Assembly (NCBI RefSeq): GCF_026168555.1
Contig: NZ_CP092471.1
Span: 1,870,501-1,934,500, forward strand
DNA length: 64,000 nt
Origin: Qipengyuania spongiae
Lineage (GTDB): Bacteria > Pseudomonadota > Alphaproteobacteria > Sphingomonadales > Sphingomonadaceae
Direction: 5' to 3'
The stretch's first letter is position 1, and each line of letters begins with the position of its first letter. The notes under the pieces were generated by a model. The model did not search any database, had not been told where the DNA came from, and saw only the letters and a list, made by a program, of their open reading frames with translations. The position numbers and the translations under genes are program-made. Shown piece by piece: positions 1-64,000 of the stretch.

Positions 1-1
1 C

Positions 2-625
2 GCCAATATCTGGCCGTCGGAGCGCGATGGCTGTTTCCGGGCGAGCGGCGCGCACAGCTTCGTCTACGGAATGCCGCACGATCACAATTTCAGCTTCCTG
101 ACAGTCGGCTATTTCGGGCCCGGCTACGAAAGCGACTATTACGAATACGATTACGCGGCGACCGCCGGCTATGTCGGTGAGACGCCCGGTCTTCGCTTCG
201 TCGAGCGCTCGGCGCTGGGCGAGGGGCGGATGCTGCTCTACCGCGCCCATCGCGACATACATTCGCAGCTTCCCGCCGCTTCGATGTCGGTCTCGCTCAA
301 CATCCTGCATATCGATCCGGGGCAGGGCTGGTTCGACCAGTACGGCTTCGATCTCGAGAGCGGAGCGATTACCGGCCTGCTCAATCCGACCTCGACCGAG
401 GTTTTCCTGCGCTGCGCCGTCGGGTTGGGCGATGCGGCGGCGGTCGATCTTGCCGAAGATTTTGGCCGCCATCATCCGAGCGACCGGATGCGGCTTGCAA
501 GTTACGAAGCACGGGCATCGCTGGGCGGAGATGAGGATGGCTTGTGGCGCGAGGCGGAACGCTCGGGCAGCCTGATGGTGGCGGAGGAAGCCACGGCCCG
601 CCGCCGCGCTCTGGAGAGAAACTAG
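2..625 (+). CDS. Hypothetical cupin-like protein, C-terminal part (start lies before the window)
   Basis: The reading frame is open from base 2, so the gene begins upstream and only about 207 codons are seen. The first ATG at 71 is internal: the translation before it (ANIWPSERDGCF...) runs smoothly into the rest. A PHDH-N-F segment followed by a stretch rich in Tyr, Glu and Asp, and a later R-D-I-H motif, look like the metal-binding histidines of a small cupin barrel. The last 60 residues are helical and charged. Homologues in related bacteria are, as I recall, sometimes labelled transposase, but nothing here supports that. Its stop overlaps the stop of ruvX on the other strand by 3-4 bases. 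Function is unknown and the cupin reading is an inference. Confidence 0.6.
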   Translation, partial: ANIWPSERDGCFRASGAHSFVYGMPHDHNFSFLTVGYFGPGYESDYYEYDYAATAGYVGETPGLRFVERSALGEGRMLLYRAHRDIHSQLPAASMSVSLNILHIDPGQGWFDQYGFDLESGAITGLLNPTSTEVFLRCAVGLGDAAAVDLAEDFGRHHPSDRMRLASYEARASLGGDEDGLWREAERSGSLMVAEEATARRRALERN

Positions 626-1107
626 AACGCGGCTCCGGCCAGACGGTCGATCGCCGCTTGCAGGATCACGGCCGCGGCGTGGCTGTCGATCCGTTCGGCC
701 CGCTTCGCGCGGCTCATGTCCTGTCCGATCATTGCTGCCTCCGCGCTGGTGGTTGACCACCGCTCGTCCCACAGGAGAACCGGCAGGCCGAAGGCTTGGG
801 CCAGGTTTCTCGCATAGGCGCGGCTCGCCTGGCTGCGCGGGCCTTCGCTCCCGTCCATATTGCGCGGAAGGCCGATCACGATGCCGGCGACCTTGCGCGC
901 GTCCACGATTTCGCGCAGCTTTCCACTGTCCTTGCCGAACTTTCCGCGCGGAATGGTCTTGCCTGCCGTCGCGAAGCGCCAGCCGGCATCGCAGGTGGCA
1001 ATACCGATCGTGCGCGTGCCGAGGTCGAGCGCCAGCAAAACGCCGCCATCAGCGAGAGCGTCGTCGAACTCGCCCGCGCTGTCGGTTACGAGCGCGCGTT
1101 CAGCCAT
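622..1107 (-). CDS. ruvX: RuvX/YqgF family pre-16S rRNA nuclease (Holliday-junction-resolvase-like)
   Basis: 161 residues, the usual size for YqgF. The family has an RNase H fold and helps mature the 16S rRNA 5' end; an older annotation is Holliday junction resolvase. The sequence shows the first acidic motif ALDLGTRTIG (Asp28), the conserved IVIGLPRNMDGSEG loop, the DERWST motif (Asp114, Glu115) and the last acidic residue in DSHAA (Asp141), so the active site looks complete. The frame is open further upstream, but that part is the shadow of the neighbouring gene; the ATG at 1107 gives a normal N-terminus. It overlaps the end of the DUF3089 gene by 22 bases, so the two are probably co-transcribed. 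Confidence 0.93.
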   Translation of the reverse strand: MAERALVTDSAGEFDDALADGGVLLALDLGTRTIGIATCDAGWRFATAGKTIPRGKFGKDSGKLREIVDARKVAGIVIGLPRNMDGSEGPRSQASRAYARNLAQAFGLPVLLWDERWSTTSAEAAMIGQDMSRAKRAERIDSHAAAVILQAAIDRLAGAAF

Positions 1108-2324
1108 GCCCGCACCCGCTCCACAACATCGGCCTGAACGTTGGCCCAGAACAGCGGCAGATCGTAAACATGGTAATTGCTGCCCGGCAGTACGCCTTCG
1201 CCCAGTTCGGGCGGGTCGCCGATCAGCAGCAGACCACGCTCGTCGCACCGAGCCGGGACGGCTCCGGGCACCAGATCGCCGCGCGTCAGCCCCTCGTCGG
1301 GAACCAGCGTGCCGAGATTGTCGGAGGCCGGTGCCGATCCGCCGACCGCGCCGGTGAGGGGGTTGGTGCACAAGATCGGTCCGTCGCCGCGCTGCTCGCC
1401 GTCGAAGCCCGGCGTTGTCGAATAGCGGCGCATTAGAAAATCGGGATCGCCGTCGTCGGCGAAGGAGGACCAGGACTGGATGCAGCCCACCTGACCCTTT
1501 GCGCCACATGGGGGCAGGGGCAGTTCGGGCAGATCGTGCTCCACCGAGATCGGCCAGCCCGGCGCATAAACCGCAGCGATGCGATCCCGCAACGGCGTGT
1601 CGCCAACCTCGGAAATCAGCAGGCGCAGAACGTGAAGCGCACCCTGGCTATGACCGGCGAGGACGATCGGCTTCTCGGGATCGACACTGTCGAGAAAGAA
1701 CCGGAAAGCGTTGCGTACGTCCGCATAGGCGGCGTCGATCGCCATCTGCGCTTCCGGCCGGTCGGTCAGGAACGCGCCGACGGCTGCCTGACGATAGCGC
1801 GGCGCCCAGATTTCGTCCGCCCGGTTGAACGGGCTGGCAAGTCCGCGAAGGAAGGTTCGTGCCCGCGCGTCGGTCTGGGTGTCGTCGAGGCTCGCGTTCC
1901 AGTCACCGCCCGCCTGAATGTAGCTGGTCGGTGGCACGAAGAAGACGGCGAAGGGCGGGGTCTCGCCGGTTCCGGCCGGTTCGGCGCTGCGCGAGCTCTG
2001 CGGGTCGAGCGCTCCATCGGAACCGGGCAGGCTGCGTTCCGCCGCGGGAGCTTCTGGCGAGGGCGTGCGGGTTGCCGGGTCCTGCGGCGCTTCAGCGATC
2101 GCCGGTTGGTAGCGAGCGGGGTCCTCGCGACCGATGCCGGGCCGCGAATACCACATGGCCGGGTCCTGATAGGCGTTTTCGGCGAGCGGCTGCTGTTCCA
2201 CGAATTCGCCACGCGGCACGAACGCGATCTCCGTTGCCTCGCGCGACCATATCGACAGCGCAATCGCACCCAGAATGACCAGAACGATAATGACGGCAAT
2301 GAAATAGAGGAACTTACGCGCCAT
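1086..2324 (-). CDS. DUF3089 domain protein, membrane-anchored alpha/beta-hydrolase-like
   Basis: 412 residues. The N-terminus (about residues 4-26) is one hydrophobic helix and acts as a signal anchor, so the rest should lie in the periplasm. A Pro/Ser/Glu-rich linker (about 75-122) follows. The body has the features of DUF3089: the FFVPPTSY strand, DWNASLDD, and a nucleophile elbow AGHSQGA with Ser226. The late motif SNYHVYDL probably holds the histidine. DUF3089 proteins belong to the alpha/beta-hydrolase clan; the substrate is unknown. It sits between the permease gene and ruvX on the same strand. The start is the ATG right before the hydrophobic helix. Confidence 0.85.
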   Translation of the reverse strand: MARKFLYFIAVIIVLVILGAIALSIWSREATEIAFVPRGEFVEQQPLAENAYQDPAMWYSRPGIGREDPARYQPAIAEAPQDPATRTPSPEAPAAERSLPGSDGALDPQSSRSAEPAGTGETPPFAVFFVPPTSYIQAGGDWNASLDDTQTDARARTFLRGLASPFNRADEIWAPRYRQAAVGAFLTDRPEAQMAIDAAYADVRNAFRFFLDSVDPEKPIVLAGHSQGALHVLRLLISEVGDTPLRDRIAAVYAPGWPISVEHDLPELPLPPCGAKGQVGCIQSWSSFADDGDPDFLMRRYSTTPGFDGEQRGDGPILCTNPLTGAVGGSAPASDNLGTLVPDEGLTRGDLVPGAVPARCDERGLLLIGDPPELGEGVLPGSNYHVYDLPLFWANVQADVVERVRAWLNARS

Positions 2325-3504
2325 TGCTGTGATTGCCTCGCAGGGGTGATCCGGTTGAAGGCGGAATGACTGTCGCGGCTGCCATTGCCTGATCTTCCTC
2401 CACGTTGCGATCGGCCCGGCGCTCCAGCGCTACTTTCAGCATGGCCAGCAGCGGATCGGCGAGGAAAATGCCGAGAATGCCGAAGAGAAGCCCCATCACC
2501 AACTGAGCGGCAAGCACCAGTGCCGGGGCGAGATCGACGGTCTTCTTCGCGATCATCGGAATGATCACGTAGCCATCGAAGTTCTGGACGAAGAGATAGA
2601 CGACGATGGTGTAAATTCCCATGTCGACGCCGCCGGCGAAGCCCACCAGTGCCATCAGGACACCGGAAACGATCGCGCCGAGATTCGGGATAAAGGCGAG
2701 CAGACCGGTCAGTATCGCCAGAAGAGCCGCCATGGGCACTTCGCCGACCCCGACCAGTCGGCTGAAATAGGCCAGCATCAGATAGGTGAAGATCCCTTCG
2801 ACGACCATGCCGAGCAATCGCCCCGCCATCAGCCGGCGAAGCGTGAATGCCATCTGTTCGAGAGTTCCGGCGAAATGGGCGCGCTTGCCACGCGGCAGCA
2901 TCCATTCGAGGCCGCGCTGGTAAAGCTTCGGCTCCAGAGCAACGTAGATGCCGATGATCAGGATGAGCACGATGGTCGTAAGGCCGCCGAACAGTCCGCC
3001 CAGGGCGCGGGTCACGGTGCCGATGCCGCTGGTGACGGCGCCGACATGGTTCTCCAACTGCTCCTGACTGATGTCGAAGCCCTGCGCGCGTGCCCAGATC
3101 AGCAACTGGTTGATCTGACGTTCCACGATCGCGGGGAACTGAGCCGCCTCGTTGGATATCGTCGTTCCGGCAAAATAACCGAGCCAGGCAAAGAACAGGA
3201 TGCCTAGAAGGATGACGATGGCGACCCGCCAGGTCCGCCCGATCGGCAGGACACGGCCGAGAAGGCGCGCTCCGCCATCTATCATGGCGGCGAAGACCAT
3301 AGCGCCGAACACTACGAGCAGCGGCTTGGCAATATAGACAGCGAGGAGAATGCCCCCCACCACCAGCGACCAGATTGCCGCTCTGGCGAATTCGAAACGC
3401 AGGCGCGGATCGGCGATGCGCGTCGGGCTGACGCGGCGGTCCTTGCCTTCGCCTCCGTCCTGTCCGCCGGCGTGATCCTGTCCGGTGCCCTGCGTGTCCG
3501 TCAC
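2314..3504 (-). CDS. AI-2E family transporter (PerM/YdiK-type permease)
   Basis: 396 residues from a GTG start at 3504, 14 bases after the lepB stop. The protein has the layout of the AI-2E exporter family: two helices near the N-terminus (about 35-90), a soluble segment with a predicted coiled part (FPAIVERQINQLLIWA), then a run of helices from about 160 on, including the family motif FIPNLGAIVSG and the C-terminal LVMGLLFGILGIFLADPL. Despite the family name, most members have no proven autoinducer role; transport of small molecules or ions across the inner membrane is all that can be said. A longer reading frame upstream is antisense to lepB coding and was not used. It overlaps the DUF3089 start by 11 bases. 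Confidence 0.88.
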   Translation of the reverse strand: MTDTQGTGQDHAGGQDGGEGKDRRVSPTRIADPRLRFEFARAAIWSLVVGGILLAVYIAKPLLVVFGAMVFAAMIDGGARLLGRVLPIGRTWRVAIVILLGILFFAWLGYFAGTTISNEAAQFPAIVERQINQLLIWARAQGFDISQEQLENHVGAVTSGIGTVTRALGGLFGGLTTIVLILIIGIYVALEPKLYQRGLEWMLPRGKRAHFAGTLEQMAFTLRRLMAGRLLGMVVEGIFTYLMLAYFSRLVGVGEVPMAALLAILTGLLAFIPNLGAIVSGVLMALVGFAGGVDMGIYTIVVYLFVQNFDGYVIIPMIAKKTVDLAPALVLAAQLVMGLLFGILGIFLADPLLAMLKVALERRADRNVEEDQAMAAATVIPPSTGSPLRGNHSNGA

Positions 3505-3518
3505 GGTTGCGACCGGCC

Positions 3519-4391
3519 CTACTCGGCCGCGCGCTGTTCGGAGATCGCCGGCCGCAAAGTTGTCCAGGCGCGACCCGGACGCAGCGAGGTGAACCAGCTG
3601 ATCGGGTTCCAGTTGGTCGATCCGTCGAGGCTGAAAGTGATGAACTCGGCCCGGCCGCCGATATTTTCCAGCGGCACCGGCCCGCCGAGGCCCTGCGCGG
3701 CCACGCTGGCGCGGCTGTCGGCGGAGTGATCGCGATTGTCGCCCATCACGAAAACGTGTTCGGCCGGCACCGTCATCTCGTCGAAATCGTCGAGCATCTG
3801 GTCGGTGTGGTCGATCACGAGATAGGTCGCGCCATTGGGCAGCGTTTCGCGGAAGACCGGCATCTCGCAGACCATTTCGCCATCGGCCGTGCCCGTGCGC
3901 ATCTCGGGATAGTCGTATTCGCTGCAAGGCGAATTGAGATCGACGGGGATGCGGATCGCCGGCTCGACCTCCTGCGGCACCGGCTCGCCGTTCAGGATGA
4001 TCTGGCCGCCGCGCACTGCGATCCGGTCACCGGGCAGTCCGACCACGCGCTTGATGTAATCCTCGTTCCGCTCGGGATGAACGGGAATGACGATGTCGCC
4101 ATATTCCGGAGTCGAGCCGAAGACCCGCCAGTCGCCACGCGGCGCGAGGTGGAAGCTGATCGAGGACCAGCTCCAGCCATAGGGATATTTGCTCACCACC
4201 AGCCGGTCGCCTTTTAGAAGGTTCGGCATCATCGATTCGGACGGAATGTAGAACGGTTTGGCAACGAAGCTGTGAAAGGCGAAGACGGCCAACAGCATCA
4301 GCGCCAGCCCGCGAATTTCCGCGAGCCAGTTGACCTTCTCGTCGCTGCTCTTCTTGGAGGATTTCGTCACTGTGGCGGTGTCAAAACTCAT
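3519..4391 (-). CDS. lepB: Signal peptidase I
   Basis: 290 residues. It cuts signal peptides from exported proteins at the outer face of the inner membrane, using a Ser/Lys dyad. One N-terminal membrane helix (about 23-44) is followed by box [11 protein letters not shown], with catalytic Ser53, then [11 protein letters not shown] with catalytic Lys114, and box [12 protein letters not shown]. Only one helix precedes the active site, as in most alphaproteobacteria. The ATG at 4391 overlaps the acpS stop as ATGA, which fixes the start and indicates translational coupling. A start 13 codons upstream would run into acpS. The acpS-lepB pair is common in this order. Confidence 0.96.
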
Positions 4392-4789
4392 TGTGGAACG
4401 GCCTCGATGATCACGAAGGCCTGCGCCCATGGATGATCGTCGGTGAGAGTGAGGTGAATGCGCGCCTCATGGCCCTGCGGCACCATTTCGGCAAGCCTTT
4501 CCGCCGCGCCGCCGGTCAGCGCCAGCGTAGGCGCGCCCGAGGGGGCGTTGACCACGCCGATATCCTTCATGAAGACGCCGCGCCGGAAGCCCGTGCCCAC
4601 GGCCTTGGAGAAGGCTTCCTTGGCCGCGAAGCGCTTGGCGTAGGTGCCTGCGATGGTGAAGGGCCGGCGGCGGGCCTTGGCTTGTTCCAGCTCGGTGAAG
4701 ACACGGTTCTCGAAACGCTTACCGAAACGGTCGAGAGAGGCCTGTATCCGCTCGATATTGCAGAGATCGGAGCCGGTGCCGATGATCAT
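4388..4789 (-). CDS. acpS: Holo-[acyl-carrier-protein] synthase
   Basis: 133 residues. AcpS moves the 4'-phosphopantetheine arm from coenzyme A to apo-ACP and so activates fatty acid synthesis. The start [15 protein letters not shown] carries the Mg-binding Asp8, and [17 protein letters not shown] carries the second ligand (Glu in KEAF) and the lysines that bind CoA. The sequence ends with the expected [16 protein letters not shown] strand. The gene overlaps both neighbours by four bases (ATGA), with lepB after it and a small membrane protein gene before it, so it lies inside one transcription unit running from pyrE or pdxJ to ruvX. Confidence 0.96.
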
Positions 4790-5058
4790 AGCGCACGTCC
4801 CACGATCGCGATCAGAAGCGCCAGCATCATCCAGTGCAGCACCACTTGCGTCTTGACGAGCGAATGGTCGATCTCGCCCTTCGACAACCGCAGGGAGCCG
4901 GCATAGCCGAAGATCTGGAACAGCGGCCAGGCCACCGCGAAAGCGATCAGCGCGCCCGTGCCGAAGGCGATACCGAGAAATCCGATGCTGGCGAGAAAGG
5001 GCACGGCGCCGGCCATCGCCCAGATGCTCTGCCGCCGGTTCAGCGAATGCGCCATCAT
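4786..5058 (-). CDS. Small conserved membrane protein of unknown function
   Basis: 90 residues, mostly hydrophobic, with about three membrane helices (roughly 14-30, 33-50 and 70-88) and a short charged loop [11 protein letters not shown] between the second and third. I do not recognise a named family. It overlaps acpS (4786-4789) and pdxJ (5055-5058) by four bases each, so translation is coupled to both and the gene is certainly expressed if they are. Two adjacent methionines open the frame; the first (5058) lies in the overlap with the pdxJ stop. A role linked to cofactor or lipid synthesis would be only a guess from position. Confidence 0.75.
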
Positions 5059-5774
5059 CCGCGGACTTCGTCCATCAGCTCGCGCATGTGGCGCACTGCC
5101 ACTTCGAGCCCGACGAACACTGCTTCGCCGACGAGGTAGTGGCCGATATTGAGTTCGGCGAGCTGCGGAATGGCGGCGATCGGCTGGACGTTCTCGTAGG
5201 TCAGGCCGTGCCCCGCATGGGGTTCGATCCCGTTCTTCGCCGCCAGCGCCGACATGTCCGCCACGCGGCGCAGCTCGCGCTCGATCCGCTCGCCATCGCT
5301 GTCGAGATGGGCGTGCGCGTATTCGCCCGTGTGGAATTCCACCACCGGCACCTTCAGGCGCAGCGCCGCGTCGAGCTGGCGTTCCTCCGCCTCGATGAAG
5401 AGGCTGACCCGGATGCCTTCGTCCGACAGCCGGGCGACGATGGACGCGAGCTGGTTGTGCAGACCGGCCGCGTCGAGCCCACCTTCGGTCGTGCGCTCTT
5501 CGCGCTTTTCGGGAACGATGCAGGCGGCGTGAGGCCGGTGGGCTAGCGCGATCGCCAGCATCTCGTCGGTCGCCGCCATCTCGAGATTGAGCGGCAGGCC
5601 GGTCGCTTCCTGTATGCGCCGGAGATCAGCGTCGCGGATATGGCGGCGGTCCTCGCGCAGGTGAGCGGTGATCCCGTCGCCGCCTACCTGCGCCACGATT
5701 TCCGCCGCGCGCACCGGATCGGGGTGATCGCCACCGCGCGCGTTGCGAATGGTTGCGACGTGATCGATATTCAC
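5055..5774 (-). CDS. pdxJ: Pyridoxine 5'-phosphate synthase
   Basis: 239 residues from a GTG at 5774. PdxJ closes the pyridine ring of vitamin B6 from 1-deoxyxylulose 5-phosphate and 3-amino-1-hydroxyacetone 1-phosphate. Family motifs are complete: [22 protein letters not shown] with the catalytic His and Arg, NLEMA with the Glu, [13 protein letters not shown], and [11 protein letters not shown] with the C-terminal His. The start is doubtful. Family members begin eight to ten residues earlier with an LRLGVNIDH strand, and this frame stays open upstream (ISAPRPLRLG before the GTG) but offers no ATG, GTG or TTG there. An ATT at 5804, behind an AAGGA sequence, would give the expected N-terminus and overlap the pyrE stop. 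Confidence 0.93.
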
Positions 5775-5799
5775 GCCCAGTCTGAGGGGGCGGGGCGCG

Positions 5800-6381
5800 C
5801 TAATCCTTGCGACTCCCGGGCTTGGTCAGCGGAATTGCCGCCAGTTCTGGCGGAACCTCGTCTTCCGCATAGCTCGGGAACGACAGGCCGAGCAGCGGGA
5901 AAAACGGTACGCCGAGATCGGCGGACCCGTTGCTGCGATCGATCAGCGCGCATTCGGCGATCACCTCGCCGCCTTCGCGCGCGACCGCCGCGATCGCTTC
6001 GCGGCTGGACAGGCCGGTGGTGACGACATCCTCGACCATCAGCACCTTTTGTCCGGGTTCGATGCGGAAGCCGCGGCGAAGGTGGAACGTGCCTTCTGGC
6101 CGCTCGAGAAAGATCGCATCCTTCTCCATCGCCCGGCCGACCTCGTGGCCGATGATCAGGCCGCCCATCGCGGGACTCACCACGATGTCCACCGCGGCGC
6201 GGATGTCGCGCGGTATCTTCTGCACTGTCGCGCGAGCGAGATTGCCCGCACGTTCGGCGTTCATCAGCACGCGCGCGCATTGCAGGTAATAGGCCGAGTG
6301 GCGTCCGGAGGAGAGCTTGAAATGCCCCTCGAGCAAGGCTTCGCTGGTTCGAAAATCGGCGAGAATGTCTTCGTCGGTCAT
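5800..6381 (-). CDS. pyrE: Orotate phosphoribosyltransferase
   Basis: 193 residues. PyrE joins orotate to PRPP to make orotidine 5'-phosphate, the fifth step of pyrimidine synthesis. Visible are LSSGRHSAYYLQCARVL near the start (substrate loop), VVSPAMGGLIIGHEVG (pyrophosphate loop), and the PRPP-binding signature VLMVEDVVTTGLSSREA. It is the first gene of the minus-strand block and lies 26 bases before the pdxJ GTG, or overlaps pdxJ if that gene uses the ATT. The other pyrimidine gene in the window, pyrC, is 19 kb away. The long frame antisense to the upstream region was ignored. Confidence 0.96.
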   Translation of the reverse strand: MTDEDILADFRTSEALLEGHFKLSSGRHSAYYLQCARVLMNAERAGNLARATVQKIPRDIRAAVDIVVSPAMGGLIIGHEVGRAMEKDAIFLERPEGTFHLRRGFRIEPGQKVLMVEDVVTTGLSSREAIAAVAREGGEVIAECALIDRSNGSADLGVPFFPLLGLSFPSYAEDEVPPELAAIPLTKPGSRKD

Positions 6382-6457
6382 ACGCTTTCAGGCCAAAGCG
6401 CGTCGGCGCCGATTGTGCAAGGGACAAACGCTCTGACGAAAATTTGTCGCCGCGCGC

Positions 6458-6486
6458 TTGAGGCTGACGCGAGTCCTGCTTATAGG
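6458..6486 (+). promoter_or_regulatory. Likely sigma70-type promoter of the cytochrome oxidase cluster
   Basis: TTGAGG at 6458-6463 and TATAGG at 6481-6486 are 17 bases apart, the ideal spacing. Transcription would start near 6493 and leave a leader of about 110 bases before ctaC. This lies in the 222-base gap between the divergent pyrE and ctaC genes. It rests on consensus match only. Confidence 0.5.
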
Positions 6487-6603
6487 GCAGCCCAAACCGG
6501 CACGAGCGGCGGCGTACGAGCCCCTGCGCGGTTCTGCCGGAACATACGGGGGCGGCCAGTCCGCCGTGTCATTTCTGTCAACGAGACAGCGAAGCGGAAC
6601 AGC

Positions 6604-7707
6604 ATGTCGACAAGCAAGACTTCGATACTCAACAGCAACGGCGTCAAGGTGATCGCCGGGCTGATCCTGGCCATTCTGCTGGTCTTCGGTTGGCAGGCTG
6701 CCAATGCGCAGGAGCCGCTTCAGCCCTCGGATCTGAACGCGCCGGTGCCCGCCGTCACGTCGTCCGCCGCGCTCGAGAACGTGCCGGCCGACGAAGCGGC
6801 TGACGTCGCCGATCCCGATGCGGTCGCCGACGGTGCCGACGCCTACACTCCGATGGCGCCGACCGCTGGCAAGGGCATGCCGATCGAGGGGGCGATCGAC
6901 GTGCAGGACCAGTATTCGGAAGACGGGCGCTTCGCTCATGGCTTCCACATCGGCCTCGTCTGGGTGATGGCGGCGATCAGCGCCTTCGTGCTTGCGCTGC
7001 TCGTGATGGTGGTCGTCAAGTATAACCGCCGCTCCAATCCGACCCCATCCAAGACCACGCACAACACTTTGCTCGAAGTCGTTTGGATGCTCGTCCCGGC
7101 GCTCATTCTCGCCGTCATCGCGGTTCCGTCGATCACTCTGCTGGCGCGTCAGTACGAAACGCCGCCTGCCGATGCGATCACTGTCAAGGCGACCGGCTAC
7201 CAGTGGTACTGGGGCTACACCTATCCCGACAATGGCGGGTTCGAGATCATCTCGAACATGATGGACGAGAGCGAGGCGCTGGCCAATGGCGAGCCGCCGC
7301 AGCTGGCGGTCGACAATCGTCTGGTCCTGCCGGTCGGTGTTCCGATCCGGCTGCAGACCACTGGTGCGGACGTGATCCACTCCTTCGCGGTTCCGAGCCT
7401 CTGGTTCAAGATCGACGCCGTGCCCGGTCGCCTCAACGAAAGGCTGATGCAGATCGACGAGCCCGGCGTCTATTACGGCCAGTGCTCCGAGCTGTGCGGC
7501 GCGCGTCATGGCTACATGCCAATCGCGATCGAGGCTCTGCCGATGGATCAGTGGCGCGCGTGGGTCCGCGCGCAGGGCGGTACTTTCGGCGACGAAGAAG
7601 CTGCCCAGGAACCCGCGGCCGCTCCGCTTCAGGAGCCCGAAAGTGCTGAACCGGGCGCGCCGGGTGCAGGAGCGCCGCCGACCGAAGACACCGCGCCGAC
7701 CGTTTGA
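6604..7707 (+). CDS. ctaC: Cytochrome c oxidase subunit II
   Basis: 367 residues. Subunit II of the aa3 oxidase takes electrons from cytochrome c through the binuclear CuA centre in the periplasm. An N-terminal signal or anchor helix (about 15-35) is followed by an unusual acidic linker rich in Ala, Asp and Pro (about 36-105), then two membrane helices (about 115-138 and 156-180). The aromatic patch GYQWYWGYTYP is present. CuA ligands are all seen: His259 (DVIHSF), Cys294, Glu296, Cys298, His302 and Met305 (in YGQCSELCGARHGYMP). The C-terminus is a Glu/Ala/Pro tail. The ATG at 6604 starts the signal sequence. ctaD follows 31 bases later. Confidence 0.96.
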   Translation: MSTSKTSILNSNGVKVIAGLILAILLVFGWQAANAQEPLQPSDLNAPVPAVTSSAALENVPADEAADVADPDAVADGADAYTPMAPTAGKGMPIEGAIDVQDQYSEDGRFAHGFHIGLVWVMAAISAFVLALLVMVVVKYNRRSNPTPSKTTHNTLLEVVWMLVPALILAVIAVPSITLLARQYETPPADAITVKATGYQWYWGYTYPDNGGFEIISNMMDESEALANGEPPQLAVDNRLVLPVGVPIRLQTTGADVIHSFAVPSLWFKIDAVPGRLNERLMQIDEPGVYYGQCSELCGARHGYMPIAIEALPMDQWRAWVRAQGGTFGDEEAAQEPAAAPLQEPESAEPGAPGAGAPPTEDTAPTV

Positions 7708-7738
7708 TTTGACGATTTAGAGTCCCAGGAAAAAGACC

Positions 7739-9490
<1,752 letters not shown>

Positions 9491-9511
9491 TCGGTCAGGG
9501 TCGTTAAACAG

Positions 9512-9544
9512 ACGGTCGGCCCCATGCGGGTCGGCCGTTTGCAT
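9512..9544 (+). terminator. Rho-independent terminator-like hairpin after ctaD
   Basis: An 11-base-pair stem (9512-9522 with 9528-9538, two G-U pairs) encloses a 5-base loop and is followed by a short T-rich run. It lies between ctaD and the hydrolase gene, and could lower readthrough from the catalytic subunits into the assembly genes. Confidence 0.6.
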
Positions 9545-9558
9545 TTGGAGTGCTGGTG

Positions 9559-10530
9559 ATGCCGGAAATGCGCCATATCGATGCCGGAGAAGTGACCCTG
9601 CGTTGCGCGATCGAGGGGGCCGAGCCCGGCACCGCTCCGCTCGCCATTCTGGTTCATGGCTTTCCCGAGAGCTGGTATAGCTGGCGCCATCAGCTGGGCC
9701 CGATCGCGGAAGCCGGCTTTACCGCCTGCGCGATCGACGTGCGCGGATATGGCGGATCGGACAAGCCGGACGCGATCGAGGATTATGCGATGGAGCGCAT
9801 CGTCACCGATCTCGTCGGACTCAAGATGGCGCTCTGCCCAGATCAGGCCGCCGTGCTGATCGGGCACGATTGGGGTGCGCCGATCGTGTGGAACAGCGCG
9901 CTCACCCATCCCGAACACTTCCGTGCAGTGGCCGGCATGTCCGTACCCTTCGCCGGTGTGCCCAAGCGTCCGTTCACCGACGTGTTCCGCGAACATTTCA
10001 CCAGCCAGGGAAAGTTCTTCTACCAGGAATATTTCCAGGAGCCGGGCATCGCCGAGGCGGAAGCGGAAGCGAACCCGCGCGAGTTCGTCCAGCGGATGAT
10101 GTATTCGATCAGCGGTGATGTTCCGCCGGGCAATTATTTCGACAAGCCCTATGGCGCGACCTTCCTGGAAGGGTTGCCCGATCCGCAGCCGGTCGACTGG
10201 CTCTCGGACGCCGACCTTGATTACTACGAGAATGAGTTTCGCGCCTCGGGCTTCCGCGGTCCGCTGAACCGATATCGCAATCACGAGCGCGATTACGAAT
10301 GGCTGCGCCAGTTCGACGGTCGCAGGATCGAACAGCCGAGTCTTTTCATCGGCGGAACGCGCGATCCGGCGACTTTCCTGTTCGGGGCCGTCAGCGACCC
10401 GGTGGCAATGATGCGGATGTTCGCGCCCGAAGTGGAGGGTCATATCATCGAAGGCGCCGGGCACTGGATCCAGCAGGAACGGCCGAATGAAATCAACACG
10501 CTGCTCCTCGACTGGCTTGGCCGGCTCTAA
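9559..10530 (+). CDS. Alpha/beta hydrolase of the soluble epoxide hydrolase group
   Basis: 323 residues. The oxyanion-hole motif HGFPESWYSWRHQ, the nucleophile elbow IGHDWGAPIV with Asp104 (not Ser), and the late GAGHWIQQERP with the catalytic His place it with epoxide hydrolases and haloalkane dehalogenase relatives; Asp rather than Ser argues against an esterase. The cap region has candidate tyrosines (for instance LDYYENEF) that in epoxide hydrolases activate the ring oxygen. The substrate cannot be told. The ATG at 9559 has GGAG eight bases before it and is preferred over a GTG at 9550. It is odd to find it between ctaD and ctaB, separated from ctaD by a hairpin and from ctaB by only 21 bases. 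Confidence 0.88.
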   Translation: MPEMRHIDAGEVTLRCAIEGAEPGTAPLAILVHGFPESWYSWRHQLGPIAEAGFTACAIDVRGYGGSDKPDAIEDYAMERIVTDLVGLKMALCPDQAAVLIGHDWGAPIVWNSALTHPEHFRAVAGMSVPFAGVPKRPFTDVFREHFTSQGKFFYQEYFQEPGIAEAEAEANPREFVQRMMYSISGDVPPGNYFDKPYGATFLEGLPDPQPVDWLSDADLDYYENEFRASGFRGPLNRYRNHERDYEWLRQFDGRRIEQPSLFIGGTRDPATFLFGAVSDPVAMMRMFAPEVEGHIIEGAGHWIQQERPNEINTLLLDWLGRL

Positions 10531-10551
10531 ACGGCTATAGCCGACGAGCCG

Positions 10552-11472
10552 ATGGACACGATTTCCCAACCCTTGCGCATGCCCGCTGACTGGCGCGACT
10601 TCTACGCGCTGACAAAGCCGCGCGTGATGAGCCTGGTGATCTTCACCGGCCTGTGCGGATTGCTCGCCGCGCCGGGGAGCATCCACCCGATTCTGGGCTT
10701 CACCGCCATCCTGTGTATCGCGCTGGGCGCGGGCGGGGCGGCGGCGCTCAACCAGTGGTGGGAAGCCGATATCGACGCCGGGATGAAGCGCACCTCCGCT
10801 CGGCCTTTGCCAGCGGGACGGCTGGAGCGAACGGATGCGCGCGATTTCGGCATCGCGATCTCCGCGGCGTCCGTCGGGGTGATGGGTCTGGCGGTGGGCT
10901 GGTTGGCGGCAGCGATCCTGGCCGTGTCGATCCTCTACTACGCCGTCGTCTACACCATCTGGCTCAAGCCGCGCACGCCGCAGAATATCGTGATCGGGGG
11001 CGGCGCGGGCGCGTTTCCGCCCATGATCGGATGGATCGCGGTGACGGGCGACATCACGCTGATGCCAGTCCTGCTGTTCGCGATCATCTTCATGTGGACG
11101 CCCCCGCATTTCTGGGCGCTCGCGCTGTTCGTGCAGAGCGATTATGCCAAGGTCGGCATCCCGATGATGCCTGTGGTTAAGGGCGAACGTTCGACGCGGC
11201 GTCAGATCCTCGTCTATGCCATCCTCCTCGTTCCCATCGCCGTCGCGCCCTGGCTGATCGGTGGAACCGGAATAGTCTACGGTGTTGCAGCGCTTGCCCT
11301 GTCGCTTGCCTTCCTTGCGCTTTCGGTTCCGGTCGCCTTCCGGCAGAGCGTCGAGGGCGACACGATGCGTCCGGAAAAACGTTTGTTCGGCTTCAGCATC
11401 CTCTACCTCTTCGCGCTGTTCGGCGTGCTGGTAGCCGACAGAATGCTTGCTCAGTACGGAGTTATCGGATGA
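10552..11472 (+). CDS. ctaB: Protoheme IX farnesyltransferase (heme O synthase)
   Basis: 306 residues, a polytopic UbiA-superfamily prenyltransferase. It adds a farnesyl group to heme B, giving heme O, the precursor of the heme A used by subunit I. The sequence has the [13 protein letters not shown] start, the first Asp-rich motif [17 protein letters not shown], then [17 protein letters not shown] and the [13 protein letters not shown] loop, all typical of CtaB. Around seven to nine helices are predicted. No heme A synthase (CtaA) is in the window. The stop overlaps the start of the next small gene as ATGA. Confidence 0.96.
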
Positions 11473-11588
11473 CGCCCGAGGAAGAACGCGAATTCAAGCG
11501 CCGCCAGCAGAGCCGCAATCTGGTGCTGGGCGGATTGCTGCTCTTCTTCGCCCTGCTGTTCTATTTCATCACCATCGCCCGCATGTGA
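11469..11588 (+). CDS. 39-residue CoxF-like membrane protein of the oxidase cluster
   Basis: A tiny gene overlapping the ctaB stop as ATGA and ending eight bases before ctaG. The protein has a charged start ([17 protein letters not shown]) and one membrane helix ([20 protein letters not shown]), then ARM at the end. Many alphaproteobacterial oxidase clusters hold a short one-helix protein at this exact place between ctaB and ctaG, called CoxF or ORF1 in some species, with the same pattern of basic residues, helix and an F-Y-x-x-T-I motif. That match is from memory, so the name is tentative; the coupling and composition make the gene itself convincing. A role in oxidase assembly is inferred. 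Confidence 0.75.
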
Positions 11589-11596
11589 GGCCAGCC

Positions 11597-12181
11597 ATGA
11601 CCGCCGCCACGCTCGACCACCGCAAGAACCGCACGGCCATCTTCGCTCTGCTGGGCGCGCTGGCAATGCTCGGCCTCGGCTATGCGGCAGTCCCGCTCTA
11701 CAATCTGTTCTGCAGCGTGACCGGTTTCGGCGGGACCACCCAGCGGGCCAGCGAAAGCGATGCGGAACTCGCGGCACGGTTCGCGCGCAGTTCGAGCACG
11801 CCCGACATCTCGATCCGGTTCGATGCAAGCACCGCGGTGGGCATGCCGTGGACCTTCCGTCCCGAAGCTTCGAAGGACACGATCCAGATCGGCCAGCGGG
11901 ACATGGCGTTCTACTACGCCCGCAACAACAGCGACCGGCCAGTGACGGGCACCGCCACCTTCAATGTCGAGCCCGAGCAGGCGGGCCGGTATTTCAACAA
12001 GATCCAGTGTTTCTGTTTCACCGAACAGACCCTTCAGCCGGGCCAGGAAATGCGGATGCCGGTGCTGTTCTACGTCGATCCGGCGGCGCTTGACGATCCC
12101 AACATGAAGGGCGTCGAACAGATCACGCTCAGCTACACTTTCCACGAGGCGATCAAGGCGCCGGAGGAAGAGGCGTCCTAA
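11597..12181 (+). CDS. ctaG: Cytochrome c oxidase assembly protein CtaG/Cox11
   Basis: 194 residues. Cox11 carries copper to the CuB site of subunit I. There is one membrane helix (about 13-33) and a periplasmic immunoglobulin-like domain. The copper-binding cysteines are present: Cys39 in YNLFCSVTG and Cys138 and Cys140 in the invariant KIQCFCF motif. The ATG at 11597 has GAGG nine bases upstream. Upstream reading in the same frame lies in ctaB and the small CoxF-like gene and is not part of it. ctaE follows after 76 bases. Confidence 0.96.
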   Translation: MTAATLDHRKNRTAIFALLGALAMLGLGYAAVPLYNLFCSVTGFGGTTQRASESDAELAARFARSSSTPDISIRFDASTAVGMPWTFRPEASKDTIQIGQRDMAFYYARNNSDRPVTGTATFNVEPEQAGRYFNKIQCFCFTEQTLQPGQEMRMPVLFYVDPAALDDPNMKGVEQITLSYTFHEAIKAPEEEAS

Positions 12182-12257
12182 GCCTCTGGACCGCGCGCGT
12201 CCGCCGCTCTAAGGGCAGGGTCCTAAGCTCATTCCACACCAGCCAATCGAGAGACCC

Positions 12258-13079
12258 ATGGCCGGCCAGGTAAATCACGAATATCACATTCTCGAACCCG
12301 ACATCTGGCCGCTGTTCGGCGCCTTTGCGGGATTGGTCTTCACCAGCGGCATGGTGCTCTACATGCACGAAATGCCGAACGGTTATCTCGTGCTGGGCTT
12401 GGGCGTCGCAGCGCTGATCGCGACCTTCTTCGCCTGGTTCTCCAATATCGTGAAGGAAGCCCAGCGCGGCGATCACACGCCTGTGGTGCAGCTTCACATG
12501 CGATACGGGATGATCCTGTTCATCGCGTCGGAAGTGATGTTCTTCGTGGGCTGGTTCTGGAGCTGGTTCGACTTCTCCCTGTTCCCCAGTGAACTGTCCG
12601 AGGTCGTGCAGGGCGAATTTCCGCCGGCTGCGATCGAGGAAGTGCTCAACCCCTTCAAGCTGCCGCTGCTCAACACGCTGATCCTGCTGTGCTCGGGCAC
12701 CACGGTGACCTGGGCGCACCATTCGCTGATCCACGGCGATCGCGACGGGCTGAAGAAGGGCCTGTGGGCGACTGTCATCCTCGGCGCGATCTTCACCTGC
12801 ATTCAGGCCTATGAATATTCGGCCGCGCCGTTCGCTTTCGGCGGCAACACCTATTCTAGCGCCTTCTACATGGCGACCGGCTTCCACGGCTTCCACGTTC
12901 TGGTAGGCACGATCTTCCTGATCGTCTGTCTGCGTCGCGCCTATCTCGGCCACTTCACGCCGCGCCAGCATTTCGGCTTCGAAGCGGCGGCGTGGTACTG
13001 GCATTTCGTCGACGTGGTGTGGTTGTTCCTCTTCATCGTCGTTTATGTCTGGGGCGGATGGGGTCACGAATTCCACTGA
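12258..13079 (+). CDS. ctaE: Cytochrome c oxidase subunit III
   Basis: 273 residues, a seven-helix subunit that stabilises subunit I and shapes oxygen access and proton uptake. Family landmarks are RYGMILFIASEVMFFVGWFW (helix III, with the conserved Glu), NTLILLCSGTTVTWAHHS, QAYEYSAAPFAF, GFHGFHVLVGTIFL and the end WYWHFVDVVWLFLFIVVYVW. A GAGAG ribosome site precedes the ATG. The stop overlaps the start of DUF983 as TGATG. Together with ctaC, ctaD, ctaB and ctaG this completes the core aa3 set. Confidence 0.97.
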   Translation: MAGQVNHEYHILEPDIWPLFGAFAGLVFTSGMVLYMHEMPNGYLVLGLGVAALIATFFAWFSNIVKEAQRGDHTPVVQLHMRYGMILFIASEVMFFVGWFWSWFDFSLFPSELSEVVQGEFPPAAIEEVLNPFKLPLLNTLILLCSGTTVTWAHHSLIHGDRDGLKKGLWATVILGAIFTCIQAYEYSAAPFAFGGNTYSSAFYMATGFHGFHVLVGTIFLIVCLRRAYLGHFTPRQHFGFEAAAWYWHFVDVVWLFLFIVVYVWGGWGHEFH

Positions 13080-13459
13080 TGACGAAGTCCGGTTTACCGG
13101 GTTCTGAGGGGCGGCCTTCCCTTGCGGAGGCCGCCCTTTTCGGTTGCTGCCCGCGTTGCCGAGAGCGCACGCTGTTCGTCGGCGTGGTCGCGGTGCCGGA
13201 TCGCTGTCGGAGTTGCGGGCTCGATTTCACGGCGGCGCAGGCGGGCGGGCGATTGCCGCTGCTGCTGACCGTCATCGTCGCGGTGCTTCTCATCGTGCTG
13301 GCGCTGTGGCTCGACGAGGCCGTGCGCCCGCCGCTTTACATTCATGCGCTCGTGTGGCTGCCACTTACCATCGTGGGAGTGCTTTCTGCCATTCGCTTCT
13401 CGCGCGCTTTGTCGCTGATGCACGCGGTCCGCAAGGCAAAGCCGGAGGATCGGGCATGA
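13079..13459 (+). CDS. DUF983 small zinc-ribbon membrane protein
   Basis: 126 residues. The N-terminal part has a zinc-ribbon pair, GCCPRCRERTLF and later CRSCGLDF, and the C-terminal half has two membrane helices (about 58-78 and 86-105). DUF983 genes are regularly found just after ctaE in alphaproteobacterial oxidase clusters; a part in oxidase assembly is inferred from that. The ATG overlaps the ctaE stop as TGATG. A strong terminator-like hairpin (13108-13140) lies within codons 10-21. Its stop overlaps surf1 as ATGA. Confidence 0.88.
   Translation: MTKSGLPGSEGRPSLAEAALFGCCPRCRERTLFVGVVAVPDRCRSCGLDFTAAQAGGRLPLLLTVIVAVLLIVLALWLDEAVRPPLYIHALVWLPLTIVGVLSAIRFSRALSLMHAVRKAKPEDRA
13108..13140 (+). 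terminator. Terminator-like hairpin inside the 5' end of the DUF983 gene
   Basis: A perfect GC-rich stem (10 base pairs, 13108-13117 with 13128-13137) with a 10-base loop runs into TTTT. It starts 29 bases after the ctaE stop, so it has the place and shape of a terminator for the structural genes, but it also codes for part of DUF983. It may attenuate expression of DUF983 and surf1. Confidence 0.55.
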
Positions 13460-14031
13460 GGCGAATACCGATCGTCGCGACCATCATCGTCCTGGCTGCG
13501 GCCGCGACCATGGTCGCGCTGGGATTCTGGCAGCTCCAGCGCTCGGCCGAAAAAGCGACTCTCATCGCGCGCGCCGAACGAGCGCTCCAGTCGCCGGCCG
13601 AGATTGCCTATCCCGAGCAAGAACTCGGGCTGGAAACCGCCCTCTATCGCCGCACCCGGATCGAATGCACCCGTGTCGTCGAAACCCGTTCCGGTGCGGG
13701 CACGAGCACGCGCGGGCAGAAGGGCTGGGCGCATGGCGCGCTCTGCGCTCTGGAGGACGGGCGGACGGTCCCGGTCGATCTCGGCTTCTCGCGCGAGCCG
13801 CAATTCGCCCGATGGTCGGGGGGCGAGGTGGTCGGCACCATCGCTCCCGGCGGCCGGGTGGTGGCGGCCAATCCGCCGGCGGGGCTGAGTCAGCTCGCCC
13901 GGCCCGATCCGCGCGATTTACCGAACAACCATCTCGCCTATGCTGGGCAGTGGTTCTTCTTCGCGCTCACCGCGCTCGGCATCTATGCGCTGGTCCTGCG
14001 GAAGCGCTGGCGGGACGCGGGCGGACGCTGA
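13456..14031 (+). CDS. SURF1 family cytochrome oxidase assembly protein
   Basis: 191 residues, on the short side for SURF1. The protein has the family plan: an N-terminal helix with ALGFWQLQRSAEK, a periplasmic domain, and a C-terminal helix preceded by the conserved NNHLAYAGQWFFFALTA segment. Shy1/SURF1 proteins help place heme a in subunit I. The ATGA overlap with DUF983 fixes the start at 13456. The middle of the domain seems shortened compared with typical 230-residue members, but the two ends are well kept. It closes the oxidase cluster; thrC starts 50 bases on. Confidence 0.9.
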   Translation: MRRIPIVATIIVLAAAATMVALGFWQLQRSAEKATLIARAERALQSPAEIAYPEQELGLETALYRRTRIECTRVVETRSGAGTSTRGQKGWAHGALCALEDGRTVPVDLGFSREPQFARWSGGEVVGTIAPGGRVVAANPPAGLSQLARPDPRDLPNNHLAYAGQWFFFALTALGIYALVLRKRWRDAGGR

Positions 14032-14081
14032 CGTTCCGGCGGCTTGCCGCGCGCCGCGCCCGGCGCTAACCCGCCTGTCCG

Positions 14082-15473
14082 ATGGAATATGTCTCCACCC
14101 GCGGCGCTGCACCGGTCCTCGATTTCGAGGGTGTCACGCTTGCGGGGCTGGCGCAGGATGGCGGGCTCTACGTGCCGCGCGAGTGGCCACGCTTCTCGCA
14201 TACCGAGATCACGGCGATGCGCGGGCTGCCCTATGCCCGGCTCGCGGCCAGGGTCATGCAGCCGTTCGTCGGCGGTTGCCTGGGCGCGGAGCGGCTCGGC
14301 GAACTGTGCGAGCAGGCTTACGGTCGCTTCGCCCATCGCGCTGTCACGCCGCTGGTCCAGCTCGACGAGCGCAACTGGGTGCTCGAGCTCTTTCACGGGC
14401 CGACGCTGGCCTTCAAGGACGTCGCGCTCCAGCTTCTCGGCCTGTTGTTCGAGGAATTCCTGGCCCGCGAGAAGTCGCAGCTTACCATCGTCGGCGCGAC
14501 CAGCGGCGATACCGGCAGCGCCGCGATCGATGCGGTGGCGAATCGCGACAATGTCGAAATCTTCATGCTCCATCCGGCCGGCCGGGTGAGCGACGTGCAA
14601 CGCCGCCAGATGACCACGGTTCGCGCGGCCAATGTCCACAACATCGCCATCGAAGGATCGTTCGACGACGCGCAGGCGATGGTGAAGCGCATCTTCGCCG
14701 ACGAGACGGTGACCAGCCGGCTCCGCATCGGTGCGGTCAACTCGATCAACTGGGCGCGATTGATGGCGCAGGTCGTCTATTATTTCGCCGCCGCGCTCCA
14801 GCTCGGCGGGCCGGAGCGCAAGGTTGCCTTCAGCGTGCCGACCGGCAATTTCGGCGATGTTTTCGCCGGTCACGTCGCAGCCCGGATGGGCCTGCCGATC
14901 GAGAAGCTGGTCGTCGCCACCAATGTGAACGACATCCTCCACCGCGCGCTGTCGGACGGCGACTATTCGGCAGGCGAGGTGACGTCCACCGCCAGCCCGA
15001 GCATGGACATTCAGGTCAGTTCCAATTTCGAGCGTTTGCTGTTCGATGTCGGCGGGCGCGACGGAGTTGCGCTCGCCGAGCAGATGCGCGGCTTCGATCT
15101 CACGCGGGCGATGCGGCTGACCGAAGCGCAGTCGCAGGGCGCGCTCGACCTCTTTACCAGCGTGCGGGCGGATGCGTCGGACATGGCGAGCGCGATGGAC
15201 TGGGCCTCGCGCCATTGCGGCCAGATCCTCGACCCGCACACCGCCATTGGCCTCCACGGCGCGCAGCAGGTCGATCTGCCCGCCGATGTTCCGAAGGTGA
15301 CGCTCGCCACCGCGCACCCTGCCAAATTCCGCGATGCGGTCGAGCGTGCGACGGGCTTCCGCCCAGCGCTGCCAGCCCGCATGGGCCACCTTTTCGAGCG
15401 CGAGGAGGCGTTCGAAACGTTGCCCGGCACTTACGAGGCGGTGCGCGCCTACATTCTCGAGCACGCTGCCTGA
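14082..15473 (+). CDS. thrC: Threonine synthase
   Basis: 463 residues. ThrC turns O-phosphohomoserine into threonine using PLP. The N-terminus MEYVSTRGAAPVLDFEGV is typical of the shorter bacterial and fungal class. PLP-binding Lys112 is in GPTLAFKDVALQ, the phosphate-binding loop is GATSGDTGSAA, and VPTGNFGDVFAGHVA follows further on. No other threonine gene is nearby. The stop TGA overlaps the ATG of the next gene, so the methyltransferase is translationally coupled. A weak purine run precedes the ATG. Confidence 0.96.
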   Translation: MEYVSTRGAAPVLDFEGVTLAGLAQDGGLYVPREWPRFSHTEITAMRGLPYARLAARVMQPFVGGCLGAERLGELCEQAYGRFAHRAVTPLVQLDERNWVLELFHGPTLAFKDVALQLLGLLFEEFLAREKSQLTIVGATSGDTGSAAIDAVANRDNVEIFMLHPAGRVSDVQRRQMTTVRAANVHNIAIEGSFDDAQAMVKRIFADETVTSRLRIGAVNSINWARLMAQVVYYFAAALQLGGPERKVAFSVPTGNFGDVFAGHVAARMGLPIEKLVVATNVNDILHRALSDGDYSAGEVTSTASPSMDIQVSSNFERLLFDVGGRDGVALAEQMRGFDLTRAMRLTEAQSQGALDLFTSVRADASDMASAMDWASRHCGQILDPHTAIGLHGAQQVDLPADVPKVTLATAHPAKFRDAVERATGFRPALPARMGHLFEREEAFETLPGTYEAVRAYILEHAA

Positions 15474-16366
15474 TGGCGGAACTGGTCAGCCAGCCGATCC
15501 TGATGATCGGCGAGGGATGGGACGCCTATCGCCTGCTCGACAGCGGCAACGGGCGGAAATTCGAATCCTACGGCCCCTATCGCTTCGTGCGGCCCGAGCC
15601 GCAGGCGATGTGGAGCCCGCGTCTCGCCGAATGGGATCCGCACGGCGAATTCGTGCCCGGCAGCGACGAAGATGGTGGCGGCCGCTGGCAGTTCGCCTTC
15701 GATGTGCCTCGCGATGGCTGGCCACTCGAATGGCGCGATGGCGTGCGCTTCACCGCGCAATGCACCCCCTTCCGCCATCTCGGCTTTTTTCCCGACATGG
15801 GCCCGGTGTGGGACTGGATGGGCGATCGGCTCGACGGCAACGGCGAGGCCGAAACGCTCAACCTGTTCGGCTACACCGGCGTCGGCAGCCTGGCGCTCAG
15901 CCGGTTCGGCCGCGTGACCCACGTCGATGCGAGCAAGAAATCGGTCGCCCAGGCGCGCGAGAACGCCGCGCTGTCGGGCATGGAGGACCGGCCGATCCGC
16001 TGGCTGGTCGACGACGCCGCCAAATTCACCGCGCGCGAGGTGCGCCGGGGCAATCGCTATGACGGTATCATTCTCGATCCGCCGAAATTCGGCCGCGGCC
16101 CCAAGAACGAGACCTGGCGGCTCGAGGAAAGCCTTCCCAGCCTCGTCGCGGATTGCCGGCAACTGCTCGATGGGGACAGCCGCTTCCTTTTCCTCACCGT
16201 CTATGCGGTGCGGATGAGCAGTCTCGCGCTCGGCGGACTGCTTGCCGAGATATTCGCCGATCTGCCCGGCCGGATCGAGCATGGGGATCTCGGCGTGCGC
16301 GAGGCGGGTGAGGATGGTCGCCTGCTGCCCACCGCGATCTTCGCGCGCTGGTCCAATCCGGGCTAG
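15473..16366 (+). CDS. Class I SAM-dependent methyltransferase, RlmI-like
   Basis: 297 residues. The Rossmann methyltransferase core begins near residue 125: NLFGYTGVGSLALS is the SAM-binding motif I, THVDASKKSVAQARENA holds the acidic ribose-binding residue, and the catalytic motif IILDPPKFGRGPKNETW has the DPPxF seen in RlmI/RlmK-type 23S rRNA cytosine-C5 methyltransferases. Unlike E. coli RlmI there is no full PUA domain; the N-terminal 120 residues are a beta-rich domain. RNA is therefore a likely substrate but not proven. The start overlaps the thrC stop (TGATG), and folB follows after eight bases. Confidence 0.88.
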   Translation: MAELVSQPILMIGEGWDAYRLLDSGNGRKFESYGPYRFVRPEPQAMWSPRLAEWDPHGEFVPGSDEDGGGRWQFAFDVPRDGWPLEWRDGVRFTAQCTPFRHLGFFPDMGPVWDWMGDRLDGNGEAETLNLFGYTGVGSLALSRFGRVTHVDASKKSVAQARENAALSGMEDRPIRWLVDDAAKFTAREVRRGNRYDGIILDPPKFGRGPKNETWRLEESLPSLVADCRQLLDGDSRFLFLTVYAVRMSSLALGGLLAEIFADLPGRIEHGDLGVREAGEDGRLLPTAIFARWSNPG

Positions 16367-16374
16367 GAGCGCGC

Positions 16375-16749
16375 ATGGCCGATTCGCTGATCCTGGAAGT
16401 CGCCGATTTCGAGCACGACGTGCTCACCGGAATTTATTCCGAGGAGACGGGCAAGCCGCAGCCGCTGCGCTTCGCCATCACCGTCCGGCTGAAACCGCTG
16501 CATCGTTACGATCCGGACACCTCGCTCGACCATTCCAAGAACTACATGGACCTGAAATTCGCGGCATCGGACGCTTTGCCCGAAGGTGTGCATTTCAAAC
16601 TGATCGAGGCGGTGGCCGATCATGTCTGCGAGACGCTGTTCCTTCAGGATAGGCGGATCGAGGCGGTGACGGTCAAGATCGTCAAGCTGGCGATCGCCGA
16701 AGCGGGCGAGAAGATCGGTATTACCCTTCACCGCGAGCGGCGCGAGTGA
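16375..16749 (+). CDS. folB: Dihydroneopterin aldolase family protein
   Basis: 124 residues, the usual length. FolB splits 7,8-dihydroneopterin to 6-hydroxymethyl-dihydropterin in folate synthesis; related proteins are epimerases. The sequence has the tunnelling fold pattern: a first strand with GIYSEETGKPQPLRF, a D-H-S-KNYMDL segment, then KLIEAVADHVCETLF containing the conserved Glu, and the last strands VTVKIVKLAIAEAGEKIGI. The usual catalytic Lys lies in VKIVKL. It is followed by a coupled small gene and the moa genes, so pterin chemistry is the common theme of this stretch. Confidence 0.85.
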   Translation: MADSLILEVADFEHDVLTGIYSEETGKPQPLRFAITVRLKPLHRYDPDTSLDHSKNYMDLKFAASDALPEGVHFKLIEAVADHVCETLFLQDRRIEAVTVKIVKLAIAEAGEKIGITLHRERRE

Positions 16750-17075
16750 AGGTCCTGCGGATCGAGGCGCTGCCCGAAGAACCGCTGTCCGCCGCTGGCC
16801 GGTTCCATGTGGAGTGGCTGGCGAAGGCGGAGGAGGCTCTCGCTTCCGACGATCTGATGCTGGCGCTCGATCCGGCGGACCATCGCCATCGCGACTGGCG
16901 CCGCACAATCGCCCGCGATCTGGCGCGCAAGCACACGCCGCGTCAGGTGAACATCGTTTCGGGAGAGGACGCCACCGTGTTCGCCGCCTTCGCCGCCTAT
17001 CTCGAAGCCGCCCCAGGCATTACCGGTCAATATTTCGAGGGGGATGGCCAGGGCGCGGGCGATCCGTCACAATAA
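16746..17075 (+). CDS. Small Rossmann-like protein of unknown function
   Basis: 109 residues from a GTG that overlaps the folB stop (GTGA). The sequence alternates short strands and helices: KVLRIEALP, LMLALDPADHRHRDWRRTIARDLA, RQVNIVSGED, then a helix with AAYLEAAPGITGQYF. I recall similar proteins in sphingomonads annotated only as Rossmann-fold domain proteins; there is no catalytic motif I can name. It lies between folB and moaA, ending five bases before the moaA ATG, so it is very likely co-expressed with both pterin pathways. Confidence 0.75.
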   Translation: MKVLRIEALPEEPLSAAGRFHVEWLAKAEEALASDDLMLALDPADHRHRDWRRTIARDLARKHTPRQVNIVSGEDATVFAAFAAYLEAAPGITGQYFEGDGQGAGDPSQ

Positions 17076-17079
17076 GACC

Positions 17080-18069
17080 ATGCTTGTCGACAGCTTCCAG
17101 CGCCGCATCACCTATCTGCGGCTGTCGGTCACCGACCGCTGCGATCTGCGCTGCACCTATTGCATGCCCGAGCGCATGAAATTCTTGCCGAAATCCGAGG
17201 TTCTCGATCTCGAGGAACTGCAACGCCTCGCGCTCGCCTTCATCGCGCGCGGCGTGACGAAGATTCGCCTGACGGGCGGCGAGCCGCTGGTCCGTCGCGA
17301 CATGATCGATCTCGTGCGAGCGCTGGGCCGCAGGATCGGTGACGGGCTGGAAGAGCTGACGCTGACCACAAACGGCACGCAACTGGCGCAATATGCCGAT
17401 GCGCTGGCCCGTGCGGGCGTGAGGCGCGTCAACGTCTCGCTCGACACGATCGATCGCGAGCGTTTCGCAGCCCTGTCCCGGCGCGATGCCCTTCCGCAGG
17501 TGATGGAAGGCATCGCCGCGGCCAAGGCGGCGGGCCTCAAGGTGAAGCTGAACACGGTCGCCCTGAAAGGCGCGAACGAAGAAGAGTTGCCCGACCTGAT
17601 CGCCTGGGCGCACGGGCAAGGGCATGATGTGACTTTGATCGAGGTCATGCCCCTGGGCGAGGTCGATGGCGATCGGATCGACCAATATCTACCGCTGACG
17701 GCGGTGCGCGACCGGTTGGAGCGGCAATGGACGCTGACCCCATCCGACCACCGCACCGGCGGCCCGGCGCGCTATTTCGACATTGCCGAGACTAGCGGCA
17801 GGCTGGGTCTCATCTCACCTCTGACCGAGAATTTTTGCGCCGGATGCAACCGGCTGCGGGTTACCACGACGGGCCAGCTCTATCCCTGTCTCGGCGGTGG
17901 CGAGCGGGTCGATTTGCGCGCTGCGCTCCGTGAAGATCCGGGCGACACCGCGCTCGATGCCGCGCTCGACCGGGCTCTTGCCATCAAGCCCGAACGTCAC
18001 GCCTTCCGCATCGACCGGCGCGGAGAGACACCCGCCCAGCCGCGCACCATGTCGGTCACGGGCGGCTGA
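17080..18069 (+). CDS. moaA: GTP 3',8-cyclase (molybdenum cofactor step 1)
   Basis: 329 residues. MoaA is a radical SAM enzyme that, with MoaC, converts GTP to cyclic pyranopterin monophosphate. The N-terminal cluster motif is Cys21-x3-Cys25-x2-Cys28 in CDLRCTYCMPERM; GGEPLVRRD is the SAM-binding strand. The second iron-sulfur cluster is held by FCAGCNRLR and the later PCL cysteine. The C-terminal Gly-Gly, needed for activity in MoaA, is present (SVTGG). The ATG at 17080 gives the usual MLVDSFQRRITYLRLS start. moaD follows with a TGATG overlap; moaC and moaB are not in the window. Confidence 0.97.
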   Translation: MLVDSFQRRITYLRLSVTDRCDLRCTYCMPERMKFLPKSEVLDLEELQRLALAFIARGVTKIRLTGGEPLVRRDMIDLVRALGRRIGDGLEELTLTTNGTQLAQYADALARAGVRRVNVSLDTIDRERFAALSRRDALPQVMEGIAAAKAAGLKVKLNTVALKGANEEELPDLIAWAHGQGHDVTLIEVMPLGEVDGDRIDQYLPLTAVRDRLERQWTLTPSDHRTGGPARYFDIAETSGRLGLISPLTENFCAGCNRLRVTTTGQLYPCLGGGERVDLRAALREDPGDTALDAALDRALAIKPERHAFRIDRRGETPAQPRTMSVTGG

Positions 18070-18311
18070 TGGCGATCCGCATCCTTTTTCTCGGTCCGCT
18101 CGGCGACCTGGCCGCCAGAGGCGAGCGCGAGGTCGCGGGTCCGCTGGACTGGGACGGTCTGCTGGAAAGCGTCGGCCCACAGGTTGCCGCGCAATTGCGG
18201 GATGATCGCGTGCATGTCGCCTGTGCGGGCAAGGTGCTTGCCGACAAGACTGCGTTGCTCGCACAGGACGGTGAGGAAGTCGCGCTGCTCCCGCCGGTGT
18301 CGGGTGGCTAG
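18069..18311 (+). CDS. moaD: Molybdopterin synthase sulfur carrier subunit
   Basis: 80 residues with a ubiquitin-like fold. The C-terminal Gly-Gly (PPVSGG) is the site that is adenylated and thiocarboxylated by MoeB-type enzymes, after which MoaD gives sulfur to the pterin within MoaE. The core FLGPLGDLAARGEREV and AQDGEEVALLPPVSGG match the family. It overlaps the moaA stop (TGATG) at its start and the moaE GTG at its end. Confidence 0.95.
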   Translation: MAIRILFLGPLGDLAARGEREVAGPLDWDGLLESVGPQVAAQLRDDRVHVACAGKVLADKTALLAQDGEEVALLPPVSGG

Positions 18312-18783
18312 GCTCTCCGTCCGCAGCCCCGCCGATGTCCGCCTTCTCAATCGCGGCCTCTCGGTCGGCGAAGGGCTTGCCGCCTTCAACGCGGCGCACG
18401 GTAAGGCCGGCGCCGTTGCCTCGTTTCTCGGCAAGGTCCGGCCCGATGGCGACGTGAAGGCGCTCGAGCTTACCCATTACGAACCGCTGACCCTGCCCGG
18501 CATGGAGGCGCTGGCACAACAGGCGGTCGAGCGCTTTCGCCTCGACGGCGTGCTCGCTTGGCACCGGGTGGGCGTGATGCAGCCGGGCGATGCGATCGTC
18601 CTCGTCGCCGCAGCGGCCCGCCACCGGCGCGACGCCTTCGATGCGGCGATGTTCGTGATGGACCACCTCAAATCCGCCGCATGGTTCTGGAAGCGCGAGC
18701 GACGCGGGTCGGGGCCGGACGGCGAATGGCGCTGGGTCGAACCGCGCGGCGCGGATCACGCCGATCTGGCGCGGTGGAATTAA
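18304..18783 (+). CDS. moaE: Molybdopterin synthase catalytic subunit
   Basis: 159 residues from a GTG at 18304, eight bases inside moaD. MoaE binds the pterin and makes molybdopterin with MoaD. Seen are GAVASFLGKVR, LELTHYEPLTLPGMEALA, LAWHRVGVMQPGDAIVLVA, and the catalytic lysine region MDHLKSAAWFWKRE, where the two Lys residues act on the substrate. No ATG is available at the right place, and the overlapping GTG fits the coupling seen along the whole moa run. Confidence 0.95.
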   Translation: MARLSVRSPADVRLLNRGLSVGEGLAAFNAAHGKAGAVASFLGKVRPDGDVKALELTHYEPLTLPGMEALAQQAVERFRLDGVLAWHRVGVMQPGDAIVLVAAAARHRRDAFDAAMFVMDHLKSAAWFWKRERRGSGPDGEWRWVEPRGADHADLARWN

Positions 18784-18793
18784 TTCGCGTCGT

Positions 18794-18807
18794 TTGATCG
18801 CGATCAA
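18794..18807 (+). promoter_or_regulatory. FNR-type operator (TTGAT-N4-ATCAA)
   Basis: The sequence TTGATCGCGATCAA is a perfect match to the FNR/Anr/FnrL consensus and fully symmetric. Its centre (18800.5) is 41.5 bases upstream of 18842, where a start would be expected from the -10-like GATAAC at 18830-18835, the geometry of class II activated FNR promoters. The gene at 18864 is the target. The regulator gene at 19293-19979 lies next to it. Confidence 0.85.
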
Positions 18808-18829
18808 ACAGTTTCGGTGCGAGACGACC

Positions 18830-18835
18830 GATAAC
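18830..18835 (+). promoter_or_regulatory. -10 element of the FNR-dependent promoter
   Basis: GATAAC lies 22 bases after the FNR site and gives a predicted start near 18842. There is no good -35 box, as expected when an activator sits there. A GAGGGAG ribosome site follows at about 18849, then the ATG at 18864. Confidence 0.55.
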
Positions 18836-18863
18836 GACTGCACACCACGAGGGAGCAGTCGTC

Positions 18864-19286
18864 ATGTCCAAGCATCTTACCCGCCAGCTCGTCGCCGAGC
18901 AGGCGATCGTCCATGGCCGGTTCGTCCAGCCGACGAAAGTCGATCGCAGCTTCGAAATGCCGAAAGTGCTCTACGGCGTCACCGTCGCGCTCTATCTCGG
19001 CTTCATCGCAATTATGGGGATCGGCTTGCAAAGTCCGGGCCTGTTGATTCCGATGGTGATCTTCGCGCTGTTCATCGTCGCCGGTTTCGGACTGCCCGCG
19101 CTCTGGACGCGCCTCGAACCGGACCACGGAACGCCGCAGATGCCGCTCGATACGCTTCTGCGGCGCGGGATCGCGACGCATACCGGACACCTCCCCGGCC
19201 GCGATGCGGCGGTGCAGATGCTGATGCTGCCCGCGCTGATCTTCGCATGGGGCTTGGTTACGGTCGCTATCGCCGCGACGGTCTAG
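18864..19286 (+). CDS. Three-helix membrane protein under a probable FNR promoter, unknown function
   Basis: 140 residues with a polar N-terminus (about 1-33) that includes HLTRQLVAEQAIVHGRFVQP, then membrane helices at about 36-55, 60-80 and 116-138, and a loop DPADHG-like (EPDHGTPQMPLDTLLRRG) between the second and third. I recognise no family. A strong ribosome site (GAGGGAG) stands before the ATG. The perfect FNR site with class II spacing says the gene should be switched on when oxygen is low. It ends seven bases before the stop of the facing regulator gene. A role in the respiratory membrane is plausible but not shown. Confidence 0.8.
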   Translation: MSKHLTRQLVAEQAIVHGRFVQPTKVDRSFEMPKVLYGVTVALYLGFIAIMGIGLQSPGLLIPMVIFALFIVAGFGLPALWTRLEPDHGTPQMPLDTLLRRGIATHTGHLPGRDAAVQMLMLPALIFAWGLVTVAIAATV

Positions 19287-19292
19287 GCACGG

Positions 19293-19979
19293 TCAATCGC
19301 AAGCCGCAGCCAGCAGCGCGGGGTCGAGCAGCTCGATCCCGCGTTTGCCGTCGCGCGCGATGGCGCCGGCGCGCTCCAGCGCGGTGAGCTGGCGGCTGAC
19401 CGTCTCGATCGTCAGGCCGACCATGTTCGCCATCTCGCCCCGCGACAACGGCAAATCGAACCTGGGGGCGGGGTGGCACGGCGAATCGCTCGCGGCCTGG
19501 GCGAAGGCGAGCACCATGCCCGCGACCCTCGCCCGGCCGGAATTGCGCCCGGCGAGCGCCTGGATCGAACGGCTGGCGTGAAGGTCCTCCTGCGTCCTGC
19601 GCAACAGGGCGCGGGCGAGGGCGGGGTAGTGCTCGATCGCCGCCGCCATGTCGGGTCCGGCGAAAACGCACAGCGTGCTGTCGACCAGAGCCACAACGTC
19701 GTGATGGACGAAGGGCTGGAACAATTCGCCCACGAATCCGGCTGGGTGGACCAGAGCGAGAATATGCTCGGCCCCATCGGCACCGTAGCTCGCGATCTTG
19801 AGCGCACCCGAGGTGAGCGTCGCGCAGGCCGCGGGGTCACTGCCCGCGGAAAACAGGGTTTCGCCCCTCCGCACGGTTCGCAGGCGGCCTAGCCGGGCCA
19901 GCGCATCGCGCTCGTCCTCGGCAAGCACGGAGCAGGCCGCGCGATCCCTCACCGGGCAGGCGGCACAGCCGAGGCTCAC
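19293..19979 (-). CDS. Crp/Fnr family oxygen-responsive regulator (FNR/FnrL type)
   Basis: 228 residues. The N-terminus MSLGCAACPVRDRAACSVL holds Cys5, Cys8 and Cys16, and Cys104 (in DSTLCVFAG) lines up with the fourth cluster ligand of E. coli FNR, so a [4Fe-4S] oxygen sensor is complete. The cyclic-nucleotide-like barrel spans about 25-120 and a long dimer helix about 120-160. The helix-turn-helix LSRGEMANMVGLTIETVSRQL carries Glu192, Ser195 and Arg196, the E-xx-SR set that reads TTGAT. The start is a GTG overlapping the lipoprotein stop. It probably controls the membrane protein gene facing it, among others. Confidence 0.92.
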   Translation of the reverse strand: MSLGCAACPVRDRAACSVLAEDERDALARLGRLRTVRRGETLFSAGSDPAACATLTSGALKIASYGADGAEHILALVHPAGFVGELFQPFVHHDVVALVDSTLCVFAGPDMAAAIEHYPALARALLRRTQEDLHASRSIQALAGRNSGRARVAGMVLAFAQAASDSPCHPAPRFDLPLSRGEMANMVGLTIETVSRQLTALERAGAIARDGKRGIELLDPALLAAACD

Positions 19980-20506
19980 CGGATTTGTGCGCGCAAGTCT
20001 CGCAGCGCGTCGTCTTCCTGCGCGATCAGCGCGAGAACCTCCGCGCGCGTCGCGTCGATCGCGGTCCGTTCCTCCGACTGGACCGCTGCCGCGATTGCGA
20101 GGATGTCGAGATCGGCGAGCGCGATCGCCGTGTCGCTGCGGATCGAATCGAGGTCCGACAGCGCGACTTCGGCGCTCGCCCAGGCGTCGCTGCCGACCGA
20201 CGCTGCGGACGCGGCGGCGGTCAGACGCGAGGCGCCGGGCCGGGCGGCGAGGAAGCGTTCGTGCGCCGCGCGCGCGCTTTGCGAAAGTGCGGCGAGGCGT
20301 TCGGGCAGCGTTCCGGTCAGTCCGGTGGGCACTTCGGGAACGTCCAGTGCCGGGGTTTCGACAGTCTCGAATCGCCCTTCGGCCCGCTCGATGTCGCGAA
20401 TGGCAAGCGACGGATAATCTCCCGACGCGCTCTGGCAGGCTCCGAGCCCCAGCGCGAGTACGAGCGCGGCCGAAGTGATCGATGGCGATGGTGCTGGACG
20501 GTGCAT
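19976..20506 (-). CDS. Putative lipoprotein, helical, unknown function
   Basis: 176 residues from the ATG at 20506. A basic start, a hydrophobic stretch (TSAALVLALGLGAC) and the cysteine at about residue 24 make a good lipobox (LGAC), so the mature protein should be lipid-anchored. The rest is helical and rich in Ala, Asp, Glu and Ser, with no known domain. The stop overlaps the GTG of the FNR-type gene, so the two are translated together; this pairing of a lipoprotein with the regulator is worth noting but gives no function. A start 24 codons further up is possible but would spoil the signal sequence. Confidence 0.75.
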   Translation of the reverse strand: MHRPAPSPSITSAALVLALGLGACQSASGDYPSLAIRDIERAEGRFETVETPALDVPEVPTGLTGTLPERLAALSQSARAAHERFLAARPGASRLTAAASAASVGSDAWASAEVALSDLDSIRSDTAIALADLDILAIAAAVQSEERTAIDATRAEVLALIAQEDDALRDLRAQIR

Positions 20507-20583
20507 CGCGCTCCCTCTAGCACGCGGCGCGACCGATGCCAGCGCGAAGGGTGCATTTCCTGCATGTGCGCGCTGCAACGGCG

Positions 20584-20611
20584 TTGACTTGCGGCGGGTC
20601 TTCCCTTAACG
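20584..20611 (+). promoter_or_regulatory. Possible promoter of rplU-rpmA
   Basis: TTGACT at 20584-20589 and TTAACG at 20606-20611 are 16 bases apart, giving a leader of roughly 105 bases before rplU. It lies in the 218-base gap between the divergent lipoprotein gene and rplU. Consensus match only. Confidence 0.4.
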
Positions 20612-20724
20612 GCGACCATCTTTCCGCAACCTGCCATCGGGCGGGTCGCCGGGTGCGTCGGTCATTCGCCTGAATTCGTCGGGTGGAGGTGTCGGCACAG
20701 CAAATTGAACGAGAGAATAGCACC

Positions 20725-21237
20725 ATGTTCGCAGTCGTGCGCACGGGCGGCAAGCAGTACCGGGTTGCCGCCGGAGACAAGATCGCAGTCGAGAAGCTGG
20801 CCGGCGAGGCCGGTGACACCGTCACGCTGGGCGATGTCCTGCTCGCGGGCGAAGGCGACAATCTGGCCGACGTCGGCAAGGTCCAGGTTTCTGCCGAGAT
20901 CATCGCCCAGGCGAAGAGCGAGAAGGTCACCGTCTTCAAGAAGCGCCGCCGCCACAACTACCGCCGCAAGGCCGGTCACCGCCAGCAGATGACTCTGTTG
21001 CGGATCGTCCAGGTCGGCGACTCGAAGGCCGAGAAGAGTGCGCCCGCCAAGGCTGCCGCCAAGTCGGACGATGCGCCCGTGGCGACCGAAGCCGCTGCGC
21101 CCAAGGCCAAGAAGGCCGCGCCGAAGAAGGATGCGGCTCCCGCGAAGTCGGGCGCCGAAGCCACCGAGACCAAGACGTCCGCCGCCAAGAAGGCGCCGGC
21201 CAAGAAAGCCGCCGCCAAGGCGGACGACAGCAAGTAA
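20725..21237 (+). CDS. rplU: 50S ribosomal protein L21 with a long Lys/Ala tail
   Basis: 170 residues, against about 103 in E. coli. The first 105 residues are ordinary L21: [18 protein letters not shown], then [18 protein letters not shown] near the RNA-binding end. From about residue 110 the protein continues as a low-complexity tail of Ala, Lys, Asp and Pro, of the kind seen in other Sphingomonadales. L21 binds 23S rRNA with L20. The ATG at 20725 gives the family N-terminus; a GAGAGA sequence precedes it. rpmA follows 12 bases later, as usual. Confidence 0.97.
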
Positions 21238-21249
21238 GGAGCACGGACG

Positions 21250-21519
21250 ATGGCACATAAGAAAGCAGGCGGTTCGTCCCGCAACGGTCGCGATTCGGCC
21301 GGTCGTCGCCTCGGCGTGAAGAAGTTCGGCAGCGAGCAGGTCGTCGCCGGCAACATTATCGTGCGCCAGCGTGGCACCAAGTTCTACCCGGGCAGCAATG
21401 TCGGCATGGGCAAGGACCACACGCTGTTCGCGCTTACCGACGGTGTCGTGCGATTCCACGACGGCAAGCTTTCGCGCAAATACGTGTCGGTAGACATGAT
21501 GGCGCAGGCAGCCGAATAA
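21250..21519 (+). CDS. rpmA: 50S ribosomal protein L27
   Basis: 89 residues. [20 protein letters not shown] is the classic L27 start, whose flexible N-terminus reaches the peptidyl-transferase centre. [19 protein letters not shown] matches the family as well. An AAGGAG ribosome site lies before the ATG. It is co-transcribed with rplU and followed by a hairpin terminator about 65 bases after the stop. Confidence 0.98.
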
Positions 21520-21585
21520 ACGGACGCTCCGTGAAAGGGATCGTCCAGACGGGACGGTCCCAGCCGGGTTAACGACCGGCATACG

Positions 21586-21640
21586 AAGAGGGAGATGGGA
21601 CCTTTCCGCAAGGGAGGGGGCCGTCTCCCTCTTGTCGTTT
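21586..21640 (+). terminator. Terminator after rpmA
   Basis: Arms 21586-21598 and 21621-21633 pair over 13 positions, an inner CCTT/AAGG stem shortens the loop, and TTGTCGTTT follows. It ends the rplU-rpmA unit. The GNAT gene 100 bases on then needs its own promoter. Confidence 0.7.
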
Positions 21641-21743
21641 CTCCCTCGAAAAACCGAACCGGCGAAATCCTGTTTTGCCATCATGTAACCGTCACGTGTC
21701 CGGCCTAGGAGACCCGGAGCGTGGTTCCATTGGGAGACCGAGA

Positions 21744-22280
21744 ATGTTCCATGTTACGGAACGGCTGCTGTTGCGGCCATCCTGGCCAGAGGATGCGCCC
21801 GCGATCCTGAGCGCGATCGGCGACGAGGCGATCGTGCGCAATCTCGCTCGCGCGCCATGGCCCTATGGGCCGGAGGACGCGCTCGCATTCGCCTCCATGA
21901 AGCAGGACGCGCGCATTCCCCATTTCCTCCTCGAACTGCCGGGCGAAGGCGTGATCGGCAGCGCCGGTTTCGGCGAGCAGGCCGGCGAGATCGAGATCGG
22001 ATACTGGATCGCCCGGAAATGGTGGGGTCAGGGCTTCGCCACCGAAGCCTCGCGGGCGTTGGTCGATCTCGGCCGCTTCCTCGGACACGAGCGGCTCGTC
22101 GCCGGGCATTTCGTAGACAACCCCGCATCGGGCAAGGTCCTGCGTAAGGTCGGGTTCCAGCCGACCGGTGCGGTCGCAAAACGCTTCAGCCGGGCGCGCG
22201 GGGCCGAGACGGATTGCGCCGAATACGCGCTGGACCTCGCGGAGCAGAGCCCGCGCATCGAGTTGAAATGCGCGGCATGA
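21744..22280 (+). CDS. GNAT family N-acetyltransferase (RimJ/RimL-like)
   Basis: 178 residues. The sequence starts with the RimJ-type TERLLLRPSWPEDAPAI, carries EIGYWIARKWWGQGFATEASRALVDL (acetyl-CoA-binding motif A with the Q/R-x-x-G-x-G/A pattern as WGQGFAT), and ends with NPASGKVLRKVGFQPTG (motif B). Members acetylate ribosomal protein N-termini or small amines; the substrate cannot be told. A GGAG site precedes the ATG at 21744. In alphaproteobacteria a GNAT gene often stands between rpmA and obgE; here obgE is missing and a terminator follows. Confidence 0.9.
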   Translation: MFHVTERLLLRPSWPEDAPAILSAIGDEAIVRNLARAPWPYGPEDALAFASMKQDARIPHFLLELPGEGVIGSAGFGEQAGEIEIGYWIARKWWGQGFATEASRALVDLGRFLGHERLVAGHFVDNPASGKVLRKVGFQPTGAVAKRFSRARGAETDCAEYALDLAEQSPRIELKCAA

Positions 22281-22290
22281 TGCCGAATAG

Positions 22291-22325
22291 AAGGGCCCCG
22301 CAATCGCTCGCGGGGCCTTTCCTAG
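22291..22325 (+). terminator. Bidirectional terminator between the GNAT gene and the hydrolase gene
   Basis: A stem of 11 pairs (22291-22301 with 22310-22320, one G-U) and an 8-base loop ends in TTTCCTAG. It sits between two convergent genes and probably stops transcription from the GNAT side at least. Confidence 0.85.
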
Positions 22326-22326
22326 T

Positions 22327-23202
22327 TTATTCCGCCGGCATCAGGGCGTCGGTGAATTCGCCCTCGTAGAGACCGATCAGCTCGCGATCGTCGTGGTCCC
22401 ACGGGTGGAAGCCGGGCCTGAAATAGGCGAGCCAGGCGGGGAAGATCCGGCGCACGACGCCCGGCGTCACCGTCAGGTACTTGAACAGGCCCCAGCGCGC
22501 TTTCCAGCCGGTGATGCCGTCCTGTTTTAGCAGCATCATCGCATCGATCCAGCGGTTCTTGAAGAAGCGCCCGGTAACGATCATCATGACCAGGCTGCGC
22601 ACGCGCCAGCGGCGCCAGGCGCCCCAGCCCTTCGTCGCGTGGTTCCAGGTGTCGTAGGCGACGCCCTTGTGCTCGATCTCCTCGACCGCGTGCCAGCGCC
22701 ACATGTCGCGCACTTCCGGATCGGAGGTCTCGAAATGCTGCGGGTTGGCGAGGAACTCGTGCGCCATCATCGCGGTGTAGTGCTCGAGCGCCATGGTCAC
22801 CGCCAGATTGGCGATCGCCGGGCGGCCCTTGGTCAGCGCGAGCAGTTCCTCGACGCGCTTGTCGATCGCCTTGATGTCGTAGCCGTGATCTTCGGCCAGC
22901 CGGTTGAAGGCGATGTGTTCGCGCGTGTGGTTGATCTCCTGCTTCACGAAAGCGCGGATCTCTGCCTCGAGCTTCGGCGGCGCGCCTTCGCGATGGGCTT
23001 TCACCGCTTCGATGAAGAAGGCCTCGCCCCGCGGGAAAGTGGCGGAGAGCGCATTGTGCCAGGCGGTGCCGAAGGGCTCGCCCGCCCACCAGCGGCGCGG
23101 CGCGGTGCCGCGATTGAAGCGTTCGTCCCGCACCACGATCGCGAGATCGCGGGGCGTGGGATCGTTACGGCTATCGACGTCGATATGGGCAGGTGCGTTC
23201 AT
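22327..23202 (-). CDS. Predicted metal-dependent hydrolase (PF10118 type), ferritin-like
   Basis: 291 residues. The chain holds spaced acidic and histidine motifs on helices as in di-iron proteins: GEAFFIEAVKAH, FVKQEINHTREHIAFN, MALEHYTAMMAHEF and HAVEEIEHKGVAYDTWNH. These match the family called predicted metal-dependent hydrolase in COG2314-like annotations (PF10118). The real reaction is unknown; a di-iron oxygenase or desaturase-like activity is possible. It is 40-50% similar by eye to the next gene, with the same ending DALMPAE/AAVMPAE. A double palindromic operator covers its promoter. Confidence 0.85.
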   Translation of the reverse strand: MNAPAHIDVDSRNDPTPRDLAIVVRDERFNRGTAPRRWWAGEPFGTAWHNALSATFPRGEAFFIEAVKAHREGAPPKLEAEIRAFVKQEINHTREHIAFNRLAEDHGYDIKAIDKRVEELLALTKGRPAIANLAVTMALEHYTAMMAHEFLANPQHFETSDPEVRDMWRWHAVEEIEHKGVAYDTWNHATKGWGAWRRWRVRSLVMMIVTGRFFKNRWIDAMMLLKQDGITGWKARWGLFKYLTVTPGVVRRIFPAWLAYFRPGFHPWDHDDRELIGLYEGEFTDALMPAE

Positions 23203-23223
23203 GACACGACTCGCATTGACTAC

Positions 23224-23237
23224 TTACAGCAGTGTAA
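23224..23237 (-). promoter_or_regulatory. Operator 1 (TTACA-N4-TGTAA)
   Basis: Perfect 5-base inverted arms around four bases. It covers the -10 box of the promoter at 23235-23263, so a bound protein would block transcription of the hydrolase gene at 22327-23202. The nearby TetR gene is the obvious candidate for the repressor. Confidence 0.6.
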
Positions 23238-23263
23238 ATAGCCCTTACTTACATCGATGTCAA
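23235..23263 (-). promoter_or_regulatory. Sigma70-type promoter of the hydrolase gene
   Basis: Read on the minus strand, TTGACA (23258-23263) and TATTTA (23235-23240) are 17 bases apart, a near-ideal promoter and the best one in the window. It is overlapped at each end by one of two similar palindromes. Confidence 0.75.
23249..23262 (-). promoter_or_regulatory. Operator 2 (TTACA-N4-TGTCA)
   Basis: An imperfect copy of operator 1, with its centre 25 bases away. It covers the -35 box. Two sites of one kind on both promoter boxes suggest cooperative repression. Confidence 0.5.
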
Positions 23264-23268
23264 TAAGC

Positions 23269-24201
23269 CTACTCGGCGGGCATCACTGCCGCGGCGTAAT
23301 CGCTCTGCGTCTTGCCGAGCAAGGCGCGATCGTCGTGCTTCCAGGGGTGGAAGCCCGGCATCAGGATCGCCGCCCATTCGAAGAACATCCGCCGCATCAT
23401 GCCCGGCTTCCACCACAGGAAGGCGCGGAGCCTGCGCCGGGCCGTCCGGCGGTCGAAGCCATCCTGTTCGAGCAGGCCAATCGCATCGCGCACCCGGTTG
23501 CCGAAGTATTTCTTCGTGATGAGCAGGGCGATCAGTGAACGCGTCTTGTAGCGTTTCCACGCGCTCCAGTCCTTCGTCGCGTGGAGCCAGACGTCGAACA
23601 CCAGCCCCTTGTGCTCGATCTCCTCCATGGCATGCCAGCGCCAGATCTCGGCAGCTTCGGGATCGGCGCCCTCAAGGTAGCGTGGGTCGGCCAGCAGATG
23701 TCGGCTGATGATCGCGGCGAAATGTTCGAGCGCGATGGTAATCGCGAGGTTGAATTCCTTGGGCCGCCCCTCGGTCAGGTCGAGCATCGCCTGGATGCCT
23801 TCCGAGATGCTCTCCACATTGTAACCGTGATCGGCGACGAGACGATTGAACGCGACGTGTTCGCGCGTGTGGTTCACCTCCTGCTTGCTGAAAGCCCGCA
23901 CCTCGGCCCGCAGGCCAGGCGGCAGATCGTCGCGGAAAGGCTTGAGCGTATCGATGAAGAACGCCTCGCCGCGCGGCAGGCTGGCGCTCACCGAATTGTA
24001 CCAGGCGGTTGCCACCGGGTCGTTCGAGTGCCACCAGCGCGGGCTCTTGTGCTGCCGGTCGAACCGCCGGTCGCGCACGATAAGCTCGTGTTCCATGGGA
24101 GTCGCGCTGCCACGGGCGAAGCCGAATGCATTATCGTCCGGGGCGGGGCGGGCCTTGCCGTCCTGGCGGACCGGGGCTAGCTTTTCGGTCGGTGGCGTCA
24201 T
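23269..24201 (-). CDS. Predicted metal-dependent hydrolase (PF10118 type), paralogue
   Basis: 310 residues, a tandem paralogue of the gene at 22327-23202. It keeps the same candidate metal motifs: GEAFFIDTLK, FSKQEVNHTREHVAFN, IALEHFAAIISRHL and HAMEEIEHKGLVFDVWLH. An extra 20-25 residues at the N-terminus are Pro- and Lys-rich. There is no ribosome site before the ATG at 24201, so either the mRNA is nearly leaderless or the true start is an inner ATG (MEHELIVRDRRFD). It is divergent from the TetR gene with only 30 bases between the two starts, an arrangement typical of a regulator and its target. Confidence 0.85.
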   Translation of the reverse strand: MTPPTEKLAPVRQDGKARPAPDDNAFGFARGSATPMEHELIVRDRRFDRQHKSPRWWHSNDPVATAWYNSVSASLPRGEAFFIDTLKPFRDDLPPGLRAEVRAFSKQEVNHTREHVAFNRLVADHGYNVESISEGIQAMLDLTEGRPKEFNLAITIALEHFAAIISRHLLADPRYLEGADPEAAEIWRWHAMEEIEHKGLVFDVWLHATKDWSAWKRYKTRSLIALLITKKYFGNRVRDAIGLLEQDGFDRRTARRRLRAFLWWKPGMMRRMFFEWAAILMPGFHPWKHDDRALLGKTQSDYAAAVMPAE

Positions 24202-24231
24202 GGCGCATTAACGTAAATTAAGGATGATTCC

Positions 24232-24831
24232 GTGGCAAGCAGGAAGCGTTTAAGCCCCGAGGAGTCACGCCTCGCCGCACTGGAGGCGGCGCGCCAGTTG
24301 CTGATCGAGACCGGGCCGCAATCGGTCACGCTCAAGGCCGTGGCAGCGCGGATCGGTCGCACCCACGCCAATCTGCTGCATCATTTCGGCTCGGCCGCCG
24401 GGTTGCAGAAGGCGCTGGCTGGTTATCTCGCAGGCACGGTGTGCGACACCATTGCGGAAGCGGTGCGGGCCAGCCGCGCTGGCCTCGGCAATCCGCGCGA
24501 GGTCGTGGATCTCGCCTTCGACGCTTTCGACAAGGAGGGGGCGGGCGCGCTTGCCAGCTGGATGATCCTGACCGGCAACGAGGATGCGCTGACGCCGATC
24601 GTGGAGACCATCCACCAGCTCGTCGACGAGATCGCTCCGGACGAGGCCGAGGGGCACGAATATGCCGGCCGCATCCATCAGGACACATTGGCTCTGGTAT
24701 TGATGGCGATGGGCGACGCGCTGATCGGCTCGGCCCTCGCGCGCTCGCTCGGCCTCTCGCCGTCGGCCGCGCGCGACCGGGCTGAGCGGATGCTCATCAA
24801 TTCTCTGGCGGCGGTCAGTCCGCCCTGCTGA
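24232..24831 (+). CDS. TetR family transcriptional regulator
   Basis: 199 residues from a GTG with an AAGGA site ten bases before it. The N-terminal helix-turn-helix reads AARQLLIETGPQSVTLKAVAARIGRTHANLLHHFGSA, where the recognition helix THANLLHHF replaces the more common x-x-x-LYYHF. The C-terminal ligand and dimer domain is helical and not assignable. It is divergent from and almost touching the hydrolase paralogue at 24201, and both hydrolase genes are the likely targets. The 3' end overlaps ygfZ, on the other strand, by 17 bases. Confidence 0.9.
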   Translation: MASRKRLSPEESRLAALEAARQLLIETGPQSVTLKAVAARIGRTHANLLHHFGSAAGLQKALAGYLAGTVCDTIAEAVRASRAGLGNPREVVDLAFDAFDKEGAGALASWMILTGNEDALTPIVETIHQLVDEIAPDEAEGHEYAGRIHQDTLALVLMAMGDALIGSALARSLGLSPSAARDRAERMLINSLAAVSPPC

Positions 24832-25555
24832 GCGCCGCTTTCTGCCAGGCGGGAAGCACTTCGGCGTCGATATCGTCCACCCGCAGGTGATCGACCGCTA
24901 GGCCGAGCTCGGAATAGGCGGATTTGCGACGCTTTTCTTCCGACCGGCCAATCGGCACCACGACCAGCCGGCGATTGACCTTCTGCCGCCAGTTCATCCG
25001 CGCGGTGTTTTCCTGGCCGATATAACAACCCTTATCGAAGGCGACGCCGTTCAGCTCGACCGCGTTGGTTTCCAGCCACAATATGTCCGCTAGGTCCGCG
25101 CGGGTCTCGGGCACGCCGAGCGCGAGGCGGTGCGCGGTCCAGGCATCGTCGGCGCTCTCGTCCGTGTCCGCCACCGGCGCGAGCCAGCGCTGCCCGAGCT
25201 CGGCGAGGCGCGGATCGGGTGCGCCGCCATCGCCCGGATGCGGTTGCCAGTGGACGGCGACATCCGGGTCGACCGCAATGTCGATCTGGCGGCGGAGGCG
25301 GTAGAGCGACAGCCGCTTCGCCAGATCCTCGGCCGCATCGGCCTCGCAATCGAGCAGCAGCTCGTTTTCACCAGCCGGCCAGACGAGGAAATCGAACATC
25401 GTCTTGCCCTGCGGCGTAAGCAGTGCGGCATAGACGGGCAGGGCCCTGGCAACGTCGTTGGTGACGAGGCCCTGGAGGAAGGCGGCGACGTCCTCCGCCT
25501 CGTCCTGCGGGGAAATACGCACCACGGCGCGGTCGAACAGGCGGGTTGCAGTCAT
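24815..25555 (-). CDS. ygfZ: Folate-binding protein YgfZ/CAF17 family
   Basis: 246 residues from the ATG at 25555. YgfZ binds tetrahydrofolate and helps repair or assemble certain iron-sulfur proteins. The signature K-G-C-Y-x-G-Q-E is present as [15 protein letters not shown] with the essential cysteine. The start region [11 protein letters not shown] and [15 protein letters not shown] match the GcvT-like fold. Compared with E. coli YgfZ (326 residues) the protein is shorter, as is normal in alphaproteobacteria. It is divergent from pyrC with about 190 bases between starts and overlaps the TetR gene at its 3' end. Confidence 0.92.
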
Positions 25556-25746
25556 GTCCGCAAGCTGGGCTTTGCGGCGCGGCGGATCAAGTGCCACCTG
25601 TCCTACAGCGGCTCGGCGCGTTATGGGGCGGCGATGGCTTGCGATCTCTTCCTTCCCGTGCGGCATCCAGCCCCCGTGCACCCCCGGTCTTTTCCTCTTC
25701 TGGACAGTGTAACACCTGGTCCATGTCCTACAGGGGAGGGGTCCCG

Positions 25747-26781
25747 ATGACTCGCCTGACCATCCGCCGCCCAGACGACTGGCACCTCCACTTCCGCGAC
25801 GGCGAGACCATGCGCGCGGTGGTTCCCCACACCGCCCGCCAGTTCGCCCGCGCGATCGTGATGCCCAACCTCTCGCCGCCGGTCACCACCACCGCCATGG
25901 CAGGCGCCTATCGCGACCGCATCCGCGCCGCCGTGCCGGAAGGGCTTGAGTTCACGCCGCTGATGACCGCCTATCTCACCGATCACAGCGATGCCGACGA
26001 TCTCGCGGTGGGCCATGCGGACGGCGTGCTGACCGCGGCCAAGCTCTACCCGGCGGGCGCCACCACCAACTCCGCGAGCGGGGTTACGGATGTTGCCAAC
26101 ATCATGGGCGTTCTCGAGCGCATGGCCGCAATCGGAATGCCGCTCTGCGTCCATGGCGAGGTCGTCGATGCGGAGATCGACATCTTCGACCGCGAGGCGG
26201 TGTTCATCGACCGGGTCCTCGCACCGCTGGTCGCGCGGCTGCCCGAACTGAAGGTGATCTTCGAGCACATCACGACCTCCGATGCGGTCGCTTTCGTCGA
26301 GGGCAGCGGACCGAACGTCGCGGCCACGATCACTCCGCAGCATCTCCATATCAACCGCAACGCGATCCTCGTGGGCGGCATCCGGCCGCATATGTACTGC
26401 CTGCCGGTCGCCAAGCGCGAGGAACACCGGCTGGCGCTGCGCAAGGCGGCGACCTCCGGTTCAGACAGCTACTTCCTCGGCACCGACAGCGCGCCGCATC
26501 ATCGCGGGGCGAAGGAATCGGATTGCGGCTGCGCCGGCATCTTCAACGCGCCCTTCGCGCTCGAGAGCTACCTCCAGGTCTTCGACGAGGAGAACGCGCT
26601 GGACCGGTTCGAGACCTTCGCCTCGCTGGCGGGGCCGCGCTTCTACGGTTTTCCGGTCAATGCGGAGAGCGTGACGCTGGAACGCGGCGAGGTCTTGGTG
26701 CCGGGCGAGGTCGACGGGGGCGGTGAGCCGGTCGTGCCCTTCCACGCCGGCGAGACGCTGGGCTGGCGGATGGTCGGCTAG
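25747..26781 (+). CDS. pyrC: Dihydroorotase (type II)
   Basis: 344 residues, the usual length for the E. coli-type enzyme. PyrC closes N-carbamoyl-aspartate to dihydroorotate. Zinc ligands are His13 and His15 in DWHLHFRDG, the carboxylated Lys99 in [12 protein letters not shown], His in CVHGEV, His in IFEHITT, and the catalytic Asp in LGTDSAPHH. An AGGGG ribosome site lies eight bases before the ATG. It overlaps the convergent rarD gene by four bases. pyrE is the only other pyrimidine gene here. Confidence 0.97.
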
Positions 26782-27701
26782 AGCGGCCGGGCCGCCGCCG
26801 AGCGGGCCCGGCTGCGGTGCCACAGGTCCCAGACGAAGATCGCCGCCGCCGCCCAGATGCAGGCGAAACAGGCGAGCTGGGCGGGTCGCAGTTCCTCGCG
26901 GAAGACGGTGAGACCGAGGATGAAGACCACGCTCGGCGCGAGGAACTGGACGAAGCCGAGCATCGAATAGGGCAGCCGCCGCGCCGCCACCGCGAACATC
27001 AGCAGCGGCACGGCGGTCACCACGCCGCCGAGCGCGATTGCCGCGCTGAGCCCGGGGGAGATTGCGAAAGCCGAGCCGAAGCGATCCGCATACCACCACA
27101 CGATCCCGGCGGAGGGCAGCAGCAGCAGTGCCGACTCGATGGTCAGTCCGGGCAGCGAGCCGACATCGAGCTGCTTCCTTACCAGCCCGTATGTTCCGAA
27201 ACTGACCGCAAGCGTCAGGCTGATCCACAAGGTCGTCAGCGCGCCGCCGGCCAAGAGGGCGACGCCGATCCCGGCGAGACCCACCGCGATCCACTGCGCT
27301 TGGCTAAGCCGCTCCTTCAGCAGCATCGTGCCGAGGAGCACGTTGAACAGGGGGTTGATGTAGTAACCAAGGCTGGCCGCCAGCACGTAACCGCTCTGTA
27401 CCGCCCAGACATAGGTGAACCAGTTGATCGCGATGAGGACCGAAGAGAGCAGAAGGCGAGTAAGGACTCGGGCGTTCGTCAGTGCGGCCCTGATCTGGGG
27501 CCATTGCCGACGGAACAGCACGATCACGATGCAGACCGGCAGCGTCCAGATGATCCGCCAAGCGACAAACTCGATTGGCGGCACTTCGGCCACGAGCAGC
27601 AGGTAAAGTGGGAAGAAGCCCCAGATCACATAGGCGCCGATCGCGGCGTAGAGGCCGGTTCGCGATTCGGATCGGGGTGGGCTCGCGCCGGGTTCGTTCA
27701 T
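26778..27701 (-). CDS. rarD: EamA family transporter RarD
   Basis: 307 residues with ten membrane helices, the fold of drug/metabolite transporters. The protein follows RarD closely: [19 protein letters not shown] at the start, [38 protein letters not shown], and [15 protein letters not shown] near the end. RarD is linked by name to chloramphenicol sensitivity in Pseudomonas, but the substrate of most members is unknown. The ATG at 27701 is preferred; the open frame above it is not membrane-like and lies in the gap to the next gene. Confidence 0.92.
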
Positions 27702-27895
27702 GTCGAGGCCGCTAGGCTTCCCGTCCCCGCATCGCAAGCACGGGGAATGGCAGGCAAAATCGGGAAATCGAAAAAAAATGCGTATCTGACAGCGTGGTTG
27801 CAGCCCGTTCAGATAAGAGGACCTATTGATGAACGTGTTCCAAGGGTGAACTCTTCCCCCTCGGGGTTCAGGGACCAACAGAAAGGACTGTCGCC

Positions 27896-28348
27896 ATGTT
27901 CAACTCGCTCAAGACCACCGGCCTTGCCATCGCTGCCGGAAGCCTCGCTCTCTCCGCCCCCGCTTCGGCCGCGCCTGCTACGCACGCCGCCGCCGCTACG
28001 CCGTTCACATCGTACGGCCAGCAGACCCCCGTCTACGGCGACACGAGCTTCGACCAGTATCGCGGCCGCTGGGACGATCGCCGCTACGGCCGCGGCGATC
28101 GCTACAACAGCCGCTATGACGACCGCGTCTATCGCGACACCCGCGTGTGGCGCGGAAATGACGGCCGTTATTACTGCCAGCGCAAGGACGGCACGACCGG
28201 CCTGCTGATCGGCGGTGCCGCCGGTGCCCTGCTCGGCCGCGAGATCGCCGGACGCAACGGCGACCGCACGCTCGGCGCGATTCTCGGCGCCGCCGGCGGT
28301 GCGCTGCTCGGCCGCGAGATCGACCGCGGCGGCAGCAAGTGCCGCTGA
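27896..28348 (+). CDS. Glycine-zipper 2TM domain protein, exported
   Basis: 150 residues. A signal peptide (MFNSLKTTGLAIAAGSLALS, cut near ASAAP) is followed by a Tyr/Arg/Asp-rich region (YRGRWDDRRYGRGDRYNS) and a C-terminal pair of glycine-zipper helices, TGLLIGGAAGALLGREIAG and LGAILGAAGGALLGREID, which are close internal repeats. Such proteins (PF05433) sit in the periplasm or outer membrane and are often induced by envelope stress; the exact task is unknown. A GAAAGGA ribosome site precedes the ATG. A strong hairpin lies about 65 bases after the stop. Confidence 0.88.
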   Translation: MFNSLKTTGLAIAAGSLALSAPASAAPATHAAAATPFTSYGQQTPVYGDTSFDQYRGRWDDRRYGRGDRYNSRYDDRVYRDTRVWRGNDGRYYCQRKDGTTGLLIGGAAGALLGREIAGRNGDRTLGAILGAAGGALLGREIDRGGSKCR

Positions 28349-28411
28349 ACTGACCTCACCGGTTCCGGCCGTGCCCACCCGCGGCCGGTACGCGGCACCC
28401 ACCGGGCCGCG

Positions 28412-28464
28412 GAAGGCGCCGTCTCCTGCCTTGCTGAAGGGCGGGGGCGGCGTCTTCAATATTT
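28412..28464 (+). terminator. Terminator after the glycine-zipper gene
   Basis: A long GC-rich stem (about 28412-28430 with 28440-28457, with G-U pairs and one bulge) is followed by AATATTT. It lies in the 216-base gap between two envelope protein genes. Confidence 0.6.
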
Positions 28465-28564
28465 CTGGGTTCGACCGTCCCGCACTGGCGCAGGCGACGG
28501 TTGGGTCTGGCATCCGGCCCCGTTGGCAGGCTATTCGGCGGCCAACTCAATCGGAGACACATTG

Positions 28565-29278
28565 ATGCGCCTTCCCCTCCTGTTCGCCGCAGCCCCCCTC
28601 GCGCTGCTCGCCGCCTGTTCCGGTGGTGACGACACGCAGGACGAGGCGGGCGAGCGCGATGCGGCGAGCCAGGCTGCGCTCGACGAGGATTTGGCCAGCG
28701 ATCCCGATCTTGCCGGAAGCAACGAGGGCAATGCGGCCTTGACCGGATCGAGCGACGGCAGCTTGCCGCAGATCGACACCTCTCCCGAGGCGGTTACGGC
28801 CGCTCGCACGAGAGCGATGGAAATGATCGGCGGCACCGGCGCGCTGCGCCGGGCAGGCAGTCCCCGCGAACTCGACCGCGGAGAAAACGCGACTCCCGCC
28901 ATGCGCCAGGCCGCGATCGCTGCGGTCGAGCCGGGCGGGCAGGACTGCGCCTCCCGCGTCGAATACACCACCGCCTGGGCTGCCAAGCTGCCCGGTGCCT
29001 TCCCGGTCTATCCACGCGGAAACACGCGTGAGGCCGCGGGTACGGACGAAGGCAGTTGCAGTCTGCGCGTCGTCACTTTCCGCACCCCGGTTCCGCTCGA
29101 CGACGTACTCGCCTTCTACAACACGCGCGCGCAGGCCGCCGGTTTCAACACCGAGCATGTGAAGGCCGCAGGCGACAACATATTGAGCGGGGTCAAGGGA
29201 CGCTCTGCCTATGTCGTCTACGGGCGCCGTCTGCCGAATGGCATAACCGAAATCGATCTCGTCACCAGCATCCAGTGA
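28565..29278 (+). CDS. Putative lipoprotein of unknown function
   Basis: 237 residues. The signal MRLPLLFAAAPLALLAAC ends in a clear lipobox (LLAAC, Cys18), so the mature protein is lipid-anchored. An acidic linker (Asp, Glu, Ala, Ser) runs to about residue 80. The C-terminal half looks folded: DCASRVEYTTAWAAKLP, FPVYPRG, LRVVTFRTPVPLDDVLAFYNTRAQAAGF and SAYVVYGRRLPNGITEIDLV, like small domains that bind a partner in the periplasm. I know no function. The ATG at 28565 is the only start giving a signal sequence. Confidence 0.8.
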   Translation: MRLPLLFAAAPLALLAACSGGDDTQDEAGERDAASQAALDEDLASDPDLAGSNEGNAALTGSSDGSLPQIDTSPEAVTAARTRAMEMIGGTGALRRAGSPRELDRGENATPAMRQAAIAAVEPGGQDCASRVEYTTAWAAKLPGAFPVYPRGNTREAAGTDEGSCSLRVVTFRTPVPLDDVLAFYNTRAQAAGFNTEHVKAAGDNILSGVKGRSAYVVYGRRLPNGITEIDLVTSIQ

Positions 29279-29297
29279 CGAGGCCGCTCGGGGTCGA

Positions 29298-30713
29298 TTA
29301 GCCTTCGGAAAGCCCGATGCCGATGCTCGCGCGCGGCTGAGCCATCTCCGTGCTGGCGACCGGATAGGCGCAGTAATCCGCGGCGTAGAAGGCGGCCGGG
29401 CGATGATTGCCCGACAGGCCGATACCGCCGAAGGGCGCGGCGGAGGAGGCGCCGTTGGTCGGCCGGTTCCAGTTGATGATTCCAGCGCGGATCTCGTTCC
29501 AGAAGGTCTCGAAATCCCTGGGCTGTCCGCCAATCAGCGAAGCCGACAGGCCGTAGCGCGTGGCATTCGCCTCTTTGATAGCCTCGTCGAAGTCGCGCAC
29601 GCGGATCACCTGCAGCAGCGGGCCGAAAAGTTCGAGGTCGAGCCTCTCGTTCATATCGGTCGCATCGAGCATTGCCGGGCTCAGGAAAGGCAGGCCTTCC
29701 TTCAGGCGCCGCATGTGCATCAGCGGCGTCGCGCCGCGATTCATCAGAGCGACGAAGCTGTCGCACAGCAGGTCCGCGGTTTCGTTGTCGATCACCGGAC
29801 CCATGAAGGGCTGAGGGTCGGCGAAGGGTTCGTCGACGATCAGGCGGCTGGCGAGGTTCTTCACCGCCTCGACGATCTGATCATACATCGAATCGACCAC
29901 GATCAGCCGCCGTGCCGCGGTGCAACGCTGGCCGGCCGAGGTGTAGGCCGACTGGATGATCGTGGCGGCCGCGTCCTCGAGCTTGGGCGTATCGAGCACG
30001 ACGATCGGATTGTTGCCGCCCATTTCGAGCGCGACGATCTTGCCCGGTTCACTGGCGAGCTTGCGGTTGATCGCGATCCCTGCGCGGGCCGAGCCGGTGA
30101 AGAGCACGCCATCGACCAGCCAGTGGCCGACCAGTTCCTTGCCTTCCTCCGGTCCGCCGATCAGGCACTGGACCACGCCCGCCGGAATTTCCGCCGCATG
30201 GAAGCACTTGACCAGGAATTCGCCCGTCGCAGGCGTTCTCTCGCTGGGTTTGAAGATCACGGTGTTGCCGGCGATCAACGAAGGGACGATGTGCCCGTTC
30301 GGCAGATGCGCCGGGAAGTTATACGGCCCGAGCACCGCCATCACGCCGTGGGGCTTGTGGCGAACGGCGGCGGTGCCCTGTAGAGCGCTGTCGAGCTTCT
30401 TGTTGCCCGTGCGCTCGGCATAGGCGGTGATCGAGATCTCGACCTTGTTGATGACCGCCTCGACTTCGGTCCGCGCTTCCCACAGCGGCTTGCCGGTCTC
30501 GCGCGCAATGAGTTCGGCGAAGGGATCGGCCTGCTTGCGCACTTCGTTGGCGAAGCGGCGCATGAACTCGATCCGCTGGGCGAGCGGGCGGCGCGCCCAT
30601 CCGGCGAGCGCCTCGCGCGATTGTTCGATTGCGGCATCGACGTTGCCGATCGACCCGCTCCAGAACTCTTTGCCGGTGGCCGGCTCGATCGAAACGATCT
30701 GTGTGTCTGACAA
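29298..30713 (-). CDS. astD: Succinylglutamate-semialdehyde dehydrogenase
   Basis: 471 residues from a TTG at 30713. AstD oxidises N-succinylglutamate semialdehyde in the arginine succinyltransferase pathway. Compared with E. coli AstD the match is close along the whole length: ETGKPLWEARTEV, VLGPYNFPAHLPNGHIVPSL, VALEMGGNNPIVV (general base Glu), TSAGQRCTAARRL (nucleophile Cys) and PFGGIGLSGNHRPAAFYAADYC. The start is uncertain: the frame stays open for 43 more codons to a TTG touching the selO stop, but that stretch is unlike the family. No astA, astB, astC or astE gene lies nearby. Confidence 0.92.
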   Translation of the reverse strand: MSDTQIVSIEPATGKEFWSGSIGNVDAAIEQSREALAGWARRPLAQRIEFMRRFANEVRKQADPFAELIARETGKPLWEARTEVEAVINKVEISITAYAERTGNKKLDSALQGTAAVRHKPHGVMAVLGPYNFPAHLPNGHIVPSLIAGNTVIFKPSERTPATGEFLVKCFHAAEIPAGVVQCLIGGPEEGKELVGHWLVDGVLFTGSARAGIAINRKLASEPGKIVALEMGGNNPIVVLDTPKLEDAAATIIQSAYTSAGQRCTAARRLIVVDSMYDQIVEAVKNLASRLIVDEPFADPQPFMGPVIDNETADLLCDSFVALMNRGATPLMHMRRLKEGLPFLSPAMLDATDMNERLDLELFGPLLQVIRVRDFDEAIKEANATRYGLSASLIGGQPRDFETFWNEIRAGIINWNRPTNGASSAAPFGGIGLSGNHRPAAFYAADYCAYPVASTEMAQPRASIGIGLSEG

Positions 30714-30838
30714 TTTATCGTACCCGTTGTCTTGTGGGCATCCGCGCCACGCCCGGATCCCGTTTCGTGCGTCGCGCTTCAGGATAAGCGCAATGTGATC
30801 GGCTTCCAAACCGGAAAAGTCAGCCGGCGAAGTCGCGT

Positions 30839-32239
30839 TCAAGCCGGAAGCGAGGCCGGCGATGGGGGAACGCCGTGCGCCTCGCCAGCCCGCCGGATCG
30901 AAGCGACTTTCTCTTTGAGCACCGTCCAGTCGTCACGTTCGTCGATTGCCGACCAGATGGCCTCGACTTCCTCGATCAAGAGCGATTGTGGGGCGGTCTC
31001 GTTCCAATAGGGATGATCGTGTCCCGTCGGATTGCGACCGGCGAGGGCTTCGGCAAGCGGGCCGCTGGCGTTTCGTCCGCCGCGATGGCGGTGGAAAAAT
31101 GCGCTCGGCTCCAGCCCGCTCTCGCTCATCGCCTGCTCACTCGCGGCGAGCAGCGCGGCGTCGGCCTCGGGTCCGGCGCTCTCGACGCCGAGCCGCCAGC
31201 ACCAGCGACGGCCCACGGCTTCGGTATAGAGCGGCCCGAACCGATCGAGCGCGGCGATCAGCGGCGGCGCGTCGGTCAACAGCCTCAGCGCGACTGCCAG
31301 TTGCGCGCAATTCCAGTGCACCGCCTCGGGCTGACGTCCGAAGGCATAGAGCCCCGCATGGTCGAAATAGGCGGCGGTAAAGCCCGGATCCCAACGCGGC
31401 AGGAAGCGCCAAGGCCCGTAATCGAAGCTCTCCCCGGTGATGTTCATGTTGTCCGTGTTGAGCACGCCGTGGACGAAGCCGGCGACCATCCAAGCCGCCG
31501 CACAGTCCGCCAGCCGTTCGACAACCTGATGCATCAGCCGCACCGCCGGCTCGTCGCGGCCGGGCGCGTCCTCGGGTGGGGGCGGGCCGGGAAACTGGGC
31601 CAAGCAATAATCGACCAGCGCGGCCATGTGATCGCGTTCCTCCAGCGCGAGGAGACGCTGGAAAGTGCCGATCCGGATATGTCCGTGGCTGAGCCGCGTC
31701 AGCACCGCGGACCGGGTGGGCGAGGGCTCGTCGCCGCGCTGCAATTGCTCGCCGGTCTCGATGACGGAGAAGGTCTTCGAAGTGTTCACTCCGAGCGCTT
31801 CGAGCATTTCCGTGGCGAGGATCTCCCGCACTGCCCCTTTCAGAGTCAGCCGCCCGTCGCCGCTGCGGCTCCACGGCGTGCGGCCGGACCCCTTGGTGCC
31901 GAGATCGAGCAAGCGGTCCTCGCGGTCGCGCAGCTGGGCAAACAAGAACCCCCGCCCGTCGCCGATCTCGGGATTGTACACGCGGAACTGATGGCCGTGA
32001 TAGCGCAGGGCGAGCGGCTGGGGCAGATTGTCTGGAAGTGGCGCGAACCTTCCGAAATGCGCGACCCACCGCTCGTCGGATAGATCGGCGAGGCCCACGG
32101 TCCTCGCCCAGCGGTCGTTGCGGAAACGCAGCTCGGTGCGGGGAAAATCCGCGGCTTCGACCGGGTCGGCGAGCCAGTCCGCCAGAGCGGCGATCGGCGT
32201 GTCGGGACGATAGGCGGCAGGATCGGGACGGTCACTCAC
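30839..32239 (-). CDS. selO: Protein adenylyltransferase SelO (YdiU)
   Basis: 466 residues from a GTG at 32239. SelO is a pseudokinase that flips ATP in its pocket and adds AMP to Ser, Thr or Tyr of target proteins, in mitochondria and bacteria mainly under oxidative stress. The sequence has the family motifs: LALRYHGHQFRVYNPEIGDGR, DLGTKGSGRTPWSRSGDGRLTLKGAVREIL, GFVHGVLNTDNMNITGESFDYGPW (metal-binding Asn and Asp), and the C-terminal LIEEVEAIWSAI. It ends shortly after that, without the selenocysteine or cysteine motif found in eukaryotes. The frame continues far upstream but there it is antisense to the next gene. Confidence 0.94.
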   Translation of the reverse strand: MSDRPDPAAYRPDTPIAALADWLADPVEAADFPRTELRFRNDRWARTVGLADLSDERWVAHFGRFAPLPDNLPQPLALRYHGHQFRVYNPEIGDGRGFLFAQLRDREDRLLDLGTKGSGRTPWSRSGDGRLTLKGAVREILATEMLEALGVNTSKTFSVIETGEQLQRGDEPSPTRSAVLTRLSHGHIRIGTFQRLLALEERDHMAALVDYCLAQFPGPPPPEDAPGRDEPAVRLMHQVVERLADCAAAWMVAGFVHGVLNTDNMNITGESFDYGPWRFLPRWDPGFTAAYFDHAGLYAFGRQPEAVHWNCAQLAVALRLLTDAPPLIAALDRFGPLYTEAVGRRWCWRLGVESAGPEADAALLAASEQAMSESGLEPSAFFHRHRGGRNASGPLAEALAGRNPTGHDHPYWNETAPQSLLIEEVEAIWSAIDERDDWTVLKEKVASIRRAGEAHGVPPSPASLPA

Positions 32240-32314
32240 TTGCTGACAGTGGGGCGGCGTACGGCTCGGCGCAAGGGCTCGCAAAGCGCGGGCAAAGCCT
32301 GTATCGGCGCGCGG

Positions 32315-33178
32315 ATGGATGCTCCCTACACCGACCGGACCTGGCAGAGCGCCGATGGCCTCGACCTGCATTTCCGGGATTATCCGGGTCCCAGCGACCG
32401 GCCTCCAATAGTTTGCCTGCACGGCCTGACTCGCAATTCGCGCGATTTCGAAGGGCTCGCCGCGCATCTCTCGCCCGAATGGCGCGTGCTGGCGCTCGAC
32501 ATGCGGGGGCGGGGCAAGAGCGACTACGCGCCCGACAGCGCGAGCTATGCGCCACCGGTCTATGTCGCCGATCTGATGGCGCTGCTCGATGCCGAGGGAA
32601 TCGACCGCTTCGTCGCGATTGGGACCTCGATGGGCGGTCTGATGACGCTGATCGTCGCCGGCTCGGCGCCGGAGCGGCTGGCAGGCGCGGTAATCAACGA
32701 TATCGGACCGGACGTCGATCCGGAAGGGCTCGACAAGATCAGGTCCTATCTGGGGCAGGGGCGCAGCTTCGCCACCTGGATGCACGCCGCCCGTGCCCTG
32801 GAGGAAACGCACGCCGCCGCCCACCCCTCCTACACGCTCGAGGACTGGCTGGTGATGGCCAAGCGCAGCATGATCGTGTGCAGCAACGGGCGCATCGCCT
32901 TCGATTACGACATGAAGATTGCCGAGCCGATCCTTGCGGCACAGGAAGCGGCGGTGCCGCCGGACCTTTGGCCGCTGCTGGCCGGACTGAAGGACAAGCC
33001 GGTCCTGCTGGTTCGCGGCGGACTGTCCAACATCCTGTCCGCCGACACGCTGGCGCGGATGGAGCGAGAACTGCCGCAGGCGCAGACCGTCACCGTCGAG
33101 GATACGGGCCATGCTCCCACGCTCGACGAGCCCATCGTGCGCGCGGCGATCGACGCTTTGCTGGCCCGTATCGCATGA
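32315..33178 (+). CDS. Alpha/beta hydrolase (serine type)
   Basis: 287 residues from the ATG at 32315. The core has PPIVCLHGLTRNSRDFEGLA (oxyanion loop), LALDMRGRGKSDYAPDSASY, the nucleophile elbow IGTSMGGLMTLI with the catalytic Ser, and DTGHAPTLDEP with the His. This is a typical small esterase/lactonase-like hydrolase; the GTSMGG elbow with a following helix is common in sphingomonads. The substrate is unknown. Upstream translation in the same frame is Arg-rich and poor, so the inner ATG was taken. Its stop overlaps the glycosyltransferase start (ATGA). Confidence 0.9.
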   Translation: MDAPYTDRTWQSADGLDLHFRDYPGPSDRPPIVCLHGLTRNSRDFEGLAAHLSPEWRVLALDMRGRGKSDYAPDSASYAPPVYVADLMALLDAEGIDRFVAIGTSMGGLMTLIVAGSAPERLAGAVINDIGPDVDPEGLDKIRSYLGQGRSFATWMHAARALEETHAAAHPSYTLEDWLVMAKRSMIVCSNGRIAFDYDMKIAEPILAAQEAAVPPDLWPLLAGLKDKPVLLVRGGLSNILSADTLARMERELPQAQTVTVEDTGHAPTLDEPIVRAAIDALLARIA

Positions 33179-34320
33179 GCGCGGGTCCGGGGTCGAAGCC
33201 CCATATCCTGCACTTGCAATCGAGCTTCGCGCCGGGCGGCAAGGAATTGCGGAGCGTCCAGCTCATCAACGCCTTCGGCAATGCGGCGCGGCACACGATC
33301 GTCTCGGCCGAGCCGGATCAGCTCGGCGCGGCCGAACGCATCCGCAAGGGGATCGCGGTCGATCTCCAGCCCGCCTTTCCCAGCCTCAAGGGCCTGCCGA
33401 CACCGGGCCGGCTCCAGCGCCTCGCCAAGGCGATGAAGGGTTACGAACTCGTCCTCACCTACAATTGGGGCGCGATGGACGCGGTGATGGCGCACACGCT
33501 CTTTTCCGAGGTCCATGCACTGCCGCCGCTCATCCATCACGAGGACGGCTTCGACGAGAGCGAGGCGGAGCGGCGCAAGCTGCGGCGGACCTGGTATCGC
33601 CGGATCGCGCTCGGCAAGGCGTCGGGCCTCGTCGTGCCGTCCGACAAGCTGGAGGAGATCGCGCTGGTCGACTGGCAGCAGCCGCTCGGCCGGGTAAAGC
33701 GCATCCCCAACGGCATCGATACCAGGGCGTTCGCGAAAAAACCGCGCCCCGATGCGATCCCGCGCCTGCTGAAGCGGCCGGGCGAGCGCTGGGTCGGGAC
33801 CATGGCTGGACTCAGACCGGTCAAGAACTTGCCGCGACTTGTGCGAGCTTTCGCCAAACTTTCCGACGAGTGGCACCTCGTCATCGCCGGTGAAGGGCCC
33901 GAGCGCGAGCGAATTTCGGCCGAAGCGGACAAGCTCGGGATCAACCACCGCGTCCATTTTCCCGGCATCCTGCCCGAACCCGCCAGGGTCGTGGGACTGT
34001 TCGACCTCTTCGCTCTCTCGAGCGACAGCGAGCAGTTCCCGCTCTCGGTGGTCGAAGCGATGGCTGCCGGACTGCCGGTGGTCGCGCCCCGGGTCGGCGA
34101 CATCGCCGACATGGTGGCGGAGGAAAACCGCCCCTATCTTGCCGCCCGGCCCAACGACGAAGACCTGGCGGGCGCGCTTGCCGAGGTGGCGGGGGACGCG
34201 GCCCTGCGCGAGGCCCTGGGGGTCGCAAACCGTGAAAAGGCGCGCAAATCCTTCGACGAGAAGGGGATGATCGCCACCTACCGCCGGCTCTATTCCAGTG
34301 CGATGAAGCGCGATCTCTGA
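33175..34320 (+). CDS. Glycosyltransferase family 4 protein
   Basis: 381 residues. It has the two-lobed GT-B fold: an N-terminal lobe starting HILHLQSSFAPGGKELRSVQL, the hinge region with VKRIPNGIDTRAFA, and the donor-binding lobe with LRPVKNLPRLVRAFAKL, LVIAGEGPERERI, and FALSSDSEQFPLSVVEAMAAGLPVVA containing the conserved E-x7-E pattern. The sugar and acceptor are not readable from sequence. The gene is coupled to the hydrolase before it (ATGA) and stands alone otherwise; no polysaccharide cluster surrounds it. Confidence 0.92.
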   Translation: MSAGPGSKPHILHLQSSFAPGGKELRSVQLINAFGNAARHTIVSAEPDQLGAAERIRKGIAVDLQPAFPSLKGLPTPGRLQRLAKAMKGYELVLTYNWGAMDAVMAHTLFSEVHALPPLIHHEDGFDESEAERRKLRRTWYRRIALGKASGLVVPSDKLEEIALVDWQQPLGRVKRIPNGIDTRAFAKKPRPDAIPRLLKRPGERWVGTMAGLRPVKNLPRLVRAFAKLSDEWHLVIAGEGPERERISAEADKLGINHRVHFPGILPEPARVVGLFDLFALSSDSEQFPLSVVEAMAAGLPVVAPRVGDIADMVAEENRPYLAARPNDEDLAGALAEVAGDAALREALGVANREKARKSFDEKGMIATYRRLYSSAMKRDL

Positions 34321-34380
34321 CGCGCGGCCGGCGGTTTCATCCACGGTTCACCCGCCCCGGCACAGGTGCGGTCGCGAGCA

Positions 34381-34408
34381 TTGAACTTGGCCACGGCCCG
34401 ACTTAAAG
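34381..34408 (+). promoter_or_regulatory. Possible promoter of the yfgM-like/bamB pair
   Basis: TTGAAC at 34381-34386 and TTAAAG at 34403-34408 are 16 bases apart, about 50 bases before the GTG at 34461. Consensus match only. Confidence 0.45.
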
Positions 34409-34460
34409 ACCGCCCCTCGACAAATCCCTTTCCCGCATTCTGAACCGGACCAGCCTCGAC

Positions 34461-35243
34461 GTGGCCAAACCTCCCTTGAACGAAACCCGCCAGGAAAAGG
34501 CCGCGCGCCGCAAGGCTGCCGAGGACGAAGCGCTGATGCGCGAAGTCGACGATGCCGTGCGGCAGGGCGACATGGAGGACTTCGGGCGTCGCTATGGCAT
34601 ACCGCTGCTCGTCGTCGTGGTGGTCGCGATCGCCGCCTTCGGGGCATATCTCCTTTGGCAGGGTCGTCAGGACGCCGCGCGCGAACGCAACGCCGAGACC
34701 TTCACCACCGCGCTCGATCAGGTGGAAGCGGGCAATCTCGAGGCCGGGTCGCAGGCGTTGAACGAACTTGCGGCGGACGGCGACGGGATCGCCAAGTTCA
34801 ACGCGATGATGATGCAGGCGGGCATCGCCAGCCAGCAGGGCAACAACACCCGAGCAGCCGAACTGTTCGGACAGGTTGCCGAGAACCAAGAGGCCCCCGC
34901 CGTACTCCGCAATGTAGCCCGCATTCGCCGGGTCGCCGAACAGTACGACACGATGGACAAGTCCGCCGTCGTTCGCGACCTAGGCCCGTTGGCGAAGCCG
35001 GGTAATCCTTTCTTTGGCAGCGCGGGCGAGCTCGTGGCCATGGCCCAGCTCGATCTCGGCAACCGCAGCGAGGCGGGCGCACTGTTCGCCGCGATCGCCA
35101 AGGACGACGACGTGCCCGATGGCCTGCGCTCGCGGGCACGGCAAATGGCGGGTGTGCTTGGCGTGGATGCGGTGGTCGACGTCGACCAGCTGCTCGAGGA
35201 ACAGGGCGTCGATACGCAGGCCCCGCCGCCGGAAGGCGAGTGA
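34461..35243 (+). CDS. YfgM-like membrane protein with TPR domain
   Basis: 260 residues from a GTG. A cytoplasmic start rich in Lys and Glu (about 1-45) leads to one membrane helix (GIPLLVVVVVAIAAFGAYLLW), then a periplasmic helical part with tetratricopeptide-like pairs, including QALNELAADGDGIAKFNAMM and ELVAMAQLDLGNRSEAGALF. In E. coli YfgM is coded next to bamB and works with PpiD at the SecYEG translocon; the same neighbour relation is seen here, with the stop overlapping a GTG in the bamB leader and the bamB ATG 33 bases after. The family call rests on that plan. Confidence 0.85.
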   Translation: MAKPPLNETRQEKAARRKAAEDEALMREVDDAVRQGDMEDFGRRYGIPLLVVVVVAIAAFGAYLLWQGRQDAARERNAETFTTALDQVEAGNLEAGSQALNELAADGDGIAKFNAMMMQAGIASQQGNNTRAAELFGQVAENQEAPAVLRNVARIRRVAEQYDTMDKSAVVRDLGPLAKPGNPFFGSAGELVAMAQLDLGNRSEAGALFAAIAKDDDVPDGLRSRARQMAGVLGVDAVVDVDQLLEEQGVDTQAPPPEGE

Positions 35244-35275
35244 CACCAATTCCAGACGAAAGAGATTTCACCGCG

Positions 35276-36631
35276 ATGGTTCATGGCAAACGCAAGCGCT
35301 TCCTGACGCAGACTCTTACCGCGATGTTCCTCGCCACCGGCCTGTCCGGTTGCGCGGGCGGCCTCTTCGGCGGGGGCAACGATGATAACGTGACGCCTAC
35401 CGTGGGCAATCGCGTGCCGATCCTGTCGCGCGTGGTCAACGCCACCGAAGTCGATCCCTCGCTTGCAAGTGTGAGCGTCGTCCTGCCACCGGCAACGAGC
35501 AATGCCGAATGGGCACAGGCCGGCGGCACGGCGAACAAGGCCTATGGCCACCTCGCTTTGTCGGCCCAGCCGACGCGTGCCTGGTCGGCGCAGGTCGCGG
35601 GTGCGTCCAACCGCGAGCGGCTGGGCGCGGCGCCGGTGGTGGGCGGCGGCAAGCTCTTCGTCGTGGACAGCCAGGGAACGGTCCATGCCTTCGATGCTGG
35701 AACGGGGGCGCGAGTCTGGTCGCATGGCGCCAATGTCGATCGCAATCTGAGATCGACGGTCTTCGGCGGCGGGGCGAGCTATGCCGACGGCAAGGTCTAC
35801 GCCACCAACGGCACCGGAGAAGTCGCGGCCCTGGACGCGAACACCGGCGGCGAAATCTGGAAGGTGAAGCCGTCCGGCCCCTTGCGCGGCGCTCCGACCG
35901 TGGCCTTCGGCTCGGTCTATGTGATGACGCAGGACAACCAAATTTTCGCCTTGAACGCCGCCACCGGCGAGCAGCAGTGGCAGGAAGTCGCCTCGGGAAC
36001 TCAGGCCGGGGTGTTCGGCGTCGCTGCTCCCGCTGCTGGACAGGGCACGGTGGTCGCCGGATACAGCTCGGGCGAACTGGTGGCCTATCGCTACGAGAAC
36101 GGCCGTGTGCTGTGGTCGGACGCTCTGGCGCTCACCAATATCTCGACGCAGGTCGGCTCGCTAACCGATATCGACGCCGATCCGATCGTGGCCGACGGGC
36201 GCGTCTATGCGCTCGGCCAGGGCGGGCGCATGGCGGCTTACGAACTGCTGACCGGCCAGCGCATCTGGGAGCTCAACCTTGCGGGCATTTCCACCCCGGC
36301 GATCGCGGGCGAGTGGATCTTCACGCTGACCGACGATGCGCGGATGCTCGCCATCGCCCGCTCGACCGGCCGGGTGCGCTGGATCACCCAGCTGGCGCGC
36401 TATCGCGACGAGGAAGACCGCGAAGGTCCGATCTTTTGGCAGGGCCCTGTGCTGGCCGGCGACAATCTGTGGTCGGTCAATTCTCGCGGCGAGATCTGGC
36501 GTGTGAGCACCGGCGAAGGCTCCGCCAGCCTCGTCGCCCAGCTCGACAACGCCGTGAGCCTGCCGCCGATCGTGGCGAACAATACGCTCTACGTGTTCGA
36601 CGATGGCGGGCGGGTGACCGCTTTCCGCTAA
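35276..36631 (+). CDS. bamB: Outer membrane protein assembly factor BamB
   Basis: 451 residues. BamB is a lipoprotein with an eight-bladed beta-propeller that helps BamA insert outer-membrane proteins. The signal KRKRFLTQTLTAMFLATGLSGC ends in a lipobox (LSGC). The propeller repeats show the PQQ-like pattern: GGGKLFVVDSQGTVHAFDAG, GKVYATNGTGEVAALDANTG, GSVYVMTQDNQIFALNAATG, GRVYALGQGGRMAAYELLTG and others ending with NNTLYVFDDGGRVTAFR. The ATG at 35276 places the lipobox properly; a GTG at 35240 overlapping the previous stop would add 12 residues. The pairing with the YfgM-like gene supports the call. Confidence 0.95.
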   Translation: MVHGKRKRFLTQTLTAMFLATGLSGCAGGLFGGGNDDNVTPTVGNRVPILSRVVNATEVDPSLASVSVVLPPATSNAEWAQAGGTANKAYGHLALSAQPTRAWSAQVAGASNRERLGAAPVVGGGKLFVVDSQGTVHAFDAGTGARVWSHGANVDRNLRSTVFGGGASYADGKVYATNGTGEVAALDANTGGEIWKVKPSGPLRGAPTVAFGSVYVMTQDNQIFALNAATGEQQWQEVASGTQAGVFGVAAPAAGQGTVVAGYSSGELVAYRYENGRVLWSDALALTNISTQVGSLTDIDADPIVADGRVYALGQGGRMAAYELLTGQRIWELNLAGISTPAIAGEWIFTLTDDARMLAIARSTGRVRWITQLARYRDEEDREGPIFWQGPVLAGDNLWSVNSRGEIWRVSTGEGSASLVAQLDNAVSLPPIVANNTLYVFDDGGRVTAFR

Positions 36632-36673
36632 ACGCTATCGCGCCGTTAACCGTTATCGCGCTATGAGAGCGCG

Positions 36674-38038
36674 ATGGGCGGGGCGACGGCGACGATGACG
36701 GGAACTGGCGGCAAGCCGCGAAGCGACGTTTCGGCGCTGACCGGGCTGGTGGGCGTTGCCGGCCTGCTGGTCTGGATCGCGATCTGCCGGTCCTGGCCGC
36801 ATATCGCCTCCTCGCTGGACATTCCCGGCCCGCGTGAGCGGATGGTTGGGCCGAGCGCCGCGCTGATGGGTCTTGTTTTCGCCAGCGGCCCGATGGTGCT
36901 CTGGTCGGTCCTCGTCGAAAAGGTCCACCGCAATCCCACGACCGGGATCGACTGGTCGCTCAAGCACAGGCGCAAGCGCGATCGTTCGGTCACCTGGACC
37001 AAGATCGGGGCGCTGTGGATCACCTGGGCCATCATCGCCGCGCTTTATTGCCTGGGGCGCTGGTACTGGACCGACAATTACGCGTTCGCGCTCGACGTGC
37101 TGGCAACCGCGATCGCGCCGATGGTGGCGCTGTCCGTGCCTTACGTGATGTGGCTCGACCGGGTGATGATTGAGCCGCGCGACCACAGTTGGCATTTCGG
37201 CGCCATGCTGATGGGCCAGCTGGGTTGGGACCCCGAGCAGGTGAAGAAGCACTGGCGCGCCTGGATCATCAAGGGGTTCTTCGGTGCCTTCATGCTCTCG
37301 ATCGTGCCGGGCGGCTTCGCCCATGTGGTGAATGCCGATGTGATGACAATCGCCGGCAATCCGGTCGCGCTGGGTGTCATGACGATCGAGCTGCTGTTCC
37401 TGATCGACGTGCAGATCGGGACGGTCGGCTATCTCGTCACCATGCGTCCGCTCGACGCCCATATCCGCAGCGGGAATCCTTTCGTCGCAGGATGGGTGGC
37501 GGCGCTCGTCTGTTACCCCCCTTTCGTCTGGGGCATCATCGGCAACGGGCTGGTGTTCAATTACGAACAAAACACGCGCGACTGGGGCTACTGGTTCTCG
37601 GGGCACGAAACGCTGCTCTGGGTCTGGGCGGGCTGGCTGGTCGTTCTGACGGGCATCTACGCCTGGGCGACAGTGGCGTTCGGCATCCGCTTTTCCAACC
37701 TTACCTATCGCGGCGTGATCACCAATGGGCCCTACGCCTTCACGCGCCATCCCGCCTATCTGTCGAAGAATCTGTTCTGGTGGTGCTCAGTTCTGCCGTT
37801 TCTCGTCACCAGCGGCAGCTATGTCGAGATGATCCGCAACAGCTTTTTCCTGCTGCTGGTGAACGGCATCTATTTCTGGCGCGCCAAGACCGAGGAAGCG
37901 CACCTGCTGCTGGAGGATGCGCGGTATCGCGAATACCACGCGTGGATGGGCCGCCATGGCTTGATCACCGCACCGCTCGAACGGTTGTATCGGGCGGTGC
38001 TTCCCCAGCCAGCCCCCGCATCGGAGCCGATCGGGTAG
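36674..38038 (+). CDS. Polytopic membrane protein with isoprenylcysteine methyltransferase-like domain
   Basis: 454 residues and about ten membrane helices. The C-terminal 100 residues contain the ICMT/PEMT signature: GPYAFTRHPAYLSKNLFWW, a long helix pair, then RAKTEEAHLLLEDARYREYHAWM, in which the R-H-P and E-E motifs bind SAM and acceptor. The N-terminal 300 residues are additional helices not found in small ICMTs. A lipid or a small molecule in the membrane is the likely acceptor. Start could also be the inner ATG at 36695. The gene is followed one base later by the end of gshA on the other strand. Confidence 0.82.
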   Translation: MGGATATMTGTGGKPRSDVSALTGLVGVAGLLVWIAICRSWPHIASSLDIPGPRERMVGPSAALMGLVFASGPMVLWSVLVEKVHRNPTTGIDWSLKHRRKRDRSVTWTKIGALWITWAIIAALYCLGRWYWTDNYAFALDVLATAIAPMVALSVPYVMWLDRVMIEPRDHSWHFGAMLMGQLGWDPEQVKKHWRAWIIKGFFGAFMLSIVPGGFAHVVNADVMTIAGNPVALGVMTIELLFLIDVQIGTVGYLVTMRPLDAHIRSGNPFVAGWVAALVCYPPFVWGIIGNGLVFNYEQNTRDWGYWFSGHETLLWVWAGWLVVLTGIYAWATVAFGIRFSNLTYRGVITNGPYAFTRHPAYLSKNLFWWCSVLPFLVTSGSYVEMIRNSFFLLLVNGIYFWRAKTEEAHLLLEDARYREYHAWMGRHGLITAPLERLYRAVLPQPAPASEPIG

Positions 38039-38039
38039 C

Positions 38040-39410
38040 TCAAAAGCTGTATTTGTAGACCCGATCGATGTCGCCGTTCCACTCGCCATGAAACTTGCGC
38101 AGCAGTTTCTGCGCCGGAACCTCGCCGCTGGCGACGATCTCGTCGAGCGTTTCGAGGAAGCCGGTTTCGTTGTCGCCCGAGGAATTCAGCCGGGCGCGGA
38201 CATTAAGGCCTGATCGTGCGATCCGCAGCACCTCGCCCGCCAGATCGAGCAGCTTGCCGCCGCCGGGCAGCGGCGCGTCGAGCGCGAGCCTTGGCACCGC
38301 GTTCCGCAGCTCCTCGCGCTCCTCCATGTTCCAGTTCTTGACCAGATCCCACGCGGCGTCGAGCGCACCCTGATCGTAGAGCAGGCCGACCCAGAAGGCG
38401 GGCAGAGCGCAGATCCGGCTCCACGGTCCGCCATCGGCGCCGCGCATTTCGAGGAAGCTCTTGAGCCGGACTTCAGGAAAGGCGGTCGACAGGTGATCCC
38501 ACCAGTCGCTCTGCGTCGGCTTCTCGCCGGGCAGGACTGCGAGCTTTCCGTCGAGAAAGTCGCGGAAGCTGTGCCCTGCCGCGTCGATGTACTTCCCGTC
38601 GCGGAAGACGAAGTACATCGGCACGTCGAGCATGTAGTCGACCCAGCGTTCGTAGCCGAAGCCGTCCTCGAACACGAAGGGCAGCATTCCGGTGCGGTGC
38701 GGGTCGGTGTCCGACCAGATGTGGCTGCGATAGGAGAGGTAGCCGTTGGGCTTGCCCTCGGTGAAGGGCGAGTTCGCGAACAGAGCGGTCGCAAGCGGTT
38801 GCAGCGCCAGCCCGGTGCGGAACTTCTGCACCATGTCCGGCTCGGAGGAATAGTCGAGATTGACCTGAATGGTGCAGGTCCGCAGCATCATGTCGAGCCC
38901 GAGGCTGCCGACGCGCGGCATGTGGCGCATCATGATCTCGTAGCGGCCCTTGGGCATGACTGGCAGATCCTCGCGGGTCTTGTCGGGCCACATGCCGAGG
39001 CCGAGGAAGCCGACCCCGCAGGCTTCACCCACTTCCTTCACCTGGGCGAGATGGCGGCCGGTCTCGGCGCAGGTATCGTGCAGGTTCTCGAGCGGGGCCC
39101 CGGACAGTTCGAGCTGGCCGGCAGGCTCGAGGCTCACCGTCCCGTCGCTCCCGCGCATGGCGATGACCTTGCCGCCTTCCTCGACCGGCTCCCAGCCGAA
39201 ACGCTGCAGGCTGAGCAGGATGTCGCGTATTCCTCCGGCCTCGTCGTAGGAGGGCGCGCGGTGGTCGCTGCGGTGATAGACGAGCTTCTCGTGCTCGGTA
39301 CCGATGCGCCAGTTTTCCTTCGGTTTTTCGCCAAGCTGCATCGGAGCGACCAGCTGGTCGCGGCTCTCGATGATCGGATCTTCGGCTGCCGAAGTGTCGC
39401 GCGTGCTCAT
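38040..39410 (-). CDS. gshA: Glutamate--cysteine ligase (plant/alphaproteobacterial type)
   Basis: 456 residues. GshA makes gamma-glutamylcysteine, the first step of glutathione. The sequence is the GCS2 form shared by plants and alphaproteobacteria: NWRIGTEHEKLVYHRS, SLEPAGQLELSGAPLENLHDT, CTIQVNLDYSSEPDMVQKFR, YLSYRSHIWSDTDPHRTG, and RGADGGPWSRICALPAFWVGLLYD. The ATG at 39410 begins MSTRDTSAAEDPIIESRDQL, matching family members; an open stretch of 18 codons before it was not used. It is followed upstream by rsmE on the same strand, 37 bases away. Confidence 0.96.
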   Translation of the reverse strand: MSTRDTSAAEDPIIESRDQLVAPMQLGEKPKENWRIGTEHEKLVYHRSDHRAPSYDEAGGIRDILLSLQRFGWEPVEEGGKVIAMRGSDGTVSLEPAGQLELSGAPLENLHDTCAETGRHLAQVKEVGEACGVGFLGLGMWPDKTREDLPVMPKGRYEIMMRHMPRVGSLGLDMMLRTCTIQVNLDYSSEPDMVQKFRTGLALQPLATALFANSPFTEGKPNGYLSYRSHIWSDTDPHRTGMLPFVFEDGFGYERWVDYMLDVPMYFVFRDGKYIDAAGHSFRDFLDGKLAVLPGEKPTQSDWWDHLSTAFPEVRLKSFLEMRGADGGPWSRICALPAFWVGLLYDQGALDAAWDLVKNWNMEEREELRNAVPRLALDAPLPGGGKLLDLAGEVLRIARSGLNVRARLNSSGDNETGFLETLDEIVASGEVPAQKLLRKFHGEWNGDIDRVYKYSF

Positions 39411-39447
39411 TTGGCGCGCGTTAGAAAAGGCATCGCCCCTGCGCCAG

Positions 39448-40197
39448 TCATTTGTTCCAGTCACCCGTCACGCCCATCCACAGGGAGGTCGCCGCGATGG
39501 CCGCGGTCTCCCCGCGCAGGATGCGTGGGCCGAGCGTGACGGCTTGCGCCTGCGGGTGGCCCCGGATGGCCTCGCGTTCGGCATCGTCAAACCCGCCCTC
39601 CGGCCCTACCAGCAGGGCGGCGGGGCCGGTATGGGCGCGGTAAGCATCGGCCGCGGGCGCTCCGCCGAGTTCGTCGGCGAAGAAAAGCGCCCGGTCCGAC
39701 GGCCAGTTCGCCAGCATCGCGTCGAGCTTCTGCGGCGTGTCGATCCGGGGAAGGGCGGTGCGGGCGCATTGCTCGGCTGCTTCGGTGGCGATGGTGCGCG
39801 CCCGGTCCGCGTTGAGCTTGTCGGCGACGCAGCGGCGTGTGACGACCGGATGGATCGCAGCGACGCCCAGCTCGGTCGCCTTTTCGAGCACGAGGTCGAA
39901 CCGATCCTTCTTGAGCAATGCCGGACAGAGCCAGAAATCGGGAACGTCCTCTCGCGGCCGCAGACACTCGACGATCACCAGATCGACCCGCCGCTTGCCC
40001 GCCGCGGCGATGCGGGCAGCCCACTCGCCGGTGATGTCGTCGCACAGGATGACCGTGTCGCCCTCGGTCATGCGCATCACCTTGCCGAGATAATGCGCCT
40101 GATTGCCCTCGACTGCGAGCGTGCGGCCTTGCGCGAGTTCATCCTCGACAAACAGGCGCGGGGCGCTGCGCGGGGGCCAGGCGGGGGTGGCGGGCAT
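39448..40197 (-). CDS. rsmE: 16S rRNA (uracil-1498-N3) methyltransferase
   Basis: 249 residues. RsmE is a knotted SPOUT methyltransferase that modifies U1498 of 16S rRNA. The small N-terminal barrel (APRLFVEDELAQGRTLAV, HYLGKVMRMTEGD) is followed by the knot domain: ALLKKDRFDLVLEKATELGV, then LLVGPEGGFDDAERE and VTLGPRILRGETAAIAA that build the SAM site. The ATG at 40197 was chosen because translation above it is Arg-rich antisense of ubiA. rsmE and gshA lie in tandem and ubiA is divergent from them, 38 bases away. Confidence 0.95.
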   Translation of the reverse strand: MPATPAWPPRSAPRLFVEDELAQGRTLAVEGNQAHYLGKVMRMTEGDTVILCDDITGEWAARIAAAGKRRVDLVIVECLRPREDVPDFWLCPALLKKDRFDLVLEKATELGVAAIHPVVTRRCVADKLNADRARTIATEAAEQCARTALPRIDTPQKLDAMLANWPSDRALFFADELGGAPAADAYRAHTGPAALLVGPEGGFDDAEREAIRGHPQAQAVTLGPRILRGETAAIAATSLWMGVTGDWNK

Positions 40198-40235
40198 GGC
40201 TTTGCAGGTGGCACGCCGGGAGATAGGGAGCAAGC

Positions 40236-41150
40236 ATGAGCGAGCGCAGCGCAACCGAGATCGTCCCCGACAGCGAGCATCGCGGCCTCGTCGCCTGCCT
40301 GCCCCAACGCTGGCGCGATTACGCGCAACTGGCGCGGTTCGACCGGCCGATCGGCTGGTGGTTGCTGTTCTGGCCATGCGCCTGGGGCGTGTGGCTCGCC
40401 GGAGCGGGGCCGCAAGTGGCGCTGGTCGCCTGGTTGCTGCTGGGCAGCATCGCCATGCGCGGCGCAGGCTGTGTCTACAACGACATCGTCGACGCCGATC
40501 TCGACCGGCAGGTGGCGCGCACCGCATCGCGTCCGGTGGCAAGCGGCAGAGTATCGCGGCGCGGGGCGTGGCTGTGGCTGCTTGTGCTGTGTCTCGTCGG
40601 TCTGGCGGTGCTGCTTCAGCTACGCCACCTCGCTCAGGCTGTCGCGCTGGGCAGTCTGGCACTGGTCGCGGCCTACCCCTTCATGAAGCGGATTACCTGG
40701 TGGCCGCAGGCCTGGTTGGGTTTGGTTTTTACCTGGGGTCTGCTGGTCGGCTGGACCGAGCTGCGTGCCGACAATTGGGACGCTGTGGTGGCGCTCTATC
40801 TCGGTGCGGTTTTCTGGGTAATCGGCTACGACACCATCTACGCCTTGCAGGACCGCGAGGACGATGCGCTGGTCGGCATCCGCTCCTCCGCACTCCGGCT
40901 CGGCGGGTGGGTGAAGGGCGGGGTCGCGCTGTTTTACGGACTGGCGATGGCGTGCTGGGCACTCGCCTTCTGGCTGTACCGGAGCGATTGGGTGGCGTTG
41001 CTGACGTTGCTTCCGGCGGCCGGACATCTCCTCTGGCAGGTCGCCACTCTCGACCCTGACGATGCCGCGAATCCGCTGGAGCGGTTCCGTTCCAACCGCC
41101 TCTTCGGAGCGCTGTTCGCCGCCGCGTGCTTCGTTGTCGGGAACGCCTGA
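40236..41150 (+). CDS. ubiA: 4-hydroxybenzoate octaprenyltransferase
   Basis: 304 residues, a polytopic prenyltransferase that attaches the isoprenoid tail to 4-hydroxybenzoate in ubiquinone synthesis. Two Asp-rich motifs are clear: GCVYNDIVDADLDRQV and YDTIYALQDREDDALVGI, which hold the Mg-diphosphate. RFDRPIGWWLLFWPCAWG is the UbiA start. AGGGAGCAAG precedes the ATG. CtaB in this window is a relative with a different acceptor. The end faces the cytochrome b561 gene with a gap of 11 bases. Confidence 0.95.
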   Translation: MSERSATEIVPDSEHRGLVACLPQRWRDYAQLARFDRPIGWWLLFWPCAWGVWLAGAGPQVALVAWLLLGSIAMRGAGCVYNDIVDADLDRQVARTASRPVASGRVSRRGAWLWLLVLCLVGLAVLLQLRHLAQAVALGSLALVAAYPFMKRITWWPQAWLGLVFTWGLLVGWTELRADNWDAVVALYLGAVFWVIGYDTIYALQDREDDALVGIRSSALRLGGWVKGGVALFYGLAMACWALAFWLYRSDWVALLTLLPAAGHLLWQVATLDPDDAANPLERFRSNRLFGALFAAACFVVGNA

Positions 41151-41161
41151 CCCGAACTCGA

Positions 41162-41731
41162 TCAGGCGGACCGGCGCACCCGGCCGAACGGAAGCATCCG
41201 GAAGATGCCCCCATCTTTGTCGAAAAAGGTGTGCTTGAGCGCGCCGAGGATGTGCAAACCGACCAGGTAGATCATGAACATGGCGCAGGTGGCGTGGATT
41301 TCGAAGATCGAATGGCCGAGTTCGCGATTGGCGCTCACCGGGAGCGGCGGAATGGTGAACAGGCCGAACATGTCGATGCTCCGGCCGCTCATCGAATTGG
41401 CGATCCAGGCACCGAGCGGCAGCAGGATCAGGAGAATGTAAAAGATCGCATGGGTCGTGCGGGCGAGCACCCGCTCCCAAGTCGCGTAATTGCCGGGCAA
41501 AGCGGGCATCGGATGGGTGAGCCGCCAGACGATCCGGCCGAGCGTCAGCACCAGGATTGTGATCCCGATGGCCTTGTGATCGGCGAAGAGAGCGGAGGCC
41601 TGCGCCCCGGTTTCGGCGTGTTCCGCGTTCGCGGCCAGACGCCAGTTCCAGATCACGAGTATGGCGATCAGCCAATGGAACACCATCGAACCGATCGAGT
41701 AGCGTGACTTCGACTTGGTGGTGATGGTCAT
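41162..41731 (-). CDS. Cytochrome b561-type di-heme membrane protein
   Basis: 189 residues with four membrane helices. His residues placed as in bacterial b561 (YSIGSMVFHWLIAILVI near the start, LFADHKAIGITIL, TTHAIFYILLILLPLGAWIANSM, and SIFEIHATCAMFMIYLVGLHILGALKHTFFD at the end) form the two heme pairs. Such proteins pass electrons from the quinone pool, and superoxide oxidation to oxygen is known for E. coli CybB. It may work with the 2OG oxygenase or ubiquinone genes only by chance of position. The ATG at 41731 is favoured. Confidence 0.92.
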   Translation of the reverse strand: MTITTKSKSRYSIGSMVFHWLIAILVIWNWRLAANAEHAETGAQASALFADHKAIGITILVLTLGRIVWRLTHPMPALPGNYATWERVLARTTHAIFYILLILLPLGAWIANSMSGRSIDMFGLFTIPPLPVSANRELGHSIFEIHATCAMFMIYLVGLHILGALKHTFFDKDGGIFRMLPFGRVRRSA

Positions 41732-41830
41732 GCGTTCTCCCCTCGCTGCCTTCGCCACGCCTAGCGTTTCCTGGCCTTCGCACAAGCGCTTCTCTTGCGG
41801 CGGGCGCAGCGGGCGCTAGATTGCGGAGCC

Positions 41831-42499
41831 ATGACTACCCGTTTGAAAGCCCCCGACCGCGAAGCCTGCAAGCGGATCGGCCGATCCGTCCGCCAGCGCC
41901 TCGAGGCCGATCCCGGCATCTACAAGCTGCCGACCGACCAGGCGGAAATCTTCGCAGTTGGCGACTTTCTCAACGCGGCGGAATGCCAGCGTTTTGTCGA
42001 CCTGATAGACAAGGTCGCCCGGCCGAGCGAGCTGCACGATTCCGCCTATGTCGCGAAGTTCCGGACGTCCTATTCCGGCAATTTCGACCGAGAGGACCCC
42101 TTCGTCAGAAGCATTTCGCGCCGGATCGATGACCTGCTCGGGATCGAACCCGAAAACGGCGAGCCGATCCAGGGCCAGCGCTATCTGCCAGGCCAGGAGT
42201 TCAAGCCGCACAATGACTGGTTCTACACCGATCAGGAATACTGGAACCTGGAAAAGACGCGCGGTGGCCAGCGGTGCTGGACCGCGATGGCCTTTCTCAA
42301 CACCGTAGAGGAAGGGGGGCACACCCATTTCGTCGAGGTCGGCGCCTCGATCGAGCCGAAGCCCGGCGTACTGCTGATCTGGAACAATGCCACGCCCGAC
42401 GGGCTGCCCAACGAAGGCACGCTCCATGCCGGCACGCCGGTGATCGCCGGAGAGAAATACGTCCTCACCAAATGGTACCGCACGCGGCGGCACGACTAG
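41831..42499 (+). CDS. 2-oxoglutarate/Fe(II) oxygenase, prolyl 4-hydroxylase-like
   Basis: 222 residues. The double-stranded beta-helix carries the iron site: RYLPGQEFKPHNDWF with the His-x-Asp pair, and further on LHAGTPVIAGEKYVLTKWYR with the second His and the Lys that binds 2-oxoglutarate's carboxylate. FRTSYSGNFDREDP and FLNTVEEGGHTHF also match the P4Hc family. Targets may be proteins (proline) or small molecules. It is divergent from cytochrome b561 (99 bases between the starts) and ends three bases before the end of lysK. Confidence 0.9.
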   Translation: MTTRLKAPDREACKRIGRSVRQRLEADPGIYKLPTDQAEIFAVGDFLNAAECQRFVDLIDKVARPSELHDSAYVAKFRTSYSGNFDREDPFVRSISRRIDDLLGIEPENGEPIQGQRYLPGQEFKPHNDWFYTDQEYWNLEKTRGGQRCWTAMAFLNTVEEGGHTHFVEVGASIEPKPGVLLIWNNATPDGLPNEGTLHAGTPVIAGEKYVLTKWYRTRRHD

Positions 42500-42502
42500 C
42501 GA

Positions 42503-44134
42503 TCAGGCGCGGGCGAGCGCCTCGGCGATCAGCGCGCGCGTGTTGGCGACACCGTAGAGCGCGATGAAGCTGCCCATCCGCGGCCCCTGCGCGCTGCCCA
42601 GCAGCGTTTCGTAGAGCGCCCTGAACCAGTCGCGCAGCGATTCGAAGCCGCGCGCCTCATCCTTGCCGATCTCGTAGACGATCGTTTGGATGTCCTCGGC
42701 CGGTGTATCGGGTGCCATCTCCAGCAATGCCGCGTCGAGCGCCTTCAGCGCCTCCGCCTCCCGCGCATCGGGCGCACGCCGCTCCAGTGTCGGGGCGACG
42801 AAATCGCGGTTGTAGGCGAGGGCGTTGGTCACCAGCGCATCGAGTTCGGGGTGCTCGGCGGGGTCCGGGTCGGCGATGTAATTGCCGAGATAGGACCAGA
42901 CCTGATCGCGGTCGGCCTGTGCGCCGAGCACGCCGACGAGGTTGAGCAGCAGGGCATAGGTCACCGGCAGGCTGTCACCCGCGCCCGGCGCCTCGCTCCC
43001 GGCAAAGCTGCCATCGGCGCGCAGCAGGTGCCAGGCCGGATTGCCGAGCTGCTTGTCCAGTTCCTGTTCGGGCAGGCGCTCGCGGAACTGCCAGTAATCG
43101 TCGACCGCGCGCGGAATTACGCCGGCGTGGAGTTGCTTGGCGGATTTGGGGTTGGGGAAGATGTAAAAGCCCAAACTCTCCTCGCTGCCATAGTCGAGCC
43201 ATTGCTCGATGGTCAGGCCGTTGCCCTTGGACTTGGAGATCTTCTCCCCCTTCTCGTCGAGGAACAGCTCGTAAATCAGGCCTTCGGGCTTGCGGCCGCC
43301 GAGTACCTGGACGATCTTGCCCGACTGGGTGACGCTGTCGGTCAAATCCTTGCCGCACATCTCGTAATCGACGCCGAGCGCGTACCAGCGCATCGCCCAG
43401 TCGACCTTCCATTGCAGCTTGGCCATGCCGCCGAGCGCGGATTGCTCGACCGTGCTGCCGTCCTCGTCGGTAAAGCGGACCATGCCCGCCTCGGCGTCGA
43501 CCACTTCGACCGGGACTTGAAGCACGCGGCCGCTGGTCGGCGAAACCGGCAGGACGGGCGAATAGGTCTGGCGCCGTTCCTCGCGCAGGGTGGGCAGCAT
43601 GATGTCGAGGATCGCCTGGTTCTTGCGCAGCACCAGGCGCAGCGCATCGTCGAAGGCACCGGAATTGTAGCGCTCGCTGGCCGAGACGAATTCGTAGTCG
43701 AAACCGAAGCGGTCGAGGAATTCGCGCAGCATCGCATTGTTGTGGTCGGCGAAGCTGTCATGCTTGCCGAAGGGATCGGGAATGCGTGTCAGCGGCTTGC
43801 CGAGATTGTCCTCCAGCACGGACTTGTTCGGCACGTTCTCGGGCACCTTGCGCAACCCGTCCATGTCGTCCGAAAATGCCACGAGGCGCGTCTTGCCGTC
43901 TTCCGGCCGGGCACCGATCAGCGCTTCGAACGCGCGGCGGACCAGCGTGGTGCGCAGGACCTCCTGAAAGGTCCCGATATGTGGCAGGCCGCTGGGGCCG
44001 TAGCCGGTTTCGAACAGGACCGGCGATCCGTCGGGCTTGGTACCGTCGGGATAGCGCTTGAGCAGGCGCTGAGCCTCCTGAAACGGCCAGGCCTTGGAAT
44101 TGCGGGCGATCTGGGGGAGCGAAGCCTCGGTCAT
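42503..44134 (-). CDS. lysK: Lysyl-tRNA synthetase, class I
   Basis: 543 residues. This is the archaeal-type class I LysRS, found in most alphaproteobacteria, not the class II enzyme of E. coli. The Rossmann catalytic domain has the HIGH box as YGPSGLPHIGTFQEV and the KMSKS box as EKISKSKGNG; AFSDDMDGLRKVPENVP, GMVRFTDEDGSTVEQSALGG and VDYEMCGKDLTDSV are family motifs too. Its alpha-helix cage is the C-terminal part. The ATG at 44134 gives MTEASLPQIARNSKAWPFQE, the normal start. Divergent from the SLC13 permease. Confidence 0.97.
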   Translation of the reverse strand: MTEASLPQIARNSKAWPFQEAQRLLKRYPDGTKPDGSPVLFETGYGPSGLPHIGTFQEVLRTTLVRRAFEALIGARPEDGKTRLVAFSDDMDGLRKVPENVPNKSVLEDNLGKPLTRIPDPFGKHDSFADHNNAMLREFLDRFGFDYEFVSASERYNSGAFDDALRLVLRKNQAILDIMLPTLREERRQTYSPVLPVSPTSGRVLQVPVEVVDAEAGMVRFTDEDGSTVEQSALGGMAKLQWKVDWAMRWYALGVDYEMCGKDLTDSVTQSGKIVQVLGGRKPEGLIYELFLDEKGEKISKSKGNGLTIEQWLDYGSEESLGFYIFPNPKSAKQLHAGVIPRAVDDYWQFRERLPEQELDKQLGNPAWHLLRADGSFAGSEAPGAGDSLPVTYALLLNLVGVLGAQADRDQVWSYLGNYIADPDPAEHPELDALVTNALAYNRDFVAPTLERRAPDAREAEALKALDAALLEMAPDTPAEDIQTIVYEIGKDEARGFESLRDWFRALYETLLGSAQGPRMGSFIALYGVANTRALIAEALARA

Positions 44135-44253
44135 CGGCTGGCTCCTTGCCGCTGGCGCTGTCTTTCGCAAGTGCGAAATGGCGAGAGGCGATTGCGAGAC
44201 GCTGCGGCGAATTCGGTTTCCTACTCGAAAGTCCCGCCGTAATCGCCATCCTC

Positions 44254-46059
44254 ATGGGCGGGATCTTCGAAGTTATCGATTCGCATTCGGCGGTTATCGG
44301 TCTCATCGCGCTGCTCGTGCTGCTGATCGCGTTCATCCTCGAACGCCATCCGCCGGTCACCATCGCAGTGACAGGCGCGGTGGCGATGCTGGCCCTGGGA
44401 TTCGTCGCGCCCGACGACATGCTGGGCGTGTTCGGCAACAACGCTCCGGTCACCATCGGCGCGATGTTCGTGCTCAGCGGCGCCCTGCTGCGGACCGGGG
44501 CTCTGGAAGAAGTGTCGGGCTGGGTCATCCGCCGCACGCTGAGGCGGCCGAAGCTGGCGCTCGCTGAGGTCGGCGCGGGAACGATCGGTGCCTCCGCCTT
44601 CATGAACAACACGCCGGTCGTGATCGTGATGATTCCCATTGCCAAGCGGCTGGCGCGCGTGCTTCACATCGCCTCGACCCGTCTGCTGATTCCGGTGTCC
44701 TACCTCTCCATTCTCGGCGGGACGATCACGCTGATCGGCACCTCGACCAATCTGCTGGTCGACGGGGTCGCGACCGACAAGGGGCTGGCGCCTTTCGGCA
44801 TTTTCGAAATTACCTCGGTCGGGATCGTCTCTGCCGCGGCGGGCGTGGCGATGCTGGTCCTGCTCGGCCCGTTGTTGCTGCCCGACCGCCCGAGCCGAGA
44901 CGACGCGGAGATGGGCGAGAACGAAAGCTATCTCAGCCATCTCGTGCTCAATTCCGACAGCGAGCTCGTCGGCCAGATCCTCGAGAACACGCGCTTCTAT
45001 CGCCGGCCGGGCGTCCGCGTGCTGGCGGTGCGGCGCGGCGGCGAATTGCTGCGCAAGGGCTTCCAGGACGAGGCGCTTGAGGTCGGTGACCAACTGGTCA
45101 TCGCGGCGAGCCCGACCGAGGTCGCTTCCTTTGCCGAAGGGCGCGACTTTCGCATCGGCCTCACCGGCGTGGGCGGCGGTATCAGCACTTCGGGCCCCGA
45201 TACACCGAGAGACCTGCGGCTGGTCAACGCGGTGATCTCTCCCTCGCACCCGATGATCGGGCGCAAGCTGTCGGAAATCCCGATGCTCTCGCGCTTGCGG
45301 GTCCGAGTGCTGGGCCTCGCTCGGCCGCGCCATCTCGCCGGGCCGGACCTTGCCAGCGCGCGGGTACGGGCAGGGGACCGGCTGCTGATCGCCACGGGCG
45401 AAGACGCGGTGGTTTCGCTTCAGAGCAATGTCGATCTCGCCGAGGTCAGCGATGCTCCGGTGCAGAGCTTCCGCCGCGCCCGCGCGCCAATCGCAATCGG
45501 GACGCTCGCCGCCGTGGTCGCAGGCGCGGCGCTGTTCGACCTGCCGATCGTCGCCCTCGCCATCGCCGGGGTGGCGGTGGTGCTGCTCACCCGCTGCATA
45601 GAGCCCGAGGAAGCGTGGAGCGCGATCGACGGCAGCACGCTGGTGCTGATCTTCGCTATGCTCGCTTTCGGCCTTGGCCTCGAGAATGCTGGCTCGATCG
45701 AGCTGATCGTAATTACGCTGCAACCTGTCCTGGCGGAGGCCTCGCCCTTCTGGTTGCTGGTGATGATCTACGCGATCACCAGCACGCTGACCGAGACGGT
45801 GACCAACAATGCGGTGGCGGTGATCATGACCCCGCTGGTGATCGCTCTGGCGAATGCGCTCGGCATCGATGCGCGGCCCTTCGTGGTCGCGGTGATGTTC
45901 GGCGCCAGCGCCAGTTTCGCCACGCCCATCGGCTATCAGACGAACACGCTTGTCTATGGCGCGGCGAATTATCGCTTCATGGACTTCGTGAAGATCGGCC
46001 TGCCGATGAACGTGGTGGTCGGCATCGCGTCCTGCTTCGCGATCTCGGTCTTTTTCTGA
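44254..46059 (+). CDS. SLC13-family (Na+/anion) permease with two TrkA-C domains
   Basis: 601 residues. Two blocks of membrane helices flank two RCK/TrkA-C regulatory domains. The first block has LLVLLIAFILERHPPVTIAVTGAVA and SAFMNNTPVVIVMIPIAKRL, the hairpin motif with the substrate-binding S-x-x-NNT; the second has TLTETVTNNAVAVIMTPLVIA, the symmetric copy. The TrkA-C parts (QILENTRFYRRPGVRVLAVRRGG, and SHPMIGRKLSEIPMLSRLRVRVLGLAR) are near residues 230-310 and 320-390. Sulfate or a dicarboxylate is likely. The ATG at 44254 was chosen over a TTG at 44146 since the family begins here. No ribosome site is visible. Confidence 0.88.
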   Translation: MGGIFEVIDSHSAVIGLIALLVLLIAFILERHPPVTIAVTGAVAMLALGFVAPDDMLGVFGNNAPVTIGAMFVLSGALLRTGALEEVSGWVIRRTLRRPKLALAEVGAGTIGASAFMNNTPVVIVMIPIAKRLARVLHIASTRLLIPVSYLSILGGTITLIGTSTNLLVDGVATDKGLAPFGIFEITSVGIVSAAAGVAMLVLLGPLLLPDRPSRDDAEMGENESYLSHLVLNSDSELVGQILENTRFYRRPGVRVLAVRRGGELLRKGFQDEALEVGDQLVIAASPTEVASFAEGRDFRIGLTGVGGGISTSGPDTPRDLRLVNAVISPSHPMIGRKLSEIPMLSRLRVRVLGLARPRHLAGPDLASARVRAGDRLLIATGEDAVVSLQSNVDLAEVSDAPVQSFRRARAPIAIGTLAAVVAGAALFDLPIVALAIAGVAVVLLTRCIEPEEAWSAIDGSTLVLIFAMLAFGLGLENAGSIELIVITLQPVLAEASPFWLLVMIYAITSTLTETVTNNAVAVIMTPLVIALANALGIDARPFVVAVMFGASASFATPIGYQTNTLVYGAANYRFMDFVKIGLPMNVVVGIASCFAISVFF

Positions 46060-46115
46060 GCATTCGCGCCACCCGGCGCTTGGCAAGCGTTCCACCTTCG
46101 TTCTAGACGGCCGCC

Positions 46116-48863
46116 ATGCTGCCCGCGCTGCCTCTTCCGGCCCTGCACGCCAGCCATGCGGGCATCTGGCTGCGCGACGCGAATGGCGCGACGCGCGGCT
46201 GTGCCAAGGGCGAGGCGGTGATGGCGGTGGCCGATACGCCGCATCTGGTCCTTAACGCGCCGCTGGTGGCGAGCCGGCTGGGCTATCCCGACCTGTCGGG
46301 GCTCGACCTGCTGGAACTGTTCGCCTTCGTCCACCCGGCGCGGTTCTGCGTGCCGACGCCCAAGGGGATCGCCCACGCGCTTGGGCTGGACGAGGTGGAG
46401 GCCGACGACGGCGTTCCCCTGCTTCTGCAACAGGCCGCCGCGCGGCTGATCGAGACATGCGAGGAAGAAAGCTGGGCCGAGCGCGAGGGCGCCTGGTCGA
46501 CCCTGCAATCGCTCACCCGTCTGCGCTGGCCGTGGGCACAGGTGCTTGGCCCCCACGTGCACAAGCCCGAGCGCGCGGAGAAATGGCTGTTCTCGCGCCT
46601 GCCCGAATGGGAGGAAGCGCCCGAGCGCCCGCAGCCGCAACAGGTTCTGCTCGACGAGCTGGAGATAGAGGGCCAGCTCGAACGGCTGACCGGCGAGGGA
46701 TCGGAACGGCGCGAGGGCCAGAGGCTCTATGCCAAGGGCGCGGGCGGGGTGTTCGCGCCGCGCAGCCGCGAGAAGCGCCCGCATGTTTTGCTGGCACAGG
46801 CGGGGACCGGCATCGGCAAGACGCTCGGCTATCTCGCCCCGGCGTCGCTTTGGGCGGAGCGGTCGGGCGGCACGGTGTGGGTTTCGACCTACACCAAGAA
46901 CCTGCAACGCCAGCTCCGCAAGGAAAGCGCGCGCGCCTGGCCCGCCATGCGTGGCGACGGATCGCAACCGGTCGTGGTGCGCAAGGGGCGGGAGAACTAT
47001 CTCTGCCTGCTCAATCTGGAGGATGCGCTGCAAGGCGGGTTCGCCGGGCGGCCCGCAATCCTCGCGCATCTGGTGGCGCGCTGGGCCGCCTTCAGCCGCG
47101 ATGGCGACATGATCGGCGGCGATCTGCCCGGCTGGCTCGGCACGCTGTTCCGCAAGCGCGGGATCGCGGCGCTGACCGACCAGCGCGGCGAGTGCGTCTA
47201 TGCCGGCTGCCCGCATTATCGCAAATGCTTCATCGAGCGCAGCGCCCGGGCGAGTGCGCAGGCCGATCTGGTGATCGCCAACCATGCGCTGGTCATGGTC
47301 AACGCCGCACGGGGTAGAGACCATGCCCAGCGCCCGACACGGATCGTTTTCGACGAGGGGCACCATGTCTTCGACGCCGCCGATTCGACCTTCGCCGCCG
47401 CGCTGACGGGGCAGGAGGCGATCGAGCTCAGGCGCTGGATCGTCGGCCCGGAACGCTCCAATCGAGGCCGCCGCCGGGGCCTCGCCGCCCGGCTGGCCGA
47501 TGTTGCAAGTTATGACGATGCGGGTGGTGAAGCGGTCGAGGCGGCGGTCGAGGCATCCCATGCCCTGCCGTCCGAAGGCTGGCTCGGGCGGCTCGCCGAA
47601 GGGATGCCCGATGGCCCAATCGAGGCGCTGCTCGCCCAGGTTCGCGCGCTGACCTATGCGCGCGACGAGAAGGGTCAGGAAGCGGGCTATGGCATCGAGA
47701 CCGAGATTGCGGAGCTTCCCGGCGAACTGGTCGAGGCGGCGGGTCATGCCGCACGCGCCCTAGCCGAAATACGCCTGCCGCTGATGAAGCTCGGCGCAAG
47801 GCTCGAGGCGGTGATGGAGGACGCGCCCGACTGGCTGGATGCGCAGGGTAGGGCCCGGGTCGACGGTGCGCGCCATTCGCTCGCCTGGCGGATCGATCTG
47901 CTGGCGGCGTGGGAGGCGATGCTGGCGCGTTTCGGTGGCCCTGCCGATCCGGAATTCGTCGACTGGTTCGCGGTCGATCGCAACGACGCGCGCGAATTCG
48001 ACGTTGGATTGCATCGCCACTGGCTCGATCCGATGAAGCCCTTCGCGCGGGTGGTGCTGGAGCCCGCCCATGGCGTCATGCTGACCAGTGCCACTCTGAC
48101 CGACCGTGGCGAGGACGGTCCGGACTGGCCGGGCGCGGTGGCGCGCAGCGGGGCGGTCCATCTGGATCTCCAGCCGCAGACCGCCGAGGCGCAGAGCCCG
48201 TTCGACTATGCCGCGCGTGCCGAAGTGCTGATTGTCACCGATATCCGCCGGGGCGATATCGCCGGACTGGCAGGGGCCTATGCGCGGCTGATCGAGGCGA
48301 CCGATGGCGGGGTGCTCGGCCTATTTACCGCGATCCGCCGCATGCGCAGCGTGCATGGTCGCATCGCCGACCGGCTCGCCCGCGCCGGCCTGCCGCTCTT
48401 CGCTCAGCATGTCGATCCGATCGACACCGGCACGCTGACCGACATCTTCCGCGACGATCCGCGCGCCAGCCTGCTCGGCACCGATGCCCTGCGCGACGGA
48501 GTCGACGTGCCCGGGCGCAGTTTGCGCTGCGTGGTGATGGAAAGCGTTCCCTGGCCGCGCCCGACGATCCTTCACCGCGCGCGCCGCGCGGCGGCCGCGG
48601 CACGTGCCGACGGGGGCGGGGGGCAGGCCTATGATGACGCGATCATCCGCGCCCGCCTGGCCCAGGCATTCGGCCGGCTGATCCGCACGCATGACGATGC
48701 GGGGCATTTCGTGGTTCTCTCGCCCGCCTTCCCGAGCCGGCTACTGAGCGCCTTTCCCGCCGGCACACCTGTCATGAGAGTGACGCTCGACGAGGCTTTA
48801 CAGCGTGTCGCGCACGGTGTTGGAAGGATCGCCGAACCCGTCCCGGAGAACGAAACGCAGTGA
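46116..48863 (+). CDS. DinG/XPD-type iron-sulfur ATP-dependent DNA helicase
   Basis: 915 residues. Motor domains show Walker A AQAGTGIGKTLGYLAP (Lys235), the DEGH box (IVFDEGHHVFD), MLTSATLTD, and motif VI as RARLAQAFGRLIRT. Between Walker A and DEGH lie four cysteines (in YLCLLN, GECVYAGCPHY and RKCF) that fit the [4Fe-4S] cluster of XPD-like helicases. The first 225 residues contain a stretch (LVLNAPLVASRLGYPDLSG, LDLLELFAFVHPARF) reminiscent of the exonuclease domain of Gram-positive DinG but without a DxE catalytic start. It likely unwinds 5'-3' at damaged or R-loop DNA. A histidine phosphatase gene follows. Confidence 0.9.
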   Translation: MLPALPLPALHASHAGIWLRDANGATRGCAKGEAVMAVADTPHLVLNAPLVASRLGYPDLSGLDLLELFAFVHPARFCVPTPKGIAHALGLDEVEADDGVPLLLQQAAARLIETCEEESWAEREGAWSTLQSLTRLRWPWAQVLGPHVHKPERAEKWLFSRLPEWEEAPERPQPQQVLLDELEIEGQLERLTGEGSERREGQRLYAKGAGGVFAPRSREKRPHVLLAQAGTGIGKTLGYLAPASLWAERSGGTVWVSTYTKNLQRQLRKESARAWPAMRGDGSQPVVVRKGRENYLCLLNLEDALQGGFAGRPAILAHLVARWAAFSRDGDMIGGDLPGWLGTLFRKRGIAALTDQRGECVYAGCPHYRKCFIERSARASAQADLVIANHALVMVNAARGRDHAQRPTRIVFDEGHHVFDAADSTFAAALTGQEAIELRRWIVGPERSNRGRRRGLAARLADVASYDDAGGEAVEAAVEASHALPSEGWLGRLAEGMPDGPIEALLAQVRALTYARDEKGQEAGYGIETEIAELPGELVEAAGHAARALAEIRLPLMKLGARLEAVMEDAPDWLDAQGRARVDGARHSLAWRIDLLAAWEAMLARFGGPADPEFVDWFAVDRNDAREFDVGLHRHWLDPMKPFARVVLEPAHGVMLTSATLTDRGEDGPDWPGAVARSGAVHLDLQPQTAEAQSPFDYAARAEVLIVTDIRRGDIAGLAGAYARLIEATDGGVLGLFTAIRRMRSVHGRIADRLARAGLPLFAQHVDPIDTGTLTDIFRDDPRASLLGTDALRDGVDVPGRSLRCVVMESVPWPRPTILHRARRAAAAARADGGGGQAYDDAIIRARLAQAFGRLIRTHDDAGHFVVLSPAFPSRLLSAFPAGTPVMRVTLDEALQRVAHGVGRIAEPVPENETQ

Positions 48864-48873
48864 TCACCCGCCG

Positions 48874-49401
48874 ATGAAGAAACTGGGCCTGTTCCGCCAC
48901 GCCAAGTCCGATTGGGGCGCGAGCGACATGCGCGACTTCGATCGCGGGCTTAACGCGCGCGGCCGGCGCGGCGCGCGCTTGATGGGGGATCATATCCGGA
49001 GACAGAATGTCGGCTGGGACCTGTTGCTCGCGAGTCCGGCGGAACGGGTACGCAATACGCTGGAAGAGGCGGCGATCGGGTTGGAACCCGAATGGGAGAA
49101 GCAGCTTTACCTCGCCTCGAGCGATTCCATCTGCGACGTGCTGCGCGCGAGGGGCAAGGATGCGGAGGCGATTTTTCTCGCCGGGCACAATCCAGCCCTT
49201 GGCGACATGATCCTCGAACTGGTGGCAGGTTCGGCCGAGAACGCTCTGTTCGATGAGGCCAAGATCAAGTTTCCCACGGCGACCTTCGCGATCCTCGAGC
49301 TCGACATCGAGCAATGGGCGGACCTTCGTTCCGAATGCGGCCGACTGGTGCATTTCACCCGCCCGCGGGATCTCGACGCGGAGCTTGGTCCTCAGGACTG
49401 A
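48874..49401 (+). CDS. SixA-type histidine phosphatase family protein
   Basis: 175 residues, the small size of SixA. The catalytic start KKLGLFRHAKSDWG has the R-H-A-K-S motif, a phosphohistidine intermediate site; the second arginine is in LLLASPAERVRNT and the last His is in LAGHNPALGDMI. E. coli SixA removes phosphate from His of the ArcB HPt domain or the PTS protein NPr; here the partner is not known. The ATG at 48874 begins the family N-terminus and lies 10 bases after the helicase stop. Confidence 0.92.
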   Translation: MKKLGLFRHAKSDWGASDMRDFDRGLNARGRRGARLMGDHIRRQNVGWDLLLASPAERVRNTLEEAAIGLEPEWEKQLYLASSDSICDVLRARGKDAEAIFLAGHNPALGDMILELVAGSAENALFDEAKIKFPTATFAILELDIEQWADLRSECGRLVHFTRPRDLDAELGPQD

Positions 49402-49409
49402 CGAAGAAG

Positions 49410-49436
49410 GGCCGGACCTCGATGAAAGGCCCGGCC
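49410..49436 (-). terminator. Hairpin between sixA-like and rcnB-like genes
   Basis: Nine pairs with one mismatch (49410-49419 with 49427-49436) and a 7-base loop. Read on the minus strand it is followed by CCTTCTTCG, a weak T-rich tail, so it may end the rcnB-like transcript. Confidence 0.45.
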
Positions 49437-49447
49437 ATGTCACCCGA

Positions 49448-50254
49448 TTACCAGAAGAAATCGTAGATGACGTCCACGACCCGGCCGTCATAGCTGTCGA
49501 CCAGCAGCACGTCGTCGTAATAGCGTATCCAGCGATAGGGACCATAGACCGGCGGCAGGCGATAGCGCCACGGATCGTTGATCTGGTAGCGGCTGCCGTA
49601 AAACAGGTTCTGCAGGCGGAAGCCGACATTCACCCGGCTATAGCGATGGGTGCGATAGGGCGAATAATAGCGCCCTATGCTGAACAGATTGCGGTTGCTC
49701 GCGCGGTAGCGTTGCCAGTCGTAGCGCTGGTTGTTCCGCCAGGAACGCTGATCCCAGCGGCGATAATCCTGACGGGCGTCGCGATAGAAGTCGCGATAAT
49801 TGCGCCCGTCCTGCCGCCAGTCGCGCCGATCATCTCGGCGGTCTTCGCGCCAGTCGCGGCGATCCCCACGTCGGTCCTGTCGCCAGTCGCGCCGATCCTG
49901 TCGATCATCGCGCCGATCTTCCCGCCATTCCTGCCGGTTCTCGCGGCGATCCTCGCGCCAGTCCTGACGGTTCTCGCGACGATCCTGACGCCAACCTTGG
50001 CGGTTTTCGCGGCGATCCTGACGAGCATCTCGATCCTGCGCCTGAGCGCGCCGATCGCGGATTTGCTGCCGAATTTCGGGCGGAACCTGGCTCCGCGTCC
50101 GGTCGCCCCGAGGCTGGCTGCGGTCTGAGCGCTGAGCGAGCGCGAGTTCGGCCTGTGCGCCCAGAGTGGCAGCATTTGCCGGCATCCCGGTCGCGACCAT
50201 GGCGAGCGCCATGGCAACAAAAGTGCTGCCCCTGCGAATTTTTTCGGGTGTCAT
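49448..50254 (-). CDS. RcnB-family exported protein with an Arg/Asp repeat region
   Basis: 268 residues from the ATG at 50254. A signal peptide (RGSTFVAMALAMVATGMPANAA, cut near residue 29) is followed by a charged region (about 45-155) in which an 11-residue unit like RQDWREDRREN repeats about six times. The C-terminal 60 residues (LPPVYGPYRWIRYYDDVLLVD, YDGRVVDVIYDFFW) form the RcnB domain, known from E. coli periplasmic nickel/cobalt homeostasis. Many sphingomonads carry several copies with unknown jobs. No metal transporter is near. The repeat makes the opposite strand open too, but that frame is only a shadow. Confidence 0.9.
   Translation of the reverse strand: MTPEKIRRGSTFVAMALAMVATGMPANAATLGAQAELALAQRSDRSQPRGDRTRSQVPPEIRQQIRDRRAQAQDRDARQDRRENRQGWRQDRRENRQDWREDRRENRQEWREDRRDDRQDRRDWRQDRRGDRRDWREDRRDDRRDWRQDGRNYRDFYRDARQDYRRWDQRSWRNNQRYDWQRYRASNRNLFSIGRYYSPYRTHRYSRVNVGFRLQNLFYGSRYQINDPWRYRLPPVYGPYRWIRYYDDVLLVDSYDGRVVDVIYDFFW
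49799..50023 (-). repeat. In-gene tandem repeat, 33-base unit, about six copies
   Basis: The unit codes for eleven residues, consensus R-[QR]-x-W-R-[QE]-D-R-R-[EDG]-[ND]. One short 9-base insert (R-Q-D) breaks the register in the middle. Copies differ mainly at third codon positions and in E/Q and N/D exchanges, so the repeat is old enough to have diverged but keeps charge. Confidence 0.85.
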
Positions 50255-50366
50255 GGAGCTCTTCCATCCTTCCAGATTGGCCGCTCCACCATACGCGGCG
50301 ATTGTCGATGGATGGGGCAATAAGGGGGACGGGCTGACATGATACTGAATGAAGCGCATAGCCTCT

Positions 50367-50396
50367 CGTTCATGTTCCCAATGTGTTAAATGAACG
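50367..50396. promoter_or_regulatory. Inverted repeat CGTTCAT-N16-ATGAACG
   Basis: Two perfect 7-base arms (50367-50373 and 50390-50396) surround 16 AT-richer bases. It lies in the 181-base gap between the divergent rcnB-like and PNPOx-like genes, about 40 bases before the latter's ATG. It may be an operator; there is no T tract, so it is not a terminator. Confidence 0.35.
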
Positions 50397-50435
50397 CACT
50401 TGACCCGGCCGGTCTCTCATGTTCCGGAGGAGAAG

Positions 50436-51017
50436 ATGATCGACACACTCAAGGCGGTCGAGGCCGATATCGCGCGTCGCTTGGTCGCCGGGGAACACGA
50501 CCGCCGCTCCGCGATGCACACGCCGGTGATCGCTACGGCCGATGCCGATATGCGCGTAATGGTCCTGCGTCATTTCGACGAGGATCGGTGGATCCTTCGT
50601 TTCCACACCGATTCCCGCGCACCCAAGGTCGCAGCGATCGCGGGCGGAGCGCCGGTCGGCGTATTGTTTTACGATCGCGAGGCGAAGGTACAGATTCGCT
50701 GCCATGGGTTCGGACGGATCGAGGTCGATGGTTCCGTGGCAGACCGCGCCTGGAACGAAAGCACGAATTTCGCCCGTCGCTGCTACCTAGGCGCGGGGCC
50801 GGGTGAGGGGGCCGTCGGGCCGACGAGCGGCCTGCCCGAACGCTTCGAAGGGGTGGAGCCGAGCGACGGGGATCTCGCGCCGGTTCGGGATAATTTTGCC
50901 GTACTGATCGTCGAACTCGCCAGCCTGGACTGGTTCTATCTTTCGAACGACGGCCATCGCCGAGCGCGCCTCGAACGCACGGGCGGCGAATGGTCGGGAA
51001 GCTGGATTGCGCCCTAA
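50436..51017 (+). CDS. Pyridoxamine 5'-phosphate oxidase-like flavin protein
   Basis: 193 residues, a split beta-barrel. The sequence RRLVAGEHDRRSAMHTPVIATAD and RVMVLRHFDEDRWILRFHTDSRAPKVAAI matches the FMN-binding half of PNPOx-like proteins, and LDWFYLSNDGHRRARLE is the C-terminal substrate segment seen in true PdxH (R-L-S-x-x-x-x-H-x-R) in changed form. So this is a relative rather than a proven PdxH. The ATG at 50436 has GGAGGAG seven bases before it and is better than a TTG at 50400. It ends one base before the acylphosphatase gene on the other strand. Confidence 0.85.
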   Translation: MIDTLKAVEADIARRLVAGEHDRRSAMHTPVIATADADMRVMVLRHFDEDRWILRFHTDSRAPKVAAIAGGAPVGVLFYDREAKVQIRCHGFGRIEVDGSVADRAWNESTNFARRCYLGAGPGEGAVGPTSGLPERFEGVEPSDGDLAPVRDNFAVLIVELASLDWFYLSNDGHRRARLERTGGEWSGSWIAP

Positions 51018-51018
51018 C

Positions 51019-51285
51019 CTAGCGGCGGACGAACTCGTCGAGACGCTCCGATTCGACCGGCGAGCTGTCGATCCGTTCGACCTCTGCGCGCGGCGGACCT
51101 TCGTGCATGGCAGCGATCATCCGTTCGACGGCGGCGCTTTCGCCTTCGACATGCGCCTCGACCGTGCCGTCGGTCTGGTTCAGGACCCAGCCGGCCAGTC
51201 CCAGTTGGCGGGCTGTCTCCACAGTCCAGTCGCGGTAGAACACGCCCTGCACGCGGCCATGGATGATAAGGCGGCGGGCGGTCAC
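51019..51285 (-). CDS. Acylphosphatase
   Basis: 88 residues, the family's normal length. Acylphosphatase hydrolyses carboxyl-phosphate bonds. The signature GRVQGVFYRDWTVETARQLGLAGWVLNQTDGTVEAHVEG holds the catalytic Arg (in VFYRDW) and Asn (in VLNQTDG). The FKBP gene lies 40 bases upstream on the same strand and both may form one unit. Confidence 0.95.
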   Translation of the reverse strand: MTARRLIIHGRVQGVFYRDWTVETARQLGLAGWVLNQTDGTVEAHVEGESAAVERMIAAMHEGPPRAEVERIDSSPVESERLDEFVRR

Positions 51286-51325
51286 CGCAGCGATCCGCCG
51301 TCGATGCCCGCCCGCGACATGTGAA

Positions 51326-51763
51326 TCACGCGGCCTGCTTGATATCGCGCAGGGTCAGATCGAAAGTCACGTCCTCGCCGGCGAGGGGATGGTTGCCGTC
51401 GGCCTTGATCGCCTCGTCGCCGACCTCGACCACGAAAAGCGTGATCGGCTGACCGTCCTGCCCCTGGGCCTGCAACTGCATACCCGGCTGCGGCGCGGCT
51501 TCGGGCGGGAGGTTGGAGCGGGGGATCTCCACTACCAGCTCCTCGCGCCGCGGGCCGAAGGCGTTCTCGCAGGGGATGTCGACGGATGTCTCGTCGCCCA
51601 CTTCCATTCCGGTCAGCGCCTGTTCGATCTGCGGGAAGATCTGTCCGCCGCCGAGCGTGATCTGCTGGGGGCCCGCGTCTGCGGTGCTGCCGACTTCCTG
51701 ACCGTCGCCGCGCTTGATGGCATAGTCGATGGTCACGGTGTCGCCGTTGTTGGGGGTAGTCAT
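51326..51763 (-). CDS. FKBP-type peptidyl-prolyl isomerase (SlyD/SlpA-like)
   Basis: 145 residues. The FK506-binding fold carries a chaperone-like insert: GDTVTIDYAIKRGDG, QIFPQIEQALTGMEVGDETSVDI, ENAFGPRREELVVEIPRSNLP and GNHPLAGEDVTFDLTL are the SlpA/SlyD pattern. The metal-binding His-rich tail of SlyD is missing; the protein ends at DIKQAA. It speeds up proline isomerisation in folding proteins. The ATG at 51763 is taken because the upstream part of the frame is not protein-like. Codes for a cytoplasmic protein as no signal is seen. Confidence 0.92.
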   Translation of the reverse strand: MTTPNNGDTVTIDYAIKRGDGQEVGSTADAGPQQITLGGGQIFPQIEQALTGMEVGDETSVDIPCENAFGPRREELVVEIPRSNLPPEAAPQPGMQLQAQGQDGQPITLFVVEVGDEAIKADGNHPLAGEDVTFDLTLRDIKQAA

Positions 51764-51934
51764 AGCAATCCTTTGATTTCGTGTTCGCGGCGCAAGAACG
51801 ACGCCGCCGGGAAACGCGCCCGCTTGCCGGGCGCCTCGCACGTGAGTCTCGCAAATCGGGAAGGGGTAAGTCAAACGCAGTGCCGCAAGCGAGGCAGGGC
51901 CGGCCGGAATAAGGGCAGAGTTCATGGAACAGCA

Positions 51935-52327
51935 ATGAGGCCGCTGCATTGCAAACCGATGTTGATTTCCAAGCTTTTCCGCACCGGATTCGTGCTGGCT
52001 CTTGTCGCGATCCTCGCGATCGCATTGATGCCGGCGGCACGGGCGCCGATGGTCTTCGCCTCCGACAAGCTCAACCACATTCTGGCGTTCTTCGTGCTTG
52101 CGGCGGGGGGAAGGATCGCCTGGCCCCAGCTGAACGGAGCCGTACTGGTCGGTCTCCTCGCCGCTTACGGCGGGCTCATCGAGATCCTGCAATGGGAGAT
52201 GGGCTATGGGCGCGATGCGGACTGGATGGATTTCCTGGCGGACGTGATCGCGATTCTCGCCGGAATGGCAGTTGGCCATGCCTTCCTGCAATTGTTCCAG
52301 CAAGAGCGCACGCCAGCCGAGACCTGA
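51935..52327 (+). CDS. VanZ-like family membrane protein
   Basis: 130 residues with four membrane helices (about 12-32, 44-60, 66-86 and 99-118). The family marks are present: SDKLNHILAFFVLAAG in the second helix and YGGLIEILQWEMGYGRDADWMDFLADVIAILAG, where the E-x-x-Q and R-x-x-x-x-D-x-x-x-D-x-x-x-N/D positions line up with VanZ. Function unknown in this group; VanZ itself gives low-level teicoplanin resistance. The start could also be an ATG at 51959. No clear ribosome site is visible for either. Confidence 0.85.
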   Translation: MRPLHCKPMLISKLFRTGFVLALVAILAIALMPAARAPMVFASDKLNHILAFFVLAAGGRIAWPQLNGAVLVGLLAAYGGLIEILQWEMGYGRDADWMDFLADVIAILAGMAVGHAFLQLFQQERTPAET

Positions 52328-52385
52328 TCGCGGTGGCACTCTTACAGGGTCGCGCGCCTTAGTCCGGCGCGCAACCCCGATCGGT

Positions 52386-54059
<1,674 letters not shown>

Positions 54060-54170
54060 CGGGGTCGTCCTGTCTGCTCGATCTGATTGGAAACTCGTGC
54101 GCGCAGATAGGGGCTGCGCCCGGTTCGGGCAAGCTGGACTTGGGCCGGGCGGGGGGATAGCAGGGCGGGC

Positions 54171-55556
54171 ATGATCAAACGCTCCCTGGCGCTTGCCGCG
54201 CTCCTCGCCGCCACATCGCTTTCTGCCAACACCCCGACGCCGCCGACCCGTTCGGTCGAGGACGTCGCCGACATTGCTCTCACCAACGATCAGTGGGCAT
54301 GGGATTTCGTGGAGGGGATCACCACCGAAGTCGGGCCGCGGCAGGCGGGGACCGAGGCCGAGAAGCGCGGACGGGACTGGGCGGTGGCATGGCTCAGGAA
54401 TGCCGGTTTCGCCAATGTCGCGGACGAGCCTTTCCAGATGGACACCTGGGTACCGGGCGATACGCACAAGGCCGAGATCGTCTCGCCCTTCTCGCAGCCG
54501 CTGGTGATCCAGCCGCTCGGCACAAGCGCCTCGACTGGGCCGGAAGGGATCACGGCGGAAGTGGTCGAATTCGCGAATGTCGATGCCCTGCGTGCCGCGC
54601 CGGATGGCAGCCTGAAGGGCAAGATCGCCTATGTCTCGCATTCGATGACGCCGACGCAGGACGGCTCACAATATGGCTTCGCCGGCCCGGCGCGCTGGGT
54701 CGCGGCGGGAATAGCGGCGAGCAAGGGCGCGGTGGCAACCGTCATCAAGGCGATCGGCACCGACTATCACCGCAATCCGCATGTCGGTGGCACGAGCTTT
54801 CCCGACGGCGTGAAGCCTACTCCGGCGGGCGCGCTGAGCCTTCCCGACGCCGCGAATTTGGAGCGCATGTTCGACCGTGCCAACGGCCAGCCGATCCGCA
54901 TGAAGCTGACTCTGACCCCGCGCGATCTGGGCACGACGACCAGTGGCAACGTGGTCGGCGAGATCGTCGGCCGCGATCCCTCGCTGCCGCCGGTGCTGGT
55001 CGCCTGCCATCTCGACAGCTGGTGGAACGGCACGGGCGCGTTCGACGATGGCGCGGGATGCGGTATCGTTGCCGCAGCAGCGAAGAACGTCGCCACGGCC
55101 GGCCAGCCGCTGCGAACCATTCGCTTGCTGATGGCCGGAGCGGAGGAAACCGGGTTGTGGGGCTCGAAAGCCTACAGCGCAGCGCATATCGACGAGCCGG
55201 TCGCGGTCGGCCTCGAAAGCGATTTCGGCGCGGACCGGATCTGGCGCTTCGAAAGCAATTTCGTCGAGAGCAATCCCGATCTCCATGCGAAGATCGCTGC
55301 TGCCGTTGCGCGGTTCGGTGTATCGAACGGCACTGCGATCGCCACCGGCGGCGCCGATATCGACATCGCGCGCGATCAGAATGCCGCGATCATCGATCTT
55401 CAGCAGGACGGCACCCGCTATTTCGATCTGCACCACACACCCGACGATACGCTCGACAAGATCGATCCCGATCAGCTTCGCCAGAATGTTGCGGTCTGGA
55501 CGCAGGTGATTGGCATTCTGGCCGAAAAACCCCGCGAAATCTTATCTCCAAAATGA
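54171..55556 (+). CDS. M28-family zinc aminopeptidase, exported
   Basis: 461 residues. A signal peptide (MIKRSLALAALLAATSLSA) sends it to the periplasm. A PA-like domain lies around 95-235, as in glutamate carboxypeptidase-like members. The zinc site is His280 and Asp282 (ACHLDSWWNG), bridging Asp292 (GAFDDGAG), general base Glu325 with Glu326 (MAGAEETGLWG), Asp351 (GLESDFG) and His421 (DLHHTPDDT). This is the complete M28 set. It should trim N-terminal residues of peptides. A diguanylate cyclase gene follows after 86 bases. Confidence 0.92.
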   Translation: MIKRSLALAALLAATSLSANTPTPPTRSVEDVADIALTNDQWAWDFVEGITTEVGPRQAGTEAEKRGRDWAVAWLRNAGFANVADEPFQMDTWVPGDTHKAEIVSPFSQPLVIQPLGTSASTGPEGITAEVVEFANVDALRAAPDGSLKGKIAYVSHSMTPTQDGSQYGFAGPARWVAAGIAASKGAVATVIKAIGTDYHRNPHVGGTSFPDGVKPTPAGALSLPDAANLERMFDRANGQPIRMKLTLTPRDLGTTTSGNVVGEIVGRDPSLPPVLVACHLDSWWNGTGAFDDGAGCGIVAAAAKNVATAGQPLRTIRLLMAGAEETGLWGSKAYSAAHIDEPVAVGLESDFGADRIWRFESNFVESNPDLHAKIAAAVARFGVSNGTAIATGGADIDIARDQNAAIIDLQQDGTRYFDLHHTPDDTLDKIDPDQLRQNVAVWTQVIGILAEKPREILSPK

Positions 55557-55642
55557 CCGCAGTTTTTGTAGGAAAGTAATCTGGAGCAATGCACCTTTAA
55601 GGAATATGTGCTCTAGCCACCGGTGAGGGGGCGGCATCGCAT

Positions 55643-56830
55643 ATGCAAAGCCAGATATTGCAGCTGGTCAATCCGGCGATCGCTCTGATCTTTGCTGCGG
55701 CGTTTGCCGCGCTGTGGTTCGGCGATCGGACCAAGCGACACACGGCGATCCTCGCCGCGGCCTTCGTCGTGATGGCCGCTGCCTATATCTCCTTTCATTT
55801 TAATCCCGACCCGGACGGCGTGGTGCCGACCGTCATCATGCATGTGCTCACTTCGGCGGCGCTCGCCGGCCTGATGTTGGGCGTGTGCGAGCGAGTCGGC
55901 GCGCGATATTCTCTGGTTGCGGCGGCAATGATCACGGCGGGCTTCGCGGTGCTGATGGTGCTGACCAGTGGGGCCGAGAACCATATGCCGCGAATCATTG
56001 CGGGCAATACCGGCTACGGACTGATCCTGGCGCTCGGCACGCAATCTCTCGCTCGCGGATCGAGCAGGGGGGCGATAGATCGCCTGCTGGTGTGGATGTT
56101 CGCGCTGAGCGCGGCGCAGTTCTTCGTGCAACCTTATCTCGGAGCGATCATCGAAGGGCCGATGACCTCGTCCGAATATCGCGAAACGAGTTTCTTTGCC
56201 GTCGTCACGCTCAATCTCGCCGTCTGGTCGATGATGCTCGCAATGGCGATCGTCGCTGCCTGCGTCGTCGATCATGTGGCAAATGTGAAAACCGAATCGG
56301 AAACCGACGGCTTGACCGGGCTGACATCCCGCCGCGCCTTCGAGCGTGACGCGGTCGTCCTGATCGATAATGCGCGCGCGAAGAAAACCCCGGTGGCGGC
56401 GATCGTCGCCGACATCGATCATTTCAAGCGCGTCAACGACATGTGGGGCCATCAAGTCGGAGACCGGGCGATTGCCGCTTTTGGCGCTCTGCTCAACGAT
56501 GCCGTGCGCAATGGCGACCGGGTGGGCCGGATCGGTGGAGAAGAGTTCTGTATTCTCGCGTGGGATTGCACGGGCCACAAGGCAGCTCGTCTGGCCGAGC
56601 GCATTCGCGCCGACTTCGCGCGAGCCGAGATAGAGGGCCTTTCCGAAGGCCTGCACCTGACCGCCAGCTTCGGTGTTGCCGAATGTTGCGATGGAGAGGG
56701 CTACGGCCGTCTTTTCGCAAGGGCCGATGCCGCGCTTTACCGTGCAAAGGCGAACGGGCGTGATCGGGTGGAAGGTCAGATGCCCGAAAAAACGGTTGCT
56801 GCCATCGCCGACGCGCGCCGGGTCGCCTGA
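55643..56830 (+). CDS. Membrane-bound diguanylate cyclase (GGDEF domain)
   Basis: 395 residues. The N-terminal 210 residues have about six membrane helices of a MASE-like type with unknown signal. The GGDEF domain (about 220-380) starts with TDGLTGLTSRRAFERD; Asp257 in VADIDHFKRVND binds metal and the active site is GGEEF (298-302). An inhibitory site RxxD is present as RNGD (289-292), five residues before GGEEF, so the enzyme should be feedback-inhibited by cyclic-di-GMP. No EAL domain follows. GGTGAGGGGG is a purine run before the ATG. Confidence 0.93.
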   Translation: MQSQILQLVNPAIALIFAAAFAALWFGDRTKRHTAILAAAFVVMAAAYISFHFNPDPDGVVPTVIMHVLTSAALAGLMLGVCERVGARYSLVAAAMITAGFAVLMVLTSGAENHMPRIIAGNTGYGLILALGTQSLARGSSRGAIDRLLVWMFALSAAQFFVQPYLGAIIEGPMTSSEYRETSFFAVVTLNLAVWSMMLAMAIVAACVVDHVANVKTESETDGLTGLTSRRAFERDAVVLIDNARAKKTPVAAIVADIDHFKRVNDMWGHQVGDRAIAAFGALLNDAVRNGDRVGRIGGEEFCILAWDCTGHKAARLAERIRADFARAEIEGLSEGLHLTASFGVAECCDGEGYGRLFARADAALYRAKANGRDRVEGQMPEKTVAAIADARRVA

Positions 56831-58174
56831 TCAGCCGAAGGTTCTTGCAGCCAGGCGGCGAACGAGCAGCGCCTGAAACACCGCGCGTATGGCGAGGAAC
56901 AGGACGAAGGACAGCCACAGGCCGTCATTGCCCCACGCGTGGGTGAACCACAGCGCCGCGACGTAGATCAGCGTCGCTGCGACCATCGAGCCGAGGAGTG
57001 CCCGCGTCCAGCTCGCCCCGACGAAGGCGCCGTCGAACACGAAAGCGGCGACTCCTGCGATCGGCATCAGCGCCAGCCAGATGCTGTGCTCGCGCGCCAT
57101 CGCGGCAACCGCAGGCGTCGCGGCGAAGCTGTCGAGAACCGGGTCGGCGAACAGCGCGAAGAACAGCGAAACCAGCAGCGCCGCTCCCATGCCGCGGACC
57201 AGAATCGCGCGGAGATAGGCGAGATAGCCCTCGCGATCCCCGGCCCCGGCACGCTCGCCATTGAGAACCTGCGCGGCATTCTCGAAACCGTCGAGGAGCA
57301 GGGCGATCAGCACGAACATCTGGTAATAGATGCCGTTCGCAGCGAGGGCGACCGCGCCCCTGTCGGCGGAGATGCGCGTGAGCGATGCCAGCGCGACGGT
57401 CAGGATCACCGTCCGCAGAAAAAGGTCGCGATTGACCGAGAGGAAGGGCCGCATCCTCGCCCATGCGAGCGTGGCTCGATCGCGCGCAGCGACTATTACC
57501 GCGCGTCCGGTTTCTCCCCGCATCACGAACAGAACGACCGCGAACAGCTTGGCGTATTCGGCGATGAAGCTCGACCAGCCGATCCCCGCGACTCCCCAGC
57601 CGAGGTCGAGCACGAACCACAACCCGAGCCCGACATTGAGCAGATTGTAGGCAACTTCGAACAGTAGCACCGCCGTCATCCGCCGACGCTCGACGAGAAA
57701 GCCGACCAGGGCCAGGTTCGTCATCACCGCCGGCGCGGTCCAGTAGCGTATGCTCGCATAGACGCGCGCAGCATCGAGCACCCTGCCTTGCGCGCCGAGC
57801 GCTTCGAGCAGGGCAGGCAGGAGAACCGGTTTCAGCACCAGCAGGATCGCCGCGATCGCCAGTCCGATGGCAAGCCCGCGCACCAGGGTCGCCGCCTGCG
57901 CCGCGCCGCCGCTCGTCTCGGTCGCTCGCGTCCCGTCCTGCGCCACCAGCCCCGTCGTGCCGGTCTTGAGGAAGTTCATCACCGTAAAAAGCACCGCGAA
58001 CAGCCGCGCGCCCATATCGACCGCGCCTTGCGTTGCGGCATCGTCCAGCCGGCCGACGATCCACATGTCTCCGAGACCGATCAGCGCAGTGGCGACATTC
58101 GTGACCATGGCGGGAAGAGCAATCGCCCAGATCGCCCAGGTTTCGAGACGCGGCGTCGCGACGGGTCGGCTCAT
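56831..58174 (-). CDS. MATE family efflux transporter (DinF type)
   Basis: 447 residues with twelve membrane helices in two related halves. The first half starts [31 protein letters not shown], the second [36 protein letters not shown], typical of the DinF branch. Such pumps export cationic drugs or bile salts with H+ or Na+. The ATG at 58174 was chosen because upstream codons run into the tRNA-Pro gene. It is convergent with the diguanylate cyclase with no gap between stops. Confidence 0.92.
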
Positions 58175-58213
58175 CGCTGATGCATGCCTCCTGATGGGCC
58201 CTCGCGAAATCGG

Positions 58214-58291
<78 letters not shown>

Positions 58292-58332
58292 ACACCGATC
58301 GATACCGGTCCGCCACTCGTGCTCGCGATCGG

Positions 58333-58406
58333 TGGGCCCGGCAGGACTCGAACCCGCGACCTAGCCGTTATGAGCGGCCAGCTCTAACCAACTGAGCTAC
58401 AGGCCC
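58333..58406 (-). tRNA. tRNA with anticodon CAT, most likely tRNA-Ile2 (lysidine type)
   Basis: 74 bases; only CC of the CCA end is encoded, followed by G. The acceptor stem is GGGCCTG with CGGGCCC (one U-G pair), the D-arm AGCTCAGTTGGTTAGAGC is normal and the anticodon loop is CTCATAA. CAT could be Met or Ile2. Base pairs C4-G69 and C5-G68 are those TilS uses to pick tRNA-Ile2 in E. coli, and they differ from elongator Met, so Ile2 for AUA codons is favoured. Confidence 0.8.
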
Positions 58407-58468
58407 CCGATCATCGCGAAACACGCGGGCCAGCGCGCCTACCTCGCGCGCGCCGGCAGAGCAATAGA

Positions 58469-59482
58469 TCATACGACGACATGATCGACGATCTCGGAAA
58501 CCGTGGTCGGCCGTACCCCGCGCATGTCGAGATAGGCATACACTCCGCGCAGCCAACCGTAAAATCCGTCGAGATCTTCCTCGCTGTTCACATAAGGCGT
58601 GTTGCCGGGGACGAGCGAAGGGCTGTGAAAGCTCAGCACCAGCAATGGCAGTCCGTCATCGATGGCAATGTCCAAACCGCGCAGCGCATCCTGCAGCGAG
58701 ATGCCTTCCGGCGTCAGCGCGATCCTTTCGAGCAGGCCGAGGCGCGATAGCAGGCCGGGGAGGCGGGGAAATCGTTCCGCCCATGGATACAGGATGCCAC
58801 CGAGCTGACGCAGCATCCCCCAATAGACCGTGGTCAAAGGGAGTTCGAGGAGGCTGCGCTCCTCGTCTACCCAGTAGGGCCAGAGGGGATGGGTGCTGTA
58901 GTCCGGCCCGTGGCCCTTGCGATAATCGTAGCGGCTGCGGACCGAGCTATCGATCGCAATTCCTGCCTCGCGCAGCATTCGCGCCGAATGACTGCCCAGA
59001 CCGTAACGGCCCGCGCGATAGATCCGCGGCGCACAGTCGAAATTGCGGTGAATCACGTCGCGCAGGCGGAGGAACTTCTCGCGCATGAGATCCGGCGGCA
59101 GATTGCCGGCATAGCTGGTGAAGGCGTTGACCTCCTCCTCGTGCGGCGGATTGACCCAAGGGTGGAGCTGGATGCCGATCTCCGCGGTACCGCGCTTCGC
59201 GGCATCGCCGAGTATCTCCACCGCGATTTGGGAATTGGCGATCGGCCAGTCGATCAGATAGACCGGAACCACACCGATATTCTCGCAGAATTCCTGGAAT
59301 TTCGCGAGCCGGCGGACATGATCGAGATCGTAGTCGAATGGATGGAACTCGCCGTTCCAGTCGAACTCTTCCTCGGTATCGACTGTCAGCAGGGCGCGCT
59401 GGCCGAACGCTTGCGAAAAGGCCGCTTTCTGCGTGTGCAGCGGCGGGATGAGCATGTCGTAATCGGGGATGCCTGCCGTCAT
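58469..59482 (-). CDS. Polysaccharide deacetylase-like protein (WalW type)
   Basis: 337 residues from the ATG at 59482. The NodB-like barrel begins ALLTVDTEEEFDWNG, where VDTE-E holds the catalytic Asp; IGIQLHPWVNPP carries the His pair of the metal site in changed form (H-P-W), and RAGRYGLGSHSARMLREAG is the R-x-G-R motif. LPLLVLSFHSPSLVPGNTPYV close to the end holds the last His. Such proteins of sphingomonads are named WalW in some species. Substrate unknown; a sugar of the cell envelope is the usual one. Just upstream lies the histidine kinase gene. Confidence 0.82.
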   Translation of the reverse strand: MTAGIPDYDMLIPPLHTQKAAFSQAFGQRALLTVDTEEEFDWNGEFHPFDYDLDHVRRLAKFQEFCENIGVVPVYLIDWPIANSQIAVEILGDAAKRGTAEIGIQLHPWVNPPHEEEVNAFTSYAGNLPPDLMREKFLRLRDVIHRNFDCAPRIYRAGRYGLGSHSARMLREAGIAIDSSVRSRYDYRKGHGPDYSTHPLWPYWVDEERSLLELPLTTVYWGMLRQLGGILYPWAERFPRLPGLLSRLGLLERIALTPEGISLQDALRGLDIAIDDGLPLLVLSFHSPSLVPGNTPYVNSEEDLDGFYGWLRGVYAYLDMRGVRPTTVSEIVDHVVV

Positions 59483-59504
59483 GGCCCGATCTCGTGACTC
59501 CTGG

Positions 59505-61199
59505 CTAGCCGTTGGCACGGTCCGGTTCGCGCAATTGGCTAGGATCGGCCTCGATCGCGGTCAAGAGCGGCAGAGTGAGCAGCAAGCGGTCGGCTTCGCG
59601 GACCAGTTCGCCACCGGCCGCACGCGCTTCCGCCAGGGCAAGGCGCAGGGCAAAGCCGGCGCCGAAGATACCCGCGCTCACCGCGCCGCTGGCCGGCCGG
59701 GTCTCGGTGGAAAAGATGTTCTTCGAAGCAGCGAGGGTGCCGGGAAGGTCGCAACGCATTTCCAGCAAATCGCCGTTCGCCTCGAGTTGCAAGACGAGTG
59801 TCTCCCCGGCACCCGTCGCGGATGCCAGCGTCGCAAGCATTCTCCAGGCGAGCATCTGCGCCTCGCTTTCGCTGACCGGCAGGAGTGTCGGCTTGTCCGG
59901 CAACTGCGCCGCGAACTGCGCGACCCGTGCGGACAGGACGTTCTGCAACTGACTGACCTGCTGCCGAACGATGGAGCTGAAGTCGCATTCGCCGCTCTCG
60001 ACGCCTTGCGCCGCACTTTCGAGCTTCGCCAGGCGATCGAGTTCGTCGAACCCCGCCAGCATCCGTGCCGCGTCGCCCGCGATGGTGGCGGCAAGCGCGC
60101 GATATTCGTGCGGGGTCGCGCCGAACAGCTGCTGCTGGATGACTTCGGCGAACCCCTGGATCGCGTTCACCGGCGTGCGCAATTCGTGGAGCAACTGGCG
60201 AATGCGATCCGCTGCACTTTCCGCTCGATCGGCAGCGCTTTCCGCACTCGGTCGCCGCAAGCGCGCGGCGTAGCCGAGGAAGCGGCCATCGCCATTGTCG
60301 AAGCGCGGTGTCGCATCGATCAGCCAACTGCCCGCGACCGCCGTAGCGCCCGGCAGATCGATCTGCGCGCCACGCACCGGCTGGCGGTTGTGGAACGCCG
60401 TTGCGAAGGGATCGCGCGGCGTGATCCCATCATTCGCGGCGATGAGGTCGAGCCCGACCACCATCGGCGCGACCGCGGCGTCCGCGATCTCGAGGCGACC
60501 TCTGCTGTCAAGGCCGGCGCAGAAGGAAGCGATCGCGCGGCGGTACGGCGCGGCCTTCTTTTCGGCGAGCGATCCAGACTGTGAATTGCCACCGGATTGG
60601 GCGCCTTCGCGCGCTTTCGTGTAGGCTTCGATCCGTTCGACCAGTGCACCGATGCTCGTGCCTTCGCGCGAGCGGGTTGCCGGTCCGGCGGGCGGAATTT
60701 CTTTTTCGATCTTCGCCTGAGGGCGGGGGGCAGGCGTCTCGACGGGTTCGCACCGTTCGGGCTGGGGCAGGCCGCGATCGCTCACACCCAGTCGATCTAG
60801 CAGTTCCACCGCACCATGCGGCAGATCGCGGCGAAAGCGGAGGAACCCGCGCGCGCGAACGGGCAGTTCGGGGATCAGTTGCTTCCACTCGTCATCCGAG
60901 AGCCGCGCTCCCGCAAGCGCGGACGCAGCGACATCCGACTCTTCTTCCGCAAGCTGAGCGACAAGGTCGGGCATGCGGATGCGCGACGCCGCATCGCTGA
61001 CGATCCGCGCGCGTTCGCGGTCAGGAATAGCCTTGGCAAGAGCGTGGAGCCGCAGAAACGCCGCTGCAACCAGCCGATCGTCCGCGCCGCTCTCGGTCTG
61101 GCCGAGAAGGTCCAGCAGCTGTCTATACTGGGTACGCGTCGCCAGACCGCCACTCGCACGGTGGCGCAAGACAGTGGCTAGGCGGTCGTCGAACAGCAT
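59505..61199 (-). CDS. Soluble histidine kinase-like protein with degenerate ATP-binding domain
   Basis: 564 residues with no membrane helix. The N-terminal 140 residues are helical repeats (LLDLLGQTESGADDRLVAAA) of unknown type, followed by a Pro-rich linker (150-180), a PAS-like segment (about 215-315), and a HisKA helix RIRQLLHELRTPVNAIQGF with His338. The ATPase part (about 400-545) is weak: the N box is replaced (RMLATLASATG in place of N-x-x-x-N) and the G2 box reads GIFGAGFALRLALAEA. The start is the ATG at 61199. It shares a strand with the deacetylase-like gene, 22 bases away. Confidence 0.8.
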   Translation of the reverse strand: MLFDDRLATVLRHRASGGLATRTQYRQLLDLLGQTESGADDRLVAAAFLRLHALAKAIPDRERARIVSDAASRIRMPDLVAQLAEEESDVAASALAGARLSDDEWKQLIPELPVRARGFLRFRRDLPHGAVELLDRLGVSDRGLPQPERCEPVETPAPRPQAKIEKEIPPAGPATRSREGTSIGALVERIEAYTKAREGAQSGGNSQSGSLAEKKAAPYRRAIASFCAGLDSRGRLEIADAAVAPMVVGLDLIAANDGITPRDPFATAFHNRQPVRGAQIDLPGATAVAGSWLIDATPRFDNGDGRFLGYAARLRRPSAESAADRAESAADRIRQLLHELRTPVNAIQGFAEVIQQQLFGATPHEYRALAATIAGDAARMLAGFDELDRLAKLESAAQGVESGECDFSSIVRQQVSQLQNVLSARVAQFAAQLPDKPTLLPVSESEAQMLAWRMLATLASATGAGETLVLQLEANGDLLEMRCDLPGTLAASKNIFSTETRPASGAVSAGIFGAGFALRLALAEARAAGGELVREADRLLLTLPLLTAIEADPSQLREPDRANG

Positions 61200-61432
61200 G
61201 GGTTTCCAAGGATGGTGGCACGGGCAAAGCGCTCGCTTCACACCCATGCCATATGGCGATCAATGCTTACGAAAGAAACACGCCCGACGGAATGATACCC
61301 AGTTCGTTGCAATGCGGGACGATTGCTGCCAGAAACAATAATATTAGCCGGGAGGGTGGGGAACAATCGCGATCCTTGCGGCGGAGCGGAGCGAACGTGC
61401 CCGCATCACAACGCGTTTTGGGGACGCATGAC

Positions 61433-61894
61433 ATGATCAATTTGGACGAGATCGACCGCCGTTTGCTGGCCGAACTGCAGGACGAGGGGCGAGTCACCAA
61501 TGTGGAGCTGGCCGGCCGGGTCGGACTGACCGCGCCGCCATGTCTGCGTCGGGTGCGCAGCCTGGAACAGGACGGCGTTATCCGTGGCTATCATGCCGAT
61601 CTCGACCCGGCGAAGCTTGGCTTTTCGATCACGGTATTCGCGATGGTCAGCCTGAAAAGCCAGGCCGAGGACGCCTTGCGCGAATTCGAGACGGCGATGC
61701 GCGATTTGCCCGAAGTGCGCGAAGTTCACATGCTGAACGGCGAGATCGACTTCATCCTCAAGATCGTCAGCCGCGACCTTCAGGCCTTTCAGGAGTTTCT
61801 CACCAGCAAGCTGACGCCCGCCCCGAACGTGGCGAGCGTCAAGACCAGCCTGACAATTCGCACCACCAAGCACGAGCCGGGCGTTCCGCTCTGA
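61433..61894 (+). CDS. Lrp/AsnC family transcriptional regulator
   Basis: 153 residues. The N-terminal helix-turn-helix is LDEIDRRLLAELQDEGRVTNVELAGRVGLTAPPCLRRVRSLEQDGVIRGY, followed by the RAM domain (FSITVFAMVSLKSQAEDALREFE, REVHMLNGEIDFILKI) that binds amino acids and forms octamers. The end is SVKTSLTIRTTKHEPGVPL. The ATG at 61433 is right for the family. Target genes are unknown; the glycosyltransferase gene coupled to it (TGATG) might be co-expressed. About 230 bases before it are AT-richer than the rest and hold no gene. Confidence 0.93.
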   Translation: MINLDEIDRRLLAELQDEGRVTNVELAGRVGLTAPPCLRRVRSLEQDGVIRGYHADLDPAKLGFSITVFAMVSLKSQAEDALREFETAMRDLPEVREVHMLNGEIDFILKIVSRDLQAFQEFLTSKLTPAPNVASVKTSLTIRTTKHEPGVPL

Positions 61895-62778
61895 TGACAT
61901 CCGGGCCGCGCAGCGGCTCTTCCTCCGCGGACTTGCGCTGCCCACTCTGCTGCAACGCCGATTTCCACGATCGCCCGGGTGGCTGGCGGGAATGCACCCA
62001 TTGCGAGGCGGCGTTCGATCGCTCCGCGATCGTCGATCCGGACGGAGCGCGCCGGGCTTTGTGGGCGCACGCTCAGGGCGCGCTGTTGCCTTCGGGCATC
62101 GTCCTCAACCCCGTGGCGAAACGCAATCTCGACTTCGCAACGACGCGGGTCGGGAACCGGAGCGCGAATGTCACTCTCGCTGCAATCGCACGGCCCACCG
62201 AGGTCGAGAGCTTTCTGAAAGCGACAGCGCCGATCGCCGAGTTCTTTGCCGAACGGCTGATCGTTGTCGATGCCGAGAGCACGGCGGCGGCCCCGCCATC
62301 CGCCGTGCGCGTGCTAGCTAGACCGCTGGCAGGGGATTTCGCAGCGCAACGCAATTTCCTCATGGACGCCGCCCACAGCGACTGGGTGCTGCAACTCGAC
62401 ACGGACGAAAGCCTGACGCCGGACAACGCGCGACAAGCCTTGGCTCTTGCTGAACGGGCAAAGGCGCAGAAACTGCGGGCCTTGGGATTGCCGCGACGCA
62501 ACTTTGTCGATGGCGTGCTGGCAAGCCTCTATCCCGATATCCAGTACCGCTTGCTGCGGAGCGACGTGCGCTTTTCGGGTGTCGTTCACGAGCGGCCCGT
62601 GGTCGCTTTCGAGAATACCGCTCTCGGCCTGTCGTGCCCGATCGACCACGCGCTGAGCCGAGACCGGGTTCGGGAGCGAAGCGCGCAATACGCTGCCATG
62701 GCCGCGGACGGCGAACGCCTTCAGGACGAAGCCGCGCTTCTCGAACCGATGCCGGAACGCTGGATGGCATTCCTGTAG
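61894..62778 (+). CDS. Zinc-ribbon plus glycosyltransferase-2-like protein
   Basis: 294 residues. The N-terminus has a zinc ribbon of the rubredoxin kind, CPLCCNADFHDRPGGWRECTHCEAAF (Cys16, Cys19, Cys34, Cys37). From about residue 85 comes a GT-A-like domain: NVTLAAIARPTEVESFLK, LIVVDAEST, DFAAQRNFLMDAAHSDWVLQLDTDESLT with the D-x-D metal motif, and YRLLRSDVRFSGVVHERPV. The last two parts resemble WaaE-type GT2 enzymes. A zinc ribbon fused to such a domain is uncommon. Its end overlaps the convergent GT4 gene by 58 bases, and its start the Lrp stop. Confidence 0.82.
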   Translation: MTSGPRSGSSSADLRCPLCCNADFHDRPGGWRECTHCEAAFDRSAIVDPDGARRALWAHAQGALLPSGIVLNPVAKRNLDFATTRVGNRSANVTLAAIARPTEVESFLKATAPIAEFFAERLIVVDAESTAAAPPSAVRVLARPLAGDFAAQRNFLMDAAHSDWVLQLDTDESLTPDNARQALALAERAKAQKLRALGLPRRNFVDGVLASLYPDIQYRLLRSDVRFSGVVHERPVVAFENTALGLSCPIDHALSRDRVRERSAQYAAMAADGERLQDEAALLEPMPERWMAFL

Positions 62779-63929
62779 GCGGCCACGGTCTGCTTGGCGA
62801 GCGAGCTGCGGTCGAACCGTCCGGAAGCAGCGAGCGCCTTGTCCCGCCAGGTGCTCAACAGGGAGCGGTCTGCCAGCAATTTCGCGAGCATGTCGGCGAT
62901 GGCACTGCCCTCGCAACTCCCGACCAGCATTCCCCCATCAGTCTCTCCGACGAATTCTCGCGCGGAGGGGTCCTCGGCACAGGCGATTACGACGCGCCCG
63001 AACGCCAACGCTTCCTGATAGACCAGCCCGAAACTCTCGTAGCGTGAAGGGCAGAGAACCACATGAGCGCCTTCGAACGCCGCCAGAAGATCATCCTGAT
63101 CGAGCCGGTGATGGCAGTGCCAACTGGCGCCTGCCGGCGCGCCTGTTGCCGTCTCCACATCCTCCCGCGTGACGCCAACCAGTCGGAAATCGACCGGTTG
63201 GTCCTGAAGCAATTGCGTCGCCCGCGCGACTGCATCGAACCCCTTGCGCAATTCGGGACGTCCCACGAACAGCACTTCGATCCGTTCGGAGGCCGGGTCG
63301 GGGAACCGCGCACACCGTGCTCGCGCGAGGAATTCGGGCGCGAGGCTGAGGCCGATCAATGCGTGCTCGGCGCAAGGGGGCGTGGGGGCTTCGTAGAGCG
63401 CGGCGATCTTGCGCCCGTGCTCGCGGCTGTTCGAGATCAGTCCGGCAGAGCCCCGCGCGCTCGCAGCCTCAAGCCAACGGGCGACCATCCCGTCGAGACG
63501 ATTGCGCAGCGTGTCCGGCTGTTCGAGCGTTTCGGCGACCGGGCTGCTGCACCGCGTGACCAGCGGGATGCCAGGTTCCGCGGCGAGTGCGAGAGGTGCG
63601 TACCAATTGGTGCCTTCGATCACGTCGAAGGGGCGCCGCCGATGTTCGTGCCGGATTGTCCTGCGGAATGCCAGCGGCGCGGCGAGGTGACCGATCGCCG
63701 GACACTTGCGTATGATTTCCAGTGCAGGCGTAAGCGCGTCGGCAGCGCCTACCACTTCGACAGAGCCGTCCATGGCCCGGCCGTAACGGTCCAGCGTCAA
63801 AACGCGCACGTCGTGGCCCTGCTCTGCAAGCGATTGCGCAATTTCCCGCGCAGCGACGGCCAATCCGCTTTTTTCGGGCGGGTAAGTCCATGCGACGATG
63901 CCGACGGAAAGAGACGGCTGGTCGGGCAT
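62721..63929 (-). CDS. Glycosyltransferase family 4 protein
   Basis: 402 residues from the ATG at 63929; the frame stays open to an ATG at 63974. The two lobes are seen: SLSVGIVAWTYPPEKSGLAVAA at the start (the G-G-x-x loop replaced by S-G-L-A), RIEVLFVGRPELRKGFDAVARA, and ESFGLVYQEALAFGRVVIACAED with the E-x7-E donor site. It may act with the convergent zinc-ribbon glycosyltransferase and the deacetylase-like gene on one envelope sugar, but that is only inferred from closeness. The window ends 71 bases later. Confidence 0.9.
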   Translation of the reverse strand: MPDQPSLSVGIVAWTYPPEKSGLAVAAREIAQSLAEQGHDVRVLTLDRYGRAMDGSVEVVGAADALTPALEIIRKCPAIGHLAAPLAFRRTIRHEHRRRPFDVIEGTNWYAPLALAAEPGIPLVTRCSSPVAETLEQPDTLRNRLDGMVARWLEAASARGSAGLISNSREHGRKIAALYEAPTPPCAEHALIGLSLAPEFLARARCARFPDPASERIEVLFVGRPELRKGFDAVARATQLLQDQPVDFRLVGVTREDVETATGAPAGASWHCHHRLDQDDLLAAFEGAHVVLCPSRYESFGLVYQEALAFGRVVIACAEDPSAREFVGETDGGMLVGSCEGSAIADMLAKLLADRSLLSTWRDKALAASGRFDRSSLAKQTVAAYRNAIQRSGIGSRSAASS

Positions 63930-64000
63930 GCCTCTCACCACGGGCTTCGTGTCAGTATAGTTCCCGCCCAGCATCGCAGACCAGCCGGTGTCAGCGCGAG

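Follow-up and report, generated by a model that had tools for sequence, protein, structure and literature searches.

The locus considered here lies in the window, by which we mean the whole 64,000-nucleotide stretch of DNA analysed, from a complete genome of 2.93 Mb. In it a membrane protein gene of no nameable family (the target gene) follows the moa genes and faces an FNR-type regulator, and an FNR box stands before it. This arrangement raises the question of how such a gene would be switched when oxygen falls, and of what would keep it silent when the operon in front of it is read. The explanation that we favour joins a class II FNR switch to a leader gate like that of the phage T4 lysozyme gene, acting on run-on RNA, and taken as a whole we hold it to be reasonably probable.

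The locus and its FNR box

Along the window, moaA, a moaD-like gene and moaE come first; the FNR box and the target gene follow them, and the regulator lies beyond on the opposite strand (Table 1). moaE is about 80 bp upstream of the target and co-directional with it. Homologous loci were sampled as the best 80 of the 153 named loci found with the target, and the closest to the window's own, among the matches listed, come from Qipengyuania, Erythrobacter and alphaproteobacterial MAGs. By tblastn, moaE is upstream on the same strand as the target in 78 of these best 80 loci, and the lipoprotein-like gene, which has no Pfam or NCBIfam match, is near the target in 78 of the same 80, regardless of the presence or absence of the regulator. 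Elsewhere in the window, two adjacent genes on the reverse strand (22327-23202 and 23269-24201) look alike by eye and are perhaps a tandem duplication.

Table 1. Features of the target locus, in window coordinates
Feature	Coordinates	Strand	Remarks
moaA	17044..18069	+	Pfam Radical_SAM and Mob_synth_C; upstream co-directional operon, possible source of run-on RNA
moaD-like gene (ThiS family)	18069..18311	+	Pfam ThiS, 26.4 bits
moaE	18304..18783	+	Pfam MoaE (on 18310-18780); start codon read by eye
FNR box TTGATCGCGATCAA	18794..18807	.	Perfect match; centre 18800.5; conserved in 80 loci
-10 element GATAAC	18830..18835	+	From the sequence and the aligned loci
Inverted repeat, 5' arm ACGACTGC	18834..18841	+	Predicted -8 to -1, so would be absent from FNR-started RNA
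Predicted transcript start for class II FNR activation	18842..18842	+	From the -41.5 geometry; the hairpin position supports it
Shine-Dalgarno-like AGGGAG	18850..18855	+	Mostly in the hairpin loop in the window species
Inverted repeat, 3' arm GCAGTCGT	18855..18862	+	Adjoins the start codon
Target gene	18864..19286	+	Membrane protein of 140 aa with three predicted helices; belongs to no named family
FNR-type regulator FNR1	19293..19979	-	Convergent with the target; Pfam, NCBIfam and alignment
Lipoprotein-like gene	19976-20506	-	Adjoins the regulator

A first-pass annotation of this DNA had proposed that the box is perfect and that its centre lies 41.5 bases before the transcript start predicted from GATAAC, and both points were confirmed (18800.5 and 18842). 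The box is the sole perfect FNR match in the 64-kb window and one of two in the genome, the second lying inside a gene. Within 150 bp upstream of the homologues in the best 80 of 153 loci, the best box was perfect in 59, had one mismatch in 14 and two mismatches in 7; a box with at most two mismatches was thereby found in 80/80. Homologues with no FNR site, named in the first-pass annotation as a refuting observation, were thus not met with. The pattern TTGAY-N4-RTCAA fits 76 of these 80 boxes. As a control, 662 other ORFs were picked by program in the same loci; five of them had a site with at most one mismatch and four a consensus site, and all four consensus matches were the target's own box, seen from antisense ORFs over moaE. 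The half-sites of the box hold about 1.2 to 2 bits a base, and the two middle spacer bases are variable at 0.4 bits each.

If +1 is counted off at 41.5 bases from the centre of the box, 79 of the best 80 of 153 loci have A at -11, and 79 have C or T at -12. The distance from box to -10 element is fixed, despite a distance to the start codon that varies from 57 to 65, with two loci at 99. The same offset gives TAGGCA at the genome's own ccoN promoter and GAACGG at the Crp-like gene beside ccoN, and position -11 is A in each. In Sphingopyxis granuli, according to the passages of PMC7713065 that deal with mapped starts, most FNR boxes centre at or near -41.5. The actual start of the target transcript would be expected at the same spacing. 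Footprinting across the best 80 of 153 loci strongly supports the proposal that this unnamed membrane gene is under class II FNR control, and comparison of the sequences likewise favours the box, its geometry and the link to FNR.

The regulators and their distribution

The regulator matches PF13545, PF00325 and cNMP_binding, and its sequence has what characterises an FNR-type protein: the cluster cysteines, a cNMP-like domain, a Crp helix-turn-helix and E-xx-SR. The four cysteines and the E-xx-SR motif, already pointed out in the first-pass annotation, proved to be general, since Cys5, 8, 16 and 104 and E192-TV-S195-R196 are present in 50/50 aligned regulators (49 adjacent ones and the window's). 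Its top NCBIfam match is FnrL (NF045989) at 134.2 bits vs a cut-off of 300; the score being below the curated cut-off, the regulator does not count as an FnrL equivalog by that rule. The regulator is beside the target in 49 of the best 80 of 153 loci and was not found beside it in 31; in 30 of these the target directly adjoins the gene that normally comes after the regulator (at L018 the contig ends too soon). The box is perfect in 22 of the 31 loci without the adjacent regulator vs 37 of the 49 with it. Beside the cbb3 operon (ccoN) of the genome lies a second FNR-like gene (38% identity), the product of which could, judging by sequence, be the reader of the target's box. That region (L147, G000:C1:2678000-2696000) contains NnrS, the second FNR-like gene, a box, the Crp-like regulator, another box and the cco genes, and thereby holds two of the genome's few intergenic FNR boxes.

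We then compared the occurrence of gene, regulator and oxidases in 296 genomes of the order, with all counts made without kinship correction. A genome was scored as target-positive at E<=1e-20, which gave 83 genomes and left out 18 of 101 positives (diverged orthologues and paralogues); proteins were called FNR-like at E<=1e-20 to the window's regulator and of the adjacent type at E<=1e-55, both by sequence score, and the ccoN set excludes weak own-family matches and every match to other families. An FNR-like protein occurs in 82 of the 83 genomes with the target and the adjacent type in 62; the one exception, G265, has neither an FNR-like protein nor a consensus box. Four genomes have the adjacent-type regulator but no target, and 18 of the 21 target genomes without the adjacent type have ccoN. 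Within the genus of the window species, 18 genomes have gene and FNR (one of them, G168, with a degenerate target copy), two have FNR only, none has the gene only and four have neither.

One might see in the target a small protein that assists or assembles the cbb3 or bd oxidase, as the other intergenic FNR sites of its own genome include those of the cco cluster. However, 33 of the 83 target genomes have no ccoN, and in 24 both ccoN and cydA are missing, so the target is hardly an oxidase accessory; on the latter count we rejected this candidate, which we regard as highly improbable. As 21 of the 24 retain the adjacent-type regulator, FNR appears to be kept in genomes without these oxidases. 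In these genomes an earlier description of regulator and target as a self-contained unit fits well; overall it is only partly right, as is seen from the 31 of 80 loci where the regulator was not found adjacent. The window's own genome has two cydA-type genes (G000:C1:106037-107326 and 1698235-1699521).

Ten genomes were scanned for TTGAY-N4-RTCAA and the listed contexts read, mismatched sites being scanned in G000 only. In G142 (without ccoN but with cydA) and G232 (one of the 24) every consensus box besides the target's sits inside a long open frame. At least one further intergenic or start-near site beyond the target's was found in G000, G129, G118, G153, G128, G091 and G204, with one further intergenic site in G129, and in G216 the target's own box is off consensus and the other sites are outside genes. 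Usp genes adjoin extra boxes in G128, where the intergenic box precedes the Usp gene, and in G091. An FNR with a single target in every genome was rejected, given the extra sites outside genes or at gene starts in most of the ten genomes scanned. The target is nevertheless the only gene with a consensus box before it in all ten genomes read except G216.

The target protein and its wider family

The three predicted membrane helices and the want of a nameable family, as proposed from the letters alone, agree with the AlphaFold2 model (helices 34-55, 58-84 and 112-139, mean pLDDT 83.6) and with the searches of Pfam and NCBIfam, which returned no family at E up to 1. The target has 161 homologues, and among the 120 listed any functional name is hypothetical or uncharacterised protein. 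There is no Cys or His among the invariant residues of the homologue alignment, which makes a bound haem or metal unlikely.

A profile of weaker matches is homologous to the target family (hhalign probability 99.5), and 17 paralogues and remote orthologues searched in Pfam gave nothing better than E 0.0014. Paralogous proteins with three transmembrane helices (3TM) were found at L131-L146 and L261-L271, and globin-like, Rrf2-type and DUF1971 genes are in the vicinity of many. The context of 22 paralogue loci, as obtained by tblastn with seeds taken mostly from the same loci, includes a globin-like gene in 17 (two of them some 3 kb off), Rrf2-type genes in 14, DUF1971 in 14, FixJ-like genes in five and NnrS in one; relatives of two FNR seeds occurred in none of the 22. 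Among the globin seeds, one matched Pfam Bac_globin at 22.5 bits (cut-off 21), one scored 20.5 and one had no match. At L263, a single 316-aa ORF (1480-2430, reverse strand) joins a Bac_globin domain and a 3TM domain, and a database search for such a fusion found only one protein, P0241, with 6 member sequences. The globin may be of group III, as the database name of P0241 has it.

No consensus box was present among the two best sites of any of 15 paralogues checked, and a paralogue member occurs in 10 of 385 genomes of the class, four of these in the window's own family. Three distant relatives in the genus g18 are preceded by an FNR-like and a Usp gene, and their box is perfect. At L237 (G176), a gene for a response regulator (Pfam Response_reg and GerE, FixJ-like) and a further same-strand ORF, which we took for its kinase, precede a target homologue that has no FNR box. 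From these sequences the target would be the FNR-controlled branch of an alphaproteobacterial superfamily, the other branch of which is often found with globin-like and Rrf2-family genes. We think that the target is an inner-membrane protein acting on the membrane or the respiratory chain when oxygen is low or nitric oxide is present; that so many paralogues sit with globin and Rrf2-type genes suggests such a physiology.

The same neighbourhoods give some weight to a box that is read by a CRP/FNR protein sensing nitric oxide or devoid of a cluster, with control that does not depend on oxygen, and so does the Crp-like protein beside ccoN, in which no N-terminal cysteine set is seen by eye. The invariance of the cluster cysteines in the 50 aligned adjacent-type regulators and the joint presence, by sequence score, of gene and FNR-like protein in all target genomes but one make such a reader rather improbable. 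A reader of nitric oxide is only partly separable from the oxygen switch that we prefer, because clustered FNRs can respond to nitric oxide too.

A covarying inverted repeat at the predicted transcript start

The leader of the target holds a covarying inverted repeat, which is new here and absent from the first-pass annotation. In the window its arms are separated by a loop of 13 bases, the 5' arm just before the predicted +1 and the 3' arm overlapping the Shine-Dalgarno and translation start region. Among 81 leaders, with starts misassigned for L070 and L077 included, the longest perfect stem averages 5.7 bp vs 3.9 when the left part is shuffled, and there are 43 distinct arm pairs of at least 5 bp. 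Arm swaps and Shine-Dalgarno openness were computed for 77 of the 81 leaders and the opening cost for 79 (L070 and L077 added, L058 and L065 out). Native arms pair at -11.3 kcal/mol vs -7.8 for arms swapped between species in the 77 leaders, and the window's at -14.4 vs -4.1. The fold energy of the window's leader is ordinary against shuffles (z -1.38).

On a plain sequence alignment in which some arms are misplaced, and against shuffles that ignore kinship, the covariation score was 0.375 vs 0.272 and the pairs formed 67.1% vs 60.4%, each value being reached in 0/500 shuffles, and the count of double-changed cells was above all 500. The percentage paired and the covariation score both peak at slide 0. 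The remaining two of the five measures fell within the shuffles (both-side changes, 490/500; further pair types, 437/500). Hairpin and covariation therewith appear to be supported by the aligned leaders.

Of the 77 leaders, 96% have half or more of the 5' arm ahead of +1, and the 3' arm comes after +1 in 77/77; the 5' arm ends at -1 in 33 and begins at most 10 bases from +1 in 75. With the 5' arm so close to +1, a short shift of the start would matter, and the repeat might then serve start-site switching at the FNR promoter, where only the longer RNA keeps the hairpin and the signal is the nucleotide pools rather than moa run-on. In the enteric pyrC gene the start shifts by a few bases and only the longer form keeps a hairpin; a literature search for this precedent found nothing. 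However, the arm starts at -5 to -9 in most leaders, reaching into or next to the -10 element, which is a long way for a start to shift, and G112, the one divergent locus that has a site, shows no such hairpin. We consider start-site switching very unlikely, and return below to the gate on run-on RNA as the preferred reading.

Predicted opening of the translation start region

In the proposed mechanism, the fall of oxygen would activate the 18864 gene: an iron-sulphur regulator of the FNR family, the neighbour or another FNR, would bind TTGATCGCGATCAA, and transcription would begin about 41.5 bases downstream, at a start falling between the two arms of the repeat. RNA running on from moaADE would carry both arms, with the ribosome-binding and start region folded shut, and FNR-started RNA would lack the 5' arm and leave that region open. 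No terminator-like site was found between moaE and the target, and transcription from moa may run on into the target.

The predicted cost of opening positions -14 to +3 averages 12.2 kcal/mol in run-on RNA, 6.4 when the upstream part is shuffled and 4.4 in RNA from +1 (n=79). The run-on penalty exceeds 2 kcal/mol in 77 of the 79 leaders and 4 kcal/mol in 70, and in further leaders from the surveyed genomes it exceeds 2 in 16 of 17, some of these sequences being identical to named ones. Control genes (n=70) cost 8.7 in run-on RNA vs 8.3 from +1, with a difference above 4 in 7/70. The unpaired fraction of the Shine-Dalgarno sequence in 77 leaders is 0.19 in run-on RNA; it goes up to 0.44 once the 30 nt upstream are shuffled, and is 0.50 in RNA from +1. 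In a scan of the RNA 5' end, which includes the misassigned starts of L070 and L077, this openness remains close to 0.20 as far as about -8 and has reached 0.50 by +1. The gain exceeds 0.2 in 58 of 77 targets vs 5 of 66 control genes (controls 0.38 and 0.36). For the crp-like and fnrL2 leaders of the window's genome the opening cost does not differ in this way, and for its ccoN leader there is a smaller difference of the same sign (8.1 vs 3.4).

Loci with other surroundings gave mixed results. L032, where another gene takes the co-directional place upstream, retains the hairpin (15.4 vs 3.7), and the leader of G112, divergent from its upstream neighbour, has no excess cost, as the gate model predicts. 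G265 is also divergent, and its fold is costly even so (12.7 vs 4.7). Among the g18 relatives G245 and G121 show the difference and G133 does not (8.3 vs 7.9); in G199 it is reversed (11.8 vs 15.2), and the degenerate copy of G168 has lost the hairpin. Judged by Shine-Dalgarno openness, run-on RNA is open for 9 of 26 leaders from other contexts, and these nine include the two divergent cases and the degenerate one. L058 and L065 have a tandem-duplicated leader with two hairpins between box and start codon, the second of which would, from its position in the sequence, stay in FNR-started RNA. In the window species itself, the two RNAs leave the Shine-Dalgarno sequence open to much the same degree (0.43 run-on vs 0.44 from +1), only the wider start region is shut in run-on RNA (14.8 vs 8.4 kcal/mol from +1) and the start codon is less open from +1 (0.07 vs 0.39 run-on).

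The Shine-Dalgarno sequence lying mostly in the loop in the window species would fit an ordinary FNR target, in which the class II promoter alone matters and the repeat has some other role, for example in mRNA stability, or none; indeed, the promoter evidence holds without the hairpin. However, the arms covary and pair better than swapped ones, the predicted start falls between the arms in nearly all of the 77 leaders, and neither the 70 controls nor the crp-like and fnrL2 leaders share the difference, that of ccoN being smaller. We therefore rate an ordinary FNR target as unlikely.

For the preferred reading, we infer by analogy a gate in which run-on RNA from moa would be silent and FNR-started RNA open to ribosomes. 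Since there would be neither activator nor translation from the run-on RNA, the gene would be locked twice in air, and this double lock suggests that its product is unwanted there. In its fullest form, the reading is of a promoter nested in its own anti-ribosome hairpin, where FNR both makes the transcript and removes the lock, with the target as the near-sole FNR target of genomes without a high-affinity oxidase and thus a separate low-oxygen response of aerobes; to this fuller version we give an even chance.

Comparison with known systems

The target offers a direct test case for why bacteria without cbb3 or bd oxidase keep an oxygen regulator. If the gate is true, the hairpin at the start site would bring a phage-type device to an ordinary bacterial operon boundary, and would shield a gene from the one next to it at little cost, with no terminator needed. 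The superfamily, as delineated from sequence, would tie FNR control to globin-containing operons resembling those of nitric-oxide defence.

In regards to the promoter, the class II FNR/FnrN promoters of Sphingopyxis granuli TFA (ccoN, uspA) share with the target the TTGAc/t-N4-g/aTCAA box, the centre at about -41.5 and regulators of the FNR type, as described in the promoter passages of PMC7713065. The regulator beside moa and a 3TM gene is a feature of the window, unlike S. granuli TFA, for which Table 1 of that paper has no 3TM gene recognisable by name. The leader hairpin is likewise a feature of the window, and those passages of PMC7713065 describe none for S. granuli TFA.

The nitrogen-oxide stress operons with Rrf2/NsrR, globin and NnrS resemble the paralogue loci, in which relatives of the target are near globin-like, Rrf2-type or DUF1971 genes; the 3TM family is not named in the relevant passages of PMC1274295. 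The FNR branch to which the target belongs differs in the type of its promoter, and neither a globin nor an Rrf2 gene was seen among the neighbours at the window locus.

The closest likeness in working is with phage T4, in which, according to the accounts in PMC3014915 and PMC2988022, RNA helices close off the ribosome-binding regions of gene e (lysozyme), soc, 49 and I-TevI. For gene e, as set out in the pertinent part of PMC3014915, long transcripts are shut and those begun at late promoters a short way upstream are without the 5' portion of the helix, and for I-TevI the pertinent part of PMC2988022 describes a similar gate, with long upstream transcripts shut and late transcripts wanting the 5' side of the helix. 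The window's leader resembles gene e in the predicted shutting of the start region in long RNA, which is a likeness of working and not of kinship. Unlike the gates of T4, the putative gate of the window is chromosomal, is tied to an oxygen regulator instead of a late promoter and is a computational prediction.
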